This document shows, one piece after another, positions 1 through 64,000 of a DNA stretch of 64,000 nucleotides. This DNA is from Bacteroidales bacterium Phil12. Lineage in GTDB: Bacteria; Bacteroidota; Bacteroidia; Bacteroidales; P3. How positions within the stretch are numbered: the first letter of the stretch is position 1; each line of letters starts with the position of its first letter. Both the position numbers and the translations under genes were made by a program. The notes under the pieces were generated by a model. The model did no database searches, was not told the DNA's origin, and saw only the letters and a program-made list of their open reading frames with translations. Location: contig NWBO01000151.1 in NCBI GenBank assembly GCA_002633275.1, positions 1-64,000 on the forward strand, read 5' to 3'.

Positions 1-729
1 AAGAAAATCACCATAAGCGAAGAAGATATTCAGCGATTGAATTTTTATTTTGACACCGAATACTTTCTTACTCATATTGTGGAGATTATAGAGGAGAACA
101 AACCCGACTTATTGATTATCGACTGTTTTTCCGACCTCTTTTCGGGAGAACTTTACGAAACCAATAAAGTCAGAGGCTTTTTGAATGAATTTCAATTGCT
201 TGCGGTACGTTACGGCTTATGTATTTTGTTCCTGCACCATGTCGGCAAACGCACCGAAGATTTAAGCCCGTCCAAAAACAACGCTTTGGGTTCGCAAGGT
301 TTTGAAGCAAAGATGCGTTTGGTTGTTGAACTTAAAACCGATAAGGCACAGCCCAACAAAAAATTCTTCTGCATCGTCAAGGGTAATTACCTGTCTCACG
401 AAATGAAAAAATACGCCCACAACCTAATTTTTTCGGACAACCTGATTTTCTCCGACACAGGACAATTAACGGCTTTTGAAAATATCAATAAAGCAGGCTC
501 CGACCTCTCCGAAAAGGAACGAGACTATAATGATATTATGCAAATGCGAAGCGAGGGAATGACGTATCAGGAAATTGCGGACAGAATGGGAATGTCAAAA
601 ACAGGAGTATTTGGTAGAGTGAAACGTTATGAAGAATTTCAAGAAAAAGTTCGCCAACAGACCAAAGAAATAAACGAAAAGCAACAGGAATTAATATTTA
701 ATAACCAAAGTATGTTAACCGAAAAGTAA
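1..729 (+). CDS. RecA/RepA-like AAA ATPase of a mobile element (5' end outside window)
   Basis: The reading frame is open from base 1, so the N-terminus, including any Walker A loop, lies upstream. The visible part has a Walker B-like strand (LLIIDCF, about residues 37-43 of the visible protein) and a later strand ending LFLHHVGK. Both are typical of the RecA-fold AAA_25/RepA helicase-like proteins of plasmids and integrative elements. The C-terminus carries a helix-turn-helix (MTYQEIADRMGMSKTGVFGR) followed by a charged Gln/Lys-rich tail. The family usually supplies an NTP-driven replication or mobilisation function. Its partner here is the primase-like gene 167 bases downstream. The element function is inferred from the family and the neighbour; no integrase is visible. 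Confidence 0.72.
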   Translation, partial: KKITISEEDIQRLNFYFDTEYFLTHIVEIIEENKPDLLIIDCFSDLFSGELYETNKVRGFLNEFQLLAVRYGLCILFLHHVGKRTEDLSPSKNNALGSQGFEAKMRLVVELKTDKAQPNKKFFCIVKGNYLSHEMKKYAHNLIFSDNLIFSDTGQLTAFENINKAGSDLSEKERDYNDIMQMRSEGMTYQEIADRMGMSKTGVFGRVKRYEEFQEKVRQQTKEINEKQQELIFNNQSMLTEK

Positions 730-742
730 CATATCACCGAAA

Positions 743-788
743 GGTAAGGTTACAGTATATACATACAAAGTATATACTGTAACTTACC
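743..788. repeat. Long inverted repeat downstream of the ATPase gene
   Basis: Arms GTTACAGTATATA (749-761) and TATATACTGTAAC (771-783) are perfect complements around a 9-base loop. The pairing continues outward (GGTAAG against TTACC) with one bulged base. There is no T-run, so an operator or replication/regulatory dyad is at least as likely as a terminator. Confidence 0.7.
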
Positions 789-801
789 TGTTATGTTAGT
801 C

Positions 802-847
802 TTGTTCGTACGTACTAATGTATATAGGTGTGCGAACGAACGAACAA
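802..847. repeat. Second inverted repeat, TTGTTCGTACG / CGAACGAACAA
   Basis: The left arm at 802-812 and the right arm at 837-847 pair at 10 of 11 positions. The right side is a short tandem of CGAA. The repeat lies about 50 bases upstream of the primase-like gene and directly follows the first inverted repeat. The pair could form a control region of the mobile element. Confidence 0.55.
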
Positions 848-896
848 AATGTAAAGCAAAGTTTAATGAATTATAGAATAATAAATTACGCTTATT

Positions 897-2156
897 ATGA
901 ATAATAATAATTTTGATAAAAGTATTCAAGGTTCGTACAATGAGTACAGCCGAAATTTTGATACAAATTATCGTTTTGTCTTACGCAAATATGCAGGAAG
1001 CGGCAGCAAATTACAATGTCCCCGTTGCGGCAGAAAAAGTTTTACCCCTTATATCGACACCCAAACAAATGAAATTCTTGATGAAACCGTCGGCATCTGC
1101 GACCATAAAAATTCGTGTTGTTACCATTTTTCACCCAAAGAATATTTTGAAATGTTCCCGCACAAAAAGGAGGAATACTTCGTGCGCACCCGCACAGGCA
1201 ACAGTCCTGTCGGAAATGCGGGTTTGTCAGCGAAAAACAAAGCAATTAATACCGGTGTTAAACATCAGCAAATTAGTGTTAAACACTATCAAAACACCCT
1301 TAATAATCAGCAAGATAGTGCGTCCTCAAATCCATTAAGCGAACAAATTAATCGCTATGCGTTATTTGCAAGTGCGGCTCGCACCGGCTCGCACCCCCGT
1401 GCGGGGAGCACAAAAAAACCTTGTGCGGGGAACGCAAAAAATTATATTATACCGAAAGAGATAATAAAAAATAAGGAGAACGGCTTTAATTTTACAAGTC
1501 ATAATTTGGAGATTTATATGATTGAACATTTCGGGCGTGGGGCGTATGACGATATATATAATATGTTTCAAAGAATGATTGTCAAGGGTGATTTTGAGGG
1601 AGGTACGTTGTTTTATCAGATAGATTTGAATGGCGATATACGTACCGCCAAGATTATCCGTTACAATGCAAGTACGGGGCATAGGAGAAAGGAGAAAGGT
1701 GCCAATTGGCTGCACTCGGTAATCATTAAACAAATTCAAAACGGCACTCTCAGGGCGGCTATAAATGAAAATCTATCCGATTTTACGTTAAGGCAGGTTC
1801 CGTTTGGGTTATGGCAGTTAAAGATGCGAAAAGACAAGGTCTTTAATACCGCAAAGCCTTTACCTATCTGTATTTATGAGGCGGAGAAGACGGCTTGTTT
1901 TATGGATTTTCTTTCGCACGACAGAGGTGTTCATTTGGCATTGGGCGGCTATGATTATCTTAAAACGGATATGCTGTTGCCGTTGGTTGAGGCGGGCGTC
2001 AGACGAGCCTGTTTATTTCCCGACAAAGGATGTTTCAGCGGCTGGTGTGAAAAAGCCGATAAGATTATGAGCGAACTGCCCATAGAGTTGGTGGTCAGCG
2101 ACATCTTGGAACAAACACCCCTGCCCGACGGCAGCGACATTGCCGATATTGTGTAA
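897..2156 (+). CDS. Zinc-finger/Toprim-like primase-type protein (DUF6371-like) of a mobile element
   Basis: A 419-residue protein whose N-terminus has a zinc-ribbon pattern (CPRCGRKSF, then CDHKNSCCYHFSP). The C-terminal half, ICIYEAEKTA then ALGGYDYLK and ACLFPDKGC, looks like a Toprim-type fold. This fits the DUF6371-type proteins that accompany RepA-like ATPases in Bacteroidota integrated elements. A primase role is inferred. The stretch from about residue 97 to 180 is unusual: it is encoded by two dispersed DNA repeat families (GC-rich units at 1182-1225 and 1372-1435, and 21-base units at 1255-1317). These give low-complexity protein with a 7-residue period and appear to have been accepted in frame between the two domains. 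The start ATG follows an A/T-rich leader with no clear Shine-Dalgarno. Confidence 0.65.
   Translation: MNNNNFDKSIQGSYNEYSRNFDTNYRFVLRKYAGSGSKLQCPRCGRKSFTPYIDTQTNEILDETVGICDHKNSCCYHFSPKEYFEMFPHKKEEYFVRTRTGNSPVGNAGLSAKNKAINTGVKHQQISVKHYQNTLNNQQDSASSNPLSEQINRYALFASAARTGSHPRAGSTKKPCAGNAKNYIIPKEIIKNKENGFNFTSHNLEIYMIEHFGRGAYDDIYNMFQRMIVKGDFEGGTLFYQIDLNGDIRTAKIIRYNASTGHRRKEKGANWLHSVIIKQIQNGTLRAAINENLSDFTLRQVPFGLWQLKMRKDKVFNTAKPLPICIYEAEKTACFMDFLSHDRGVHLALGGYDYLKTDMLLPLVEAGVRRACLFPDKGCFSGWCEKADKIMSELPIELVVSDILEQTPLPDGSDIADIV
1182..1225 (+). repeat. GC-rich dispersed repeat, copy A (in frame inside a gene)
   Basis: The unit begins with GTGCGCACCCGCAC and contains the 16-mer AGTCCTGTCGGAAATG at 1203-1218. 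The same 16-mer recurs at 3517-3532 in the same orientation, with similar flanks. The unit is translated as part of the primase-like protein. Confidence 0.7.
1255..1317 (+). repeat. 21-base tandem repeat array, three units, in frame
   Basis: Three consecutive 21-base units start at 1255, 1276 and 1297. The first two share GTGTTAAACA, and the first and third share AATCAGCAA-like sequence. The array encodes a 7-residue period (VKHQQIS, VKHYQNT, LNNQQDS). It includes the dyad TAGTGTTAAACACTA at 1274-1288. Confidence 0.7.
1372..1435 (+). repeat. GC-rich palindromic repeat cluster inside the primase-like gene
   Basis: GTGCGGCTCGCAC (1372-1384) is the exact reverse complement of a 13-mer at 3497-3509. 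It is followed by CCCCCGTGCGGGG and two copies of GTGCGGGGA at 1399 and 1423. The GC content contrasts sharply with the surrounding A/T-rich DNA. Confidence 0.6.
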
Positions 2157-2180
2157 TAATAAAAAAAAATTGTATCTTTG
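2149..2180 (+). promoter_or_regulatory. Bacteroidota promoter for the YhcG-like gene
   Basis: TATCTTTG at 2173-2180 matches TAnnTTTG, with TTG at 2149-2151 about 21 bases upstream. The string AAAAAAATTGTATCTTTGCA recurs before the methylase operon (ending at 3608), which suggests a duplicated promoter module. Confidence 0.65.
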
Positions 2181-2215
2181 CAGGTGGATATAAAAAAAGA
2201 ACTTAAAAAAGATAT

Positions 2216-3235
2216 ATGATTATGAAAACTATTATAAAACATAATGATGACATAACGGTTCAATTCGCCGAAATTACACAACTTATCAGCAATGCCCGTA
2301 ACCATGTACTGCGGCTCGCCAATACGGCTCTTATCGATTTGTATTGGAATGTCGGTCGCTATATCTCACAAAGGATTGCATCGGCAGAGTGGGGCGAAGG
2401 TATCGTTGTGCAATTAGCAGAATACATCTCTAAAAATGCACCTGACTTAAAAGGCTTCTCCGACAAAAACTTGTGGAGAATGAAGCAGTTTTATGAGACA
2501 TATTCCAACGAACCAAAACTCTCACCACTGGTGAGAGAAATTACTTGGACGAATAATTTAGTAATTCTTAGCAGGACAAAAACACCGCAGGAAAAGTATT
2601 TCTATCTTAACAAGTGTATCAATGAACACTACTCAAAGCGTGAGCTTGAACGTCAGATAAACAGCGCATTATATGAACGCTCCTTGTCCGACGGCAAAAC
2701 TCTCTCACCAACGGTCTCACAAACAGTTCCTAAGGCTGAATCTGTGTTCCGTGATAACTATGTCTTTGAATTTGTGGCAGGAAAAACCATTAAAAACGAA
2801 AACTCACTCCGTGCCGCTCTGATAAGCAAGATGAAAGACTTTATCCTCGAAATAGGTAAGGACTTTATTTATATCGACCAGGAATATCGTCTGCAAGTAG
2901 GACAATGCGATTTCCGTATAGACTTATTGTTCTATCATCGTGAATTGCAATGCTTGGTGGCATTCGAACTGAAAATGGAGAAATTCAAACCTGAACATTT
3001 GGGACAACTTAATTTTTATCTTGAAGCACTTGACCGTGATATAAAAAAGCCTAAGGAAAATCCGAGCATAGGCGTGTTGCTCTGTAAAGATAAAGACAAC
3101 GAGGTAGTGGAGTATGCTTTGAGCCGTTCTCTTTCGCCTACTCTGGTGGCTCAATATCAACTATGCCTGCCTGACAAGAAACTGCTACAAGCAAAGATGA
3201 AAGAAATTGAGGATAACGCTCGGCGAGATACTTAA
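2216..3235 (+). CDS. YhcG/DUF1016 family PD-(D/E)XK nuclease-like protein
   Basis: A 339-residue protein with an N-terminal DUF1016 helical domain (about residues 10-160, with a typical LYWNVGRYIS motif). The C-terminal domain has RIDLLFYHRELQCLVAFELK, the D...E-x-K signature of PD-(D/E)XK nucleases, near residues 240-265. YhcG-like proteins are often found in defence or mobile regions and as solitary genes, and their substrate is not well established. The start could be 2216 or the ATG at 2222, six bases later. The 3' end overlaps the next gene by 29 bases. A role in DNA defence is inferred from the adjoining restriction-modification operon. Confidence 0.85.
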   Translation: MIMKTIIKHNDDITVQFAEITQLISNARNHVLRLANTALIDLYWNVGRYISQRIASAEWGEGIVVQLAEYISKNAPDLKGFSDKNLWRMKQFYETYSNEPKLSPLVREITWTNNLVILSRTKTPQEKYFYLNKCINEHYSKRELERQINSALYERSLSDGKTLSPTVSQTVPKAESVFRDNYVFEFVAGKTIKNENSLRAALISKMKDFILEIGKDFIYIDQEYRLQVGQCDFRIDLLFYHRELQCLVAFELKMEKFKPEHLGQLNFYLEALDRDIKKPKENPSIGVLLCKDKDNEVVEYALSRSLSPTLVAQYQLCLPDKKLLQAKMKEIEDNARRDT

Positions 3236-3518
3236 AACCTTGCATGAACATCAAGGTGAAGCGAAAAAAGGATTGCAGGATAAATTGCAGGATAAATTGC
3301 AGGATAAATATCCGAATGTTACGCAAGCAGCGTGGCGAGTGTTAGATGCAATCACAGAGAACCCGCGACTGACAGCCGGCGAGATAGCCTCACGCTTAGA
3401 CTTAAAAGAACGTATGGTTCGCAATCATCTTGCAACACTCAAAGACCTTAAACTTATAGAACGTCAAGGCAGTAACAAGACAGGTTTTTGGGTGCGGTGC
3501 GAGCCGCACGGACGATAG
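3207..3518 (+). CDS. Small winged-helix DNA-binding protein overlapping yhcG
   Basis: A 103-residue frame overlapping the nuclease gene by 29 bases in a different phase, with a TTG start at 3207. Another TTG at 3240 is possible; no in-frame ATG precedes the domain. It has a three-fold LQDK repeat (about residues 23-34) followed by a winged helix-turn-helix (ITENPRLTAGEIASRLDL, then VRNHLATLKDLKLIERQGS). This resembles the C-terminal wHTH tails of AlbA_2- and Fic-type regulators. It could be translationally coupled to the nuclease gene, or be joined to it by a frameshift. The last residues are encoded by GC-rich repeat copy B, so the original C-terminus may have been replaced by an inserted repeat. 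Confidence 0.6.
   Translation: MRITLGEILKTLHEHQGEAKKGLQDKLQDKLQDKYPNVTQAAWRVLDAITENPRLTAGEIASRLDLKERMVRNHLATLKDLKLIERQGSNKTGFWVRCEPHGR
3273..3308 (+). repeat. Three perfect 12-base tandem repeats TTGCAGGATAAA
   Basis: Copies start at 3273, 3285 and 3297 without mismatch and encode LQDK three times. Because the unit is a multiple of three, slippage would change linker length without breaking the frame. Confidence 0.9.
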
Positions 3519-3540
3519 TCCTGTCGGAAATGAGGGTGTT
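3492..3540 (+). repeat. GC-rich dispersed repeat, copy B
   Basis: A palindromic head (GTGCGG...CCGCAC, 3492-3509) is followed by the 16-mer AGTCCTGTCGGAAATG (3517-3532) and AGGGTGTT, parallel to copy A at 1182-1225. It spans the stop codon of the winged-helix gene. Confidence 0.7.
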
Positions 3541-3598
3541 TTAAGGCGAAAAAATGATTGCATAGCCGTGAAAAAACAAAAAAAAATAAAAAAAATTG

Positions 3599-3606
3599 TA
3601 TCTTTG
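3599..3606 (+). promoter_or_regulatory. Promoter -7 element of the restriction-modification operon
   Basis: TATCTTTG within an A-rich tract, 54 bases before the first methylase ATG. Flanking bases copy the promoter at 2173-2180. No TTTG lies at the usual upstream distance. Confidence 0.6.
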
Positions 3607-3660
3607 CAGACCAAAAGAAAAAAGAAACTGTAATTTTAGGGTAAATTTGAAAAACACAGA

Positions 3661-4899
3661 ATGATAGCAACGGGTCATATATTACGCCTTATAGAAGATA
3701 AGAGGGAAAAACAGCATATTTCTTTGCAGACTATAAGCGATTGTTTGGGTATGGATATTTCAAGATTGAACGATATTGAATCAGGAAAATACTCTATAAC
3801 CAACGAGCAATTATCAAAATTAATTGATGTCTGTAATACGGATAAAAAATTAGATATTTCAGGTTTTGATACAATAAAAAAGACCGGTTGGGATAATCCT
3901 ATATCGTTGGAAAGTCGTAGATATATAGGCAGTAAAGCCAAGTTGGTCGGCTGGATTATGAATATCATAAACAGTGAAACACGAGATGTTCATTCGTTTT
4001 TCGATGTTTTTGCGGGTACAGGAGTTGTAACAAAGGTTGCTTTGGACTATTTTGACAGCGTTGTTACCAACGATTTTCTTTATTCAAACAACGTTATTTA
4101 CAAAGCATTTTTTGGTAAAGGTTCAATTGATAAAACAAAGATAGCAAACATATTGGATAAATATAATGCTATTGATGAAAAGTCTTTAAAAGACAATTAT
4201 TTTTCGATAAATTTTGGAGGTAAATATTTTCAATACGATTTAGCAAAAAAGGTAGGGTATATTCGTGAGGATATAGAGAATAAAAAGCCTTATTTGAGTA
4301 AAAAAGAGTACTGTACACTTATTGCGACACTGATATACAATATTGACAGATTTGCAAATACGGTAGGACATTTCGATGCATATATAAAAAAGACGATAGA
4401 ATATAAACCGTTACGTCTTCGTATGATAGAAGCCAAATCTTATGACAATGTGGATATTTTTCAAGAAGATGCCAATGCTCTTGCCAAAAATATTAAAACA
4501 GATGTTGCATATATCGACCCGCCATATAATTCAAGACAATACAGCAGGTTTTATCATATTTATGAAACACTGACAAAATGGGATAAACCGCCATTATATG
4601 GAGTGGCATTAAAGCCCGAAGCCGAGAATATGAGTAAGTACTGTACAACAAGGGCAGCCGCTGCTTTTGAGGATTTGATTAAAAATTTGAATGCAAGATA
4701 TATAGCCGTTTCGTATAACAATACATATCATTCAAAAAGCAGTTCATCGCAGAATAAGATAACTTTGGAGCAGTTAAAACATATTTTGGATAAATACGGC
4801 AAGACGCATATATACGAATGTTCTCATAAGTTTTTCAATACAGGCAAGACCGATTTCAATGACCATAAAGAATTGTTGTTCATAACTAATGTAAGATGA
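3661..4899 (+). CDS. XRE helix-turn-helix fused to D12-class adenine-N6 DNA methyltransferase (modification subunit 1)
   Basis: A 412-residue protein. Residues 1-65 form an XRE-type helix-turn-helix (ISLQTISDCLGMDISRLNDI). From about residue 80 there is a D12 class methyltransferase: entry motif RRYIGSKAKL, SAM-binding FAGTG near residue 116, and catalytic DPPY near residue 286 followed by NSRQYSRFYHIYETL. It transfers methyl from S-adenosylmethionine to adenine in the recognition site. It overlaps the next methylase by four bases (ATGA), so the genes are coupled. The fused DNA-binding domain could let the methylase repress its own operon, as N-terminal HTH domains do in some cytosine methylases; here that is inference. 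Confidence 0.88.
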   Translation: MIATGHILRLIEDKREKQHISLQTISDCLGMDISRLNDIESGKYSITNEQLSKLIDVCNTDKKLDISGFDTIKKTGWDNPISLESRRYIGSKAKLVGWIMNIINSETRDVHSFFDVFAGTGVVTKVALDYFDSVVTNDFLYSNNVIYKAFFGKGSIDKTKIANILDKYNAIDEKSLKDNYFSINFGGKYFQYDLAKKVGYIREDIENKKPYLSKKEYCTLIATLIYNIDRFANTVGHFDAYIKKTIEYKPLRLRMIEAKSYDNVDIFQEDANALAKNIKTDVAYIDPPYNSRQYSRFYHIYETLTKWDKPPLYGVALKPEAENMSKYCTTRAAAAFEDLIKNLNARYIAVSYNNTYHSKSSSSQNKITLEQLKHILDKYGKTHIYECSHKFFNTGKTDFNDHKELLFITNVR

Positions 4900-5798
4900 A
4901 AAACATAAATCGTTCTCCACTTTTTTATGTGGGGGATAAATACAAACTTATAGAAGAAATCAAGCAGTATTTCCCCAAAAAGATACGGCACTTTGTTGAG
5001 CCGTTTGTCGGTGGAGGTTCGGTGTATTTGAATGTTGATGCAGAGGATTTTTGGCTAAATGATTTGTCTTATTATGTGGTGTCGTTGCATAAGTTATTAT
5101 GTTCGTTTGTTGGTAGAAAAGAAGAGTTTTTTAGTAAGGTTTTCGAGATTATAGACAGATATGGTTTATCGTGTTCGGCACGAGGCGACAGTGCTTTCGA
5201 ATGTTTGAAAATACAATACCCTAAGACCTATTTTGCTCAGTTTAATAAACAAGCCTTTTTGAAACTAAGAGAGGATTATAATTCATCGAGCGAAAAGGAT
5301 TGTTTGATGCTATATGTGTTACTTATATATGGTTTTAATCGTATGATACGTTTTAATCAAAAAGGAGCATACAATTTACCCGTAGGCAATGTGGATTTTA
5401 ATCAAAATACGGTAGAAGCATTAAATTCTTATTTCAGGCTTAATGCAACCAAAAAGACGCATTGGCATAACGAAGATTTTGAAATTTTTATTAATAGATT
5501 AAATCTTAGTGAACAGGATTTAGTTTATTTAGATCCACCTTATTTGATAACTTTCAGTGAATACAACAAATTTTGGACTTATAGAGAAGAACAGCGGTTG
5601 ATAGATATTTTGGATAGCCTTGATAGAAAACATATAAAGTTTGCCGTATCCAACGTTTTGCACTATAAAACAAAGACTAACGAAATTTTTTTGAATTGGT
5701 CGGCAAAGTATAATGTTCATTCGATAAAAAGCAATTATATAAGTTATCACGACAACACAATAAAAAAGTTTAATGAAGTACTTGTAACAAATTTTTAA
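4896..5798 (+). CDS. Dam/D12-class adenine-N6 DNA methyltransferase (modification subunit 2)
   Basis: A 300-residue D12 class enzyme with SPLFYVGDKYKL at the N-terminus, SAM-binding EPFVGGGS near residue 34 and catalytic DPPY near residue 212, followed by LITFSEYNKFW. It has no extra DNA-binding domain, unlike the preceding gene. Two adenine methylases with a single endonuclease is the usual arrangement when the recognition site is asymmetric and each strand needs its own enzyme. The stop codon is one base before the endonuclease ATG. It may methylate the strand opposite to that of the first enzyme; which one does which is not readable. Confidence 0.88.
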   Translation: MKNINRSPLFYVGDKYKLIEEIKQYFPKKIRHFVEPFVGGGSVYLNVDAEDFWLNDLSYYVVSLHKLLCSFVGRKEEFFSKVFEIIDRYGLSCSARGDSAFECLKIQYPKTYFAQFNKQAFLKLREDYNSSSEKDCLMLYVLLIYGFNRMIRFNQKGAYNLPVGNVDFNQNTVEALNSYFRLNATKKTHWHNEDFEIFINRLNLSEQDLVYLDPPYLITFSEYNKFWTYREEQRLIDILDSLDRKHIKFAVSNVLHYKTKTNEIFLNWSAKYNVHSIKSNYISYHDNTIKKFNEVLVTNF

Positions 5799-5799
5799 T

Positions 5800-7380
5800 A
5801 TGGCAAAATCTCAATACAAACCATTGTTATTTACCACAACGATGAGAAACCCTTATCGTCTTAAACAGATATTATTTATTCTTAACAAATTTGACGGACA
5901 AATTCTCTCTGATTCTTTGGCACAAGATATTGTAGGAGAATGTATGAAATATGGTATTTACAGACCAATGAAACAATCCCTGTCAATAAAAGCTAAATGG
6001 ACAACGCCAAAGGGAATGTTTGGCAAGGAAATTTTAACTCAACAAGAAGTAGAGTTTCTTATCAAAAATAATAAACAAAATCACAAGGAAGCCGGTTTTT
6101 CAAAAGGTTATGCATCGCGTTTCGCAACGATTTTTGATTTGTGTAAAGAATTGGGGTTAGCGTACTATTCTATTCAAAAGCCGATATATATTTCCAAATT
6201 GGGGCATCATTTGATAGATGCTATCAAAGTTAGCGAAGATAATGGTTCAATTTTAGTTGAGCAAACTCACCCCGAATACGAGACGGAGGTATTTTTACTG
6301 GCTTTTGCCAAGTCTCAGAGGAAAAATCCTTTTGTTAAGGTTCTGAACGACAATGTACCTTTGATTCTTTTGCTTGAAACGATAAAACTGCTCAATGCTG
6401 ATAAGGAGTTTAATGGTAATGGTATTTGTCGAAAAGAACTACCGCTGCTTATTTTTTGGAAAGACAACGATGCACAGGCGTTGTATGAGAGAATAAAACG
6501 TCTTAGGAAAAAGTATAGATATAATCCGAGCGATGAAACGATAATAGATATCTGCATAAACGAAATAATGAAGGGCGATTACAAGAAATTCAGTAAAACA
6601 TCTATTATGCGGGATTATACGGACGAGTTCATTAGGAAGATGCGAATGACGGGGCTTATTTCATTGCGTGGAGCAGGGCGGTTTATTGATATAAACCACA
6701 ATGAGGACAAAAAGATAGAATATATTCTTAAAACTTATTCAAACTACAAACATTTCACCGATGAGCGACAATATTTCGATTATATGGCTGCCATTGATTC
6801 AAATCTTCTTGCTATTAATAGCGTGAAAGTACCACAATCGAAAAATGAGCAGTTATTGGCCGGTTGGTGTAAAGAATATTCTTGGGATATCATAAAAAAA
6901 GAGTTGTTGATTCTTGCATTGCGGCGTACAAGTCAAAATGAAATTCTGCGTATCCTTGCCTCACCTATGCGATTGGAGTTTTTAACAGCACTTGCAATCA
7001 AATCTCAGTTACCATTTGTCAGGGTTATACCAAATTATACTACTGATGATACAGGTTTGCCGACATCAACAGCAGCGGGAGGAAAAGGAGATATCGAGTG
7101 TTTGGAAGAAAACAAAGGTATTCTTGTCGAGGTTACGATGGCTGAGGGTAGAACGCAGACAATAATGGAGATATGGCCGATAGAAAGGCATCTTGTAGCA
7201 TTCAAAGATAAATGCGACAAAGATTGTCAAAGTATTTTTGTTGCTCCGAGTATATATGCCGACAGTAGGCGACAAATTGATTTTGTCAAAGTTGATTCCA
7301 AAGGTAAGAATATTATTCGTCCGTATAATATAGAAGATTTTATCGCATTTTTAGAGACGACCGAACACCTTTATATATGA
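5800..7380 (+). CDS. AlwI-family type II restriction endonuclease
   Basis: A 526-residue protein resembling the AlwI/PleI family of type IIS endonucleases, which cut a short distance outside asymmetric sites such as GGATC or GAGTC. The C-terminal part has AAGGKGDIECLEE then GILVEVTM (about residues 426-446), an arrangement consistent with the D...E-x-T/K metal site of the family, followed by RTQTIMEIWPIERHL. It begins one base after the second methylase, so expression is tightly tied to modification. No frameshift or early stop is seen, so the system looks intact. The exact site specificity cannot be read from sequence. Confidence 0.85.
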   Translation: MAKSQYKPLLFTTTMRNPYRLKQILFILNKFDGQILSDSLAQDIVGECMKYGIYRPMKQSLSIKAKWTTPKGMFGKEILTQQEVEFLIKNNKQNHKEAGFSKGYASRFATIFDLCKELGLAYYSIQKPIYISKLGHHLIDAIKVSEDNGSILVEQTHPEYETEVFLLAFAKSQRKNPFVKVLNDNVPLILLLETIKLLNADKEFNGNGICRKELPLLIFWKDNDAQALYERIKRLRKKYRYNPSDETIIDICINEIMKGDYKKFSKTSIMRDYTDEFIRKMRMTGLISLRGAGRFIDINHNEDKKIEYILKTYSNYKHFTDERQYFDYMAAIDSNLLAINSVKVPQSKNEQLLAGWCKEYSWDIIKKELLILALRRTSQNEILRILASPMRLEFLTALAIKSQLPFVRVIPNYTTDDTGLPTSTAAGGKGDIECLEENKGILVEVTMAEGRTQTIMEIWPIERHLVAFKDKCDKDCQSIFVAPSIYADSRRQIDFVKVDSKGKNIIRPYNIEDFIAFLETTEHLYI

Positions 7381-7431
7381 TGAGCAAAAATAAAAAAACT
7401 AAAAAAACTTTGCCATGAACATAAACTTTTG

Positions 7432-7439
7432 TATTTTTG
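7432..7439 (+). promoter_or_regulatory. Promoter -7 element ahead of a hairpin
   Basis: TATTTTTG matching TAnnTTTG, 22 bases before a strong stem-loop and not followed by a convincing gene. Confidence 0.45.
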
Positions 7440-7460
7440 CAAAGTAATAATACATGCCAT

Positions 7461-7496
7461 GATAGACCTCTATGTGATAAGCATAGGGGTCTTATC
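7461..7496 (+). terminator. Strong hairpin after the endonuclease gene (terminator or small-RNA fold)
   Basis: Arms GATAGACCTCTATG (7461-7474) and CATAGGGGTCTTATC (7482-7496) pair with one G-T and one bulge around a 7-base loop, followed by CTTTTC. It could terminate the restriction operon 80 bases downstream of its stop. With the promoter at 7432 it could also form a very short transcript. The rest of 7381-7761 shows no credible coding sequence. Confidence 0.55.
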
Positions 7497-7641
7497 CTTT
7501 TCAATTAAACTTTCTCTTGAAATTAAAATGATGTCTTATTTGCTTTATAACTTACTTACAGACTTAGAAATCAATATCCAAAAACTTCTCGTAAAAATAT
7601 TGCCCTGCCAATCCTTGTTGGAAATATATTCTTAAAAAATA

Positions 7642-7671
7642 TTGTAAAAACAAAATAAGTTCTTATATTTG
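7642..7671 (+). promoter_or_regulatory. Promoter of the fucosidase gene
   Basis: TATATTTG at 7664-7671 with TTG at 7642-7644, 19 bases apart. The transcript would begin just before the 19-base leader repeats. Confidence 0.65.
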
Positions 7672-7678
7672 CAAAATC

Positions 7679-7751
7679 AAAACAAGAGAAACAAATTAAA
7701 ACAAGAGAAACAAATTAAAACAAGAGGAACAAATTAAAACAAGAGAAACAA
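7679..7751 (+). repeat. 19-base tandem repeats in the fucosidase leader
   Basis: Units AAAACAAGAGAAACAAATT start at 7679, 7698 and 7717 (the last with one A-to-G change), plus a partial fourth at 7736. They fill the space between the promoter and the start codon at 7762. Confidence 0.9.
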
Positions 7752-7761
7752 GAAAATAACC

Positions 7762-9465
7762 ATGAAAAAATTGATTTTTACACTTATATCCATATTTGCT
7801 CTTTGTCTTTCGGCTTCTGCCCAGCAAGGCGAAATACCTCTGCCGACCAACGCCCAGTTGCAATGGCATAATATGGAACGAATAATGTTCGTTCATTGGG
7901 GTATGGCCACTTGGCAAGGCAGAGAATACGACAACCACTCCACCCCTTTGGACAGTATCCACCCATCTCAATATTCCACAGACCAATGGTGCGAAGTCGC
8001 AAGGTCTTGGGGAGCTACGATGATTATCTTTGTCGCCAAACACGTGGGCGGATTTTGTTGGTGGCAGACCAATACGACGGATTACGGCGTAAAACAATTG
8101 AAATGGCGTAACGGTAAAGCCGATGTTATGGCGGATTTGTCGGCTTCGTGCAAAAAATACGGTCTCAGACTCGGAGTGTATGTTTATCCGGGCGATGACA
8201 AATGGGGTGCAGGCATAGGCTCGGGAGGAATATGCCGGGATACTTCAAAACAAGAGGAATACAATAAGATTTTCAGACAACAACTAACCGAAGTTTTATC
8301 CAACTATGGCACGATAAGCGAGGTTTGGTTTGACGGCAACTGCAAGATACCCGTTAAAGATATTTTGGAAAAATATGCCAAAGATGCCGTTGTGTTCCAA
8401 TCTGCTCAGGCTTCTTTGCGCTGGGTCGGCAATGAGGACGGTATAGCCCCTTATCCCAATTGGTATACCGTAAGTAAAAAGGATTTGAAAAAAGGTGATG
8501 CAACGGCTTTGAACTCGGATATCGACGGAGATGCTTACGCTCCGATAGAGATAGACGTGCCACTGTTGAACAACGGCGGGCATAAATGGTTTTGGGCAGC
8601 GGGAACGGACAGTTTGCTTATGACCACCGAACAATTGATGACTCTTTATTACAAATCTGTGGGCAGAGGCGGTAATCTTCTGTTAAACTCCACGCCCGAC
8701 ACAAGCGGCATAATTCCGCTTTCTCATCAAAAAGTGTATGCCGCATTCGGTAAAGAACTCAACAACAGATTTATGTTCCCGATTCGTTGGCAGAAAGGTG
8801 AATATCGCAGTATTTTTATGGATTTGAACGGAGCGAAAACCATCAACCACGTTGTTATTCAAGAAGATTTGACGTATGGTCAGAGAATTTTGGAATACCG
8901 GGTCAAAGGTAAAATCGGTAAGGATTGGGTAACGCTTTGCAAAGGCACATCGGTGGGCAGCAAACGTATAGAATATTTCAACGATATAACCGTTGAGGCG
9001 GTTAAATTGGAGATATTGAAGAGCAAAGACTCGCCGCATATAAAGTATTTTATGGTTTATAATGTTCAGACCGAACTGACGGATTTGATTTTGGAAAACG
9101 GCGATTGGAAACCCATACAAGTCGGTTATTGGAACAAAGGTACGTTCAGCAGCATCAAAGACTCGACGTTTGTTATCGATTTAAGCGACAAAATCACAGA
9201 AGTCGGACAGTATCTGTTATCGTTCGACCAACTTTCTTACGATTATAATTCAAAGAAATCATCGGCATTGATATTCAAAAACTTAAATCTTGAAATCTAT
9301 GGCTCTTCCCACCCTGAATTAATACAAAAAGCAGCCGACAATCAATTCCTGATAATTAATTCTCAACAAACTCAAAAAGATTTTCCCATACGTTTCAAAG
9401 CCGATATTCGCTCTTCGGGTGCGTCGTCCATCGGAGAAATAACAATTAAAAAGGTTACGTATTAA
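7762..9465 (+). CDS. Secreted alpha-L-fucosidase, GH29 family
   Basis: A 567-residue precursor with a signal peptide (MKKLIFTLISIFALCLSASA, likely cut after residue 20). The GH29 catalytic domain spans about residues 30-340: FVHWGMATWQ, AKHVGGFCWW, and EVWFDGNC, where Asp191 is the probable nucleophile. From about residue 350 a beta-sandwich region resembling carbohydrate-binding F5/8-type tails follows (INHVVIQEDL, RILEYRVKGK). It releases terminal alpha-L-fucose from glycans in the periplasm or at the cell surface. The gene stands alone, with its own promoter and leader repeats, next to the restriction island, with no sus or sulfatase genes. Host- or algal-glycan use is an inference. Confidence 0.9.
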   Translation: MKKLIFTLISIFALCLSASAQQGEIPLPTNAQLQWHNMERIMFVHWGMATWQGREYDNHSTPLDSIHPSQYSTDQWCEVARSWGATMIIFVAKHVGGFCWWQTNTTDYGVKQLKWRNGKADVMADLSASCKKYGLRLGVYVYPGDDKWGAGIGSGGICRDTSKQEEYNKIFRQQLTEVLSNYGTISEVWFDGNCKIPVKDILEKYAKDAVVFQSAQASLRWVGNEDGIAPYPNWYTVSKKDLKKGDATALNSDIDGDAYAPIEIDVPLLNNGGHKWFWAAGTDSLLMTTEQLMTLYYKSVGRGGNLLLNSTPDTSGIIPLSHQKVYAAFGKELNNRFMFPIRWQKGEYRSIFMDLNGAKTINHVVIQEDLTYGQRILEYRVKGKIGKDWVTLCKGTSVGSKRIEYFNDITVEAVKLEILKSKDSPHIKYFMVYNVQTELTDLILENGDWKPIQVGYWNKGTFSSIKDSTFVIDLSDKITEVGQYLLSFDQLSYDYNSKKSSALIFKNLNLEIYGSSHPELIQKAADNQFLIINSQQTQKDFPIRFKADIRSSGASSIGEITIKKVTY

Positions 9466-9478
9466 TAAATACGTAACC
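9453..9478. terminator. Hairpin overlapping the fucosidase stop codon
   Basis: GGTTACGTATT (9453-9463) pairs perfectly with AATACGTAACC (9468-9478) around AATA, and the TAA stop lies in the stem/loop junction. A-runs on both sides give a T-run on the minus strand, so it may serve convergent transcription. The 177 bases beyond it are A/T-rich with nothing else recognised. Confidence 0.65.
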
Positions 9479-9655
9479 TCCAAAAAAAAATTCTCAAAAA
9501 AAAAAAAATAAAAATAAAATATAACAATAATGAAAAATAACTTTCTTTCTTAAAGAACGTGAGTGCTGTGAATTTATTATTTATAATCTATATTTTTCTA
9601 AAAAATTACGAAAATAAATTTCCAAACAGTTGCAACGTTTGAACAAAATACAAAA

Positions 9656-10171
9656 TTAAATTTGTTTTACGCCATATACCTCTTTATGCAGTGTGTGTTT
9701 AATGGTATTGAATGGAATGGTCGGGTTTGTTGTCATTATCTTTAACTCCAATTCATTCAAACCTTCGGCGTATGGCGGCTGAATGTAAAAATCCTCCAAC
9801 AACGAAAATCCGTTGCGCTTATAGAACTCTATACGTTTTTTCGCCATAGCGTTTTCGGGTTTCTCCACCTCCAAAACCAAATCCTTGGCATATTTCTCTT
9901 TCAACGAAGCAAGAATTTTGCTGCCTATACCTTTGTTTCTTAACGAACCATCTACCGCCAAATACTCCACATAAACAAAATCCTTAAAATTCCAAACGGC
10001 ACATATTGCAACAAAATCGCCTTGCGAATAAACGGAATAAAAATCAAACTCCTGCTTTTGCAAATTAGAGACAATTCCCTCCCATAAACGCCTTTCGTCC
10101 TTTGGAAAAGAATTTATATACAAGTCTTTGTCTTTCTCGCAATCGGATATATTTAATTTCACAAATTCCAT
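9656..10171 (-). CDS. GNAT family N-acetyltransferase
   Basis: A 171-residue protein with the GNAT core: VYVEYLAVDGSLRNKGIGSKIL is the acetyl-CoA-binding strand and the R/Q-x-x-G-x-G/A-like loop (RNKGIGS, about residues 78-84). FYKRNGFSLL follows at the usual distance. It should transfer an acetyl group from acetyl-CoA to an amine; the substrate is unknown. It is the last gene of a probable three-gene minus-strand unit, 47 bases after the ECF sigma factor. Confidence 0.85.
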   Translation of the reverse strand: MEFVKLNISDCEKDKDLYINSFPKDERRLWEGIVSNLQKQEFDFYSVYSQGDFVAICAVWNFKDFVYVEYLAVDGSLRNKGIGSKILASLKEKYAKDLVLEVEKPENAMAKKRIEFYKRNGFSLLEDFYIQPPYAEGLNELELKIMTTNPTIPFNTIKHTLHKEVYGVKQI

Positions 10172-10218
10172 AATCTTTTATTTTACTTGTCAGGGTATCT
10201 GTTCGTCAATACAAAAAA

Positions 10219-10821
10219 TCAGCGTTGAGGGTATTTTTTGATAATCTCTTGCAAAAGGTTTCTGGCTCTGAACAATTTGGCTTTAACAGAACCCATAGGC
10301 ATATTCAACGCTTGTGATATTTGCTCATAACTCATTTCGTCGAAATATCGCATCTCAACCAATTGTCGGTAATTAGGTTTGAGTTTCAAGACAATTTCAC
10401 GAATATATTTCTTTTGCTGTTCGTTTATCATCTCTTCCTCAGGCGAAAAAGACTGCGAAGCCATATTTTTTATCTCCTTTGACACATAACCTTTACCGTC
10501 CTCGCCGTCGTCGTCCATAGACATGGTCTGCATCCGTTGTTTTCTAATAAAGTCGATGCAATTGTTGGTGGCTATACGAAACAACCACGTCGAAAAAGCA
10601 TATTCGGGCGAATAATCTTTCAAGTTTCTAAACGCTTTACCAAAAGCCTCTATCGTCAAATCATCGGCATCGACAGTGTTTCTCGTCATCTTCAAAAGCA
10701 TATAATACACAGCCTCTTTGTACAATTCCAAAAGCGATGCGTATGCCTTTTGGTCGCCCTTATCACGTGCCAATAATACCAATTCGTAATCTCTTTTTGC
10801 CTTATCCGTCATAGTCGCCAA
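10219..10821 (-). CDS. ECF-type RNA polymerase sigma-70 factor
   Basis: A 200-residue factor with region 2 (DADDLTIEAFGKAFRNL and FSTWLFRIATNNCIDFIRKQ, about residues 50-95) and region 4 (LKPNYRQLVEMRYFDEMSYEQI then MPMGSVKAKLFRARNLL, about residues 145-190). A linker with DDDGEDG joins them. It directs RNA polymerase to alternative promoters. No anti-sigma gene is adjacent; instead it lies three bases after a GT2-like membrane protein gene. An alternative start is the ATG three codons in (MTDKAKR). Confidence 0.92.
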   Translation of the reverse strand: MATMTDKAKRDYELVLLARDKGDQKAYASLLELYKEAVYYMLLKMTRNTVDADDLTIEAFGKAFRNLKDYSPEYAFSTWLFRIATNNCIDFIRKQRMQTMSMDDDGEDGKGYVSKEIKNMASQSFSPEEEMINEQQKKYIREIVLKLKPNYRQLVEMRYFDEMSYEQISQALNMPMGSVKAKLFRARNLLQEIIKKYPQR

Positions 10822-10824
10822 AAT

Positions 10825-12006
10825 TTATTTATCCCACCTGATTTTCTTTTCTTTTTTTCTGTAAAACAGTGTTTTCAATTTTATTACAGCATCAAAGAAA
10901 AAGAAAAATATCTCCATAAAAGGTACAAAGAACCAACCTTTTTTGATTGTCAATCTGTTTGTACATTTCTTATAAACCGTAATCTGAGAAATCCATTTAA
11001 TCAAAACCGCAACAACGATATATTGCCAAGGAAATCCCATAAACAACAATACTCCTGCAAAAGCATAGAACAAAAACGCTGCCAAAGGGTTTAACGTCAA
11101 AAGAAATCTGTCTTTCATAGCAAGCACTTTATGAGAAAAACTCTCCGCAACCCTCATTCTGACAAACGTAGAAAAACTATCGTACTTAGGCAGCCAAACA
11201 AAAGAATGCTCGTTCAAAACCATTGCCGTATTGGTCTTTGTGCCGTGTCTATGAACGAAATAATCTTCCTGGCTGCAATTGATTGCATATTGAGGAATAA
11301 AGCCCGATTTACTAATAAAGAAGTCTTTGTCGTAAATCATATTCATTCCGCAAGCCGAATAAACATTACCCGCCAATGTAAAAGAAATCAATTTGATATA
11401 ATTCCTTGCTTGCGAGTATCTCTCAATACTTTTCCTCAATCCTTTGGACTCTTCTCTAAGGCATATACCGCTTGTGATTTTAATGTTTTGATTGCCATTG
11501 ACAGGGTTCATCATCTCGCTCAACCAATTAAAACCCTTTGGTTTGGAGGCAACATTGGTCAGCAAAACATTGGAATACTTGGCGGAACGGATACCGATTG
11601 ACAAAGAAAACTTATAACTGTCGAATTTATTGTCATTTTTGCCTAAGTTTATAACCGTCAGATTAGGATAATTCTCTTTGAGGATAAACAAAACATACTC
11701 CGTATCATCGGAAGAATTTTCATTGACCACCACCACTTCAAAGGTTTCGTAGTCTTGTTCCAAGAACTGCAAAAGTCCGTCCCTTAACGCTTCGCCGTTA
11801 TTGTTGGCAACGAGGACTATACTTACTCCTTGCTTTTCGGTTACAGGTTGAATAGGATGTTTTTTAGATTTTCTTATATGTCTGAGCATACCGCCATATA
11901 CCACAAAATAGTATATAAGTTGAACGAGCAGCATCGCTCCACACACGATAAGCAGTACCAATACGGGAAGTTGCGGTCTGTAATTCAAAAAATCCAATAA
12001 GTCCAT
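10825..12006 (-). CDS. GT2-like membrane glycosyltransferase-fold protein with altered active-site residues
   Basis: A 393-residue protein with an N-terminal membrane helix (LPVLVLLIVCGAMLLVQLIY), a GT-A fold domain (VSIVLVANNNGEALRDGLLQF, about residues 58-80) and at least two C-terminal membrane segments (about residues 290-335). Family GT2 normally has a DxD-type motif in the VLLTDAD position. Here it reads VLLTNVASKPKGFNW, the earlier VDD-like position reads VNENSSDDTE, and no QxxRW is clear. It may be an inactive or repurposed relative. It is the first gene of the unit with the ECF sigma factor, three bases apart, so it could be linked to envelope-stress control. Confidence 0.8.
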   Translation of the reverse strand: MDLLDFLNYRPQLPVLVLLIVCGAMLLVQLIYYFVVYGGMLRHIRKSKKHPIQPVTEKQGVSIVLVANNNGEALRDGLLQFLEQDYETFEVVVVNENSSDDTEYVLFILKENYPNLTVINLGKNDNKFDSYKFSLSIGIRSAKYSNVLLTNVASKPKGFNWLSEMMNPVNGNQNIKITSGICLREESKGLRKSIERYSQARNYIKLISFTLAGNVYSACGMNMIYDKDFFISKSGFIPQYAINCSQEDYFVHRHGTKTNTAMVLNEHSFVWLPKYDSFSTFVRMRVAESFSHKVLAMKDRFLLTLNPLAAFLFYAFAGVLLFMGFPWQYIVVAVLIKWISQITVYKKCTNRLTIKKGWFFVPFMEIFFFFFDAVIKLKTLFYRKKEKKIRWDK

Positions 12007-12034
12007 TTACTTTGTCGCTTTTAGTATCAGGGTG

Positions 12035-12042
12035 CAAAGTTA
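12035..12042 (-). promoter_or_regulatory. Promoter of the GT2/ECF/GNAT unit
   Basis: On the minus strand this reads TAACTTTG, about 30 bases upstream of the GT2-like start codon. Confidence 0.6.
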
Positions 12043-12102
12043 CATTATTATTTTATAATATGGTCGTTTCAATTATTTTTTTAAGAATAATTTTATTGTC
12101 GG

Positions 12103-12129
12103 CAAAAAAGGGAACGCCTGAGCATTCCC
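12103..12129 (-). terminator. Rho-independent terminator behind metG
   Basis: On the minus strand GGGAATGC and GCGTTCCC pair around TCAG and are followed by TTTTTTG. It lies about 160 bases beyond the metG stop. The gap 12007-12286 otherwise holds only repeats and A/T-rich sequence. Confidence 0.8.
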
Positions 12130-12221
12130 CAACGATTATGAAAATTAAATTACATTTTTCTTTTTTTCTTTACATTGATTACCAAAATATTGTCTGCAAT
12201 CGTTTATTTATTCTTTATAAC

Positions 12222-12285
12222 CCTCACGGCTTTTTATATTCCTCACGGCTTTGCCATAAAAATCCCCCCCCCCGTGCGGCTGCAC
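12222..12285 (-). repeat. Direct repeat, ten-base homopolymer and GC-rich hairpin at the metG 3' end
   Basis: CCTCACGGCTTT occurs at 12222-12233 and 12241-12252. A run of ten C (12264-12273; G on the metG strand) abuts the hairpin GTGCGGCTGCAC (12274-12285), one base from the metG stop. The hairpin resembles GTGCGGCTCGCAC of the GC-rich repeats in the island. Confidence 0.65.
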
Positions 12286-12286
12286 A

Positions 12287-14341
12287 TTATCTTACGACGC
12301 TGCCTGCACCAAAATCTTTGTCGCAACCGATGAATGACAATTCGCCCAAAGCGTTTTCCGCCATAAGTATCATACCGCGACTTTCGATGCCTTTAAGTTC
12401 TTTCGGAGCAAGATTAACCAAAACCGCCACACGCCTGCCTATAATATCCTCAGGCTTGTACCACTCGGCTATACCGCTCACGATAGTCCTTTGGTCTATG
12501 CCCGTATCCACCGTAAGTTTCAGCAGTTTCTTGGTCTTTGCCACTTTCTCGGCTTGAAGAACCCTGCCTATACGTATGTCCATCTTCTCAAAGTCCTCAA
12601 AACTTATATTATCTTTTTGCGGCTTAACCTCTGCGTTGTTAAGCAGATTTTGTTTCTTGGTCGCTTCAAGTTTATCCGTCTGCTTTTGTATGGCTTCGTC
12701 CTCTATTCTTTCAAACAACAGTTCGGGAGTATTGATGGCACTGCCTTGTGACAAAAGACTTATGCTTCCTGCCTGTGTCCAAGAATGTTTTGCAAGGTTA
12801 AGCATCTTTTGCAGTTTCTGCGAAGAGAAAGGCAAAAAAGGCTCGGCCAATATGGCAAGATTGGCACAAATCTGCAAAGAAATATTCAATACCGTGGAAG
12901 TACGCTTTTCGTCCGTTTTGACAGTCTTCCAAGGCTCATTCTCCGTCAGATACTTATTGCCCAAACGAGCCAAATTCATTAATTCAAACAAAGCGTCTCT
13001 GAACTTATAATTCTCAATGAGAGTGCCTATCTTCTCGGGATAAGCCTTTATCTCTTCCATTGCGGATTTATCCGTTTCATTCAACTCAAAGGTTTGTGGA
13101 ACTTTTCCCTCAAAGTATTTATGTGTCAAAACTATTGTACGATTGACAAAGTTACCCAAAATGGCCACCAATTCGCTATTGTTTCTTGTCTGAAAGTCTT
13201 TCCAAGTAAAATCATTATCCTTGGTCTCGGGAGCATTGGCACAAAGAACATAACGCAACACATCCTGTTTGTTCGGAAAATCTTCCAAATATTCATTCAA
13301 CCAAACAGCCCAAGAACGGGAGGTGGATATTTTGTCGCCCTCTAAATTCAAAAACTCGTTGGCAGGCACATTCTCAGGCAATATGAAATCGCCGTGAGCC
13401 TTCAACATCGCAGGAAATACTATGCAGTGGAAAACAATATTGTCCTTGCCTATAAAATGAACAAGTTTGGTTTCTTTATCCTGCCACCATTTTCTCCAAT
13501 CGTCTCCGACTTTTTCTATCGTGTTGGATATATATCCTATCGGAGCATCAAACCAAACATACAACACCTTGCCGTCTGCACCCTCAACAGGTACTTTTAT
13601 TCCCCAATCCAAATCACGGGTAACCGCACGAGGTTGCAATCCGTTATCCAACCACGATTTACATTGTCCATAAACATTGACTTTCCATTCCTTGTGATTT
13701 TCCAAAATCCACTCTTTCAAGAATGCCTCATAATCATTCAACGGCAAGAACCAATGCTTGGTTTCTTTCAACACGGGAGCATTGCCCGACAAAGCACTCT
13801 TCGGATTAATCAAATCGGTTGCGTTCAACGATGAGCCGCATTTCTCACACTGGTCTCCGTATGCATGTTCATTACCGCATATAGGACACGTACCCGTTAT
13901 GTATCTGTCGGCAAGAAAAGTCTGCTCCTGCTCGTCGTAATATTGTTTTGTTGTCTGCTCTATGAATTTACCCTCATTATACAGTTTCAAGAAAAATTCC
14001 GACGCTGTCTTTTCGTGCGTTGCACTCGTTGTACGGGAATAGACATCGAAAGTCATTCCGAACTCCTCAAAAGACTTCTTTATTATGGAATGGTATCTAT
14101 CCACAACGTCCTGCGGAGTACAACCTTCTTTCTTTGCCCTTATCGTTACGGGAACACCATGCTCATCACTGCCGCCTATAAAGAATATATCCTCGCCCTG
14201 CAAACGCAAATATCTGCAATATATATCGGCGGGAACATAAACTCCTGCCATGTGTCCTATATGTATCGGACCATTGGCGTAGGGCAATGCCGTTGTTACG
14301 GTATAACGTTTGAATTTTCTGTCTTTATCTGTATAAGTCAT
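12287..14341 (-). CDS. metG: Methionyl-tRNA synthetase with C-terminal tRNA-binding domain
   Basis: A 684-residue class I synthetase that charges tRNA-Met with methionine. Visible features are the HIGH signature ([10 protein letters not shown] near residue 25), a zinc knuckle ([17 protein letters not shown], about residues 145-161) and the KMSKS-equivalent KISTS ([11 protein letters not shown] near residue 340). The anticodon-binding helical region follows. The C-terminal EMAP/Trbp111-like tRNA-binding domain begins with [14 protein letters not shown] (about residues 580-684). It starts 18 bases after glmM, so the two are probably co-transcribed. Length and domains are normal for the Bacteroidota long form. 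Confidence 0.97.
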
Positions 14342-14359
14342 AACTCTTGTTTTGAAAAA

Positions 14360-15760
14360 TTAAAGGTTTTCTCTGATTATCGAAGATATGTTTTCGATGA
14401 TTACGTCAGCCAAATGTTCTGCCTTTGCCATTGAATCGCTCTCGGCATAGATACGTATTATAGGCTCGGTATTGCTCTTACGCAAATGAACCCATTCGTT
14501 ATCGAAATTTATCTTCACTCCGTCTATCGTATTGACGTCATAGTTCTTGTATTTCTCTGCCATCGAACGAAGAACCAAATCGACATCAATCTCAGGCGTT
14601 AATTCCATTTTCTTTTTGGCTATAACATAGTTGGGATAAGAGTCTCTAAGGTCTTGACAAGACACTTTCTTTTTAGCCAAAAGAGTCAGGAACAATGCTA
14701 TACCGACCAAAGCATCTCTACCATAATGGCACTCCGGATAGATAACACCTCCATTGCCCTCGCCGCCTATAACGGCGTCAATCTCTTTCATCTTGGCCAC
14801 CACATTGACCTCTCCAACCGCTGCCGCTTCATACTTTTGGTTGTATCGCTTCTCGGTAACGTCTCTCAACGCCCTTGATGAAGAAAGATTTGAAACCGTA
14901 TTGCCGGGAGTATTGGAAAGCACGTAATCGGCAACAGCCACCAAGGTATATTCCTCGACAAAAGGCTTTCCTGTATTGGAAACGATAGCCAATCTATCCA
15001 CATCGGGATCAACTATAAATCCGCAATGGCAATGTTCTTTTTCAACCAATGCACAAATATCGGTTATATTCTCGGGCAACGGTTCGGGATTGTGAGCAAA
15101 AACTCCCGTAGGCTCATCGTTCAAGGCAAATACTTCCTTAACTCCCAATGCCTTTAATAATTTCTTTAACACAAAACCGCCTGTTGAATTAACCGAATCA
15201 AAAGCAATACGAAAATCTGCTTGTTTTATCGCCTCAACATCCACAAGCGGCAACGCCAACACCTTATCGATATGTTTATCCACCGCATCTTCAACCGTTG
15301 TGTATTTGCCCAATTTGGTTGCCTGTGCAAACGTAAAATCATTCTTCGCGGCAATCTCCAAAACTTTTTCTCCGTCTTGTTTGGAAATAAACTCTCCATT
15401 GGAAGCCAAGAATTTCAACGCATTCCATTGTATAGGGTTATGCGATGCGGTAAGGATTATTCCTCCGTCGGCGTGGTTGTCGATAACCGCCAACTCTGTC
15501 GTAGGTGTGGTGGAAAGCCCGGTATCCAAAACATCTACGCCCATTGCCATAAGCGTTCCGCAAACCAAATTATTAACCATCTGACCCGAAATTCTCGCAT
15601 CTCTGCCGACAAGTATTGTGATGTTGTCCTTACCTGCTTTTTCTTTTATCACTTGTGCGAAAGCAGCCACAAATCCCACTAAATCCACAGGCGTAAGATT
15701 GTCGCCCGCTTTACCTCCTATCGTTCCTCTGAACCCTGATATTGATTTTACTAATGCCAT
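14360..15760 (-). CDS. glmM: Phosphoglucosamine mutase-type phosphohexomutase
   Basis: A 466-residue alpha-D-phosphohexomutase. The phosphoserine loop is TASHNP (near residue 105), the metal-binding loop is DPDVDRLA (near 255), the sugar-binding loop is GEGNGG (near 335), and the C-terminal phosphate-binding RKSNTEPIIRIY is present. The family interconverts glucosamine-6-phosphate and glucosamine-1-phosphate for peptidoglycan and lipid A precursors. Some relatives act on phosphoglucose or phosphomannose, so substrate is inferred from resemblance to Bacteroidota GlmM. It has its own promoter and is followed by metG. Confidence 0.88.
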   Translation of the reverse strand: MALVKSISGFRGTIGGKAGDNLTPVDLVGFVAAFAQVIKEKAGKDNITILVGRDARISGQMVNNLVCGTLMAMGVDVLDTGLSTTPTTELAVIDNHADGGIILTASHNPIQWNALKFLASNGEFISKQDGEKVLEIAAKNDFTFAQATKLGKYTTVEDAVDKHIDKVLALPLVDVEAIKQADFRIAFDSVNSTGGFVLKKLLKALGVKEVFALNDEPTGVFAHNPEPLPENITDICALVEKEHCHCGFIVDPDVDRLAIVSNTGKPFVEEYTLVAVADYVLSNTPGNTVSNLSSSRALRDVTEKRYNQKYEAAAVGEVNVVAKMKEIDAVIGGEGNGGVIYPECHYGRDALVGIALFLTLLAKKKVSCQDLRDSYPNYVIAKKKMELTPEIDVDLVLRSMAEKYKNYDVNTIDGVKINFDNEWVHLRKSNTEPIIRIYAESDSMAKAEHLADVIIENISSIIRENL

Positions 15761-15783
15761 TTTATTTATTCATTTTTACGCTG

Positions 15784-15791
15784 CAAAATTA
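15784..15791 (-). promoter_or_regulatory. Promoter of glmM-metG
   Basis: Minus-strand TAATTTTG about 25 bases upstream of the glmM start codon, with a TTG near 15812. Confidence 0.6.
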
Positions 15792-15888
15792 CAAAACTTT
15801 CTTTAACCGACAATAAAAAACAACAATTATCGTTACCACTTATTCAACCTTATGGAGGTTATTGCAATTAAAAATATATATTTCGATA

Positions 15889-17097
15889 ATGGATAATTCA
15901 CAAAACACAGCAACCGCACAACCCAAAGAAAAACTTTGGAACATAGGTTATTGGAAGGTAATGACAGCCAATTTCAGTTTGTTCTTTGCTTTTTATCTTC
16001 TCACTCCGTTGTTACCGTTATATCTTAGCGAAAACTTTCACGCAACATCGGACATAATCGGTCTTGTGCTTTCGGGTTACACTGTAACAGCATTGATTTC
16101 ACGACCTTTCAGCGGTTTTCTTGTGGATTCCCACCCGAGAAAGAAAGTCTTGTTATGGTGTTTTTTCTTTTTCTTTATATTCTTCGGCGGTTATTTGGCT
16201 GCCGGCTCATTGGTATTGTTCGCACTTGTCAGAACCTTACACGGACTGCCTTTCGGAGCCTTGGCCGTTGCCAACTCCACCGTAGCCATAGATGTATTGC
16301 CGTCAAGCAGAAGAAACGAAGGTATAGGTTACTACGGACTGAGCAACAACCTTGCTATGGCTTTCGCACCGACGGTGGGATTGTTTTTATATCGTTTCAC
16401 ACATAGTTTCGATATATTGTTTATCATCGCTTTTGTTGTGGCGGGCATCGGTTTTTTCGTCGATTCCACATTAAAACTGCCCAAAAGACAAATAGTAAAA
16501 ACCAAGACAAAACTCTCACTTGACAGGTTTTTCTTAACAAGAGGATGGTTGCTTGCGGTCAATATGACTTTTTTTGGTTTTTGTTACGGAGTGTTAAGCA
16601 ATTACCTTGCCTTATATGCCAAAGAAAAGATGAATATCGGTTCGGGTACGGGTATATTTTTCACTCTTTTAAGCGTTGGGCTTATTCTTTCGAGATTGCA
16701 AGGCAACAAAGGGCTTAGAGAGGGCAGACTGACCCAAAACGCATGCGAAGGAGTTATCATATCCTCTATCGGTTACACTCTTTTTGTGGCTATGCCCGAC
16801 AGTGTTGGTTTTTATCTTTCGGCGTTGTTTATCGGTCTTGGCAACGGACATATGTACCCTGCCTTTCAGAATATGTTCATAAGTATGGCAAAGCATAACG
16901 AACGCGGCACGGCAAACTCCACCATACTTGTTGCTTGGGATACGGGTATAGGCATAGGTGTTATCGTCGGTGGATTTGTGTCGCATCTGCTGGATTATAC
17001 GGCAGCCTTTTGGGTTTCCGCCATCGGACAGATTTTAGGTGCAGCATTATTTATCGCCTTTGGCAGAAAGTTTTTCAACAAACGAAGATTGGCGTAA
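15889..17097 (+). CDS. Major facilitator superfamily transporter
   Basis: A 402-residue polytopic protein with about twelve hydrophobic segments. The segment-2/3 loop reads GFLVDSHPRKKVLLW, a variant of the MFS G-x-x-x-D-R/K signature. A cytosolic linker after helix 6 is KLPKRQIVKTKTKL. It probably exports or imports a small solute by proton coupling; the substrate is unknown. The ATG at 15889 (MDNSQNT) is chosen over a TTG nine codons upstream because the latter would lie close to the probable promoter region. It is divergent from glmM. Confidence 0.88.
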   Translation: MDNSQNTATAQPKEKLWNIGYWKVMTANFSLFFAFYLLTPLLPLYLSENFHATSDIIGLVLSGYTVTALISRPFSGFLVDSHPRKKVLLWCFFFFFIFFGGYLAAGSLVLFALVRTLHGLPFGALAVANSTVAIDVLPSSRRNEGIGYYGLSNNLAMAFAPTVGLFLYRFTHSFDILFIIAFVVAGIGFFVDSTLKLPKRQIVKTKTKLSLDRFFLTRGWLLAVNMTFFGFCYGVLSNYLALYAKEKMNIGSGTGIFFTLLSVGLILSRLQGNKGLREGRLTQNACEGVIISSIGYTLFVAMPDSVGFYLSALFIGLGNGHMYPAFQNMFISMAKHNERGTANSTILVAWDTGIGIGVIVGGFVSHLLDYTAAFWVSAIGQILGAALFIAFGRKFFNKRRLA

Positions 17098-17169
17098 CAA
17101 GATCCGAGTAATTTGTTTCTTCGTCAAGTTTTTCAACTTTTTACCTGCACGGTTTTCATCAAAATAATA

Positions 17170-17232
17170 TTTAGCACCGATACACTGACATTAAACACCG
17201 CTCAATCGATTATTGACACTTTTTGGGTAAAT
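17170..17232. repeat. Degenerate 21-base repeat array before the porin gene
   Basis: Three 21-base windows start at 17170, 17191 and 17212. The first two agree at TT-A-CACCG-T and share a -GA- further on; the third keeps GACACT. It is more degenerate than the other arrays in this window. Confidence 0.4.
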
Positions 17233-17340
17233 CAAGTTGTCGGATTAATGTAATGAAATAATTTTATGGTGAATTAAAATAAAAACTATTTTCTTTCGTT
17301 ATTAGCGGATAATTCAAAAACAAAATAAACCAATAATAAT

Positions 17341-18549
17341 ATGAAAAAGAAGATTTTAATACTATCAGCTTTGTGTATCGGCTTTATCGCTCTTTCAAGC
17401 AAAACACAGGCTCAAACAACCGACGGATTGAAAATAACAGGTTATATCCAGGCACAAGCCGAATATGCAGGCAAAGACGCTTTGAAAGTCTATACAGGCT
17501 CGTACAATGCCGATAAGTATGACAATGCCGACCACTTCCTTACATACGGTGTAAGACGAGGAAGAATACGTTTCACTTACACGAAAAACAAAGCCAAAGC
17601 CGTCGTAGAAATAAACGCCAACGAAAGCGGAAACGTTACCCCGTTGAAAGCATACTTGGGTTGGGACGCCTTGCCTTGGTTAAGCGTTCAAGCAGGTTTG
17701 CTGAACAGTTTCTTCGGCGATGAGTTGATGTATCTTTCTCCTTTGCAAGAAACGATGGATAGAACTTATCTTACGGGTATGATGTTTCCGGGTTTGCACG
17801 AAGTCGGTCTTAAAGCCATATTCAAAGCCCCGAAAGAATCTTCGTTCAATGGCTTGAAATGGGAAGTGGCAGCCGTTTCGGGTAACGGAATAGCAAAGAC
17901 TCCCGACGGCAGAATAGCCCTTGAAACACATTTGAAATACGACCATACGACACAAGACGGATTTTTCAAATACGGTCTCGGAGTATCTTATTACAACGGC
18001 AAAGTCAATAACGCTTGTGATAAACTTTATACATTTAGCGATAATGCTTGGCAAGTGGAAGATGTGGCTGTCAATGGAAAAAACAAAAGAGAATATTTCG
18101 GAATAGACGGTCAATTGACGTTTTTCAACGACTGGGGTCGCTCAAACATAAGATGTGAATATGCTTTTGGAACGCAGCCTTCAAGAGCCGATAGTTTCGA
18201 GGGAGCAAAAAACAATCAATACAATGCCGCCGATGCTTTTGCTTATCAAAGGAAATTCCAAGGCGGATATTTGTATTACGTTCAAGATATAGCCCATAGC
18301 AATTGGCAGACGGTTTTGAAAGCATCTTACTTTGACCTTAACACAAAAGCAAACGGCGACAACGCTGCATTTAAGACCGATTTGGCTTATCAAAACTACG
18401 GCTTCGGAATAATCTTCAACCCAACGAAAAACATTCGTCTGAGTGCCTTTTACGATTGGTACATCAACGAAGAATCAAAGACACTGCCAGGTTATGACAA
18501 GCAAGTTCCCAACGATGTTTTAACCGTTCGTATGCAGGTAAGTTTTTAA
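17341..18549 (+). CDS. Outer-membrane porin, OprO/OprP-like beta barrel
   Basis: A 402-residue precursor with a signal peptide (about residues 1-24, ending TQAQ). The mature part is beta-barrel sequence with alternating aromatic strands: GVRRGRIRFTYT, LSVQAGLLNSFFGDE, YGFGIIFNPTKNIRLSAFY. The last strand ends in a terminal aromatic (VRMQVSF), as required for BAM insertion. It resembles phosphate-selective OprO/P-type porins common in Bacteroidota. The transported solute is not known. It is monocistronic, with a strong terminator directly after it. Confidence 0.85.
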   Translation: MKKKILILSALCIGFIALSSKTQAQTTDGLKITGYIQAQAEYAGKDALKVYTGSYNADKYDNADHFLTYGVRRGRIRFTYTKNKAKAVVEINANESGNVTPLKAYLGWDALPWLSVQAGLLNSFFGDELMYLSPLQETMDRTYLTGMMFPGLHEVGLKAIFKAPKESSFNGLKWEVAAVSGNGIAKTPDGRIALETHLKYDHTTQDGFFKYGLGVSYYNGKVNNACDKLYTFSDNAWQVEDVAVNGKNKREYFGIDGQLTFFNDWGRSNIRCEYAFGTQPSRADSFEGAKNNQYNAADAFAYQRKFQGGYLYYVQDIAHSNWQTVLKASYFDLNTKANGDNAAFKTDLAYQNYGFGIIFNPTKNIRLSAFYDWYINEESKTLPGYDKQVPNDVLTVRMQVSF

Positions 18550-18566
18550 GTAAAACAGACAAGAAT

Positions 18567-18610
18567 AAAATAAGGTTTTGGCAAAAGAAAATATGCCAAA
18601 ACCTTATTTT
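18567..18610. terminator. Bidirectional terminator between porin and aroQ
   Basis: AAAATAAGGTTTTGGCA (18567-18583) is perfectly complementary to TGCCAAAACCTTATTTT (18594-18610), with a 10-base loop. A-rich and T-rich flanks serve both converging genes. Confidence 0.92.
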
Positions 18611-18613
18611 GTT

Positions 18614-19033
18614 TTACAATACCGACAGCAATGCCAATTTATAACCTTTAAGTCCGAAGCCTATTACAGAACCGTTGCATACAGGCGAAAGAAGACTTGT
18701 ATGACGAAACTCTTCACGGGCATAGATATTGGAGATATGCACTTCTATACAAGGTATTGAAGAAGATTTATAGGCTATCGCATCACGAATGACAACGCTT
18801 GTATGGGTGTATCCTCCTGCGTTGATAACAATGGCATCGGCAGTGGCGGATTGAATTTTATCGACAATTTCGCCCTCGATATTGGATTGAAAATAATCTA
18901 TATTGCATTGCGAAAGAAAATCATTTCTAAGTTCTTGCAAATAATCTTCAAAACTCTGCGTGCCGTAAATATCAGTCTCACGCTTTCCCAAAAGATTAAG
19001 GTTTGCTCCGTTTATTATCAATATGTTTTTCAT
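18614..19033 (-). CDS. aroQ: 3-dehydroquinate dehydratase, type II
   Basis: A 139-residue enzyme of the shikimate pathway converting 3-dehydroquinate to 3-dehydroshikimate. Signatures are INGANLNLLGKRETDIYG (with the catalytic Tyr), the SNIEGEIVDKIQ region, VINAGGYTHTSVVIRDAI and EVHISNIYAREEFRHTS. An upstream in-frame ATG at 19087 would add 18 residues outside the family, so MKNILIINGAN at 19033 is taken as the start. It is the third gene after the IMPACT and thioredoxin-like genes. Confidence 0.96.
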   Translation of the reverse strand: MKNILIINGANLNLLGKRETDIYGTQSFEDYLQELRNDFLSQCNIDYFQSNIEGEIVDKIQSATADAIVINAGGYTHTSVVIRDAIAYKSSSIPCIEVHISNIYAREEFRHTSLLSPVCNGSVIGFGLKGYKLALLSVL

Positions 19034-19083
19034 TGTCAAAAATCTTTTGTTGTCCCAATCTACAAAGTAATGTTTGTTTGATT

Positions 19084-19614
19084 TCAATCTTCAAAATCAT
19101 ACTGTCGATACATATCTATTTCTACAATTCTATGCCGTTTATCCAAAACAAATTTCTCGGGAACTTTCCACAAAAACTTTTTTATTATCAAATCATTATC
19201 ACTGCTCCAAGCATTCAGCCAATGTTTGGGAAGTTTATTTACGGTTTGCCTCCAAGAAATAAAATCAATATCGGGAGCAATGGTCAGAAGTATTGTTGTC
19301 TTGGCTTTTATCTGCTTATTCAATTGCTTGTCTTTGCGAAGTTTCTTTATCTCTTTTTTACAATGCGAGCAATCAGGGTCATAAAAAAGAATTATAAGAG
19401 TATCGCACTGCAAATCATAAAGAGAGGTCTGTGAGCCGTCCGACAAAGTAATATTGAAATTATCGGCATACAGCCCCAAATGTTGATTGTTGTACTTATC
19501 GAAAACAGAATCTTGGCTGATAACAAACGAACTATCGTTTTGAGCAATCAAGCCTTGACAAGACAGCATCAAGGATATAAGTAATATAAAGCATATAAAT
19601 GAATACCTTTTCAT
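19084..19614 (-). CDS. Thioredoxin-like lipoprotein or periplasmic redoxin
   Basis: A 176-residue protein with an N-terminal export signal and possible lipobox (LMLSC, Cys19). It has a thioredoxin-like fold with DPDCSHCKKE, active-site cysteines 82 and 85. It resembles the TlpA/DsbE-like redoxins and DUF5106-type proteins of Bacteroidota, which act on envelope disulfides. Only the CxxC half is diagnostic. It lies 18 bases after the IMPACT gene and 50 before aroQ. Confidence 0.75.
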   Translation of the reverse strand: MKRYSFICFILLISLMLSCQGLIAQNDSSFVISQDSVFDKYNNQHLGLYADNFNITLSDGSQTSLYDLQCDTLIILFYDPDCSHCKKEIKKLRKDKQLNKQIKAKTTILLTIAPDIDFISWRQTVNKLPKHWLNAWSSDNDLIIKKFLWKVPEKFVLDKRHRIVEIDMYRQYDFED

Positions 19615-19632
19615 TTTTCTTTCGTTAAAAGT

Positions 19633-20250
19633 TTATGTGTTTAAGATATTTATGCCGTAAATCGCATTAAGTTTGGCAAGCATCTGTTCCGATAAATCCT
19701 TATCGAACACAAGTTCAATGGAATTGGCGGAAATGTAGGTATAGTTTTCTTTCGTAAAATTATTGTCTTTAAGGAATTTATTTACCGCTCCCATAACGGA
19801 GAAATCGAACGAAAAAGTTATCTTGGCTTGCGGCGTTTGGGTTATCATCTCGCTATTGTCTATTGCGTCTTGGGCTGCATAGCGATAGGCTTTTGCCAAA
19901 TTGGACGCTCCCAATTTTATTCCTCCGAAATAACGAACGACAACGATAAGAATGTTTTTCAACTCATTGCTGTCAATGGCAGCCAATATCGGCACACCCG
20001 CCGTGTTGTTGGGTTCTCTGTCGTCGCAAGTTCTATAAAGGGCTGCATTCTTGTCTTGCTCAACCGCACTTTCGTCCAACCGCCAAGCAAAACAATGATG
20101 TCTTGCATCAAAATACTCCGCCTTTAACGTATCGACCAATCCTTTGACCTGCTCGGGCGAAGAGATAGGATAAGCAAAAGAGAGAAACTTGCTTTTCATC
20201 TCCTTATATTCTCCTTTGGCAGCGGTTTTTATGGTTTTGTATGACGGCAT
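19633..20250 (-). CDS. YigZ/IMPACT family protein
   Basis: A 205-residue protein. The N-terminal IMPACT domain (UPF0029) has the signature EPNNTAGVPILAAI then VVVRYFGGIKLGASNLAKAY (about residues 85-125). A smaller C-terminal domain (about residues 140-205) resembles DUF1949. Eukaryotic IMPACT modulates Gcn2; the bacterial role is unclear. It is the first gene of a minus-strand trio with the redoxin and aroQ. An 88-base gap separates it from sufS. Confidence 0.88.
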   Translation of the reverse strand: MPSYKTIKTAAKGEYKEMKSKFLSFAYPISSPEQVKGLVDTLKAEYFDARHHCFAWRLDESAVEQDKNAALYRTCDDREPNNTAGVPILAAIDSNELKNILIVVVRYFGGIKLGASNLAKAYRYAAQDAIDNSEMITQTPQAKITFSFDFSVMGAVNKFLKDNNFTKENYTYISANSIELVFDKDLSEQMLAKLNAIYGINILNT

Positions 20251-20338
20251 TGCGGTTTTAAGTCTTTTAAGAATTATGCGTTTAAGTTTTATGCGTTTCG
20301 CTTATTGAAGTCTTTATGTTTTACGATTGAATTAAAAT

Positions 20339-21556
20339 TTATCGAAGCATCTTTAAGGCTTTATCAAGGCTTTGCATAAAAACATCTATCTCGTCTTTTG
20401 TTGTGTAGGCTGCAATGGAAAGACGGTCTGTTCCCTCGATGCCGAACTTTTGCATTACAGGTTCTGCACAATGATGACCGGTACGGATGGCTACACCCAT
20501 GGCATCTAACAACGTTCCCAAATCCAAATGATGAACACCTGCGACCAAGAACGAAATACACGAAGATTTGGCTTTTGCATTACCAAAAATTCTTAAATCT
20601 TTGACTTCTTTTAATCTGTTTGCGGCGTATTGAAAAACTTCGTCCTCATGGGCTATAATATCCTCAAAGGACATCGCTTTCAACCATTTCAATGCAGTTG
20701 CCAATCCTATAACATCCGCCACGGAAGGCGTTCCTGCCTCAAATTTATATGGCAAACCATTATAGGTTGTCTTTTCCATTGTAACGGTTTTTATCATCTC
20801 TCCTCCACCGTGATAGACAGCCATTTTATCCAAAAGGTCTTTCTTTCCATACAAAACCCCGACACCCATGGGAGCATAGACTTTATGTCCCGAAAAAGCA
20901 AGGAAGTCAGCGTCCAAACTCTGAACGTCAATAACCTTATGGGCTATGCTTTGAGCTGCATCTATGGCTACAAGACAATCGTGCTTGTGGCAGAAATCTA
21001 TTATATGCTTTATATCGTTTATCGTTCCAAGTGTGTTGGATATATGACACACAGACAGGAGTTTTGGCTTTGTAGCAAGGATTTTCTTTTCAAAATCTTC
21101 TATCTCACCATTGTCGTCAAAGGTCAGATAATCCAATTTGAAACCATAATCTTCGCTTGCAATCTGCCACGGCACTATATTGGAATGATGCTCCATTTGG
21201 GTTATCATAACGGTATCGCCTTCGGACAGAAAAGACTTTGCAAAACAATGAGCCAAAAGGTTAAAACTCTCGGTTGTGCCTCTTGTAAAAATTATCTCTT
21301 GCGAAAGTTTGGCATTTATAAACTCCTGCACCGTTATGCGGCTTTGCTCAAACATATCAGTAGCCAAGCCCGAAAGATAATGCACTCCTCGATGCACGTT
21401 GGCGTTGTACTTGGTGTAATAATCCAATAGAGAATTGATAACCGCTATGGGCTTTTGCGTCGTTGCAGCGTTATCCAAATAAATCAACGGATATTTATCC
21501 CTTATCTTTGTTTCAAGAATCGGAAACTGAGCCCTTATATATGAAATATCTATCAT
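20339..21556 (-). CDS. sufS: SufS-type cysteine desulfurase
   Basis: A 405-residue PLP enzyme that removes sulfur from cysteine as an enzyme persulfide for Fe-S cluster assembly. The PLP lysine sits in FLAFSGHKVYAPMG, the cofactor-binding TRGTTESFNLLA and QMEHHSNIVPWQ are typical, and the catalytic cysteine is in RTGHHCAEP. This is the short SufS loop rather than the longer IscS/NifS type. The rest of a suf operon is not in the window. It follows a small membrane protein gene by six bases, probably from one promoter. Confidence 0.95.
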   Translation of the reverse strand: MIDISYIRAQFPILETKIRDKYPLIYLDNAATTQKPIAVINSLLDYYTKYNANVHRGVHYLSGLATDMFEQSRITVQEFINAKLSQEIIFTRGTTESFNLLAHCFAKSFLSEGDTVMITQMEHHSNIVPWQIASEDYGFKLDYLTFDDNGEIEDFEKKILATKPKLLSVCHISNTLGTINDIKHIIDFCHKHDCLVAIDAAQSIAHKVIDVQSLDADFLAFSGHKVYAPMGVGVLYGKKDLLDKMAVYHGGGEMIKTVTMEKTTYNGLPYKFEAGTPSVADVIGLATALKWLKAMSFEDIIAHEDEVFQYAANRLKEVKDLRIFGNAKAKSSCISFLVAGVHHLDLGTLLDAMGVAIRTGHHCAEPVMQKFGIEGTDRLSIAAYTTKDEIDVFMQSLDKALKMLR

Positions 21557-21562
21557 AATCTT

Positions 21563-21754
21563 CTACAAACCTTGTTTATACCTCTGATATTTGATGTACA
21601 TAACGACAAAGAAAACCAATATCGCAAACAAAAAAACATAAAAAATCACACTGCCTTTCTTGCTTATACGCACTCTGCCCTCTTGTTTGTCTTTAAGCCT
21701 TTGGGTTATCTTGGCTTTGGTCGTTGTAAAACTGTTTTCCGTCTGCTCGCTCAT
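21563..21754 (-). CDS. Small single-pass membrane protein
   Basis: A 63-residue protein with a charged N-terminal half (TKAKITQRLKDKQEGRVR) and one membrane helix (VIFYVFLFAILVFFVVMYI, about residues 36-54), ending in a basic tail. No family is recognised. It is six bases upstream of sufS and downstream of a good promoter, which supports its being real. The function is unknown. Confidence 0.6.
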   Translation of the reverse strand: MSEQTENSFTTTKAKITQRLKDKQEGRVRISKKGSVIFYVFLFAILVFFVVMYIKYQRYKQGL

Positions 21755-21798
21755 ATCGATATTGTTTATTATGCTTTATCGCTAAATTGTTATGTCTG

Positions 21799-21806
21799 CA
21801 AAATTA
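21799..21806 (-). promoter_or_regulatory. Promoter of the small membrane protein-sufS unit
   Basis: Minus-strand TAATTTTG 45 bases upstream of the small membrane protein start codon. Confidence 0.6.
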
Positions 21807-21889
21807 CAAATTTTTTGTTTATCGCATCGCTTTTCAAAGAAAATAGTCGCTTAAAACATCATATCAGGGTTATCAAACAAGAAAAAACA

Positions 21890-22300
21890 TCACATAATCT
21901 CTTTTAACGGAATCTTTACAAAATCCCTAACCTTCCACAACGGGTGCGGTATCTTTAATTCGGGAGAATCTATCGTTTCGTTATTGAAAAATATTATATC
22001 TATGTCTATCACTCTATCCTCATAGCCTGCACCATTTGAGCGTGTCCTGCCAAGTTTATGTTCAACGGCGTTTATAAGTCTCAAACTCTCAAAAGGTGTT
22101 AAAGTCGTTGAGAATTTAGCACAAGAATTAACAAAAGTCTCATTGCTCTCAAATCCCCAAGCCTTAGTTTCCAAAAACGAAGAGCTTTTAATCATCGTCC
22201 CCAACTCCCGCTCCAAGAGTTTATATGCCTTTAATATATTGTTTTTCTTATCGCCCAAATTACTGCCGAAGGACAAAACAATTATGTTTTCTTTCTCCAT
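21890..22300 (-). CDS. folK: 2-amino-4-hydroxy-6-hydroxymethyldihydropteridine pyrophosphokinase
   Basis: A 136-residue enzyme of folate synthesis that transfers pyrophosphate from ATP to the pterin. The family signature is present: SFGSNLGDKKNNILKAYKLL at the N-terminus, KAWGFESNETFVNSCAKF, and the metal/ATP-binding RTRSNGAGYEDRVIDIDIIF (about residues 84-103). It is downstream of the primary sigma factor terminator, so it likely has its own promoter. Confidence 0.94.
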   Translation of the reverse strand: MEKENIIVLSFGSNLGDKKNNILKAYKLLERELGTMIKSSSFLETKAWGFESNETFVNSCAKFSTTLTPFESLRLINAVEHKLGRTRSNGAGYEDRVIDIDIIFFNNETIDSPELKIPHPLWKVRDFVKIPLKEIM

Positions 22301-22462
22301 AAGGTCTTATTTTAAGTTTTTCATTCACCTTGCAACCTTTTTGTTTTTTCGGTTCCAAATCCAACGTTTCAAATCAACGATTGAAAAAGCATTTGTCGTG
22401 TTTGTGTATCATTCCTTTATTACTCGCTACATCAAATACACATAAAAAAGTAATAAAACATT

Positions 22463-22502
22463 AAAAAAAGAACGGATTTCAACTTATTTATCAAAATCCG
22501 TT
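22463..22502 (-). terminator. Terminator of the primary sigma factor gene
   Basis: On the minus strand AACGGATTT and AAATCCGTT pair, then CTTTTTTT follows. It is about 78 bases past the stop. The rest of 22301-22579 is A/T-rich, with no other feature seen. Confidence 0.8.
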
Positions 22503-22579
22503 TCAACAAAAACTATAAAATTATGAAAAATCAAACATCTAAAACTTCTTTTTCTTTGGTCTTATCTTCATAAAGTCTT

Positions 22580-23443
22580 TTAGCCAAGATAAGATTTCAA
22601 GATTTTACTTCTTGACGTGTGTTTCAAACGTTTTATGGCTTTTTCTTTAATCTGACGGACTCTTTCACGTGTCAGATCAAATTTCTCGCCTATTTCGTCC
22701 AAAGTCATAGGTGTGTAGCCGTCCAAACCGAAGAACATCTTTATTATATCCTGTTCCTTTTGTGTCAGGGTTGATATAGCACGATTTATCTCGGTTTTCA
22801 AACTCTCGTACATCAATTCGCTTTCGGGAGTTGCTCCGTCTTCGGATTTCATAAAATCATACATCGTGTTTTCGCCGTCATTATCCACAGGAGCGTCCAT
22901 TGAAGCGTGTTTGCCTGCGTTACGCAAAGACTCTCTGACATCGAAATCCGTCATATTCAAAGCCTCTGCCACTTCTTCGTGGTTAGGAGTACGTTCAAAT
23001 TCCTGCTCCAAACGTGCGAACTCTTTATTGATTTTGTTTAACGAACCTATCTTGTTCAACGGCAAACGAACAATACGGCTATGTTCTGCCAACGCCTGCA
23101 AGATTGATTGTCTTATCCACCAAACAGCGTAAGAAATAAACTTAAAACCTCGTGTTTCGTCAAATCGCTGTGCAGCCTTTATCAAACCCACATTACCTTC
23201 GTTAATCAAATCAGGCAAAGACAAACCTTGATTTTGATATTGTTTTGCAACAGATACGACAAAACGCAAATTGGCTTTTGTCAAACGCTCCAACGCCTTT
23301 TGATCGCCTTGTTTTATCTTTTGAGCAAGTTTAACTTCTTCTTCGGGAGTAATCATTTCCAAACGACCTATCTCTTGAAGATACTTATCCAAAGAAGTAA
23401 TCTCTCTGTTGGTTAATTGCTTTGATATTTTTAACTGCCTCAT
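22580..23443 (-). CDS. rpoD: Primary RNA polymerase sigma factor (RpoD/SigA), short Bacteroidota form
   Basis: A 287-residue factor beginning at region 1.2 ([20 protein letters not shown]). Region 2 is [20 protein letters not shown] with [15 protein letters not shown], region 3 is [14 protein letters not shown], and region 4 is [20 protein letters not shown]. The absent N-terminal 1.1 domain is normal for Bacteroidota, whose housekeeping sigma reads the TAnnTTTG promoters seen across this window. It sets basal transcription. Confidence 0.95.
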
Positions 23444-23552
23444 ATTAATTTGTATGTTTTTTATGCTCTAAATTAGTCATTTCCCTTTGAAACTTGTAAA
23501 GGGTTACGCAAAATTTCAAATAAGGTTGCAATAAAACTGAAAAATTTTGATT

Positions 23553-24182
23553 TTATTGTTTATACAATCCACTTTTTTCAATTTCTTTATAAACTTTTTC
23601 GCTCACCAAGTAACGAACGCTTTGTCCTTTTCGTATTTGCAAACGAATGTAAGATGCCGAAATATCTATCGTCGGAGCGTCTATAAGATGTATGCGTTTT
23701 GAATTTTCGCTTAAAATTGCGTTTATTTGCTGCATATCGGTATCGATAATTTCGGCGGCTTTAACGTCTTTTTTTCTCGGATATACATATATATTATAGT
23801 GTGAGACTATTTTTTGATAATCTTTCCATTTGTTCAACGCCCTCAGATTATCCTCTCCCATAATGAGAGAAAACTCTTTATCGGGGTATTTTTCAGTCAA
23901 AAAAGTCAGCGTGTTTATGGTATAAGAGGGCTTTGGCAGAGAAAACTCCACATTGGTCGCAAAAAAGTTTTCGTTATCCTCCACCGCCAATTGCACCAAA
24001 TGAAAACGAGTATTGTTATCCAACAAAGCGGATTGTTTTTTGAATGGATTTTGAGGCGAGACCACAAACCAAATCTTTGTCAAATCAGAGTTTTGAAGTA
24101 TATATTCGGCAAGTATCAGATGCCCTATGTGAATAGGGTTAAACGAACCGAAATACAATCCTATTTTGCTTTTTGTTTTCAT
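23553..24182 (-). CDS. nadD: Nicotinate-nucleotide adenylyltransferase
   Basis: A 209-residue nucleotidyltransferase in NAD synthesis, joining ATP and nicotinate mononucleotide. Signatures are GLYFGSFNPIHIGHLILAEY (the GxFxPxHxGH loop) and IDISASYIRLQIRKG (the SxTxxR-like loop). An open frame runs 24 codons further upstream to 24254, but that part is encoded by a 21-base repeat array (24187-24256). The ATG at 24182 is therefore preferred. The transcript leader would consist of the repeat. Confidence 0.93.
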   Translation of the reverse strand: MKTKSKIGLYFGSFNPIHIGHLILAEYILQNSDLTKIWFVVSPQNPFKKQSALLDNNTRFHLVQLAVEDNENFFATNVEFSLPKPSYTINTLTFLTEKYPDKEFSLIMGEDNLRALNKWKDYQKIVSHYNIYVYPRKKDVKAAEIIDTDMQQINAILSENSKRIHLIDAPTIDISASYIRLQIRKGQSVRYLVSEKVYKEIEKSGLYKQ

Positions 24183-24186
24183 CTGA

Positions 24187-24256
24187 CACTGTTTTACCGT
24201 CATTAACACTGTTTTACCTATGTTTAACACTGCTTTTTCAGTTATAATAATCACTG
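24187..24256 (-). repeat. 21-base-type repeat array in the nadD leader
   Basis: On the minus strand CAGTG recurs four times at spacings of 24, 21 and 20 bases. Two units share CAGTGTTAA and end in GGTAAAA. It abuts the nadD start codon, so it would be transcribed. The rest of 24183-24501 holds the promoter of the next gene and A/T-rich sequence. Confidence 0.65.
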
Positions 24257-24396
24257 TTGCAACAAGAGTAAAAAAACAAAGTATTAAAATATAACCTGCA
24301 TTTTTCGGTTTTATTGTATTTAAGGCTTAAAAAGTGATATATTTATATCGAATAACTCTTACAAATACAAAAAAATACAATTTTCAGGCAATAAAT

Positions 24397-24427
24397 TTTG
24401 GCAAAAAGAATAAAAGTTATAATTTTG
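24397..24427 (+). promoter_or_regulatory. Promoter of the DUF349 gene
   Basis: TTTG at 24397-24400 and TAATTTTG at 24420-24427, 19 bases apart, a textbook Bacteroidota promoter. Confidence 0.75.
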
Positions 24428-24501
24428 CAGTTCGAAATTCCAATGTTTGGATTGGAAATGTAAAAAAACGAACTACTTAAAAACAAAAAAACATTTAAGC
24501 A

Positions 24502-26466
24502 ATGGACGCAGAGAACAAAGAACAAACTGCTATGGCATCTGAGCAAACAAATGCTGCTCAGGTTGAAGAAAATGTTACGATTCAAACTCAAAACGAGGAA
24601 CCGCAAACCGATGCCGACGTCAAGGACAATAAACCCACATTGGACGAAATCATTAAAAGTTATTCCGCCCTATCCCGTGAGGAATTGGTAAAGGAATTGA
24701 AAAATTTATTGAACAACAATGATTTTGAAACTCTCAGAGAGCGTGTTCCTTTGTTAAGAAATGCTTTTTCCGTATTGCCGAAAGAAATGATTGAGCAAGA
24801 AAATCAAGAGCCGGTCAAAGAAGAAAACGAAGAGCAAGCAACGGAAAACAGCGAGCAAACAAATGAAGAGGAAAACAAGAACCTGATTGACGTTGTAGAA
24901 AAAGAGTTTTACGATTTGTATAACCTTTACAAGCAAAAACGTCAGCAATACTTACAAGAACAAGAGCAAATCAAGGAAGACAATTTGAAGAAAAAGAAAG
25001 CCTTGCTTGACGATTTGAAAAACCTTCTTGAAAGTGAGTTGTCGTTAAAAGAAGTTCATGACGAGTTCAACAAAATACAGGATAAATGGAAAGAAATAGG
25101 TAACGTTCCTCATAGCGAGGTTAATAACCTTTGGGAGAGTTATCATTTCTTAATGAATAAATTTTATGAGAAAATCAAAATCAATCGCGAGTTACGTGAT
25201 TTGGATTTGAAAAAGAATTTGGAAGACAAACTTGCACTTTGTGAAAAAGCAGAAGAATTGCTTTTGAGCGAAGATATTAATATGAGTTTCCAAATCTTGC
25301 AGGAATATCATCGTCAATGGAAACAAATAGGTGCTGTTCCGCCGGACAAAAACGATGAGGTTTGGGAGAGATTTAGAAAAGCGTCTGACGATATAAACGC
25401 AAGAAGAAGAGAATACTATGAAAAGCGTGCCGATGAGTTGGAGAACAATTTGAAGCAAAAACAAGAGTTGTTGGATATGGCAATTGAGGTCAATTCACAC
25501 GAACGCAGCAAATCCTCTCAATGGAATGAAGACGCAGAAAAAATGAACGCTTTGGTTGAGAAATGGAAGACCATAGGTCCTGTTCCACGTCAATACAACG
25601 AAGATATTTGGAATAAGTTCAAAGCACAGAAAGACGGTTTCTTTGCTGCCCGTAAGGAGGCTTTTGCACACTCTAAGCAAGAAGAGGAAGAGAATTACAA
25701 CAAGAAAGTTGCGATATGCGAAAAAGCCGAAGCGATAACAAAACGCACGGATTACAATCAAGCAACCAAAGAGTTGTTGGCTTTACAAGAAGAATGGAAA
25801 CAAATAGGCTATGTAAAGAAATCATTGAGCGACAAGATTTGGTTAAGATTCAGGGCTGCTTGCGATGAGTTCTTCAAATTGAAGAGTGAAGACTTTATGC
25901 GTACTCATCAAGAGGCTGAGGGCAATATCAAAGCCAAAGAAGAGTTGATTGAAGAACTTTCGAAATATGAATTTACGGACGATAAGGTTCAAAACGTAAA
26001 TACTTTGAAAAACTTCCAAAAACGTTGGTTTGAGATAGGCTTTACTCCAAAGCAAGAGCGTATAAAATTGCAGAAGAAATGGGACGAGATAATTGCTCAA
26101 AACAAAGAAAAACTGCAAATTACAGCCGAAGAGATTGCTCAAAGAGGTGCAAGATTTTTGGAGAATGTTGCTCAAATGGCAGGTGGAGCAAAGAAGGCTA
26201 TAAGCAACAGAATAGCCAACTTGGAGAAACAAATCGATTCTTTGGAAAACAATATCGGATTTTTGTCTTCAAGTAAGAATGCCGAAATACTAAAACGTGA
26301 GTTTGAACGCAAAATTAATCATTTGAAGGAAGAAAAAGCCAACCTTTTAAGACATTTGCAGGATAAAGAGGAAGAAAAGAATACAAACTCTTCAACACCT
26401 CAAAACAATGCCAATACTTCTGAAAATGAGAACACAACAGCAGAAAACGCTGAGGCAAACGAATAA
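24502..26466 (+). CDS. DUF349 repeat protein, long coiled-coil
   Basis: A 654-residue, highly charged, helical protein without signal peptide. Five DUF349 repeats are visible by their core: KWKEIGNVP, QWKQIGAVP, KWKTIGPVP, EWKQIGYVK and RWFEIGFTP, each followed about ten residues later by W/F-x-x-F/Y (about residues 195, 270, 350, 430 and 510). The C-terminal part (residues 560-620) is coiled coil, ending in an Asn/Glu-rich tail. The N-terminal 130 residues are acidic and low-complexity. The function of the family is not established. Confidence 0.85.
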   Translation: MDAENKEQTAMASEQTNAAQVEENVTIQTQNEEPQTDADVKDNKPTLDEIIKSYSALSREELVKELKNLLNNNDFETLRERVPLLRNAFSVLPKEMIEQENQEPVKEENEEQATENSEQTNEEENKNLIDVVEKEFYDLYNLYKQKRQQYLQEQEQIKEDNLKKKKALLDDLKNLLESELSLKEVHDEFNKIQDKWKEIGNVPHSEVNNLWESYHFLMNKFYEKIKINRELRDLDLKKNLEDKLALCEKAEELLLSEDINMSFQILQEYHRQWKQIGAVPPDKNDEVWERFRKASDDINARRREYYEKRADELENNLKQKQELLDMAIEVNSHERSKSSQWNEDAEKMNALVEKWKTIGPVPRQYNEDIWNKFKAQKDGFFAARKEAFAHSKQEEEENYNKKVAICEKAEAITKRTDYNQATKELLALQEEWKQIGYVKKSLSDKIWLRFRAACDEFFKLKSEDFMRTHQEAEGNIKAKEELIEELSKYEFTDDKVQNVNTLKNFQKRWFEIGFTPKQERIKLQKKWDEIIAQNKEKLQITAEEIAQRGARFLENVAQMAGGAKKAISNRIANLEKQIDSLENNIGFLSSSKNAEILKREFERKINHLKEEKANLLRHLQDKEEEKNTNSSTPQNNANTSENENTTAENAEANE

Positions 26467-26515
26467 TAAAAACAAAAAAGTTACATTAAATACGTTATAA
26501 TTCAGAAAAAAAACG

Positions 26516-26523
26516 TAATTTTG
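26516..26523 (+). promoter_or_regulatory. Promoter of the L31 gene
   Basis: TAATTTTG 55 bases before the ribosomal protein start codon. Confidence 0.65.
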
Positions 26524-26577
26524 CAACTTGATTTTTAGCAGATAGAGTAATAAACAATAAAAAAACATAAAAGAACA

Positions 26578-26844
26578 ATGAAGAAAGATATTCATCCACA
26601 GAATTACAGAATTTGTGCTTTCAAAGATATGTCCAACGAACAAGTGTTTTTGACTCGTTCTTGTGCAAATAGTAAAGAGAACATTACTATTGACGGTGTT
26701 GAATACCCACTTATCAAATTGGAAATCTCCAACACATCTCACCCATTCTTCACGGGTAAAGTTAAATTGGTGGATACAGCAGGTAGAGTTGATAAGTACT
26801 TGTCTAAGTACAAAAACCGCAAACCATTAGGAAACAATAAATAA
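26578..26844 (+). CDS. rpmE2: 50S ribosomal protein L31, type B (zinc-free form)
   Basis: An 88-residue protein. MKKDIHPQNYRICAFKDMSN and HPFFTGKVKLVDTAGRVDKY are the type B L31 signature. The cysteine pairs that bind zinc in type A are absent: only two isolated cysteines occur. It binds the 50S central protuberance. It is monocistronic, with a promoter and a strong terminator. Confidence 0.97.
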   Translation: MKKDIHPQNYRICAFKDMSNEQVFLTRSCANSKENITIDGVEYPLIKLEISNTSHPFFTGKVKLVDTAGRVDKYLSKYKNRKPLGNNK

Positions 26845-26880
26845 TTCAGTCGGTAAGTTTTCTAATAAATTAAGATATAG

Positions 26881-26920
26881 CCAATAGGATCTTTTTCAAA
26901 AGGTCTTATTGGTTTATTTT
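26881..26920 (+). terminator. Terminator of the L31 gene
   Basis: CCAATAGGATCTTTT pairs with AAAAGGTCTTATTGG (two G-T pairs), then TTTATTTTTG. It is 36 bases past the stop codon. Confidence 0.88.
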
Positions 26921-26998
26921 TGTCTATAAAGTAGGGTTTGATATGGCAAATTATAATGAGTCCCACACTAATCTACCTCTTCTTTGACATATTACGAT

Positions 26999-27088
26999 AT
27001 GCAGAAAGAGGTATTCACAATAATAAACGAGACTTTACACCCCGATTTTGAGAAGTTGATAGTGGAAGCTACATTATTTCTTTTATGA
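26999..27088 (+). other. Possible 29-codon open frame, gene remnant or small peptide
   Basis: An ATG-initiated frame (MQKEVFTIINETLHPDFEKL...) in an otherwise empty gap (26921-27169). Its composition looks coding-like, but no family was recognised, there is no clear promoter, and it is very short. It could be the decayed end of a gene displaced by the neighbouring accessory gene. Confidence 0.2.
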
Positions 27089-27169
27089 GCATAATTGCTA
27101 TTAAGAATAAACAAATAAAACATTGTTTTTTAGACTTCTCGTCTAATACTCATTCCGTCCCGACATAAT

Positions 27170-27784
27170 TTATTTACCAGTATTATAATCATATCCATAT
27201 TTTAATAAGATCTTTCCAAGAAAATTCAGACGATATTTATCTAAATTCAGACAATCTTGGTTCGATCCATTTGCATCTAAAAAAGCTCGAGTTAATACAC
27301 CTGCACTCAGTAAGACATCCGTTGAGCCATCTTCATAACAACTTTCGGTGTATTTAGATAAATCCCCCAAATCAGAATATGGGATACGATCTAAAATAAT
27401 TGTTAGACGAATAAAATTTTCAATACTAATACAGCCTCTAATTTTTGCTTTAATCAGATTTGCTAAAACGTCAACTTTGTTAACATTATCCAATCGATCC
27501 AAAACATTCAATAACGCCTCACAACCATCCTCTTTATTTTTATCTGTATATTCTGTAATAAATTTTTCACGTTCAGCCGAGTTAGTATCTTCTATATTCA
27601 AAATAAATTTACACATTTTTTTCTCTAAACGATGAAGCTGAAAGTTCTTTGTTAGTTTATACCAGCTATTTAGTTCGCTTATAATTGGCATATCTAATAG
27701 ATAATCACCAACTAGTGCTACAACATCATGTAAATTATCATCTTTGATTGTATTCTCAAATAATGCTATAAGTTTTTCTTTCAT
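27170..27784 (-). CDS. Hypothetical helical protein of an accessory (phage/defence-associated) type
   Basis: A 204-residue, soluble, mostly helical protein. It has a pattern LTKNFQLHRLEKKMCKFI then CEALLNVLDRLDNVNKVDVL and NFIRLTIILDRIPYSDL. I recall similar proteins scattered in phage-bearing and defence-rich loci in several phyla, but cannot name the family with certainty. It stands alone, with no matching neighbours, its own A/T-rich leader and 325 bases of non-coding DNA after L31, which suggests horizontal acquisition. The function is unknown. Confidence 0.6.
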   Translation of the reverse strand: MKEKLIALFENTIKDDNLHDVVALVGDYLLDMPIISELNSWYKLTKNFQLHRLEKKMCKFILNIEDTNSAEREKFITEYTDKNKEDGCEALLNVLDRLDNVNKVDVLANLIKAKIRGCISIENFIRLTIILDRIPYSDLGDLSKYTESCYEDGSTDVLLSAGVLTRAFLDANGSNQDCLNLDKYRLNFLGKILLKYGYDYNTGK

Positions 27785-28050
27785 TTTAATATCCTTTTAT
27801 GATTATATAATAAAATCGTTCAACTATGTATATACGTGGGTTATATGAATTATATGTTACACTTTCATATTCTCAAAATAAACGCAACAATAATTGCCAT
27901 AACTAAAGAGCAAAATTACATAATTATTTGATATGGCAGAAAACTGTTGTAAGTTTTTTGACACTATTAGAAAATTGAAACAAACTAAATTGGTTGCAAT
28001 ATAAATTGAAGTTATAGTTATATAATCCAAAATGAAAATCAAAAAGAAAA
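27785..28050. other. A/T-rich intergenic stretch, nothing recognised
   Basis: No credible coding sequence on either strand, no array of the 21-base family, and only A/T-rich sequence between the lone accessory gene and the efflux-operon terminator. The remaining part, 28075-28189, is also empty. Confidence 0.6.
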
Positions 28051-28074
28051 GGGTAATTGGTTTCCCAATTACCC
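28047..28074 (-). terminator. Terminator of the efflux operon
   Basis: GGGTAATTGG (28051-28060) and CCAATTACCC (28065-28074) pair perfectly around TTTC. On the minus strand the stem is followed by TTTTCTTTTT. Confidence 0.88.
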
Positions 28075-28189
28075 TAAAAAAAACAACAATTTATGAAAAC
28101 GAATTTTTAAATTACGCAGAGCGAGTGAGGGATAGTACCGTAAAGTCTTAAATAACTTTATAGCGGTTCAATCGATAGTGTAAAGTTAT

Positions 28190-28480
28190 CTACACATCTA
28201 TGACGTCCCAAAAGAATATTCTCAATCCCTGTTCAGGAGCAGAATTGTCCAAAGCCTGTATTCTTTTCTTCAAGATAGGCGCAATCTCATCGTCCATAAC
28301 ACAAAGAGTCGCCATATTCTTACTCGGCCACGCATGAGAACCCAAATGCGGCTCACCGGTCTTACTGCCCCTACCCTTTATATCGTCCCAACGGGAATAT
28401 CCTCTCAAACTCAATTGATGTAAAATCTGATCAACTTCGTCTATAAACGCTTGATTGTATGCTATGAATGCTGCTTTCAT
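28190..28480 (-). CDS. PG0541-family transporter-associated protein
   Basis: A 96-residue protein of the PG0541 type that accompanies RND efflux genes in Bacteroidales. Visible features are MKAAFIAYNQAFIDEVDQIL at the N-terminus, RWDDIKGRGSKTGEPHLGSHAWPSKN (about residues 30-55) with conserved Gly/His/Trp, and a PII-like ferredoxin-type alternation of strands and helices. It starts on the last base of the AcrB stop codon (TAATG), so translation is coupled. A regulatory or sensing role for the pump is inferred from this linkage. Confidence 0.85.
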   Translation of the reverse strand: MKAAFIAYNQAFIDEVDQILHQLSLRGYSRWDDIKGRGSKTGEPHLGSHAWPSKNMATLCVMDDEIAPILKKRIQALDNSAPEQGLRIFFWDVIDV

Positions 28481-31400
28481 TACTCATTCTCCTTTCTTAA
28501 TTTTTTCAAAAAATTCTTCTTTTCTTTTTTCAACTTACTTGCAGCAAACATACCGTAAATAGTTGGGATAAGCACTAAGGTAACAAGTGTTGAAATAGTC
28601 AAACCAAATACGATTACTATACCCAACGGCTGCCACATTTCACTACCTTCACCAATGCCCAATGCCATAGGTATCATACCCAAAACGGTAGTTGCTGTTG
28701 TCATAAGTACCGGACGCAAACGTGATTTACCTCCTGATACTATCGCATAAACAATACCCTGACCTCTTTCTCTGTTCAAATTAATATAATCCACAAGCAC
28801 AATACCATTCTTTACCACAATACCAATTAACATTATCGCTCCAATCATTGACATCATATTGATAGTTCCACCTGTTATCAACAAGCCCAATAACATACCT
28901 GTCAATGCAAAAGGCACCGAAAACATTATAATAAACGGAGAACGGAAACTTTCAAACTGACCTGCCATAACGGAATATACCAAGATTAAAATGATAAGTC
29001 CCATCAATCCCATATCACCGAAAGTATCGCCTTGGTCTTCTACCGTACCACCCAATTCAATAGCAATATTGGAAGGTATGCTCAAATCTTTCTGTATCTT
29101 TTCTACCTCTGTCTGTGCAATATCGACTGTTGTTCCCGATAGAGTTGCCGTAACTTTGACTATACGCTCACGGTCTTGACGTTCAATCTCAGGCGGTGCA
29201 AAAGTTTCTACAACTTTTGCCACTTCTCCCAATTTTATTGGTTTTCCATTGGAACCATACAAAGTAATGTTTTCCAAATCTTCCACACTTTGACGGAACT
29301 CTTCGGCATAACGCACTTTGATTTTGTATTCCTCGCCATCTTCACGGAACAGAGATGCCGTCATACCGTTCATACGATTACGAACAAATGAAGATGCAGA
29401 CGAAACACTCAATCCATTTGCTGCAAGTTTTTCTCTATCAAAGTCAATATTGATTTGAGGAACATAATCTTTACGTGAAATCGTTACATCTCTGAAACCT
29501 TTGACTTTTTCCATTCTTTCCTTAAACTGGTTTGCAAGTCTTGTCGTCGTTTCAAAATCATAACCCAATATCTGTACCTCAATAGTCGAACCGCCGGACA
29601 TACCGCCTTGTCTTCCACTCGCAATAACCGACGAACGCGTTATTTCCGGATATGCAGCCAATTCATCACGAAGCAAATCAGAGATTTCATATATCGTTCT
29701 GTCTCTATCTTCTATATCCGTAAATTTCATACGGAAAGAAATATAGTTATCTCCCGAGGTCTGCATCAAGTTATATGCACCGCTCTCATCATCGGAAGGC
29801 GTACCAACCGTATAAGTCATACTCTCCATTTCAGGCAGATTGGCTTTGGCATATTTATAGAAACGCTCTGCAATAACCTTACTTCTTTCAACATTTGCTC
29901 CCGCAGGCAATTCTATACTTCCGGAAATTTGAGCATTATCACTCGCAGGCATAAAGTCCGTACCGATAAATTTTGCCAAACCAAGAGAACCAACAAAAAC
30001 TAATATTGATATTACAACTGTTGTTATTCTATGATTTACACACCACGACAAAAGTTTTTCGTAAGCGTTGTCCAATTTATCCAAAGCATGTTGAATGGCA
30101 ATACCGACTTTCTTGATAATAGTAACTTTCTGCGGCTTTTCTCCGATTTGTTTATTTTTTACAATACGACGTTTATAAAGCAATGAACAAAGCATAGGGG
30201 TTAAAGTCAATGCACATATTACGGAAACAATCATAATGATACACATCATCCAACCTAATTGTTTGAACATCACACCCGACATACCGCCAAGCAATGTGAA
30301 TGGGAAGAATACTGCAATCAAAGTCAAAGTAGTAGCCACAACAGCCGTCGCAACCTCATTAGTACCGTAAATTGCGGCTTCTCGCGGTTTAGCACCTCTT
30401 TCTATATGTTTTGTAACGTTTTCCATAACCACGATAGCATCATCGACCACCATACCAATGGATATTGTCAATGCCGACATAGTTATAACATTCAAAGTAT
30501 TACCGGTAGCAAACAAATATATGAATGCTCCTATCAAAGATATAGGTATTGTAATAATAACTATCAATGCCGAACGCCAGTCTCCCAAGAAGAACAGTAT
30601 GACAATGATAACGAATACAAAAGCAAGCAATATTGTTTCTTTCAATGAATTAACGGAGTTGATAATATTATCCGTTGAGTTCATAACTTCGGTAATTTTA
30701 ATATCGGGCGGTAAATTCTTCGTAATCGAAGGCATTACTTTATTGATTTCTTTCATTACCTCAACAGAGTTTGCTCCGTTTTGTTTGGAAATAACAAGTG
30801 TTGCTCCTTGTTGTCCGTTGGTAAATGTTTGCTGAACGTGTTCTTGAACAGAATCTCGGATTGTTGCAATATCACGCATATATACAGGTCCGCCATTAAC
30901 ATTAGCCACAACAATATCATTCAAAGGCTCACTCTCTTTGTATTCGCCTTCAATACGAAGTGTGTAACTTTCATTACCAATATAGTATTTACCCGAAGGC
31001 ATATTCAAGTTCTCTGCCGCAATACGGCTGCCTATTGATTCAACGGTAAGGTTGTAGGCTTCCATTTTTTGAGGATCAACCAAGGCAACGATTTCTCTCT
31101 CAGGAGCACCGGAAATAGATACACTACCTACGCCTTTAATTCTCTGCAATGGGTTGGATACATTGTCGTCCAAAATCTTATACAACGCCGAAAAAGATTC
31201 TTCCGCATTAACAGAGTAAATCGCAATAGGCATCATACTTGTCGTCATTTTGAATATCATAGGAGACGACGCACCGTCAGGCAAACTCATCTTAATAAGT
31301 TCCAATTTATCTCGAATGTTATTTACCCCGACGTCCAAATCCGTTCCCCAGTTAAATTCGACAGTAACAATAGACACATTATCCTTTGAAGTAGAAGTAA

Positions 31401-31638
31401 CCTGCTTTAAGTCATCTACGGTAGAAAGAGTAGATTCCAATAGTTTGGTTACATTATTCTCCACATCCTCCGCACTCGCGTTAGGATAGGTTACAAACAC
31501 CATTGCCATATTCATATCGAAGTCCGGCAACAAGTCTATACTTAGTCTGCTATATGAAAACAAACCCATTATCATCACCGCAATAAATGCGATAGACACC
31601 AATACGGGTCGTTTCACTGATGATTCGTAAATACTCAT
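28480..31638 (-). CDS. RND efflux pump inner-membrane permease (AcrB/MdtB type)
   Basis: A 1052-residue proton-driven exporter. It has the usual two-fold layout of six membrane helices plus a large periplasmic loop in each half. The first helix is VLVSIAFIAVMIMGLFS, and the proton-relay aspartates in helix 4 are in SIGMVVDDAIVVMENVTKHI (near residue 405). The second half repeats the pattern (IVVKNGIVLVDYINLNRERG). It works with the adaptor and TolC-like genes upstream. Substrates are not readable; the lack of HME-type charged residues in helix 4 favours organic compounds over metals. Confidence 0.95.
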   Translation of the reverse strand: MSIYESSVKRPVLVSIAFIAVMIMGLFSYSRLSIDLLPDFDMNMAMVFVTYPNASAEDVENNVTKLLESTLSTVDDLKQVTSTSKDNVSIVTVEFNWGTDLDVGVNNIRDKLELIKMSLPDGASSPMIFKMTTSMMPIAIYSVNAEESFSALYKILDDNVSNPLQRIKGVGSVSISGAPEREIVALVDPQKMEAYNLTVESIGSRIAAENLNMPSGKYYIGNESYTLRIEGEYKESEPLNDIVVANVNGGPVYMRDIATIRDSVQEHVQQTFTNGQQGATLVISKQNGANSVEVMKEINKVMPSITKNLPPDIKITEVMNSTDNIINSVNSLKETILLAFVFVIIVILFFLGDWRSALIVIITIPISLIGAFIYLFATGNTLNVITMSALTISIGMVVDDAIVVMENVTKHIERGAKPREAAIYGTNEVATAVVATTLTLIAVFFPFTLLGGMSGVMFKQLGWMMCIIMIVSVICALTLTPMLCSLLYKRRIVKNKQIGEKPQKVTIIKKVGIAIQHALDKLDNAYEKLLSWCVNHRITTVVISILVFVGSLGLAKFIGTDFMPASDNAQISGSIELPAGANVERSKVIAERFYKYAKANLPEMESMTYTVGTPSDDESGAYNLMQTSGDNYISFRMKFTDIEDRDRTIYEISDLLRDELAAYPEITRSSVIASGRQGGMSGGSTIEVQILGYDFETTTRLANQFKERMEKVKGFRDVTISRKDYVPQINIDFDREKLAANGLSVSSASSFVRNRMNGMTASLFREDGEEYKIKVRYAEEFRQSVEDLENITLYGSNGKPIKLGEVAKVVETFAPPEIERQDRERIVKVTATLSGTTVDIAQTEVEKIQKDLSIPSNIAIELGGTVEDQGDTFGDMGLMGLIILILVYSVMAGQFESFRSPFIIMFSVPFALTGMLLGLLITGGTINMMSMIGAIMLIGIVVKNGIVLVDYINLNRERGQGIVYAIVSGGKSRLRPVLMTTATTVLGMIPMALGIGEGSEMWQPLGIVIVFGLTISTLVTLVLIPTIYGMFAASKLKKEKKNFLKKLRKENE

Positions 31639-31677
31639 AACTTTCTTATGTTTTTTATTTTGTTAATGTATAAGAAA

Positions 31678-32697
31678 TTATTTAACAACGGTTACTTTTG
31701 CACCTTTCTTCAATTTAGTGTTGTCAGAAACGACAACTTTTTCCCCTGAATTCAAACCGTCCAAGACTGCATATTTGTCGCCCAATCTTCTTCCAAGAGT
31801 AACCTTACGATAATCCACAGTTCCGTTATCCATTAGAACATAAACATATTTGTCATTTGTTCCGTTTTGTTTAACAACTGCTTTGTCTGAAATAAGTATT
31901 GTGTTTGCACGACCAAGATTCAATTCGGCACGGCCGAACATTCCCGGACGAAGTTTTTGATTTGCATTAACAAATTGAGCTTCTACATAAAACGTTCTTG
32001 ATGCCGCATCGATTGTTGGGGAAATCAAAGTAACTTTACCATTGAATACTTCATCGCCAAAGACTTCGACTTTGGCACTTACAGGCATTCCGACTTTAAT
32101 CTTTGAATAAAAACTTTCATTAACGGCAAATTTCAATTTAACAGGAGAAATCTGCATAACTTGAAGTATTGGAGATGTACCGGCAACATCACCGTTATCA
32201 AAGTTTCTTAATGTTACAACACCGCTTATAGGAGATGTCAGTGTAATGTTTTCTTTCAGATTAGCGATATTTTTCTTTGCAACATCGTATTGTGTCTGCA
32301 TTTGGTCAAGTTGTTGTTTGCTTGCTCCACCCGATTGGTACAAAGCCTTAACACGAGCCAACTCAACGCCTAAATTATCCAATTGTGCCTGAGCCGTTGC
32401 AACTGTGGTATTCTCCATACGAACCAAAGTTTGTCCTTTTGAAACCCTGTCGCCTACTTCAACATATATTTTCTCTATACGGGTACCTCCGGCAGAAGAA
32501 ATATAGTTTTTTACCTTTGGTTCTATGGTTGAAGTAAATTCATATATCTGGTCTATTTCTTGTTGAGAAACTTGCTCTACTTGAACTTTAACAGCCTCGT
32601 CTTGTTTTTCTTCTGTTTTGTTTTTCTTTGAGCAGGAAGTAACAAACATTGCAATCAAACCTGCTGCCAATAATATTTTTGAAAACTTTTTACTCAT
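31678..32697 (-). CDS. RND efflux periplasmic adaptor lipoprotein
   Basis: A 339-residue membrane-fusion protein with a lipobox (FVTSC, Cys22), paired lipoyl/barrel-sandwich halves (SSAGGTRIEKIYVEVGDRVS and TLTSPISGVVTLRNF) flanking a coiled-coil hairpin (about residues 90-150), then a beta-barrel (NESFYSKIKVGMPVSAKV). It bridges the inner-membrane pump and the outer-membrane channel. It lies 47 bases after the TolC gene and 39 before the permease gene. Confidence 0.94.
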   Translation of the reverse strand: MSKKFSKILLAAGLIAMFVTSCSKKNKTEEKQDEAVKVQVEQVSQQEIDQIYEFTSTIEPKVKNYISSAGGTRIEKIYVEVGDRVSKGQTLVRMENTTVATAQAQLDNLGVELARVKALYQSGGASKQQLDQMQTQYDVAKKNIANLKENITLTSPISGVVTLRNFDNGDVAGTSPILQVMQISPVKLKFAVNESFYSKIKVGMPVSAKVEVFGDEVFNGKVTLISPTIDAASRTFYVEAQFVNANQKLRPGMFGRAELNLGRANTILISDKAVVKQNGTNDKYVYVLMDNGTVDYRKVTLGRRLGDKYAVLDGLNSGEKVVVSDNTKLKKGAKVTVVK

Positions 32698-32744
32698 TTT
32701 GTTTATCGTTTATCTCGTTATTATACTATGATTATATCCATTTA

Positions 32745-34112
32745 CTATTCTTTACCCAAAACTTTTTCGTAACTTGCCTTTGCAGACAAATAATCATAAA
32801 GTGCTTGTTGGTAATTCAATCGTGCTTGCGTCAAAGACAATTCGCTATCGTTCAATTCCAATATCGTTCCGCTGCCTGTGTTGTAACGTACCTTTGCAAT
32901 CTCGTATCCTTTTTCTGCTTGTGCAATCGATTCTTTATTTACCACCAATTGTTCTTTGGCTGCGTTCATACTTTTTATTGCACTTTGCAATTGAAGATTC
33001 ATTCCGTCTTTGGCGTATTCTCTTTGCATCTGCAATTCTTTCAAAGACAATTCCACTTGTTTTGTTTTGTTGATAACTGTGTTTCCGTTAAATATCGGAA
33101 TATTCAATGAAAGACCTACAAGAGCGGAAGAAACCCAATTGTAATCGCCGAATTTGAAATCTTCCGCCTGTGTTTGATAGGTGTATTGTCCCATTGCCGA
33201 AAGAGTTGGCAAATGCTGACTTTTAACCATTTTCAACGAATGTTGCAACGATGCTATATTCAAATCCAATTGTCTTAACTCCGTATTGTTTTCCAAACTC
33301 GTTTGTGGTTGGCTTTCGTCCAATAAAGACACATTGTTTTCGTAGTCTTGCAATGTCTCTGTGATTTCCACTTCTTGTGTTTCAGGTAAAGAAAGCAACA
33401 TCTTCAATTGCAAAATTGCCAAATCCACACCATTTTTTGCGCTTATGTATGTCGGATTCAAATTATTGACTTGAACCTGTGCTCTTAAATAATCATACTC
33501 ACTCGAAACACCTTGTTCGTATGATGCCTTGGTAGTTTTCAAAGTCTCTTTTGCATTGGTAATACTTTGTTCCAATACTTTCAACGATGCCTGTGCCAAA
33601 AGAACACCGTAATAAGCATCTTTGACTTGTTTTGACATATCAAGACTTGAAGAACGAGCCTGTTCCAAAATCAAATCAATCTCCGTTTGTTTAGCCTTTA
33701 TGGATTCCCACAAAGAGAAATTAACGATAGGCATTTGGGCCGATATAGTTCCAGCAAAAGAGTTCTTGTAACCTATCTCCATATATGAAGCACCGCCCAT
33801 CATTGCACTCATGGATGCAGGCATAAACATAACGCTTTTCATTATGTTATTGGTGTATTGTCCCGATGCTGAAACCGAAGGAAGAAGATTGCCCATGGTT
33901 TCTTTCTTTGAATAATCGACTCTTTGGACTTCCAAATCTGCGATTTTGATTGTAGGGTTGTTGTCGTGTGCTATGGCAAGTGCCGTTTTCAAATCCAAAC
34001 GCAAAACAGACGAATTATCATTCGTTTGTGTGGTTTGTGCTTTCAAACCATTTAACGAGCATAATGCCAATGCAAACAGAAAACATTTAAGCATTTTTTT
34101 CAGTACTCTCAT
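32745..34112 (-). CDS. TolC-family outer-membrane efflux channel
   Basis: A 455-residue precursor with a signal peptide (about residues 1-25, ending GLKAQ). It shows the duplicated TolC helical pattern with long amphipathic coiled coils (DYSKKETMGNLLPSVSASGQ, EKGYEIAKVRYNTGSGTILE then LTQARLNYQQALYDYLSAKA). The channel forms a trimer spanning the outer membrane and periplasm. It lies one base after the regulator gene. Confidence 0.93.
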   Translation of the reverse strand: MRVLKKMLKCFLFALALCSLNGLKAQTTQTNDNSSVLRLDLKTALAIAHDNNPTIKIADLEVQRVDYSKKETMGNLLPSVSASGQYTNNIMKSVMFMPASMSAMMGGASYMEIGYKNSFAGTISAQMPIVNFSLWESIKAKQTEIDLILEQARSSSLDMSKQVKDAYYGVLLAQASLKVLEQSITNAKETLKTTKASYEQGVSSEYDYLRAQVQVNNLNPTYISAKNGVDLAILQLKMLLSLPETQEVEITETLQDYENNVSLLDESQPQTSLENNTELRQLDLNIASLQHSLKMVKSQHLPTLSAMGQYTYQTQAEDFKFGDYNWVSSALVGLSLNIPIFNGNTVINKTKQVELSLKELQMQREYAKDGMNLQLQSAIKSMNAAKEQLVVNKESIAQAEKGYEIAKVRYNTGSGTILELNDSELSLTQARLNYQQALYDYLSAKASYEKVLGKE

Positions 34113-34113
34113 T

Positions 34114-34806
34114 TTATAATTGTTTTTTTGTTTCTTTTACTAATTTGTTTTTAACGATGTTATCGTATTGTAATTCCGCAAAACCTTTTTCATTTATTTC
34201 AGAATAAAATTTACAACATTCAATCAATCCTTTATCGGTTGCAATTCCTCTCAACAAGCAAAAAAATTTCGTAGCCTTTAATTGGAAAAGTTCAAACTTT
34301 TTATCCAACACTCCGAAAGTGGGCGTCATGGTTTCTAAAAATTCATCACCAAAAAAAAGCATACTGACAATAAATTCCGCATCCACATCATCCACCACAT
34401 ATCCTTGTTTTTGAGATTTTTTCAATTTATCCAACAAATAATGTCTGATAAACGATTCCCTGTGTTTAAGAAGTTTTTCCATAATTTGCGGATAAGCAAT
34501 TTTCAAAGACATAATTTTGGAATAACCTACCTTTACCTTGAAAAACATAAAAAACATAGCCCACAACAATTGCATATACGGATTTGTATAATTGGCAACC
34601 GCTCTGTCCACAAATCCCGATGTTTTTTCAGTATATGCTTCCATCGACTTCACAAACAAATTCTCTTTGCTTGTGAAATTTTCATAGACCGTTTTTTTTG
34701 AAATACCCAATTGTTTCGCTATTGAATCCATGGTAACGTCTCTGAAATCATTTTCTATAAATTGCTTTACGCATTCATCCATTATTTTTTTTTGTACATC
34801 ATTCAT
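34114..34806 (-). CDS. TetR/AcrR-family transcriptional regulator of the efflux operon
   Basis: A 230-residue regulator. Residues 1-50 carry the TetR helix-turn-helix (DVTMDSIAKQLGISKKTVYE, then NFTSKENLF), followed by an all-helical ligand domain without clear homology. Being first in the operon suggests it autorepresses until a pump substrate binds. The start at 34806 (MNDVQKK) is chosen over one ten codons upstream, which would add an unusual N-terminus. Confidence 0.92.
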   Translation of the reverse strand: MNDVQKKIMDECVKQFIENDFRDVTMDSIAKQLGISKKTVYENFTSKENLFVKSMEAYTEKTSGFVDRAVANYTNPYMQLLWAMFFMFFKVKVGYSKIMSLKIAYPQIMEKLLKHRESFIRHYLLDKLKKSQKQGYVVDDVDAEFIVSMLFFGDEFLETMTPTFGVLDKKFELFQLKATKFFCLLRGIATDKGLIECCKFYSEINEKGFAELQYDNIVKNKLVKETKKQL

Positions 34807-34899
34807 TATCAGTGTTTTTCGTTTATAAATAATCATTTTTTCCTTAAACCTAACTGTTTTCCATTACCTAAATTTTTGTTCCACCTATATTTCGGGTTG

Positions 34900-34930
34900 C
34901 AAAATTACATAAAACTAAGGAAACTGCAAA
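34900..34930 (-). promoter_or_regulatory. Promoter of the efflux operon
   Basis: On the minus strand TTTG (34927-34930) and TAATTTTG (34900-34907) are 19 bases apart, about 95 bases before the regulator start codon. The 34807-35176 gap otherwise holds a promoter for the diverging gene. Confidence 0.75.
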
Positions 34931-35112
34931 GAGTTTTTTTAGTTTTCTTTTGACGTACAAAAAATAATTTCTTTTTCTTGTTTGATAGTCAGTCTGAAAA
35001 ACAATTATCAATACAAATAAAAAAAATTATAATTTCTGTACTTACTTTTGAACTTTGCTATAATTTTGACAATAAAAGATGCAATAAGTTTAATCGGAAA
35101 AAAATTTTTCCT

Positions 35113-35120
35113 TAACTTTG
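35113..35120 (+). promoter_or_regulatory. Promoter of the amidohydrolase gene
   Basis: TAACTTTG 57 bases before the chosen start. A second TAATTTTG lies upstream at 35061-35068. Confidence 0.6.
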
Positions 35121-35176
35121 CACTCGTGTAAGTCTTATCTTAAAAGACAATTTTTATGTATAAAACACTGCAAACG

Positions 35177-36415
35177 ATGAATATACTTATCAAAAACGTA
35201 CTTCTGAACAATGTAACAACAGATGTATTAATAGAAAACGATACATTCAAAAAAATCGGAAGCATCGACACCAAAACGATACACATCGACAAAACCATTA
35301 ACGCAACAAACAAAGCCATTTTGCCCGCATTTTACAATCTTCACACTCATGCCGCCATGTGTCTTTTGCGTGGTTACAGCGAAGACAAACCATTGATGCC
35401 GTGGCTTAATGAAATTTGGGCAAAAGAAGATACTCTTACCGGCGAAGACATTTACGACGGCACTCGCCTGGCAATAGTTGAGATGATACGCAGCGGTACT
35501 GTGTTTTTTGCAGATATGTATTGGTTTCATCGCGATATACTTCGTGCCGTGGAGCAGATGAATATCCGTGCCAACATAGGTGTCTGCTTTATGGACAATC
35601 TCGGAAAGGCGAAGATTGACGATAATTTTGCGTTTTTGAAAGAATATTCTGCTTACGACAATGATTTAATAAGTTTTGCTCCTGCACCTCACGCAATATA
35701 CACTTGCAGCGGCGAATTATACAAACGTTGTTTCGATTTTGCAAATGATAACGATATGTTTATCCAAACTCATTTGTCCGAAACGCTTACGGAAGTTGAT
35801 GACTGCAAAAAGGCTCACAATTTAACTCCTGCCGAATACTTAAATTCCATAGGAGTTTTGAACTCCAAAACCATAGCAGCCCATTGCGTGCATCTGACCG
35901 ACAACGATGCCAAGATTATCAAGGACAATGGCGTTACAATAGTACATAATCCTTGCAGTAATATGAAATTATCTTCGGGTGCGATAAATATTCCACTTAT
36001 TAAAAAGCATAATATTTCCATAACGCTCGGCACTGACGGTTGTTCTTCCAACAACAATTTAAGTATGATTGAGGAGATGAAGTTCGCTTCTCTTTTGGCG
36101 AAAGTCAGTCATAATTCGGCAGATGCCTTGACGGCAAAAGAAGTCTTCGATATGGCAACAATCAATGGTGCAAAGGCTTATCACATCAACGCAGGCAAGA
36201 TTGAAGAGGGTAAAAAAGCCGATTGCATATTGGTGGATATGAATAACGAACGTCTTGTTCCTTGTTGGAATCTTATATATAATATGGTGTATAGTGGCGA
36301 CAGCAATTGCATTACCGATGTTATTTGCAACGGCAATATCCTTATGGAAAACAAATATATTCCTAACGAAGAGGAAATAATTGCCAAAGCACAAAAATTC
36401 GTAAAAAACAATTAG
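35177..36415 (+). CDS. Amidohydrolase, MtaD/SsnA-like (S-adenosylhomocysteine/5'-methylthioadenosine deaminase type)
   Basis: A 412-residue metal-dependent amidohydrolase. It has the H-x-H pair NLHTHAAM, the third metal ligand in QTHLSETLTEV, the catalytic His in AHCVHLTDND, and Asp in LGTDGCSSNNNLSM. The closest resemblance is to enzymes deaminating S-adenosylhomocysteine or 5'-methylthioadenosine; atrazine-chlorohydrolase relatives share the fold. The start at 35177 (MNILIKNV) fits the family, although an ATG seven codons earlier exists. Confidence 0.88.
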   Translation: MNILIKNVLLNNVTTDVLIENDTFKKIGSIDTKTIHIDKTINATNKAILPAFYNLHTHAAMCLLRGYSEDKPLMPWLNEIWAKEDTLTGEDIYDGTRLAIVEMIRSGTVFFADMYWFHRDILRAVEQMNIRANIGVCFMDNLGKAKIDDNFAFLKEYSAYDNDLISFAPAPHAIYTCSGELYKRCFDFANDNDMFIQTHLSETLTEVDDCKKAHNLTPAEYLNSIGVLNSKTIAAHCVHLTDNDAKIIKDNGVTIVHNPCSNMKLSSGAINIPLIKKHNISITLGTDGCSSNNNLSMIEEMKFASLLAKVSHNSADALTAKEVFDMATINGAKAYHINAGKIEEGKKADCILVDMNNERLVPCWNLIYNMVYSGDSNCITDVICNGNILMENKYIPNEEEIIAKAQKFVKNN

Positions 36416-36469
36416 CCTTGTGTTATGAAAAATATGGTCAATGAACAAAAAATAAAAAGAATTTTGAAC

Positions 36470-36532
36470 AAAAAATCAGTGTTAATGATTAAAAAATCAG
36501 TGTCCGTAATTATTTTACTGATGTTTAACATT
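36470..36532 (+). repeat. 21-base repeat array overlapping the start and signal peptide of a gene
   Basis: Three units start at 36470, 36491 and 36512. The first two share AAAAAATCAGTGT exactly and end in ATT. The array contains the chosen ATG (36485) and encodes most of the signal peptide. Confidence 0.8.
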
Positions 36533-37249
36533 GTTTTTGCATCTTCATTATTTGCTCAATTCCCTGAGGATTATTGGGTAAGGGTTGAAGGCGGCAGTTT
36601 TGTTATGGGCTGTGATGGTGAGGGCGAAGATTGTTATCCCGACGAAAAACCTGCACATAAAGTAACCGTGAATAGTTTTTATATTGCCAAATACGAAGTT
36701 ACCGTCCAAGAATACAGAGATTATTGTAACAAAACGGGCAAACCGATGCCGCAAGAACCACCGTACGGTTGGCATGACAACTACCCTATCGTTTATCTCA
36801 CTTGGCAGGAAGCCTACGACTATGCAAAATATATGGGTTGCAGACTTCCTACCGAAGCCGAATGGGAATATGCGGCAAAAGGCGGCAAAAAATCCAAAGG
36901 TTTCAAATATTCGGGCAGCGATAATTGGGACGAAGTCGGCTGGTGCTATGAAAATTCCGCACGTCAGCCCAATGCCGTAGGCGTCAAGGCTCCTAACGAA
37001 TTGGGAATATACGATATGAGTGGCAATGCGTGGGAATGGTGCAGCGATAATTACGAAGTGTTTTATTATGAAAACTCTGCGTCAAACAATCCGAAAGGAC
37101 CCGAGCAGGGATTGGGCAAAGTCAATCGCGGAGGGTGTTTTGCTTTCGATTATGCGCTTATGAATACTCATCACAGAAGATGCCTTGATGCCAATGTCAG
37201 AGGTACGGGTACGGGATTCAGATTGGTCAAAGATATTAAGAAAAAGTAA
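36485..37249 (+). CDS. Exported formylglycine-generating-enzyme (SUMF1) domain protein
   Basis: A 254-residue precursor from the chosen start. It has a signal peptide (KKSVSVIILLMFNIVFAS, cut near SLFAQ) and then a full FGE-sulfatase domain: VEGGSFVMGCDGEGEDC, NSFYIAKYEVTVQEYRDYCN, RLPTEAEWEYAAKGG, NELGIYDMSGNAWEWCSDNY and GTGFRLVKD. The family includes true formylglycine-generating enzymes and many C-type-lectin-like exported proteins of unknown role; no sulfatase gene is in the window, so it is probably the latter. A longer start at 36425 would add a 20-residue basic N-terminus. The signal peptide is encoded by a 21-base repeat array. Confidence 0.85.
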   Translation: MIKKSVSVIILLMFNIVFASSLFAQFPEDYWVRVEGGSFVMGCDGEGEDCYPDEKPAHKVTVNSFYIAKYEVTVQEYRDYCNKTGKPMPQEPPYGWHDNYPIVYLTWQEAYDYAKYMGCRLPTEAEWEYAAKGGKKSKGFKYSGSDNWDEVGWCYENSARQPNAVGVKAPNELGIYDMSGNAWEWCSDNYEVFYYENSASNNPKGPEQGLGKVNRGGCFAFDYALMNTHHRRCLDANVRGTGTGFRLVKDIKKK

Positions 37250-37257
37250 TTTATTTA

Positions 37258-37288
37258 TTTGCTTTTACAAATTTATTATATAACTTTG
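37258..37288 (+). promoter_or_regulatory. Promoter of the coiled-coil protein gene
   Basis: TTTG (37258-37261) and TAACTTTG (37281-37288), 19 bases apart, with a leader of about 110 bases. Confidence 0.7.
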
Positions 37289-37404
37289 CAAAATCTTTTG
37301 AAAGGCTTGTGGAGATTGCTTCAATGACGACAGGAAACAAGTTTCACAAAACGCTTCAAAAATTTTAAGAATTATAAACACAGAACGAAAAACATAAAAA
37401 TCAA

Positions 37405-38478
37405 ATGATAAAAAAAGTAATTTTAACGGTAGTTGCCTTGTTTGCGGCAGTGGGTGCATATTGTCAAGATACCTGGCAATATATCAGCAAAGAGAATATA
37501 GCATTCAAGATGCCCGAAAACTGGAAAATGATTAACACTTCCAAGCCTATGGGTGCTATGTGCGTAAAGATTTTTGACCCGAACTCGGCACAGTTTGTGG
37601 AAATCAGAGCCGAGAGAGTTAAGATAAATTTGAAAGTCAGGGCAAACGATATTGCAACAATGCGTTCTCAACAAAAGAATTTCGACTATATGCAAATAGA
37701 TAAAATACAAGCCTCGAAATTCAACGGACACGAAGCCCAAGAACTTAACTACACCAACACGTATTTGAACGATGTTTATTGCGGAAGTATTTACTCTTTT
37801 GTCAAAGAAGGCTACACTTACACGGTTGAATACTACGGCGAAAACAATCCTGCAACACAGAAATTTTTGAAACAAATCGCTTCCACAATCAATATCAATT
37901 CGGCAGACAAAAAAGAGAATATGCCAACGCTTGAACAAAAAAATTACACTCAAAAACGTTGGGCAAATCAGGAAATAGACCGCAGTGCAGAGATTGCAGC
38001 ACAAGAGGCGGCCAAAGCACAGGCACAAGCAGAAAAAGAAGCATTGAAAGCAAGAGAAAAGGCTGAAAAAGAAGCGGCAAAGGCAGAGGCTCAGGCAGAA
38101 AAAGACGCCCAAAAAGCGATGAAAGCCCAGATGAAAGCCGATAAACTTTCCGCCAAAGCAGAACGTAAAGCCATTAAAAAAGAACTTGCCCAGCAAAAGA
38201 AATTGGCAAAAGCGGAGATTGCAGCAAAAAAGAAATTTGAAAAAGAAAATAACGTTCAAAAACTGCAAAGTACCAAAAAATCCTTGGAAAAAGAATTGAC
38301 AAGTCTTGCAAGCGAACAATTGAAATTGCAAAATGAATACGGAGAACTGCAATTAAAGAACGAAGTCAAGAAAATGGAGAAAATCCAAGCAAAACAAACA
38401 AAACTTTCCGACAAAGTAATAAAACTGAGCAAGGAAAGAGATGCCATTTCTTCAAGACTTCAATACTTAGGCTACTAA
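37405..38478 (+). CDS. Exported protein with PsbP/DUF1795-like head and long Ala/Lys/Glu coiled coil
   Basis: A 357-residue precursor with a signal peptide (MIKKVILTVVALFAAVGAY, before CQ). A globular domain (about residues 22-170: KENIAFKMPENWKMI, FVKEGYTYTVEYYG) resembles small lipoprotein-like DUF1795/PsbP domains. It is followed by an alanine-rich coiled coil (EKEALKAREKAEKEAAKAEA, about residues 195-290) and a second coiled segment. No catalytic motif is visible. The coiled coil could span or anchor in the periplasm; the role is unknown. Confidence 0.75.
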   Translation: MIKKVILTVVALFAAVGAYCQDTWQYISKENIAFKMPENWKMINTSKPMGAMCVKIFDPNSAQFVEIRAERVKINLKVRANDIATMRSQQKNFDYMQIDKIQASKFNGHEAQELNYTNTYLNDVYCGSIYSFVKEGYTYTVEYYGENNPATQKFLKQIASTININSADKKENMPTLEQKNYTQKRWANQEIDRSAEIAAQEAAKAQAQAEKEALKAREKAEKEAAKAEAQAEKDAQKAMKAQMKADKLSAKAERKAIKKELAQQKKLAKAEIAAKKKFEKENNVQKLQSTKKSLEKELTSLASEQLKLQNEYGELQLKNEVKKMEKIQAKQTKLSDKVIKLSKERDAISSRLQYLGY

Positions 38479-38495
38479 TCATATTTGCTTATTTT

Positions 38496-38579
38496 AATCA
38501 GGGTAATCAAGAAAACAGTTAGTAAAAACGAAAAAACAATCGGTAAAATCAAGAAAATAATCGGTGTAATTATTTTTTC
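38496..38579 (+). repeat. 21-base repeat array, four units
   Basis: Units start at 38496, 38517, 38538 and 38559. The first and third share AATC-GGT-AATCAAGAAAA, and the third and fourth share AATCGGT. It fills the gap between the converging coiled-coil protein gene and dusB. Confidence 0.75.
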
Positions 38580-38636
38580 CTTTTCACACATAAAACAAAC
38601 GACACGAGAGAAAACTTAAAAATTGTGTCGTTTATT

Positions 38637-39599
38637 TTATTGCATAACGGAAATTTCGTCCAAAACAGATAAGATTTCGTCTTTGGATTTGGCGTCCATA
38701 AGACGCATCTTATAAGGCTTGAAATGACTTATGGAGGAAAAATATTTGCTGTAAAACTTTTTCATTACAACGATTGCCCTAAATTCGCCAAAGTTATCCG
38801 CCAACGCATTCAAGTGCCACTTGCACACATCGACCTTTTCCTGCAATGTTGGTTCGGTTATAGGAGCGTTATTCAAGATTTGCTTGCATTGTTTGAACAA
38901 ATAAGGCTTGCCTATTGCGGCTCTGCCTATCAGAATACCATCGACACCATAACGGTTTTTGTATTCCAACATTTTTTGCGCACTGTCTATATCGCCGTTG
39001 CCAAAAATTGGAATTGTTATTCTCGGATTGTTTTTCACTTGTCCTATCATAGTCCAGTCGGCAGAACCGAGATACATTTGTTTTTTGGTTCTACCATGGA
39101 TACTCAACAACTGAATGCCGCAATCTTGGAGAGCCTCTGCAAAATCCGTTATCGGAGTAGAGTTTTCGTCGTAAGCGATACGAGTTTTAACGCTAACAGG
39201 TAATTTTACGGACTTAACTACGGCTTTTGTAATGTCAAGCATTTTGTCAATATCCGCCAAAATTCCGCTACCCGACCCTTTGCCTGCTATTTTACGCACC
39301 GGACAACCCCAATTAATATCTATAAAATCGGGATTTAACGCTTCAACTCTTTGAGCAGCCTCAACCAAAGTTTCTTTTGTATTGCCAAAAATCTGAATAC
39401 CGATGGGACGTTGCTCTTTTGAGAAAGCAATCTTTTGATACGACTTCTCAACATCACGTATCAGTGCATCGGAAGAAACAAATTCCGTAAATAAAACATC
39501 TGCACCATATTTCTTACAAATTTCTCTATACTCAACCGTTGTAATATCGTCCATTGGAGAAAGCCCAAGTGAAAACTGCGGCAAAATATCTTTCAACAT
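38637..39599 (-). CDS. dusB: tRNA-dihydrouridine synthase
   Basis: A 320-residue FMN enzyme that reduces uridine in tRNA to dihydrouridine. It has the FMN-binding barrel start (LGLSPMDDITTVEYRE), the catalytic Cys in INWGCPVRKIAGKGSGSG, KTRIAYDE and HGRTKKQMYLGSADW, and a C-terminal helical domain. The start MLKDILPQ at 39599 fits the family; an upstream ATG would add 38 residues that run into the neighbouring promoter and cdd start. Which Dus subtype is uncertain. Confidence 0.92.
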   Translation of the reverse strand: MLKDILPQFSLGLSPMDDITTVEYREICKKYGADVLFTEFVSSDALIRDVEKSYQKIAFSKEQRPIGIQIFGNTKETLVEAAQRVEALNPDFIDINWGCPVRKIAGKGSGSGILADIDKMLDITKAVVKSVKLPVSVKTRIAYDENSTPITDFAEALQDCGIQLLSIHGRTKKQMYLGSADWTMIGQVKNNPRITIPIFGNGDIDSAQKMLEYKNRYGVDGILIGRAAIGKPYLFKQCKQILNNAPITEPTLQEKVDVCKWHLNALADNFGEFRAIVVMKKFYSKYFSSISHFKPYKMRLMDAKSKDEILSVLDEISVMQ

Positions 39600-39619
39600 A
39601 TTTTTGTTTTTTTGTGCTG

Positions 39620-39656
39620 CAAAATTATAACATTTTGAAGTATTTCTATATCTTTG
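39620..39656. promoter_or_regulatory. Divergent promoters for dusB and cdd
   Basis: On the minus strand TAATTTTG (39620-39627) serves dusB. On the plus strand TATCTTTG (39649-39656) serves cdd, 32 bases before its ATG. Confidence 0.65.
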
Positions 39657-39687
39657 CAAAACATTAATAAAAATTGCAAAAAACAAA

Positions 39688-40149
39688 ATGCGACAAGACT
39701 CCTTAAACATCAATTACGAAATCTTCGATTTAGATGAACTATCCGAAAAAGAAAAAGAACTTATCGATAACGCCGTAAAAGCAAGCAAAAAATCTTATTC
39801 GCCTTATTCTCATTTCAAAGTAGGTTGTGCCGTAAGATTGGATAACGGAGAAATTGTTTTGGGTGCAAACCAAGAAAACATTGCTTATCCGAGCGGATTA
39901 TGTGCCGAAAGGACGGCATTATTCTCGGCAGGTATGAAAGACAATAGTATTGAATGTATGGCAATTGCCGCTTTTGACGAAAAAAATAATCCTGCAACGG
40001 CATACCCTTGTGGTGCTTGCAGACAGGTTATGGCAGAGAGCCAAAAAAGACAAGAAAAACCTATAAAACTTCTACTTCTAAAAGATGACAATAAGGTCTT
40101 GAAAATAACAAATATTAACGATTTATTGCCGTTTGGCTTTGAGTTTTAA
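39688..40149 (+). CDS. cdd: Cytidine deaminase
   Basis: A 153-residue zinc enzyme converting cytidine and deoxycytidine to uridine forms in pyrimidine salvage. The catalytic CAERTALF (Glu in C-A-E) and zinc cysteines in PCGACRQVMAE are present, with SPYSHFKVGCAVRL and NQENIAYPSGL as substrate-binding parts. It is the short homotetrameric form. Confidence 0.96.
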   Translation: MRQDSLNINYEIFDLDELSEKEKELIDNAVKASKKSYSPYSHFKVGCAVRLDNGEIVLGANQENIAYPSGLCAERTALFSAGMKDNSIECMAIAAFDEKNNPATAYPCGACRQVMAESQKRQEKPIKLLLLKDDNKVLKITNINDLLPFGFEF

Positions 40150-40168
40150 CAAAAAAGAGAAGTTATTC

Positions 40169-40199
40169 TTTGTTATTTTGATGTTTATTTGTAATTTTG
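40169..40199 (+). promoter_or_regulatory. Promoter of the YfhO-like gene
   Basis: TTTG (40169-40172) and TAATTTTG (40192-40199) with a 19-base spacer, about 100 bases before the start. Confidence 0.75.
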
Positions 40200-40300
40200 C
40201 AATCACTTTTTAGGGATATGTGGCAAAGAGAGATTTTTAATAATATTGATTTTTGCAAGCATAATAAAGAAAACATAGAAATAAGATTAGAAACAATACA

Positions 40301-42934
40301 ATGAACTACAAAAAGTATTTACCTCACGTATCAGCCTTAGTTATATTGATAATAACAAGTTTGGTGTATTTCTCGCCTATTTTGGGAGGCAAAGTATTAC
40401 CGCAAAGTGATATGGTGCAATTTCCCGGTATGGCAAAAGCAATTCAAGATAACGAAAAAGTAACAGGACACAAGGGAGAATGGTCGCCAAATCTGTTTTC
40501 GGGTATGCCGTCATACCAAATAGAATACGACAGAAACGGAAACATTTTCGATAGTCTGACAAATGTTCTTAACCTTGGCGACAAGACACATTCTTTGGGA
40601 GTATTCTTTCTTTTGGCGTTAGGTTTCTATGTGTTTATGATATGTATGGGAGTAAATCCATGGCTGAGCCTATTTGCAGGATTGATGTACGCTCTTGGGT
40701 CTTATAATATCATTATAATAAGTGTGGGGCATATCACAAAGGCTTGGGCAATGGCAATGATTGCACCTGTTTTGGGAGGTATGATACTTACTTTCAAAAA
40801 GAAATATTTAGCAGGTTTTTTGGTATTCACCGTTTCTCTCGGACTGCAATTAACGTTCAATCACATACAGATTACATATTACACACTGATTACTGCAATT
40901 ATTTTAGTGGTGTCTCAATTCATTTTCTCAGTTAAAGACAAACAAATTGCGATATTCGGTAAAAGCATGGGCGTGTTGGCTATCGGTGCAATATTGGCCG
41001 TAATGCCTTTGTGCGGACATTTTCTTGTCAATAACAATTATGTCAAACACACTATGAGAGGTGGCAGCGAACTGACCATTCACCCGCAGGGAGCAAAACA
41101 AGATGTAAATAAAGACGGCTTGGATATAAACTACGCATTCAATTGGTCTTACGGCAAAGGGGAGACAATGACACTTTTGATACCTGACTATATGGGTGGC
41201 GGTGCTGCCGATACACGTTTGCACTCACAAGACTCCAAACAACTGCAAAATCGTATGCAGGCATTACAATCCACTCAGCCGATAGAGAAAGACCCGCAGA
41301 GAGTTCAGCAATTAGCAAACTCTTACTTAAATTCAACATACTACGGCACACAACCATTCACGGCGGGCGAAGTTTATTTCGGTGCGATAGTGATGTTCTT
41401 GGCTTTTATGGGCTTCTTTGTATTGGATAACAAATGGCGTTGGTGGCTTCTTGCGGCAACAATTATCTCCATTATTTTATCATGGGGCAGCAATTTTATG
41501 AGTTTCAACGCTTGGCTGTTCAATCATTTGCCGCTTTACAATAAGTTCCGTACTCCTTCAATGGCGTTGATTATTGCAAACGTAACACTATGTATTGCAG
41601 GCATTATGGGATTGAAATATTTCTTGGAATGCGAAAATGAAAAGAAACGTAAAATAAGTCTTTATGTCAGTGCAATCGTTGTCGGCGGTATATGTTTATT
41701 GGCTTGGATTGTACCTACTATGTTTTCGGATTTCACTTCGCCAAAAGACGATATATTCGCCAAAAACTTGGGTAATGATTTCATTGCAGCCTTGCAAGAC
41801 GACAGAATTGCGATGTTCAAAGCCGATGCTATGCGTTCATTCTTGTTTATTGCGTTTTCATTCGTAACATTATTGCTTTATCATATCGGCAAACTGAAAA
41901 ATCAAGTTGTTGTTATCATTGTTATAGGTTTATTGTCCGTTATCGATTTGTGGGGAGTTGCAAAACGATTTATCAACCAGGATTCATTCCGCTCAAAATA
42001 CGAAACCGAAATAGTTGCAACCAACGCAATGAACAGCATAATGGAGACCCCCGAAAAACAAAACATACCTCATTACAGGGTTTATAATCTTGCCTCCAAT
42101 GTTTTCAATGATGCTTCCACTTCTTATTTTATGCCCTCCATCGGCGGTTATTCGGCTGTCAAATTGCAGAGGTATCAAGATTTGATTGATTTTTATCTAA
42201 CCAATTCATCGTATAAACAAAAAGATATTGAAGACACAGCCTTGCTTAGAACAAATCAAATGAGACAATTGTTCTTCCAATATAAGGACAATCCGAATTT
42301 CCCAATGCCTAATTTCGGAGTATTGAATATGTTGGATACTCGTTATATCATTCTTTCAGATGATGCAGTACTTGAAAACACTGAGGCTTGCGGTGCAGCG
42401 TGGTTTGTCAATCAGACAAAGTTTGTCAATAACGCCGACGAGGAAATACTTGCTTTGGATAATTTCGACCCTAAACAAACTGCGATAATAAACAAGCAGT
42501 ATAAAAATCTTGCAGACGGTGTAACGGCCGATATAGATACCGCTGCCACAATACAATTGATAAAAGGCAATGATGTTGGTCATTTGACTTATAAGACCAA
42601 TTCCAAAACCGATAGGATTGCTGTCTTTTCGGAAATCTTTTACAAGGATTCCTGGCACGCATTCATTGACGGCAAAGAGGTTGATTATTTCTGTGCGGAC
42701 TATGTTCTAAGAGGTTTGAAAGTTCCTGCTGGCAGCCATACCATAGAATTCAAATGTTATAGCAACACTTTGAAAACCGGTAATATTATTGCCTACATCG
42801 GTTCTGTTGTTATCATTCTTTGCTTCGCCGGTGCGATATTCGTTTATTATAGAAAAAGAAAAAATAATAAAAACGATAAAGACAAAACCTCAACCGACAA
42901 CACCAACGACAAGAAAACAATATCCGATAAATAG
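40301..42934 (+). CDS. YfhO-family polytopic membrane protein
   Basis: An 877-residue protein with about twelve membrane segments, a large extracytoplasmic loop, and a C-terminal extracytoplasmic domain ending in one last helix (IIAYIGSVVIILCFAGAIFV) and a Lys/Asn/Asp-rich tail. The early motif GGKVLPQSDMVQFPGMAKAI with NLFSGMPSYQ matches YfhO-type GT-C-fold proteins, which in Gram-positives help glycosylate lipoteichoic acid. In Bacteroidota the target is unknown, so glycosyl transfer to a surface polymer is inference. Confidence 0.88.
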   Translation: MNYKKYLPHVSALVILIITSLVYFSPILGGKVLPQSDMVQFPGMAKAIQDNEKVTGHKGEWSPNLFSGMPSYQIEYDRNGNIFDSLTNVLNLGDKTHSLGVFFLLALGFYVFMICMGVNPWLSLFAGLMYALGSYNIIIISVGHITKAWAMAMIAPVLGGMILTFKKKYLAGFLVFTVSLGLQLTFNHIQITYYTLITAIILVVSQFIFSVKDKQIAIFGKSMGVLAIGAILAVMPLCGHFLVNNNYVKHTMRGGSELTIHPQGAKQDVNKDGLDINYAFNWSYGKGETMTLLIPDYMGGGAADTRLHSQDSKQLQNRMQALQSTQPIEKDPQRVQQLANSYLNSTYYGTQPFTAGEVYFGAIVMFLAFMGFFVLDNKWRWWLLAATIISIILSWGSNFMSFNAWLFNHLPLYNKFRTPSMALIIANVTLCIAGIMGLKYFLECENEKKRKISLYVSAIVVGGICLLAWIVPTMFSDFTSPKDDIFAKNLGNDFIAALQDDRIAMFKADAMRSFLFIAFSFVTLLLYHIGKLKNQVVVIIVIGLLSVIDLWGVAKRFINQDSFRSKYETEIVATNAMNSIMETPEKQNIPHYRVYNLASNVFNDASTSYFMPSIGGYSAVKLQRYQDLIDFYLTNSSYKQKDIEDTALLRTNQMRQLFFQYKDNPNFPMPNFGVLNMLDTRYIILSDDAVLENTEACGAAWFVNQTKFVNNADEEILALDNFDPKQTAIINKQYKNLADGVTADIDTAATIQLIKGNDVGHLTYKTNSKTDRIAVFSEIFYKDSWHAFIDGKEVDYFCADYVLRGLKVPAGSHTIEFKCYSNTLKTGNIIAYIGSVVIILCFAGAIFVYYRKRKNNKNDKDKTSTDNTNDKKTISDK

Positions 42935-42968
42935 AATAAAAAGTAATAATTAAATAAAGACAACAATT

Positions 42969-43838
42969 ATGAAAAGAGTAATTTTAGCCTTGGCACTCGT
43001 AACTTTGTTTGTTTCGTGTTCCAATAAAGAAGAGCAACGACTAAGAGAACAGCATCTGAAAGATTCGTTCAACACATTACTAACCGCTGCAACGGATCAA
43101 AAAGAGACGCTTGAAGCACAAATGAAAGATATTGACGATAATCTAATGAAGATTACTTCGCAATATGCCGCTTTAAGGAGTATTGCAACAAAGGACGGAG
43201 AAATATCAGACAATATGGCAGAGCATATAAAAACTCAAATAAATGCCATTGCCGATTTGCTCGCAAAAGACAAAAGACGCATAGCAAGTATTCAGGCTCA
43301 ATTGTCAAAACAGAAAAACGACGCCAAGAAATCCGAAGAATTGCAGGCAAAGGTTAATGAGTTAAACGACAAGATCAGTGAAAGCGAAAATCAGATTGCA
43401 ACTTTAACCAACGACCTTAAAGACAAAAACATTCAGTTGAATAATTTGAACGAACAGGTAGCAAAACTTCAACAAGACAGCAAAAAGAATAAAGCCGAGT
43501 TAAGCAAACTTGAAGACGAGAGATATACAGGTTATTTCTTCGTAGGAACGAAAAAGGAATTGAAACAAGCAGGACTTATCGACACCAAAGGCGGTTTCAT
43601 CGGCATTGGAAAAACAATTACCATGGCTAATAACGGCGATATTTCCGCAATGAAAAAAGTGGATACCCGTAACCTTAGCGAAATTCCTTTGACCGGACAA
43701 AAAGTTCAAATATTAACAAATCACCCTGCTAACTCATACGTTTTGCAAGGCTCTCAATCCAAACCGTCTTCATTAATGATAACTTCCGTTGATGATTTTT
43801 GGAAACTCAGCCGCTGCTTGATTATTATGGTTAAATAA
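42969..43838 (+). CDS. Coiled-coil lipoprotein
   Basis: A 289-residue precursor with a lipobox (TLFVSC, Cys17) and then a coiled-coil region (about residues 25-180, heptads such as ELQAKVNELNDKISESENQI). A small C-terminal domain follows (about residues 188-289: YTGYFFVGTKKELKQAGLID, ITMANNGDISAMKKVDTRNL). It begins 34 bases after the YfhO-like gene, so it may be co-transcribed. No family was recognised beyond Bacteroidota coiled-coil lipoproteins; the function is unknown. Confidence 0.75.
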   Translation: MKRVILALALVTLFVSCSNKEEQRLREQHLKDSFNTLLTAATDQKETLEAQMKDIDDNLMKITSQYAALRSIATKDGEISDNMAEHIKTQINAIADLLAKDKRRIASIQAQLSKQKNDAKKSEELQAKVNELNDKISESENQIATLTNDLKDKNIQLNNLNEQVAKLQQDSKKNKAELSKLEDERYTGYFFVGTKKELKQAGLIDTKGGFIGIGKTITMANNGDISAMKKVDTRNLSEIPLTGQKVQILTNHPANSYVLQGSQSKPSSLMITSVDDFWKLSRCLIIMVK

Positions 43839-43863
43839 TTCAAAATAATTTTTACATACCAAT

Positions 43864-43896
43864 AACGGCACGCTCTTTTAATAAAAGCGTGCCGTT
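43864..43896. terminator. Terminator between the coiled-coil lipoprotein gene and uvrB
   Basis: AACGGCACGCT (43864-43874) pairs perfectly with AGCGTGCCGTT (43886-43896). A short T-rich tail follows. Confidence 0.8.
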
Positions 43897-43960
43897 TGCT
43901 TTAATCATTTCAATTGTTTGCGAAAAGATTTTTTCCGTATGTATTTCTAAGAAATTCTTA

Positions 43961-45958
43961 TCATTTTTCCGTTTTTAAGCGTTTGATTTCGTCTCTATAA
44001 ACTGCGGCTTGCAAGAAATCCAATGTCTTGACGGCATCGTTCATTTTCTTTTCCAATTGATGAATTAATACCTCTTTGTTCTTTTGCTGTGAAACTATTT
44101 TCTCGGCTTCTTTCTTCGCCTTGTTCTGACCTGCCTTTACCGTTTTTTCTACTTCTTTCTTTTCGTTTTGAGGCAATATGTTGTCTATGTCTCGTTTAAC
44201 CTGCGTAGGGGTTATATGATGTTCTTTGTTGTATGCTATCTGTTTTTCTCTGTTATGAAGATTCATTTCTATCGTTCTACGCATAGAATCCGTTATCTTA
44301 TCTCCATACAATATGGCTTTGCTATTCACATTACGGGCTGCACGACCTATAGTCTGTATCAATGATTTATCGTTACGCAAAAAACCTTCCTTGTCAGCGT
44401 CAAGTATTGCCACCAATGCCACTTCGGGCAAATCCAAACCCTCTCTTAACAAATTGACACCAACCAACACATCGAAACAACCGGCACGTAAATCGTTCAT
44501 AATCTCTACCCTTTCAAAAGTATCTATATCCGAATGTATGTACTTCGTTCTTATATCCAACCGCGACAAATATTGTGTCAATTCCTCAGCCATACGTTTT
44601 GTAAGAGTGGTAACCAAAACCCTTTCGCCCTTATCGACAACCATAGATATTTCTTCCAACAAATCATCGACCTGATTACTTGCCGGATGCACCTCTATCG
44701 GTGGGTCCAACAAGCCGGTAGGTCTTATCAACTGCTCTACAATAACGCCCGCCGCCTCATCTATCTCGTAATTTGACGGAGTGGCAGACATATATATCGT
44801 TTGAGGTTGCAATTCCTTAAACTCTTCAAACCTCAGCGGTCTGTTGTCAAAAGCGGCAGGCAGACGAAATCCGTATTGAACAAGGTTTTGTTTTCTTGAC
44901 CTGTCGCCACCATACATAGCATGCAATTGAGGAACGGTTACATGGCTTTCATCGATAACCATAAGAAAATCTTTCGGAAAATAATCCAATAAACAGAACG
45001 GTCTTTCGCCGGGCTTTCTCCTATCAAAATAACGTGAATAATTTTCTATACCGCTGCAATAACCCAACTCCTGCAACATCTCCATATCATTATTCACTCT
45101 TTCCTCCAAACGCTTTGCTTCCAACAACTGTCCGTTTGCTCTAAACTCTTCACAACAAACGAACATATCTTGCTGAATTTCCCTTAACGCTGTTGCCAAT
45201 GTTTCTCTGTTGGTTAAAAAGTTAGCGGCCGGATAAATGATTATATCATTCAAACGCTCGATTGTTTTATTCGTCAAAGGATCAAACTTCAAAAGTTCTT
45301 CAATCTCATCATCGAAGAAAACAACTCTATATGCGTAATCGGCGTATGCAGGAAAAATATCCACCGTATCTCCTTTTATCCTAAACTTTCCACGATTAAA
45401 TTCAATCTCGTTTCGAGAATACAACGAATCCACCAACGTCAGCAAAAAAGCATTCATATCCACCTTTTGATTGACACTCAAATGAATTGTACCTGCCGCA
45501 AAATCCGTCGGATTACCTATGCCGTATATACATGATACACTCGCAATAACGATAACATCTTTTCTGCCCGAAAGCAATGCACTTGTCGCCGACAGGCGAA
45601 GTTTATCCAAATCGTCGTTGATTGACAAATCTTTTTCGATATAAGTATTTGTCTGCGGAATATATGCTTCGGGTTGATAATAATCATAATATGAAACATA
45701 ATACTCCACTGCGTTTTCGGGGAAAAATCGCTTAAATTCGCCATAAAGTTGAGCCGCCAAAGTCTTGTTATGACTCATTATTATGGTAGGTTTTCCCACA
45801 TTGGCGATAACATTGGCTATCGTAAAAGTCTTACCACTACCCGTTATACCAAGTAAAACCTGTGCTTTGTCGCCATCTTTAATACCTTGCGTCAGTTGTT
45901 CTATTGCCTTAGGTTGGTCTCCCGTCGGAGCAAAATCACTGTGTAACTTAAATTCCAT
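43961..45958 (-). CDS. uvrB: Excinuclease ABC subunit B
   Basis: A 665-residue nucleotide-excision-repair helicase. Walker A is GITGSGKT near residue 40, the beta-hairpin that locks damaged DNA is EYYVSYYDYYQPEAY (near residue 90), and DESH and other helicase motifs follow (DVLVGVNLLREGLDLPEV; IGRAARNVNS). The C-terminal UVR domain is KKMNDAVKTLDFLQAAVYRD, with a Lys-rich linker before it. The start MEFKLHSDF at 45958 fits the family better than the one nine codons upstream. It works with UvrA and UvrC, which are not in the window. Confidence 0.97.
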   Translation of the reverse strand: MEFKLHSDFAPTGDQPKAIEQLTQGIKDGDKAQVLLGITGSGKTFTIANVIANVGKPTIIMSHNKTLAAQLYGEFKRFFPENAVEYYVSYYDYYQPEAYIPQTNTYIEKDLSINDDLDKLRLSATSALLSGRKDVIVIASVSCIYGIGNPTDFAAGTIHLSVNQKVDMNAFLLTLVDSLYSRNEIEFNRGKFRIKGDTVDIFPAYADYAYRVVFFDDEIEELLKFDPLTNKTIERLNDIIIYPAANFLTNRETLATALREIQQDMFVCCEEFRANGQLLEAKRLEERVNNDMEMLQELGYCSGIENYSRYFDRRKPGERPFCLLDYFPKDFLMVIDESHVTVPQLHAMYGGDRSRKQNLVQYGFRLPAAFDNRPLRFEEFKELQPQTIYMSATPSNYEIDEAAGVIVEQLIRPTGLLDPPIEVHPASNQVDDLLEEISMVVDKGERVLVTTLTKRMAEELTQYLSRLDIRTKYIHSDIDTFERVEIMNDLRAGCFDVLVGVNLLREGLDLPEVALVAILDADKEGFLRNDKSLIQTIGRAARNVNSKAILYGDKITDSMRRTIEMNLHNREKQIAYNKEHHITPTQVKRDIDNILPQNEKKEVEKTVKAGQNKAKKEAEKIVSQQKNKEVLIHQLEKKMNDAVKTLDFLQAAVYRDEIKRLKTEK

Positions 45959-45982
45959 TGTTTGTTTTGTGTCTCGTATCTG

Positions 45983-45990
45983 CAAAGATA
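45983..45990 (-). promoter_or_regulatory. Promoter of uvrB within a small dyad
   Basis: Minus-strand TATCTTTG, flanked by the inverted repeat CGTATC / GATACG (45975-45980 and 45987-45992). It could be a promoter-overlapping operator; no known SOS box was recognised. Confidence 0.5.
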
Positions 45991-46050
45991 CGACTATTTT
46001 CGATATTAGATTTTAATTACGCATTGTTCGTTATCACCTTTTCACAAATC

Positions 46051-46155
46051 ATTTTTCTAATATCACCAATCAATAAATCAGTGTTAATGACTAATCAGTT
46101 GGTTTCAGTAATCAGTAAATCAGTCTCCCACACTATTTTTACGATTTTCATTTCC
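46051..46155. repeat. 21-base repeat array, five units, upstream of uvrB
   Basis: Units start at 46051, 46072, 46093, 46114 and 46135. Those at 46072 and 46114 share AAATCAGT in the same phase, and those at 46051 and 46135 share ATTTTT at the same phase. A further window at 46156 may belong. Confidence 0.65.
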
Positions 46156-46216
46156 GAAATAACAATAATAATTATCGCAAAATTTTCAAGCAAAACACAA
46201 TAAAAACATAATAAAA

Positions 46217-46247
46217 AACGCAAGCATATTTATATAAAACTTGCGTT
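46217..46247 (-). terminator. Terminator of the parC-type operon
   Basis: AACGCAAG (46217-46224) pairs with CTTGCGTT (46240-46247). On the minus strand TTTTTTATT follows. Confidence 0.8.
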
Positions 46248-46279
46248 AAAAATATTGTCGATTTATGTTTACTTACAGT

Positions 46280-47029
46280 TTATTCGTTTTCAATTTGTAA
46301 AATATCAAAATTCTCAAATGGTTGTTTTCGCGTGATAAGGCTTCTCGTATAGGAGACGCCATAATAATTTTTGTCCTCGCCATTCGATTTATAGAAAACA
46401 TATCGGTTCAAAAGGAAGTTAAAGAAATATTTTCCGCATAAGCGTGCGTTATCGGTCGCAATCTCATAAACATCATTCGGATTGATTTCAACGATTTCGT
46501 AATCCACGTATGTATTTGCTTTTGTCTCATCTTCAAAATATCCGTCAATATAAGATAGGCGTGTGGCATCATTATAGAAAATCAATTCATCGCTTCTGTT
46601 TGCGTTATACGTAAGCCAGATATTTACATTGACGGCAGGCAGTTTTTTGTAAAACACAAGTTTTTCGTTTATCTCGCCCTTTATAGAGTCGTAGTATTGA
46701 TATTCTTCTATCTCCACTTGCGAAACAGCCAAAGTATGCTCATTGTTTTTCAAACTATCGGGAGCAGGCGTTTGTTTTACATCAAAACCGTAGAATTTCA
46801 ACTCGCTGACGATTTTTTCGTTAATAAGTTTTAGCACTATCGTATCTTGGATTTCCTTTGTGTTGTCCAACGAAGTTCTTATCAAAGACGACGCCGGCGT
46901 GAAGTATATAACATCACGTTTTTTCATATCTCGCTGATTTGACATAAACTCATTGGCAAATCGTTGGGCATACGTATTGCACGAAAGCATCACACACGCC
47001 ATAAGAATTAAACATTTGACTTTTTTCAT
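46280..47029 (-). CDS. Exported protein of unknown function
   Basis: A 249-residue precursor. The start at 47029 follows an A/G-rich ribosome site (AAGGAGTATAT) and gives a signal peptide with a possible lipobox (ACVMLSC). The mature part has a Ser/Thr-rich start and a strand-rich region (LPAVNVNIWLTYNANRSDEL, NRYVFYKSNGEDKNYYGV) with no motif recognised. It lies downstream of the ParC-type topoisomerase gene and ends at a terminator, so it is probably its co-transcribed partner. The function is unknown. Confidence 0.6.
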   Translation of the reverse strand: MKKVKCLILMACVMLSCNTYAQRFANEFMSNQRDMKKRDVIYFTPASSLIRTSLDNTKEIQDTIVLKLINEKIVSELKFYGFDVKQTPAPDSLKNNEHTLAVSQVEIEEYQYYDSIKGEINEKLVFYKKLPAVNVNIWLTYNANRSDELIFYNDATRLSYIDGYFEDETKANTYVDYEIVEINPNDVYEIATDNARLCGKYFFNFLLNRYVFYKSNGEDKNYYGVSYTRSLITRKQPFENFDILQIENE

Positions 47030-47110
47030 ATATACTCCTTTTTGCTTTACAAATAACATATAAATTTCTTTGTTGTATAACCAAAACGTCTTGTGCATCG
47101 CTTTTATTTT

Positions 47111-49666
47111 CTAAAACAACGATGCTTGTACTCCGTCGTCCTCCGATATTTCTTCGTTAAAAAACTCATCGTTATCCTCTTGTTGTGATTCTTCAACAGG
47201 CTCTTCGTATGGCAACGGGTCTAAAATCTTTATTTTTGTCTTTTTGTCTTTACTTATCTTCTTACCCTTTGCTTTGTATTTCATTATATCGGTTAATTCG
47301 GTAACTTCTTTTTGTTCGTTATCCACACTTACAACAGGCAGCCAGTCCGTCAGGCAATGTTTCAACTCACAAGTGTTTGCGTCCAAGAAAGAAATTCTAT
47401 CGTTTGATATAATCTCGGGAACAAATCGCTTAATGTAATATGCCGATGCTTCATTGTCCCAATATATAATCGTTATCGGCTTTTCGGGTTTGTATTTCTC
47501 AACTATCAACGTGTCGTCATCGAAATGCAAATTCAAATCCGGGTCGGTTATTCTGTATGTTCCTTTTTGTGTTATGATAAGAATTTTGTCTCCACCCTTA
47601 AATTCGCCAAGGAGATTGCCGTGTTCAACGGTGTTAAGTTGCATAATAGAAGTATCCAACCATATTTTCTGTGCTTGAAGAGTGGAAACGCCGCCCGTTT
47701 TCTTGCTAACTCTTCTAACAGGATTGGGATCGACAACATTACCATGCGCTCCCCTACCCTTTATCGCCAATTCGGCAAAATCATATACGAAACTCAAACG
47801 ACGCATTCTCGGTTTGGCTTTCAGAAATACGGTAACTTTTTCGGCTTCTCCGTTAGGGTTGGCAGAAAAATAAAGCAAAGTCGAACCTTTGACGCCTTGC
47901 GTAAAATCATATTGCTTATCCCGTATCACACCGGTGATGGCACAACGTTTTGCAAAGCATCTGCCGTAAGGACCATTGTTATACATTATGTTATATATGG
48001 TTCTTTCGTCGTTACGTTTGAATACGGTGATATGAACAATGTTTTTGCCGACGAAATCTTTCTCGCTGACTTTTTTTATTACGTATGTACCGTCCTGACG
48101 AATGACTATAATATCGTCCAATGTGGAACAATCGCAGATATATTCGACATCATCGCCTTTAAGTTTATAACCCGCAAAACCTTCTTTGAAATTGCAATAA
48201 AGTTTCTCGGTTGCGGCAGCGGCTTGTGTAACTTCTATTCTATGGAATGAGCGTATCTCGGTTTTTCTTTCCCTACCCTTACCGTATTTGTCTTTAAGAT
48301 GCTTAAACCAACGAATGGCGTAATCAGTTAAATGCTCTAAATTGTTTTGAACTTCTTCTATATCGGCATTGATAGCCCTTAAATCATTATCGACTTTATC
48401 ACTGTTATATTTGGAAATTCTGTCAATAGGAATTTTTCTTAGTTTTTGAATATCTTCCAACGTAACATCACGGATAAGGGTCTTGATAAAAGGCTCTAAA
48501 CCCTTGCGGATTGTGGAGTTAATGGCTTCATCGGTCGTACAAGGCTTAATGTCTTCGTAAATCTCGTTTTCAATAAAAATTCTTTCCAAAGAAATCCACT
48601 GCCAACGCTCTTTCAAATCTTGTAAATCCAACTCCAACTCTTTTTTCAACAAATCGACGGTTGTTTGAGTGTTACGCCTTAAAATATCACTCACCGGCAT
48701 AAACACAGGCTTCTGTCCGTCAATCACACAAGAGTTAGGAGAAATACTTTTTTGGCAATCCGTAAAAGCATACAAGGCATCTATGGTCTGATCTATCGAA
48801 ACATCGGACGGCAGTTGCAAACGGATTTCCACATTTTGGGCTGTGGTGTTTTCAATCTTCTTTAATTTTAATTTACCTGCTTCACTCGCCTTTGCTATCG
48901 AGTCTATCAAAGAATCGGCAGTGGTGGAATATGGTATTTCGGTGATGACCAAAGTTTTTGCATCCTCTCTTTGAATACGAGCGCGGATTAAAAGACGACC
49001 ACCTCTCACTCCGTCGTTGTATTCGCTCACGTCCATTAATCCTCCTGTAAGGAAATCGGGATAAAGTACGAAAGGTTCGTTTTTCAATATGGCAATACTT
49101 GCGTCCAACAGTTCATTGAAATTATGAGGAAGTATTTCGCAAGCCAAACCGACAGCAATACCCATAGCCCCTTGTGCCAACAGCAATGGGAACTTTATCG
49201 GTAATGTATCCGGTTCCTGACTTCTGCCGTCGTAAGAAGGGTGAAACGTTGTCGTCCTGTAATTAAACGCAACTTCCAACGCAAACTTACTCAACCTTGC
49301 CTCTATATAACGCGGTGCGGCAGCCGAATCGCCGGTCAGGATATTGCCCCAGTTACCTTGTGTGTCAATCATAAGTTCTTTTTGACCCAAACCGGTAATG
49401 GCATCACCTATGGAAGCATCGCCATGCGGGTGATACTTCATCGTATTACCCACAATATTTGCCACTTTATTATAACGACCGTCGTCCAATTCGTGCATAG
49501 AATGCAATATACGCCTTTGAACAGGTTTCAATCCGTCATTGACGTGCGGAATTGCACGTTCCAAAATCACATACGAGGCATAATCCAAAAACCAATCCTG
49601 ATACATTCCTTTTATGGACGCCATCTGTCGGTATTGGTTTTGTTGAGTGTTGTTGTCTTGCTGCAT
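47111..49666 (-). CDS. parC: DNA topoisomerase IV/gyrase subunit A, ParC type
   Basis: An 851-residue type IIA subunit. The catalytic tyrosine is Tyr120 in AAAPRYIEARL. The DNA-gate region has KYHPHGDASIGDAI, where the position matching GyrA Ser83 is Ala84. The tower and coiled-coil gate follow, then six beta-pinwheel-like repeats from about residue 500 and an acidic C-terminus (EEISEDDGVQAS). It decatenates daughter chromosomes with a ParE partner, which is not adjacent here. A promoter was not identified with confidence. Confidence 0.9.
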   Translation of the reverse strand: MQQDNNTQQNQYRQMASIKGMYQDWFLDYASYVILERAIPHVNDGLKPVQRRILHSMHELDDGRYNKVANIVGNTMKYHPHGDASIGDAITGLGQKELMIDTQGNWGNILTGDSAAAPRYIEARLSKFALEVAFNYRTTTFHPSYDGRSQEPDTLPIKFPLLLAQGAMGIAVGLACEILPHNFNELLDASIAILKNEPFVLYPDFLTGGLMDVSEYNDGVRGGRLLIRARIQREDAKTLVITEIPYSTTADSLIDSIAKASEAGKLKLKKIENTTAQNVEIRLQLPSDVSIDQTIDALYAFTDCQKSISPNSCVIDGQKPVFMPVSDILRRNTQTTVDLLKKELELDLQDLKERWQWISLERIFIENEIYEDIKPCTTDEAINSTIRKGLEPFIKTLIRDVTLEDIQKLRKIPIDRISKYNSDKVDNDLRAINADIEEVQNNLEHLTDYAIRWFKHLKDKYGKGRERKTEIRSFHRIEVTQAAAATEKLYCNFKEGFAGYKLKGDDVEYICDCSTLDDIIVIRQDGTYVIKKVSEKDFVGKNIVHITVFKRNDERTIYNIMYNNGPYGRCFAKRCAITGVIRDKQYDFTQGVKGSTLLYFSANPNGEAEKVTVFLKAKPRMRRLSFVYDFAELAIKGRGAHGNVVDPNPVRRVSKKTGGVSTLQAQKIWLDTSIMQLNTVEHGNLLGEFKGGDKILIITQKGTYRITDPDLNLHFDDDTLIVEKYKPEKPITIIYWDNEASAYYIKRFVPEIISNDRISFLDANTCELKHCLTDWLPVVSVDNEQKEVTELTDIMKYKAKGKKISKDKKTKIKILDPLPYEEPVEESQQEDNDEFFNEEISEDDGVQASLF

Positions 49667-49713
49667 TTATTATGTTATGGTGTTATGTGTGTTTTAATTA
49701 ATAGATTTGTTGT

Positions 49714-50292
49714 TTAGAAACTAACTTTGGGAGCATTTTCGCTACCTGCGTCCGCATTATAGTATTCTTTTGCATTAAAGCCGAACATTCCGGCAACTAT
49801 ATTTGTCGGAAACGTATTTCGTTTTTGATTATACTTCTGAACGGCTTCTGCATATTTTTTTCTTTCTACTGCAATACGATTTTCAGTTCCTTCCAACTGA
49901 GATTGCAATTCCAAGAAATTTTGATTGGCTTTCAAATCCGGGTATCTCTCAACAAGAATATTAAAATTTCTCATTGCCGTGTTCAACGCCGATTGAGTTT
50001 GCTCGATTTGTTTAGCATCTTTGGATTCAATGGCTTTTGATGCGCTGTTTCTTGCTTCAATAACTTTGGTAAGGGTCTCTTGTTCGTGAGCTGCATAACC
50101 TTTGACGGTTGAAACCAAGTTAGGAATCAAATCCATACGTCTTTGATATTGACTTTGCACAACACTCCACTGGGAATTGCACGATTCATTCATCTTTACC
50201 AACCCGTTGTATTTGAAAATTAAAAAGCCTCCAAATACAAGTACTACTGCTACAATTACTAAAATTGTCGTTGTTTTTTTGCTTAAATTCAT
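49714..50292 (-). CDS. lemA: LemA family protein
   Basis: A 192-residue protein with an N-terminal membrane helix (TTILVIVAVVLVFGGFLIFK) and the LemA helical domain: YNGLVKMNESCNSQWSVVQS, YQRRMDLIPNLVSTVKGYA, HEQETLTKVIEARNSASKAI and ERYPDLKANQNFLELQSQLE. The start at 50292 is chosen because the 27 codons upstream are the translated 21-base repeat array. It sits next to a TPM-domain protein, a common pairing. The function is not firmly known; a membrane-stress role is suggested for the family. Confidence 0.93.
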   Translation of the reverse strand: MNLSKKTTTILVIVAVVLVFGGFLIFKYNGLVKMNESCNSQWSVVQSQYQRRMDLIPNLVSTVKGYAAHEQETLTKVIEARNSASKAIESKDAKQIEQTQSALNTAMRNFNILVERYPDLKANQNFLELQSQLEGTENRIAVERKKYAEAVQKYNQKRNTFPTNIVAGMFGFNAKEYYNADAGSENAPKVSF

Positions 50293-50314
50293 CTCTATAT
50301 ATTTTTTATTTGTT

Positions 50315-50419
50315 ATTATTTTTCTAATCTCAATAACTATTTCATTAATCTCAATGATTATTTTTCCAATCACTCACATTATTTTTCCAATCTCAATGAT
50401 TATTTTTTCAATACATTTA
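50315..50419. repeat. 21-base repeat array, five units, most regular copy
   Basis: Units start at 50315, 50336, 50357, 50378 and 50399. Four share ATTATTTTT and three share AATCTCAAT at the same phase. The array fills the gap between lemA and the TPM protein gene and would be transcribed as the lemA leader if they form one operon. Confidence 0.88.
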
Positions 50420-50425
50420 TGTCTT

Positions 50426-51718
50426 TTACCAAGAGCCGCCACCTCCTCCGCCACCTGAGAAGCCGCCACCGAAACTTCCACCGGAGAAACCTCCTGAAAA
50501 GCCTCCCGAATGACCTCTACCCATAGAACCTAACACGCTTCCCGCCGCAGCGCCGGCAATAAAAGCAGAATCGTTGTTATCTTCAACGGTAGTTGTCTTA
50601 GTACCTCTATGATGACAGTTCTCACAAAAATATTCTTCTGTTGTGGTCTTATAACGCTTGACGGTTCCCGAATAAGTTACTTTTTGCGATATGCGTCTAT
50701 ATGCTTTTGCGTGGCAACGAGGACAGATTTCGTATTGAGAATTTTCTTCATAACAAAAAATCTCCGTTTCCCCACATTTAGGACAAAGCCATACGTCATA
50801 GTTACGGGATTTCAACTCTTCCTCCAATTGTTGAACATTATTCAAAAACTCATCTTCCTCTTTCTCGCTTAGAAGTATCATCTCGTTACCGCAACTGCAA
50901 TAAACCTTTTCGTTTCTTATGCCATTGACTTTGTTTTTATACATTATCAAATACACCGGCAAGGTAAAAATAGAAAAAATGGTCTCTACCGCAATATATC
51001 TGTTGAATGACTTTTTCAAAGTATTAACTCTTTTGGTTCTGAACGTATGTTCAATGTCGGCAATACATTTGTTCAAATCGCGAACAGCGAAAATAAACAC
51101 GCCGCAACCCAATAAGAAATAAACAAAAATAAATCCGTAAAGTGCCGATGTAGCATCGGAATCATCTTCACTGCTTGCACCTTTGGGATTTAAGTAAAAC
51201 TTGTATATTTGACTCACCGCCTCTTTTGTTCCTTGCAATACGCCTTCGTCCCAATTGTTTTCCAAGAAATAAGGCTTCATTTTTTCTATAAAGATTCGAG
51301 TGGATTTGGCATCGGTTATAATATCTTCCAATCCGTAACCTGTCCTAAAAAAACATTGATGTGCTTCGGTTACAACCAATAGTATCAGCCCATTGTCCTT
51401 TCCTTTAATTCCCACTTTCCAACGCTCAAAAAGTTCCAGGGATAAATCTCTTGCGTTTGTCTGTTTATCTCCCTTGATAACCACTACACTTATCTGACAA
51501 GAGGTTGAGTCATATAATGCGTTTATCATATTGTTCAACTCTTCCACGGTCTTTGAAGAAAGTATTTTATCCTGATTGCTAACCCAGTTTGTCAAACCTT
51601 TGGATTTTGGATTCTCTATACTTTCAGCCGATACCTGTGCTTGCACAAATAAACTACCCGACAACAAAACGCCGAACAGCACAGCAAACAATATTTTCTT
51701 AATCTTTATTTTTTTCAT
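50426..51718 (-). CDS. TPM-domain membrane protein with zinc ribbons and Gly-rich tail
   Basis: A 430-residue precursor with a signal peptide (about residues 1-28). A TPM domain (about residues 40-180: TNWVSNQDKILSSKTVEELN, ISVVVIKGDKQTNARDLSLE, LEDIITDAKSTRIFIEKM) is followed by two membrane helices. Zinc-ribbon-like cysteine pairs then follow (CSCGNEM, WLCPKCGETEIFC, CPRCHAKAY, FCENCHHRG). The C-terminus (about residues 390-430) is a Gly/Ser/Phe-rich tail, GGFSGGFSGGSFGGGFSGGG. TPM proteins have been linked to photosystem repair and membrane quality control; the role here is unknown. It is upstream of lemA on the same strand. Confidence 0.85.
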   Translation of the reverse strand: MKKIKIKKILFAVLFGVLLSGSLFVQAQVSAESIENPKSKGLTNWVSNQDKILSSKTVEELNNMINALYDSTSCQISVVVIKGDKQTNARDLSLELFERWKVGIKGKDNGLILLVVTEAHQCFFRTGYGLEDIITDAKSTRIFIEKMKPYFLENNWDEGVLQGTKEAVSQIYKFYLNPKGASSEDDSDATSALYGFIFVYFLLGCGVFIFAVRDLNKCIADIEHTFRTKRVNTLKKSFNRYIAVETIFSIFTLPVYLIMYKNKVNGIRNEKVYCSCGNEMILLSEKEEDEFLNNVQQLEEELKSRNYDVWLCPKCGETEIFCYEENSQYEICPRCHAKAYRRISQKVTYSGTVKRYKTTTEEYFCENCHHRGTKTTTVEDNNDSAFIAGAAAGSVLGSMGRGHSGGFSGGFSGGSFGGGFSGGGGGGGSW

Positions 51719-51734
51719 ATTTCAAACTAACTCG

Positions 51735-51742
51735 CAAAATTA
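51735..51742 (-). promoter_or_regulatory. Promoter of the TPM-lemA unit
   Basis: Minus-strand TAATTTTG just upstream of the TPM start codon, giving a short leader. Confidence 0.55.
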
Positions 51743-51785
51743 AGATTTTTTTTGTGAAAATAATATGTTTTTGATATTTTTTTTG

Positions 51786-51793
51786 TAGTTTTG
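51786..51793 (+). promoter_or_regulatory. Promoter of trxB
   Basis: TAGTTTTG 67 bases before the ATG; no TTTG lies at the standard distance. Confidence 0.5.
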
Positions 51794-51859
51794 CAACCCC
51801 TTACACAAGGGACATTATTTTTTCGAGTATTACTTTTTGACAAATAAGACATAAATATC

Positions 51860-52798
51860 ATGGAAAATATAAAATGTGCAATAATCGGTTCAGGTCCTGC
51901 CGGCTATACGGCTGCCATATATGCTTCCCGTGCTGCCCTTAATCCTGTTGTATTTGAAGGAGCCGCACCGGGTGGTCAAATAACGATGACTGAACAAATA
52001 GATAATTTTCCCGGTTATCCCGAAGGAATAAGCGGCTTTGGGCTAATGCAGGATATTAGAAAACAAGCCGAGAGATTTAATGCCGACATTCGCAGCAAGG
52101 TTATCAGCAAAGTGGATTTATCAAAACGTCCTTTTTATTTACAAGACGAAGACGGCAATGAATATATGGCTCAAAGCATCATAATATCCACAGGAGCAAC
52201 GGCACGTTGGTTGGGTTTGGAATCAGAAACTAAATTCAGAGGTCAAGGTGTTAGCACATGTGCTACTTGCGACGGATTTTTCTATCGTAAAAAAGATGTT
52301 GCCGTTGTAGGTGGTGGCGATACCGCTTGTGCAGAGGCTTTGTATTTGGCAGGTATATGTAATAAGGTGTATATGATTGTTCGTCGCGATGTATTGCGCG
52401 CTACTGCCATTGTTCAAAAAATGGTCAAGGAAAAAGAAAACATCGAAATACTTTGGCAGCAAAAACCATTGGAAGTACTTGGCGATGACAGCGGAGTAAC
52501 AGGCGTAAGATTAATATCGACAAAGGACAATGCAACAACCACAGATATTGACGTAACAGGTTTATTCGTTGCCGTAGGTAATGAACCTAAGACCGAACTT
52601 TTCAAAGGTCAGTTGGAGTTAGACGATGAAGGCTATATTATCACCAAACCTCATTGTTCCTATACCTCTGTCGAAGGCGTTTTCGCCTGCGGAGACGTTC
52701 AAGACAAACGCTATCGTCAGGCTATCGTCGCTGCCGGAACAGGTGCTGCGGCTGCAATAGATTGCGAAAGATGGCTTTTGGAAAATCCATTGAAGTAA
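51860..52798 (+). CDS. trxB: Thioredoxin reductase
   Basis: A 312-residue flavoprotein that passes electrons from NADPH to thioredoxin. The FAD-binding site is GSGPAGYTAAIYA, the redox disulfide is CATC (Cys134, Cys137), the NADPH-binding loop is VGGGDTACAEALYL, and the C-terminal FAD motif is GVFACGDVQDKRYRQA. It is monocistronic or followed by the porin gene 73 bases later. Confidence 0.97.
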   Translation: MENIKCAIIGSGPAGYTAAIYASRAALNPVVFEGAAPGGQITMTEQIDNFPGYPEGISGFGLMQDIRKQAERFNADIRSKVISKVDLSKRPFYLQDEDGNEYMAQSIIISTGATARWLGLESETKFRGQGVSTCATCDGFFYRKKDVAVVGGGDTACAEALYLAGICNKVYMIVRRDVLRATAIVQKMVKEKENIEILWQQKPLEVLGDDSGVTGVRLISTKDNATTTDIDVTGLFVAVGNEPKTELFKGQLELDDEGYIITKPHCSYTSVEGVFACGDVQDKRYRQAIVAAGTGAAAAIDCERWLLENPLK

Positions 52799-52871
52799 AA
52801 ATAATATTTTTTCAATAGTAATTGTAGCGATGTCTATTGCTATAATTCGCTTGCGATACTTTAATGTGACG

Positions 52872-54764
52872 ATGAAAGATACTTTTTTTAAGATTTTCGT
52901 TTTCCTTTTTTTTATCGGTGCTTTGGGAAAAATATCTGCCCAAAACGCCGATTTCAAAAGTGATTTCTCTTTTTCTTCCTCCAATACCAAAGCCGACACA
53001 TCACTCGATAATATAATCTATTACCATAACTCTAAAACGGATTACTTAATCGAACGCACTTTTGACACTCATCTCGATGTTTTCTCCACGCACTACTACA
53101 ACAAAGCCAATATTCCAAACGACCATTACTATCTACAACTGAACAATGAGGGCTCTGCAACCAAGGATATGATTTTTCATTTGGACGATATGTTTTCGTA
53201 CAAACGCAATAGCAATGGTTTTGAACCTTATAACTTCACTATCGATAACGTTAGGTATTTTCAAAATCGCAAAGCCTATACTTCTCTTGCTTATTCCAAC
53301 AGTATCAACGGTAATCAGTTTTTTAACGTTGAGTTTGCCAAGAATTTGTACAAAGGATTGAATTTGCAACTTAATTATTTGGTCAATTATGCCGACGAAA
53401 CCTTTGCAAATTCTCAGGTTATGAATCAATTTTTTAATTTTTCGTTAAACTACATCACTCCTTCGGGACGCTACCGAAACAATTTGGCTTTTGCCCATAA
53501 CCGTGCTTATATCCAAGAAAACGGCGGGATACTAAACGACAGCATTTTCATTAACCAAGAATATAGCAAGGACGGAACTTATCCCGTCAATAATTCTTCG
53601 GGGTGGAGCAAGTGGAAAACATCGGATTACGCCTTTACTCAAACTTTTCGTATAGACAAAGGCGACAACAACTCGCCCAAAATCTTTAATCTCGGTGCAT
53701 TGGTGCATAGCATTTCTTATTCTCGCTATGCCCATTTGTATGACGACAGAAACAAAACCATTAAAGATTCTCTTGGTACTAATATATGGCGAAACAGTTT
53801 GTTTTGGACGAACAATATTTACACAAATAAGGGCGATTTTTTCATTCCATTGGCAATTGGTATCAACTACGATTTGCTTAACTTCAATGATTCGCTTTAC
53901 AGTGAGACTTTTCATCTTATTTCTCCCGAAATAAAATTTGGACTACACTATAAAAACTTTCGTATCGATGCCAATCTATCAACCATTGTCAGCGATAACG
54001 AATACAAAAACGATTATCAATTTGCCATTGTCCCCAAATACTTTTTCAATATAGGCAAAAGCGGTGGCAATCACACAAATCCTCAAAACAATTCCTTTGT
54101 TTTTGCAGAAGTAAAAGTGCAAAACAAACAACCCGACTACATTTTCTCGCACTATCTGACCGAAAGCTTTGCGTGGGACTACGATGTGCAAAAGACCGAT
54201 AGCAAGTGCTTGGCGCTTGGCGTTGCGTTAGCAAACAAATTCATAATAAAGGCGAATGTTTTCGACTTGAAAAACTTTTATACCATAAATTCCGATGCAA
54301 ATATCGTGAGCGGAGACAGTTATTTATATCAATTGCAACTGCAAAACGATTTTTCGATAAAGTCTTTTCGCTTCAAAGGTGCTTTAACATTGCAAAAAGC
54401 GGATAATGAAGATATTTTACATTTGCCGCTGCTGACCATAAAACAAGGTGTGGCTTATTCATTTTCATGGATAAGGGGGAAATTAAATACCGATGTGGGT
54501 TTGGATTTCAATTACTTCACATCATACAAAGCGGATATATATAACCCATTGCTTGGTATGTATTGCTATCAAGATTCTTACAAGATAGGCAACTACCTAT
54601 TCACGGACGTGTATTTGAACATAAATATAGATCGTTTTTGTGTATTTGCAATGGTGCAGCACCCATATTCGGGTTTGTTTAATCACAACTACTTCAATTC
54701 GCCACTATATCCGTCGCAAGGATTTACGTTTAGATATGGCGTTATTTGGAAACTGTTAGATTAG
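52872..54764 (+). CDS. Putative beta-barrel porin (Porin_10-like)
   Basis: A 630-residue precursor with a signal peptide (about residues 1-23: FFKIFVFLFFIGALGKISAQ), then a long outer-membrane-protein-like region of repeated aromatic strands (SYSRYAHLYDDRN, FGLHYKNFRIDANLSTIVSD) ending in a strand with a terminal WKLLD. It resembles the putative porins of Bacteroidota. The ATG at 52872 gives a standard signal peptide; an upstream ATG at 52830 would not. The substrate is unknown. Confidence 0.8.
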   Translation: MKDTFFKIFVFLFFIGALGKISAQNADFKSDFSFSSSNTKADTSLDNIIYYHNSKTDYLIERTFDTHLDVFSTHYYNKANIPNDHYYLQLNNEGSATKDMIFHLDDMFSYKRNSNGFEPYNFTIDNVRYFQNRKAYTSLAYSNSINGNQFFNVEFAKNLYKGLNLQLNYLVNYADETFANSQVMNQFFNFSLNYITPSGRYRNNLAFAHNRAYIQENGGILNDSIFINQEYSKDGTYPVNNSSGWSKWKTSDYAFTQTFRIDKGDNNSPKIFNLGALVHSISYSRYAHLYDDRNKTIKDSLGTNIWRNSLFWTNNIYTNKGDFFIPLAIGINYDLLNFNDSLYSETFHLISPEIKFGLHYKNFRIDANLSTIVSDNEYKNDYQFAIVPKYFFNIGKSGGNHTNPQNNSFVFAEVKVQNKQPDYIFSHYLTESFAWDYDVQKTDSKCLALGVALANKFIIKANVFDLKNFYTINSDANIVSGDSYLYQLQLQNDFSIKSFRFKGALTLQKADNEDILHLPLLTIKQGVAYSFSWIRGKLNTDVGLDFNYFTSYKADIYNPLLGMYCYQDSYKIGNYLFTDVYLNINIDRFCVFAMVQHPYSGLFNHNYFNSPLYPSQGFTFRYGVIWKLLD

Positions 54765-54843
54765 TATCTCACACCACTAAATCAGTGTTTAACACTAATT
54801 TACTAATCAGTGAAACTAATTTAACAATATGAGTTATTGTTTT
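54760..54843 (+). repeat. 21-base repeat array, four units, with a dyad
   Basis: Units start at 54760, 54781, 54802 and 54823. The second and third both end in ACTAATTT. The second contains AGTGTTTAACACT (54784-54796), a perfect 6+1+6 dyad. The rest of the gap to 55025 shows no other feature. Confidence 0.65.
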
Positions 54844-55025
54844 TGCGACTTAATTATTCAAATTTTCCATACTACTATCAAATATGTTTTTCATTCATAT
54901 ACCTTTGCTTTTACTTATTTTTCAAAGTTTTTTTTCAAAATATTCACTCAAAAATTTGTTTTTCTTAAAAATTTTTAGAAACCTTTGCAAGTCAAAATTT
55001 AATAAAATGTTAAAAATAAGGTTAT

Positions 55026-56543
55026 ATGAAAAAGTTTACATTATTGTTACTACTATATTTTGTAACATTCTATCCCATAAAAGGTATATCGCAAGTAATA
55101 TCACAAACAGTAATTAGTGCTGAAAGAGAAATAAGTAATACAAAAGATTTCAAACCGATTAAATCAAAACGAGTTTTTCGAGAGATGGTTATTTCCTTAA
55201 CACAAGTTTCCATGCCATCAATAAATATTGCGAGAGATGGATATGTTTTACCAAATTTACAACCAATTTACCCAATATTTGATAGCGCAAGATTTTCTTA
55301 TTTTATTTTATCATCAGAAACCGGTTCTGTGATAGAGTGTGTTCGTATTCCGCATCTAACTATTACTGATTTTGATTATGATATAAATAACGACAAGTTA
55401 TACTTTTGCGGAGTTTATAAATTATCAGGACAAATTTTCAATATTGTTGGCGATGCCCTTGCATCAAGTCTTTTCAATGGAAATGTTAATACAGTGAATT
55501 TATATGTAATAAACTTACCTGATAGTATGGCTTATTTAGAAAAAATTGATTTCTACGAAGACAAATACCAAAACAAAAAATTGTCGCTAATTGCGAATAA
55601 TAATTATTCAACAACAGCCTATGCCGGTGTTAATATGCCTATGACGTTTCCAAGTTCTTTTTTCATCTCATACAACATTCAAAACTATTATTATCAAGTA
55701 TTTGAAACTCATAGAATGCGACTAACCGACGTTATTCATACGCAAGATAAAATTGTTTTATCAGGTTTAGCCGGTATTAATCGTTTAGTTTTGTTTTCTC
55801 ATAAGCAAGGTAATTTGAATAATTATGTAGGTAAAAGTTTTGAAACATACAATTTGTTTACTAATTGCTCCGATGTTAAATACAATATTACCCCACTTTC
55901 AAAAAACAATAATCACGTTGTAGTAGGTTCGTCTCTAATGAATAACCCTGAAATTGGTGGATATTTAGAGTTTGCATTATTTTCAATGGACTATGGTATT
56001 GATACATTAAACAAACAGGGAGTGTCTTTTCCAAACAATACCTATGTGGAAGGTCGAAGTAAAATATCTGAAATGAAATTTGATGAAAACACAGGAATAC
56101 TATACGTTTTAGCATGTAATGGGAACGCACTATTACACATCAAGGATATGATTATGCCTATATTACCATATAAAAACACAAACTATACAACAAATATAAT
56201 TGTCCCTAATCATATTGATTCATCATTTAATTCATTGAAATCAATTGTCTTGTATGGAAAGAATGATCAGAATTTTTTAACTTTCGGTGCTTTGTCAAAT
56301 TCTACCATAGATTCAATATCATATTACGGTAACTTATACTTTTTTGATGGAAATATTTTTTTAGGAGAGCAATGTGCACAAACATACACATTCGACATTC
56401 TACCAATAAAAAGTAAATATGAAGAAAATAAGGCTGCATATTACAAAATATATGATGATAAGGTTCAAAATATATTGCAAGAATCATTCACACCAATGAC
56501 TCGAGAAATAGATATATTATGTATAAAAAATAAAGGAGAATAG
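55026..56543 (+). CDS. Exported protein of unknown function
   Basis: A 505-residue precursor with a signal peptide (about residues 1-21, KKFTLLLLLYFVTFYPIKGI). The mature part is strand-rich, without recognised domains; FDYDINNDKLYFCGVYKLSG and MKFDENTGILYVLACNGNAL suggest a WD-like or beta-propeller fold, but this is weak. It starts a two-gene operon with a T9SS cargo protein four bases later. No C-terminal sorting domain is seen here. The function is unknown. Confidence 0.65.
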   Translation: MKKFTLLLLLYFVTFYPIKGISQVISQTVISAEREISNTKDFKPIKSKRVFREMVISLTQVSMPSINIARDGYVLPNLQPIYPIFDSARFSYFILSSETGSVIECVRIPHLTITDFDYDINNDKLYFCGVYKLSGQIFNIVGDALASSLFNGNVNTVNLYVINLPDSMAYLEKIDFYEDKYQNKKLSLIANNNYSTTAYAGVNMPMTFPSSFFISYNIQNYYYQVFETHRMRLTDVIHTQDKIVLSGLAGINRLVLFSHKQGNLNNYVGKSFETYNLFTNCSDVKYNITPLSKNNNHVVVGSSLMNNPEIGGYLEFALFSMDYGIDTLNKQGVSFPNNTYVEGRSKISEMKFDENTGILYVLACNGNALLHIKDMIMPILPYKNTNYTTNIIVPNHIDSSFNSLKSIVLYGKNDQNFLTFGALSNSTIDSISYYGNLYFFDGNIFLGEQCAQTYTFDILPIKSKYEENKAAYYKIYDDKVQNILQESFTPMTREIDILCIKNKGE

Positions 56544-56547
56544 TAAG

Positions 56548-57705
56548 ATGAAAAAATTAACGTCTTTTTTAGTATTTGCGGTTGTAATCTGTCAATTCGT
56601 TATATCACAGATTCCGTATTATCATTATGATACTATTGCTAATTACAGAGAACATGGAGAACAATATCTTTTGCCCGAACCTTTTGATAACAATTGTATA
56701 GGTTTGGATTTATGGAGATTTGTTCTGCCAGAAGAAGAATGCAGTAATTATCACGGACAAGTATATGATAATTATAAAATAAGAAGTGATTATATTGCAA
56801 ACCATGGTTCTATATTCATAACATCTGTGGTATGTACTAATCCACAATATATATGGGATGTTGCTCAGCCATATTACGTGGATTCAACAGTAACAGTAAT
56901 TGGAGTATCCATTATGACAACTCTTAGATATTATGCAGGAAGAACCGGATATCTGTGTATAGCTGATAGCAATATGAATATATTACGAAAAACTCCAATT
57001 AAAGATGGCTCCATAGCATACGAAGATTATGGATTGTATTGGGGAAATTATGAAGAATTCTTTTTTGACACAACTATTGGTGTACAAGGTAAATTTTACG
57101 CAGTACTTGACAATCCAAAGCCATTGCCTTTCACAGGATATAATTGGGAATATTCTTATAATCCAAGAAATGATATCTTTGATTGCCATTTGATTGCTGT
57201 ACAAAACTTTCCAAATCATCCAAATTACTGCACTGCAACAATGTTGCCTAAGGTAAGACGTACAAGAGTATTGGGCTATGAAGAAGATTTTCCTACAATA
57301 GACTACCCATTATCTGATACTACTTGGCATGAAGTAACGGCTGAACCTACTAACCTATCCACTTATTATTGGTCTAAACATTGCTATGCGTCGGCATACT
57401 TTATTTTCCCGATATTGGACGAGATTGTAACACCTAATGATACTACTTCCTCCGACATTGAAAGCATAACAGTTGAAAAATATACTAATATTTTTCCAAA
57501 TCCTGCAACCGAAAAAGTTTCTATTCAATGCTCTTTCAAAATTAAAGGTATTGAAGTGTTTAATGGACAAGGACAGAAAACAAATGAAAAGAAAATAAAC
57601 GCATACAACACCACATTAGACGTATCTTCATACTCAAAAGGCAGTTATATAATAAAGATTAATACCCAATCAGGATACACAACAAAAAAAATCGTAGTTA
57701 AATAA
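56548..57705 (+). CDS. Exported protein with type IX secretion C-terminal sorting domain
   Basis: A 385-residue precursor with a signal peptide (KKLTSFLVFAVVICQFVISQ) and a long middle region of unknown fold (about residues 25-305). A type A T9SS sorting domain occupies the last 70 residues: NIFPNPATEKVSIQCSF, IKGIEVFNGQGQK, LDVSSYSKGSYIIKINTQSG, TKKIVVK. It should be carried across the outer membrane and probably surface-anchored. It begins four bases after the preceding unknown gene, so the two are made together. The function is unknown. Confidence 0.85.
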   Translation: MKKLTSFLVFAVVICQFVISQIPYYHYDTIANYREHGEQYLLPEPFDNNCIGLDLWRFVLPEEECSNYHGQVYDNYKIRSDYIANHGSIFITSVVCTNPQYIWDVAQPYYVDSTVTVIGVSIMTTLRYYAGRTGYLCIADSNMNILRKTPIKDGSIAYEDYGLYWGNYEEFFFDTTIGVQGKFYAVLDNPKPLPFTGYNWEYSYNPRNDIFDCHLIAVQNFPNHPNYCTATMLPKVRRTRVLGYEEDFPTIDYPLSDTTWHEVTAEPTNLSTYYWSKHCYASAYFIFPILDEIVTPNDTTSSDIESITVEKYTNIFPNPATEKVSIQCSFKIKGIEVFNGQGQKTNEKKINAYNTTLDVSSYSKGSYIIKINTQSGYTTKKIVVK

Positions 57706-57748
57706 TTTTTGACACAAACGAAAAAACAAATATAATTTATCGGTTCAT

Positions 57749-57776
57749 AGAGATGTGATTTTAGTATTACATCTCT
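57749..57776. terminator. Terminator between the T9SS cargo gene and holB
   Basis: AGAGATGTGA (57749-57758) pairs with TTACATCTCT (57767-57776), with one G-T pair, then ATTTTGTTG. It serves converging genes. Confidence 0.75.
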
Positions 57777-57821
57777 ATTTTGTTGTTTGTCCTCGATTAA
57801 TTTTATTGAAAATTTAAGACC

Positions 57822-58964
57822 TTAGCGTTTTTCCAATTGGTAGCCAAGTTTAAGAATCATATCAAAGAAATTGATTTTAGCATTGGCATTATGATTGATA
57901 TTACTCTGTGCTTGTTCGATAACTTTAACGATTGGCTCAATATTATTTTTCGTTATAAATTTAGGGTAATTGGTTTTGAACTTATCCCCCATCTGTTCCA
58001 AAGGATGACAAGGCAATTGCACCCCATTATTATACCGCCAAATCTTTTCAATCGTAACAAGAAAATAATCCAAGAAATCTTTCTGTTGGTTACGTGTGGT
58101 TTTGCTGAATATATCAACGAAATCGGATATATCTTTCACACTTTTTTTGTACATCATTGCCAAACGATTAATCTCAACAAAGTTGGCAACTTTTTCTGCC
58201 TCCACATCGCTGTCTATTTGTCTTATGCGATTGTAATCGCCTTCGCACAACGCTATTTTAATATTTATTTCCTGCTCGCTCAGACTTTCATCATATTCTT
58301 TAATGGCTGCATACATGGTTTCATTATCCAACGGCGGGACAATAATAGTCTGAACACGAGAAAGTATTGTCGGCAAAATCATATCCTTATGCTGAGTGGT
58401 TAGGATAAAGAATGTTTTTTCGTAAGGTTCTTCTATTATTTTCAATAGTTTATTGGCTGCCTCAGTATTCATTTTGTCGGCATTCCAAATAACCATTATT
58501 TTATATGGAGATTCATACGATTTCAAGGTCAGTGTAGAAATTATCTTGTCGGCATCTCTTACATTTATCACACCTTGTTTGTTTTCACTACCTATTTCAA
58601 TGTACCAATCCTCCAATGAGGGATAGCCATTGTATTTTAGAACAAAATCCCTGAATTCTGCAATAAACAACGACGATTCATTATTCTTGTCTATGCGTTT
58701 TGTTGTCGTTGTGGGGAATATAAGATGCAAATCGGGGTGAATTAACTTGCTGTATTTTTTACAAGACATACATTCATTGCAAGCATCGGCACCTTCTTTC
58801 CTATCGGTACAAGACAAATATTGAGCCGTAGCCAACGCCACAGCCAATGTTCCATAACCGTCCTTACCGTCAAATAATATAGCGTGAGGAAATTTGTTTC
58901 CGTCAATCAGAGATTTTATTTTTTGTTTTAATTGTTCTTGTCCCTTTACCTGTGAAAATAACAT
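57822..58964 (-). CDS. holB: DNA polymerase III subunit delta prime
   Basis: A 380-residue clamp-loader subunit. It has an AAA-type fold with a degenerate P-loop (LFDGKDGYGT; a catalytic Lys is absent, as in delta-prime), a zinc knuckle (CTDRKEGADACNECMSC), and NAADKMNTEAANKLLKIIEEP-like sequence (WNADKMNTEAANKLLKIIEE). A three-helix collar domain follows. It loads the sliding clamp with tau/gamma and delta. Confidence 0.93.
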   Translation of the reverse strand: MLFSQVKGQEQLKQKIKSLIDGNKFPHAILFDGKDGYGTLAVALATAQYLSCTDRKEGADACNECMSCKKYSKLIHPDLHLIFPTTTTKRIDKNNESSLFIAEFRDFVLKYNGYPSLEDWYIEIGSENKQGVINVRDADKIISTLTLKSYESPYKIMVIWNADKMNTEAANKLLKIIEEPYEKTFFILTTQHKDMILPTILSRVQTIIVPPLDNETMYAAIKEYDESLSEQEINIKIALCEGDYNRIRQIDSDVEAEKVANFVEINRLAMMYKKSVKDISDFVDIFSKTTRNQQKDFLDYFLVTIEKIWRYNNGVQLPCHPLEQMGDKFKTNYPKFITKNNIEPIVKVIEQAQSNINHNANAKINFFDMILKLGYQLEKR

Positions 58965-59043
58965 ATCAAATCCTAAAAATTTATTGTTCTACAATGCTCA
59001 AATCACAGGTAAAGGTCAAAAACATCATCTCAATACACGATTT

Positions 59044-59523
59044 TTAATAATTAAAATCCATATCAAAATCAACATTGTTCGGTTGTGAAGCAACCTCTTC
59101 CTGTTCGGTTGTTATACCGCTTATCTCATCATTTTGTTTTCTTGCATATCTTTTTTGCAAAGAAACAATCATAGCACCCAACATTTTGGTCATTTCAATC
59201 AAAATTGTTCTTGACGTTTCTGCCTGTGAAGCATCAAAAAAGCCATTTTGCTGCGCCATTGTGGTGAATACGACGCATTCTCTGACGTTGCTCTTAGCAT
59301 TCTTCAAAAAGTTAATAAATTGTATCTTATGATACGACGTTCCTTCGGCGATATTGATTGAAATCTTTGCTGCCGAATCCAACAACGGCATAAACAATGC
59401 TTTTTTAGCAAAGTCGTCTGCTTGTTTTACCTGAGTTGTAAGCCAATTGTAATATTCCAATGATTTGTCATAGATTCTTAGATCTTCAAATCTGAAAAAA
59501 CTGGTAGTTCTCTGCTCTTCCAT
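59044..59523 (-). CDS. Four-helix bundle (S23/IVS-type) protein
   Basis: A 159-residue protein of the four-helix bundle family related to proteins encoded in 23S rRNA intervening sequences. Typical parts are FRFEDLRIYDKSLEYYNWLT, LDSAAKISINIAEGTSYHKI and FLKNAKSNVRECVVFTTMAQ. The C-terminus (about residues 125-159) is acidic and Gln-rich, not part of the fold. The family binds no established partner. It is upstream of holB, separated by 79 bases. Confidence 0.85.
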   Translation of the reverse strand: MEEQRTTSFFRFEDLRIYDKSLEYYNWLTTQVKQADDFAKKALFMPLLDSAAKISINIAEGTSYHKIQFINFLKNAKSNVRECVVFTTMAQQNGFFDASQAETSRTILIEMTKMLGAMIVSLQKRYARKQNDEISGITTEQEEVASQPNNVDFDMDFNY

Positions 59524-59590
59524 TTGTTTTAATCTGTTATTAGTTCATATTTTATTTTATAACTGTCATATAATATGCATCTCAATTGTC

Positions 59591-59758
59591 GCTCAAACAG
59601 TGTCAATAACTATTCGATTAGTGTTAAACACTAACAATCCAATATCACTAATCAATAATTCAAAAACACTTCATTTTTTCCCAATCTCAATAAACTTATT
59701 CAAAAAACGACCACTCCCTATATTTTCACTAAACATTTACCAAATAAATCCACAAAAG
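59591..59758. repeat. Degenerate 21-base repeat tract with dyad TTAGTGTTAAACACTAA
   Basis: In a 21-base register from 59591, eight windows keep CACT, CAATC or related bases near the same phase. The dyad at 59618-59634 is perfect (8+1+8). It fills most of the gap 59524-59806 upstream of the four-helix bundle gene. Regularity decreases to the right. Confidence 0.55.
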
Positions 59759-59806
59759 ACTATGAGAAATCAAGATGCTGCTTTTCTTAAATCTTTTTTG
59801 CAATCA

Positions 59807-60790
59807 TTATTCGATACCTGCAATATATTTCATATACTGAACACGATAGAATGTCGATGCTTTATCGTTTTTATCTATCGCCAAACGACCACGAAAATCT
59901 TTAAGTTTATTGTAACCTTTATCTTCCATCCATTGTTTCAAGAAAGCATTTGCTTGTTGAATGAAATCAGCACCTTTATCATACAAAACAGATGCAACTT
60001 GAACGGTATTGGCTCCCGAAAGAATTAGTTTTATTACATCTTCGGGCTTATGTACTCCACCGCCTGCTGTCAATGGGCAACGGATAAGTTTTGATAAAAT
60101 AGCTGTCCAACGTATGGTGTGATACAATTCATCCGGCGAAGAAAGGATATTAACAGGCTTTGTCGTCTCTTCCATAATATCTATATCGTGTTCAATAAAA
60201 CGATTGAAAATCGATAGATTTGAAATACCCATCCAAGACAACCTTTGACAAAGTTTTGACAAGGCTGCCGAATAAAAACTAATCTTTATTGAAAGAGGAA
60301 TGCTTACGGCGCGCTTTGTTGTTTGAATTATATCCTCGTATATCTGCTCAATATCCTCAGAAGACGTATTTATGTTAGTGGGAAGAATAAACATATTCAA
60401 TTCCAATCCGTCTGCTCCCGCTTGTTGAATGCTTGAAGCAAATTGTAACCATTCGTTCGAGGAAACACAGTTAATACTTGCGATTATTGGAATTTTGACC
60501 GATTCTTTGGCCTGGCGAATTAAATTCAAATACTTGTCTACATTATCGTGCTTAGTGTGTTCGGCGATATATGTATATACTTCCATCATTTCACCGGCGT
60601 TTTGCATCAAACGCATATTGTTGCTAACTTCTCGTGAAATCTGTTCTTCAAACAATGATTTCAATATAACGGCACCTACACCACTATCTTCAAGTAATTT
60701 AATGTTACTTAGTTCTGCTGTTTTACCACAACTTCCTGCGATTATGGGACTACTTACAGTACAGCCCATGAAATTAGTACTTATATCCAT
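59807..60790 (-). CDS. Dihydroorotate dehydrogenase-like flavoprotein
   Basis: A 327-residue TIM-barrel protein with DHOD-like elements: MGCTVSSPIIAGSCGKTAE at the N-terminus, EVYTYIAEHTKHDNVDKYLN, INCVSSNEWLQFASSIQQAG with LELNMFILP, SLSIKISFYSAALSKL and LTAGGGVHKPEDVIKLILSG (phosphate-binding). The usual catalytic Cys/Ser loop of true PyrD is not clear, so it may act on a different substrate. It has its own promoter and no pyrimidine genes nearby. Confidence 0.85.
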   Translation of the reverse strand: MDISTNFMGCTVSSPIIAGSCGKTAELSNIKLLEDSGVGAVILKSLFEEQISREVSNNMRLMQNAGEMMEVYTYIAEHTKHDNVDKYLNLIRQAKESVKIPIIASINCVSSNEWLQFASSIQQAGADGLELNMFILPTNINTSSEDIEQIYEDIIQTTKRAVSIPLSIKISFYSAALSKLCQRLSWMGISNLSIFNRFIEHDIDIMEETTKPVNILSSPDELYHTIRWTAILSKLIRCPLTAGGGVHKPEDVIKLILSGANTVQVASVLYDKGADFIQQANAFLKQWMEDKGYNKLKDFRGRLAIDKNDKASTFYRVQYMKYIAGIE

Positions 60791-60815
60791 ACTTTTTAGG
60801 TGTTAAATCACTCCG

Positions 60816-60823
60816 CAAAGTTA
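60816..60823 (-). promoter_or_regulatory. Promoter of the dihydroorotate dehydrogenase-like gene
   Basis: Minus-strand TAACTTTG 26 bases before the start codon. Confidence 0.6.
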
Positions 60824-60896
60824 TATAAATATTTTATTGTGTGCAATATTTTTTTGAAAAAAATTTATTTTATTGAAAAATTTATCAAAAAATTAG

Positions 60897-60924
60897 TTGG
60901 TTTTAATTAATTATTATATTTTTG
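60897..60924 (+). promoter_or_regulatory. Promoter of the TPR protein gene
   Basis: TTG (60897-60899) and TATTTTTG (60917-60924), 17 bases apart. Confidence 0.6.
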
Positions 60925-60978
60925 CAAACTGAAATTTTTAAGCAAAATAAGGATTAATTAATAGCAAAACTTACAACA

Positions 60979-61707
60979 ATGAAGAACAATAATAAGGAAA
61001 TTGTTACGAATACCGAAAAAGTAAATACAAATGCGGAAAAAGAAGAAAAAAATCTTCAAATAGGTGATATTATTTCAAAAACCGAACTTTTTATTGAAAA
61101 AAATAAGAAAACTCTTATAATAGTAGTTGCTGCCATAGTAGTTGTGGTCGCTGCTTTTTGTTTATATAGATTTTGGTATATGCCTTCTCAGGAGAAAAAG
61201 GCTGAAAACGAAATGTTCACAGCAGAACAATATTTCTTGCAAAATGATTATACAAAAGCCTTGAAAGGTGATGGCAAGCACGCTGGTCTTATTGCTATAA
61301 GCGAAGATTATTCTTCAACAAGACATGGTAAATTGGCAAAATACTATCTTGGCATTATTTATTTGGAACAAGGCAAATACCAACAAGCAATAGATGAATT
61401 TGAAGGCGTTAAGCCACAAGATGAGTTTTTACCTTCACAAGTAAAAGCCTTGATTGGTGATTGCTACTGGGAATTGAATAATGTGGATAAGGCTATCTCA
61501 TACTACAACGATGCTGTTAAAGAAAAATCAAATAACTTCACTACTCCTGTTATTCTAATGAAACTTGGTGCTGCTTACGAAGTTAAAAAGGATTTCAAAA
61601 AAGCTCTTGATTGTTACAATCAAATCAAAAAAGATTTTCCTACTTCACCTGAATACAGAGAAATCGAAAAATATATATCAAGAATGGAAGGTCTTTTGAA
61701 TAAATAG
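60979..61707 (+). CDS. Membrane-anchored TPR protein, YfgM-like
   Basis: A 242-residue protein with a charged cytosolic N-terminus, one membrane helix (TLIIVVAAIVVVVAAFCLYR, about residues 44-64), and about four TPR-like repeats (LAKYYLGIIYLEQGKYQQAI, ALIGDCYWELNNVDKAISYY, MKLGAAYEVKKDFKKALDCY). Such proteins act as periplasmic or membrane-side scaffolds. It ends before a clear terminator and is not co-transcribed with ricT. Confidence 0.87.
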   Translation: MKNNNKEIVTNTEKVNTNAEKEEKNLQIGDIISKTELFIEKNKKTLIIVVAAIVVVVAAFCLYRFWYMPSQEKKAENEMFTAEQYFLQNDYTKALKGDGKHAGLIAISEDYSSTRHGKLAKYYLGIIYLEQGKYQQAIDEFEGVKPQDEFLPSQVKALIGDCYWELNNVDKAISYYNDAVKEKSNNFTTPVILMKLGAAYEVKKDFKKALDCYNQIKKDFPTSPEYREIEKYISRMEGLLNK

Positions 61708-61771
61708 CCTACCGATAAATTAGATTGATTAAATTAATTAGATTAATTGTTTTTTCCTTTCTATATGTTTT

Positions 61772-61806
61772 GAGAGTTGTCTGAAAAATTGACAACTCTT
61801 TTTGTT
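61772..61806 (+). terminator. Terminator of the TPR protein gene
   Basis: AGAGTTGTC (61773-61781) pairs perfectly with GACAACTCT (61791-61799), then TTTTTG. Confidence 0.9.
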
Positions 61807-61853
61807 TTTACTTTATTTTAATAACACAAATAGCGAAAATCAAAAAAATATTG

Positions 61854-61861
61854 TACTTTTG
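61854..61861 (+). promoter_or_regulatory. Promoter of ricT
   Basis: TACTTTTG 71 bases before the start. Confidence 0.55.
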
Positions 61862-61932
61862 CAAAAATATAATTGGTAATTGACGGTTGTCTTGTCTTTG
61901 AACAATGCAGCCATTCTAAATAAGAATACATA

Positions 61933-63237
61933 ATGAATAATAAAGAAAATAATCTTACTGCCGACCAAATCGAAAAAACATCACAGGATTTGAACAAATC
62001 CGATAACAAAAATCTTAATCGAACCAAAGAAGAATTTCAAGAAAATATTGACGACAAAGAAGACTCTCCACAAACAAAAGAGCCTATCTTTGCTCCTCTT
62101 AAAAAGAAAGATGTGCATAAAAATCTCTTGGAAGACCAGACTTTCTTTGTCAATGAACAATATATTCACCCATACTTTGAAGACGATCCCACACTTGGTC
62201 TTTGCAAAAAAAATTACAAAGAGCCGCTAACCTTGATGCACGGAACTTCCAAGACTCCCAAATCCTACCAAACCATATCAAAGCAAGACCTTAATTCAAG
62301 CGAAAAACTTCATGTCACCAATTGGATGGAAAATGTTAAACCTCCTTCGTCGCAAGGTTATTTCGATTATGTGGAAGTCAGATTCAAGAACTCTCACAAA
62401 GACTTCTATCAAATTCCCGAAGGCTTAGAGATTACCGAAGGCGATGTTGTAGCCGTTGAAGGTACGCCCGGACATGATATAGGCATTGTTTCGCAAACAG
62501 GTGAGTTATGCAGAATCCAAATGAAAAAGAAAAAAGGATTCAATATCGACAATGTGAAAAAACTTTACCGAAGAGCCAATGCGTCTGACATTGAAAAATG
62601 GCTTGAAGTTATGGCAAAAGAAGACCAAACATTGTTCGACACACGCAAATTCGTAATGGAAGACAATCTTAGCATGAAAATCAACGATGTTGAGTTTCAA
62701 GGAGACGGCACAAAGGCAATATTCTATTATACTGCCGATGATAGAGTGGATTTTCGTTTGCTTATAAAACAATTGGCAGCCGCTTTCCATATCAAAATCG
62801 AGATGAAACAAATAGGTGCTCGCCAAGAAGCTGGAAGATTGGGCGGTATAGGTACTTGCGGTAGGGAAATATGTTGTTCGACCTGGTTAAACAATTTCAC
62901 TTCCGTGGGAACATCGGTTGCAAAAGCCCAACAATTATTCCCAAATCCACTGAAATTGGCAGGTCAATGCGGAAAACTTAAATGTTGTTTGAATTACGAA
63001 TACGATGTATATCAAGACGCATTGAAAGACTTTCCTCCTATCGGCGTTGATATTGAGACAAAAAAAGGTAAAGCGATATACCGAAAGAGTGATATATTGA
63101 AAAAAATCTTGTGGTATTCATACAAGGATTCTTCCGAGTTTATTCCAATAAGTGCCGATAATGTAAAAAAAATTCTTGCTATGAACAGAAACAAAAAGTA
63201 CATAGAAGACTTGGAATCATTCAAAGCCGAAATATAA
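61933..63237 (+). CDS. ricT: RicT/YaaT family (PSP1) Fe-S protein
   Basis: A 434-residue protein. The N-terminal 100 residues are charged and low-complexity. The PSP1 domain (about residues 140-330) reads YVEVRFKNSHKDFYQIPEG and LLIKQLAAAFHIKIEMKQIG, with cluster-binding cysteines in GTCGREICCSTW and CGKLKCCLNYE. In Bacillus, RicT works with RicA and RicF in RNA maturation by RNase Y; those partners are not seen here. It is followed by gldH and a probable PBP gene, an order I recall from Bacteroidota. Confidence 0.92.
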   Translation: MNNKENNLTADQIEKTSQDLNKSDNKNLNRTKEEFQENIDDKEDSPQTKEPIFAPLKKKDVHKNLLEDQTFFVNEQYIHPYFEDDPTLGLCKKNYKEPLTLMHGTSKTPKSYQTISKQDLNSSEKLHVTNWMENVKPPSSQGYFDYVEVRFKNSHKDFYQIPEGLEITEGDVVAVEGTPGHDIGIVSQTGELCRIQMKKKKGFNIDNVKKLYRRANASDIEKWLEVMAKEDQTLFDTRKFVMEDNLSMKINDVEFQGDGTKAIFYYTADDRVDFRLLIKQLAAAFHIKIEMKQIGARQEAGRLGGIGTCGREICCSTWLNNFTSVGTSVAKAQQLFPNPLKLAGQCGKLKCCLNYEYDVYQDALKDFPPIGVDIETKKGKAIYRKSDILKKILWYSYKDSSEFIPISADNVKKILAMNRNKKYIEDLESFKAEI

Positions 63238-63256
63238 TATGTTTAACCGCTAAAAT

Positions 63257-63385
63257 AATAAGTGGTATTAAAAACTTAGTGTGTGATATTAGTAAATTAG
63301 TGTTAAACATCAGTAAAATAATATCAGTGATTAATAAAATAATATGTGAGATTAATTTTCTGATATGTGGAATTAAAAACGTGAT
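63257..63385 (+). repeat. 21-base repeat array, six units, between ricT and gldH
   Basis: Units start at 63257, 63278, 63299 (24 bases), 63323, 63344 and 63365. They keep GTG...ATTA at similar phase, with CAGTGATTAA and TTAGTGTTAAACAT inside. The array fills almost the whole gap. Confidence 0.75.
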
Positions 63386-63392
63386 ATAAGAT

Positions 63393-63875
63393 ATGAAATT
63401 TTTGACTAAAATATTATTGACAATTACCATTGCGTTTAGTTTATCTTCTTGCAATAGTGATGTTCTTTTTGATAAAAGCCGAAAAGTTGATAGTAAGGGG
63501 TGGAATATGAATGATAAAAAGGAATTTGACTTGGAAGTCTCTCAAAGCGATGCCTTGTATTCTTATCGTTTTGCAATCAATTTACGTAATACCACCGACT
63601 ATAAATACAACAATATTTTCTTTTTCGTAACAACTATCTACCCAGACGGCAACATAACCAAGCAAGATACGGTTGAATGTATCCTTATGAATGTCGATGG
63701 CACGTGGAAAGGGAAAGGCAATTCCAATGTAAAAGACAATAGATTTTGGTTCGCCAAAAACGTTAAGTTTCCACAAAAAGGCAAATATACTTTCAAGATA
63801 ACGCAAGCAACCAAAGATACCATTTTGAGCGGTATTAAAGATGTGGGATTGCATATTGAAAAGCAGCCGCTTTAA
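63393..63875 (+). CDS. gldH: Gliding motility/T9SS lipoprotein GldH
   Basis: A 160-residue precursor with a lipobox (SLSSC, Cys20) and the GldH core: SYRFAINLRNTTDYKYNNIF, FFVTTIYPDGNITKQDTVEC, and the C-terminal TILSGIKDVGLHIEKQ. GldH is a lipoprotein of Bacteroidota linked to gliding and type IX secretion. With the T9SS cargo protein elsewhere in the window, it suggests a working secretion system. Gliding itself is not implied, as non-gliding Bacteroidales keep gldH. Confidence 0.93.
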   Translation: MKFLTKILLTITIAFSLSSCNSDVLFDKSRKVDSKGWNMNDKKEFDLEVSQSDALYSYRFAINLRNTTDYKYNNIFFFVTTIYPDGNITKQDTVECILMNVDGTWKGKGNSNVKDNRFWFAKNVKFPQKGKYTFKITQATKDTILSGIKDVGLHIEKQPL

Positions 63876-63921
63876 CAAAAATTTTATTTAGAATTGTAAT
63901 AATTATTAAACGTCAATAATT

Positions 63922-64000
63922 ATGGCACAATATAGAGAAACGCAAAAGCCGAAAACAAAACAGAACAAAACCGATTTTAGCAAATACATAAAATATATGT
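63922..64000 (+). CDS. Probable penicillin-binding protein 1A, N-terminal fragment
   Basis: The first 26 codons only (MAQYRETQKPKTKQNKTDFS, then KYIKYM), reaching the window edge. A Lys/Gln-rich cytosolic start before a membrane helix is typical of class A PBPs, and a PBP1A gene follows gldH in many Bacteroidota. The assignment rests mainly on gene order; the catalytic domains lie outside the window. Confidence 0.5.
   Translation, partial: MAQYRETQKPKTKQNKTDFSKYIKYM

Follow-up and report, generated by a model that had tools for sequence, protein, structure and literature searches.

In eukaryotic and archaeal chromatin, including that of the HU-family protein HTa, a nucleosome-like imprint is found in which base composition is periodic in phase with the bound protein, and whether bacteria have regular, sequence-reflected chromatin is a long-standing question. 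The 10 to 11 bp periodicity of other bacteria is usually read as a structural code. According to published work, this code is carried in third codon positions and has a length of about 100 bp (PMC4132750), the periodicity persists over entire chromosomes in some species (PMC3431218), and synonymous replacement reduces the signal to about 10 to 20% (PMC4132750, PMC3431218, PMC7537859). Among repeat families, published descriptions present BrickBuilt of Porphyromonas gingivalis as a 23-nt minisatellite/MITE with 19 copies, most of which bear a leader and/or tail including terminal inverted repeats (PMC4596501), and REP/BIME sequences, with their RAYT transposases, as multicopy short palindromes of extragenic DNA that can be tandemly arranged (PMC3733652). 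The nearest known phenomenon to the 21-bp lattice reported here is the 10 to 11 bp structural code, or A-tract periodicity. In agreement with the preliminary description of the locus, which knew of no such family in Bacteroidota, a search of open-access papers found neither a comparable 21-bp lattice nor a similar family of arrays.

The window, a stretch of DNA analysed over its full 64 kb, forms the first part of the 210-kb contig C151 of G000, a draft assembly of 174 contigs and 2.96 Mb (2,961,433 bp). Four contigs, window included, were analysed (1,181,500 bp, 40% of the genome), with genes called by a purpose-written script that misplaced some starts, and relatives of G000 were examined as small samples. 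Ten intergenic arrays with a period of almost exactly 21 bp had been listed from the window; all ten were present, each with at least two in-register units in a unit-profile search. The array presented as the most regular proved real, TRF placing it at 50315 to 50412 on the minus strand with a period of 21 bp, 4.7 copies, 72% matches, and 0% indels. Four profile units lie at 50322 to 50405 on the same strand, and none of 300 dinucleotide resamples matched the lag-21 score. By Pfam, its neighbors, both on the minus strand, are a TPM-domain gene (PF04536) and lemA (PF04011). The TPM-domain gene has a near relative, at 98% amino-acid identity, in the uncultured Bacteroidales bacterium RUG093, whose name we take to denote a rumen genome, and the array itself also occurs there (locus L066), differing in a by-eye comparison by three C/T transitions.

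The strongest array of the window, with seven units and a lag-21 score of 59.0 (0 of 300 resamples), lies at 63232 to 63378 on the plus strand, between a PSP1-domain gene and gldH (Pfam). Profile chains on the minus strand gave four units at 54759 to 54842, at the end of a Porin_10 gene (Pfam), and three units each at 24194 to 24256 and 36474 to 36536, all three arrays being unmatched by any of 300 resamples. The same held for about three degenerate units at 38496 to 38575 (unstranded; lag-21 score 25.4; TRF 38508 to 38565 with period 21, two profile units) and for two unstranded profile units at 1250 to 1291 (lag-21 score 16.5), so that self-similarity at lag 21 was unmatched at seven of the ten arrays. 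Taken singly, the remaining arrays, first listed at 17170, 46051, and 59591, were weaker: the lag-21 scores of three weak units at 17162 to 17224 (minus strand), five units at 46034 to 46138 (minus strand), and three units at 59595 to 59657 (plus strand), all profile chains, were matched by 11, 10, and 2 of 300 resamples, respectively. The label intergenic also held only in part. The array at 1255 lies within the called 5' end of an ORF whose start codon is uncertain, those at 24187 and 36470 touch called gene starts (the former overlapping by about 10 bp the start of the gene called at 23553 to 24203, the latter touching the start at 36521 of the next gene), and the pattern enters genes. No Rfam family reached its gathering score in the window. 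Ordinary tandem repeats were seen at 7674 to 7751 (19 bp, 4.1 copies, 94% matches) and, within a called CDS, at 37996 to 38105 (33 bp, 3.3 copies).

Across G000, a period scan of 600 called gaps (156,514 bp, from the 1,181,500 bp) bore out the 21-bp period, 6-mers recurring at lag 21 at 121.7 per 10^4 compared with 10.9 +/- 1.1 in ten dinucleotide shuffles. Further peaks occurred at lags 42 (93.9), 63 (34.7), 84, and 105, and lags 20, 22, and 23 were slightly raised (16.1, 29.4, and 25.3 versus about 11). Of 242 lag-21 segments, expectation-maximisation assigned 174 to a single class whose unit, TAAAWTARTGTTAAACAYYAR, is composed of a 15-bp quasi-palindrome and a 6-bp A/T linker; the unit profile covers these 174 segments, and the 68 others form a looser A-rich class. 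Many further copies were recovered, with 257 chains and 864 units in the called gaps of 40% of G000 (183 chains with at least three units, 64 single units), a gap-based set that omits arrays inside called ORFs, the 50315 array among these. At E <= 0.001, at least 191 profile matches were obtained over the whole of G000, 150 of the 3126 candidates from the first look having been scored. Successive profile matches lay exactly 21 bp apart in 443 cases, 42 bp apart in 20, 20 bp in 2, and 22 bp in 4, and when a two-unit text pattern was applied with linker lengths of 0 to 15, 168 pairs had a linker of 6 and one had a linker of 5, the remaining 14 lengths being unrepresented. Units follow one another across 6-bp linkers and unique spacers are absent, as the first reading had held in setting CRISPR aside.

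Within the unit, positions 6 (T) and 14 (A) are nearly fixed (0.96 each, 864 units), positions 8, 10, and 12 are W, and the intervening odd positions are variable. Positions 9 and 11 are strongly coupled (T..A in 374, G..G in 171, and C..C in 121 of the 864 units), the core couplings reading TWA, GWG, or CWC. In ordinary minisatellites neighboring units are alike, one having been copied from the other. Across 607 pairs of adjacent G000 units, the bias-corrected same-position information was at most 0.071 bits, so adjacent units are not fresh copies of each other, and units are distributed almost as if drawn independently from a single profile shared across the genome. An RNA hairpin was rejected, complementary coupling being absent in units (7/13 weak) and across the linker (13/7, 12/8, 11/9), and the sole strong core coupling, 9/11 (T-A, G-G, C-C), not being that of pairing. 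Inspection of the profile for coding through units showed position 9 to be G at 0.24 and C at 0.25 in the frame without fixed stops, giving TGA as readily as TCA, so that the profile shows no avoidance of stops.

The link to transcription suggested at the outset found little backing. The share of gap DNA taken up by main-class arrays is 12.7% where the flanking genes run in the same direction, 12.3% where they diverge, and 13.5% where they converge, and this similarity across gap types led us to reject a role in transcription or termination. The arrays are closer to the upstream stop, at a median distance of 41 bp, than to the downstream start, at 96 bp, and in same-direction gaps 67 of 110 share the orientation of the genes. 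Even chromosomal spacing was likewise rejected, arrays being if anything slightly clustered (CV 0.95 versus 0.85 +/- 0.05 for random gaps). Other elements were noted in G000 gaps. Two elements of about 600 bp (L041:14961-15569 and L045:18489-19070) have 21-bp-phased arms that run outward from GC-rich palindromic centers (GTTGCGCAAC) and grade into A-rich units; similar inverted designs occur in G007 and G013. What looks like a MITE is dispersed over L047:961-1597, L057:2545-2991, L030:11800-12351, and several other G000 gaps; it measures about 255 bp, has the terminal inverted repeats TTAACGTGAGTTCGACGAAATTAAT ... ATTAAATTCGTCGAACTCACGTTAA, and its copies are about 72 to 91% alike. Another repeated element, at L032:1515-2188 and L049:11829-12860, resembles a family of attenuators: it contains a short ORF of leader type and a strong hairpin with T's after it (in one copy AAGGTATGCAG...CTGCATACCTTTTTT), and one of its copies has a G-run.

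The 21-bp pattern extends beyond the arrays. In array flanks, G/C peaks at unit positions 3, 9, and 11 persist for at least 84 bp, and in 368 gaps without a recognized chain (78,773 bp) the top G+C autocorrelation lags between 12 and 89 were 21, 42, 63, and 84, although these gaps may still contain arrays of the looser A-rich class that contribute to the signal. In genes, third-position G+C (GC3) had its highest lags at 7, 14, 21, 28, and 35 codons; third codon positions, one per 3 bp, cannot separate a 7-bp wave from a 21-bp one, and it is the gaps that show 21 itself. Synonymous-codon permutation within 652 genes, proteins unchanged, lowered the lag-7 GC3 excess from 0.0516 to 0.0007. A seven-phase model over 3468 windows of 70 codons gained 1080.7 nats over a flat one and -0.3 with codons shuffled, its template having one third position at 0.56 GC and the other six at 0.28 to 0.42. 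Because synonymous permutation abolishes it, the gene signal lies at the DNA level, and protein heptad repeats as its cause are excluded by the same shuffling. The lag-7 GC3 excess was also found in the sister species G005 (272 genes) and in G013 (42 genes), and was absent from G015 (36 genes). In genes neighboring arrays, G+C counted in array phase is in excess at positions 3-4, 9/11, and 16-17 of the unit, chiefly at third codon positions. The original label of an intergenic repeat family was therefore too narrow, since the array-phased wave crosses synonymous codon positions, and the 21-bp step stays while the unit sequence varies by species.

When phase was set by arrays, codon-3 sites 200 to 400 bp away had G+C of 0.44 to 0.51 at unit positions 2-4, 9, 11, 16, and 17, compared with about 0.30 at 6, 7, and 12-14. 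The 7-bp harmonic followed array phase with an amplitude of 0.040 at 300 to 500 bp (random-phase spread 0.004, 8 draws) and 0.013 at 1 to 1.5 kb, and its sign was reversed at 3 to 4 kb (-0.012), as expected if the wave has a period of 7.007 rather than 7.000 bp (21.02 for three). A sharp line at 7.005 to 7.0085 bp was present in each of the four contigs. By demodulation, coherence of the 7.007-bp wave was 0.224 at 210 bp, 0.153 at 1050 bp, and 0.061 at 2520 bp (noise 0.013); the wave is coherent over about 2 kb, across gene boundaries, and reaches noise level by 5 to 8 kb. The 21-bp fundamental keeps step with arrays for no more than about 300 bp, and farther out just the 7-bp harmonic does so. 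That the period is non-integer, that coherence spans kilobases, and that neither gene boundaries nor reading frame disturb the wave all point to a physical ruler on the DNA. In the G+C spectrum of the whole window, power at 7.0 bp was 3.29 times the median (z 12.9), compared with 1.14 times (z 0.9) in the shuffled window, which reached up to z 2.7 at 21 bp, so that z below 3 was taken as noise. Positions 24000 to 64000 are rich in the 7.007-bp wave (genes included), with a 2-kb statistic of 2.3 to 14.3 in 17 of 20 windows (white noise 1). Positions 1 to 24000 are poor in it (0.1 to 3.3 in 12 windows) and are possibly more recently acquired or rearranged DNA.

Most sampled congeners carry lines at 7.0 or 10.5 bp, the spectral samples excluding G004 and G011. 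At 7.0 and 10.5 bp, z values were 21.5 and 25.7 in G001, 7.4 and 7.3 in G003, 19.0 and 3.6 in G005, 6.6 and 2.0 in G007, 11.9 and 14.1 in G008, and 8.6 and 19.8 in G013. Weaker lines were recorded in G006 (z 4.4), G012 (z 3.9), and pooled G002 and G009 (z 5.0 at 21), and the G010 spectrum was at noise (z 2.9). Other genera of the family were positive on 20 kb each in G016 (z 11.7 at 10.5) and G024 (z 4.8 at 7.0). No line was found in G015 or G032, nor in G014 and G018 (20 kb each, weak negatives), while G038 of another family lay at the noise limit (z 3.0 at 10.5). Escherichia coli K-12 (50 kb) had no line (z 1.6 at 7.0, 1.9 at 11.0), compared with z 4.2 to 7.1 in four 50-kb pieces of G000. 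The G000 unit model matched 4 of 61 genomes, G000 counted and all of the same genus, and at a stricter cut 3 of 190 family genomes, G000 again counted, both with a filter that loses weak matches. Arrays of 21 bp with other sequence were found in G001, G007, G012, G013, and others; in G013, array counts were higher at lag 22 (10) than at lag 21 (8). G006 had no array excess at lag 21, G012 no lag-21 excess in single-base identity, and the rows for G004 and G011 were apparently spoiled by N stretches. Among the gaps listed, five G000 array gaps had conserved neighbors by eye, three against G013, one against G012, and one against G007. The G013 counterpart of C53:133307-133735 is a 21-bp array of different sequence, and none was seen in the other four gaps.

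These spectra bear on a naked-DNA structural code, in which selection on bending, writhe, or supercoiling favors G+C at a fixed helical phase without a dedicated coat protein, and which we consider rather unlikely here. The period is near two B-DNA turns, third positions encode the signal in G000, as with the cyanobacterial 11-bp signal (PMC4132750), and the dominant line, 7.0 bp in G000 and G005, is at 10.5 to 10.6 bp in G001, G008, and G013. However, a dominant period of 10 to 11.6 bp, found in part in these three congeners, is absent from the G000 spectrum (of G+C, not of AA/TT), where the main line at 7.007 bp is two thirds of a turn (2.90 times at 7.0, z 20.4) and that at 10.5 bp is weak (1.34 times, z 3.7). 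Coherence extends over about 2 kb rather than about 100 bp, and the quasi-palindromic motif with its coupled TWA/GWG/CWC core resembles a binding site more than a bending signal.

Comparison with G005 (about 94 to 97% identity over most long aligned stretches, 472 kb used) distinguished shared from genome-specific DNA. Genome-specific segments, defined as those unaligned to the 472 kb of G005 with flanks shared, had a mean wave statistic of 0.96 in G000 (37 windows in six segments, noise 1), with 1 of 37 above 3, compared with 3.79 in 425 windows of shared DNA (p 6e-11, a value too small since windows half-overlap). The counterpart in G005 was 1.00 in 8 windows of three segments versus 4.00 in 417. 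One blank segment, C151:172290-178452 (6.2 kb), carries genes that by eye are putatively flavodoxin-like, SDR, AraC-type, and hydrolase-like. Because genome-specific segments are without the 7.007-bp wave, the pattern seems to have been acquired during residence in the genome, and the same blankness speaks against an artefact of sequencing or assembly as well as against a cause in protein coding.

Of the 600 gaps, 167 were mapped to G005, 63 of them with arrays. Substitutions were as frequent in units (227 of 4032 sites) as in the rest of the gap DNA (1810 of 35196), and 12.7% of fourfold sites differed. Small indels were found in 3 of 411 array windows compared with 151 of 3345 non-array and 82 of 1286 AT-rich non-array windows (windows overlap), making them six- to ninefold rarer in arrays, a depletion possibly inflated up to twofold since the test took arrays regular in G000. 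A cruder count of all indel sizes, badly aligned gaps included, gave no depletion (9.7 versus 8.8 per kb). Changes by multiples of 21 occurred in 5 of 411 array windows and 2 of 3345 outside (windows overlap), and among 137 orthologous neighboring unit pairs, 134 retained 21, one gained a unit, and two moved one base. Array spacing is protected; array sequence is not. A constraint within units at positions 6 and 14 is suggestive only (7 of 384 changed versus 929 of 25604 AT sites elsewhere, p 0.07). In some places the unit core or the linker, flanked by short inverted repeats, is exactly or almost exactly inverted in one of the two species relative to the other (C158:139131-139214, C53:227557-227619), which at 4 to 5% divergence suggests template switching at quasi-palindromes.

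Mutation alone could account for a substitution rate that is not lowered in arrays and for blank segments, which would slowly fill; here W/S changes would be biased by enzymes of repair, replication, or modification that move along DNA in steps of 7 or 21 bp, and the pattern would be functionless. The rarity of small indels nevertheless indicates selection on spacing, and a motif with coupled positions is unexpected from strand-walking mutation, making this explanation improbable.

Rearrangements between G000 and G005 comprised 14 junctions in 13 events, and 8 of the 14 junctions lay within 60 bp of an array. By eye, three events involved in-register exchange between arrays: an inversion joining the arrays at C158:83787 and 243458, a 6.2-kb segment, flanked by two arrays in G000, where G005 has just one hybrid array, and a 5.6-kb segment of G005 where just one hybrid array is found in G000. 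Such exchange may shuffle units between loci and help explain the common profile. That arrays are primarily recombination sites, where cassette exchange or inversion takes place and in-register concerted evolution maintains unit and spacing, draws on these junctions and hybrid arrays, but arrays are only modestly enriched there (in 7 of 13 events; p 0.016 with a one-genome null and 0.25 with a lenient one), homologous recombination can use any dispersed repeat, and the pattern in genes goes unexplained; we regard this account as decidedly improbable. The array at the inversion breakpoint (C158:83787-84461) adjoins, in both G000 and G005, a gene for a 321-aa tyrosine recombinase that is the best PF00589 match of G000. 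Tyrosine recombinases as candidates for the responsible protein were set aside as non-discriminating, being present in 39 of 41 genomes.

Duplication that carries minisatellites or MITE-like repeats into the spaces between genes, on the model of BrickBuilt of P. gingivalis, is most improbable of all: the arrays are tandem, spacer-free, species-specific repeats in Bacteroidales, some in G001, G012, and G024 have near-identical adjacent units, and one G000 array pair is 98.9% identical over 88 bp, but adjacent G000 units share almost no information, 183 aligned array edges have no common flank words except AT-rich ones, with only a fading 21-bp G/C pattern and no common leader, tail, or terminal repeats, and the codon-3 periodicity is left unexplained, which refutes duplication for the pattern in genes.

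Noncoding DNA of G000 has a 21-bp period, quasi-palindromic 15-bp sites, and A/T linkers, and the best explanation of the arrays is that they are the sites where a chromosome-wide periodic pattern is least hindered by coding. We infer a fibre and its protein, and judge the chances to be about even that the 21-bp lattice was imprinted by a nucleoid fibre whose repeat spans two helical turns. Of the interpretations first offered, the two-turn step stands, and phased protein sites or a nucleoid-linked element come closest to this reading. A nucleoid protein would cover the DNA in a regular fibre that has a unit for every two turns of the helix. Each unit would occupy a quasi-palindrome, prefer A/T at linkers and at alternate core positions, and tolerate or favor G/C at the teeth. 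Substitution and selection beneath the fibre would slowly inscribe its footprint in resident DNA, newly arrived DNA would begin blank, and the inscribed pattern would, through a presumed feedback, help keep the fibre in phase.

The nucleoid fibre is favored because the period is exact, adjacent units are not fresh copies, the spacing is protected, synonymous codon choice carries the period, array phase continues into genes, and genome-specific DNA is blank. It is weakened because the dominant line differs between species, as a single rigid fibre would not lead one to expect. The change, from three teeth per 21 bp in G000 to two in G001 and G013, may come from a difference in the subunits that occupy a shared two-turn ruler. 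Further points against it are that the fundamental is out of array phase beyond about 300 bp and that the lines of G000 are not exact harmonics, because the weak whole-sequence fundamental peaks at 21.15 to 21.20 and not at 21.02. Array-array recombination, seen in three rearrangements, could alone spread or re-register units, and gene phases are slightly anchored to start codons (resultant 0.100, noise 0.046), which weakens the fibre reading as well. Searches for HU, histone-fold, and RAYT proteins gave no candidate. Histone-fold PF00808 was found in 0 of 14 genus genomes and in 1 of 41 genomes searched overall, and clustering of paralogues among 909 called proteins returned nothing specific. 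HU (PF00216) matches are expanded in G000 (23), G005 (13), and G014 (25); of the 34 other genomes searched, 26 had 2 to 5 and G047 had 13; HU copy number was rejected as a tracker of the pattern, G014 having 25 matches and yet no line in its 20-kb sample.

A broader statement, offered tentatively and at somewhat less than even probability, is that a rumen family of Bacteroidales has histone-free bacterial chromatin in the form of a protein fibre with a 21-bp unit. Its footprint would lie in noncoding DNA and in codon choice, position itself over about 2 kb, turn over in motif between species with the two-turn ruler kept, and serve by its strength as a clock of residence. A kilobase-coherent wave shapes synonymous codon usage in phase with motif arrays in gaps, and codon-usage models, neutral-site assumptions, and repeat annotation would need correction here. 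Comparison of positive with negative relatives offers a direct route to the responsible protein, and absence of the pattern is perhaps a new signature of recently acquired DNA.

Among known systems, REP/BIME sequences resemble the G000 arrays in being short extragenic palindromes of many copies, tandem in G000, but the G000 arrays have a fixed 21-bp spacing; the Y1 transposase (PF01797) was found in 0 of 14 genus genomes and in 5 of 14 control genomes. Like BrickBuilt, the arrays are tandem, imperfect, spacer-free, intergenic repeats of similar length in Bacteroidales. Unlike it, G000 has 183 arrays of at least three units in 1.18 Mb, without common flanks, its unit is palindromic, and the pattern runs on into genes, so that the resemblance is only superficial. 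Like the nucleosome-like imprint, the G000 pattern is a periodicity of base composition, putatively in phase with a bound protein, but in contrast to histone chromatin the unit is 21 bp and no histone fold (PF00808) was found in the genus genomes. With the 10 to 11 bp structural code, the G000 lattice has in common a helical-pitch period, an occurrence in genes and gaps with greatest strength in synonymous third positions, and, as in some genomes, a chromosome-wide extent. It departs from that code in its 21-bp gap period and dominant 7.007-bp line, both on G+C, in a signal coherent over about 2 kb rather than about 100 bp, in sharpening into visible motif arrays, and in the genome-specific segments without the pattern. 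The G000 case shares the principle of the structural code and differs from it in period, range, and visible arrays.
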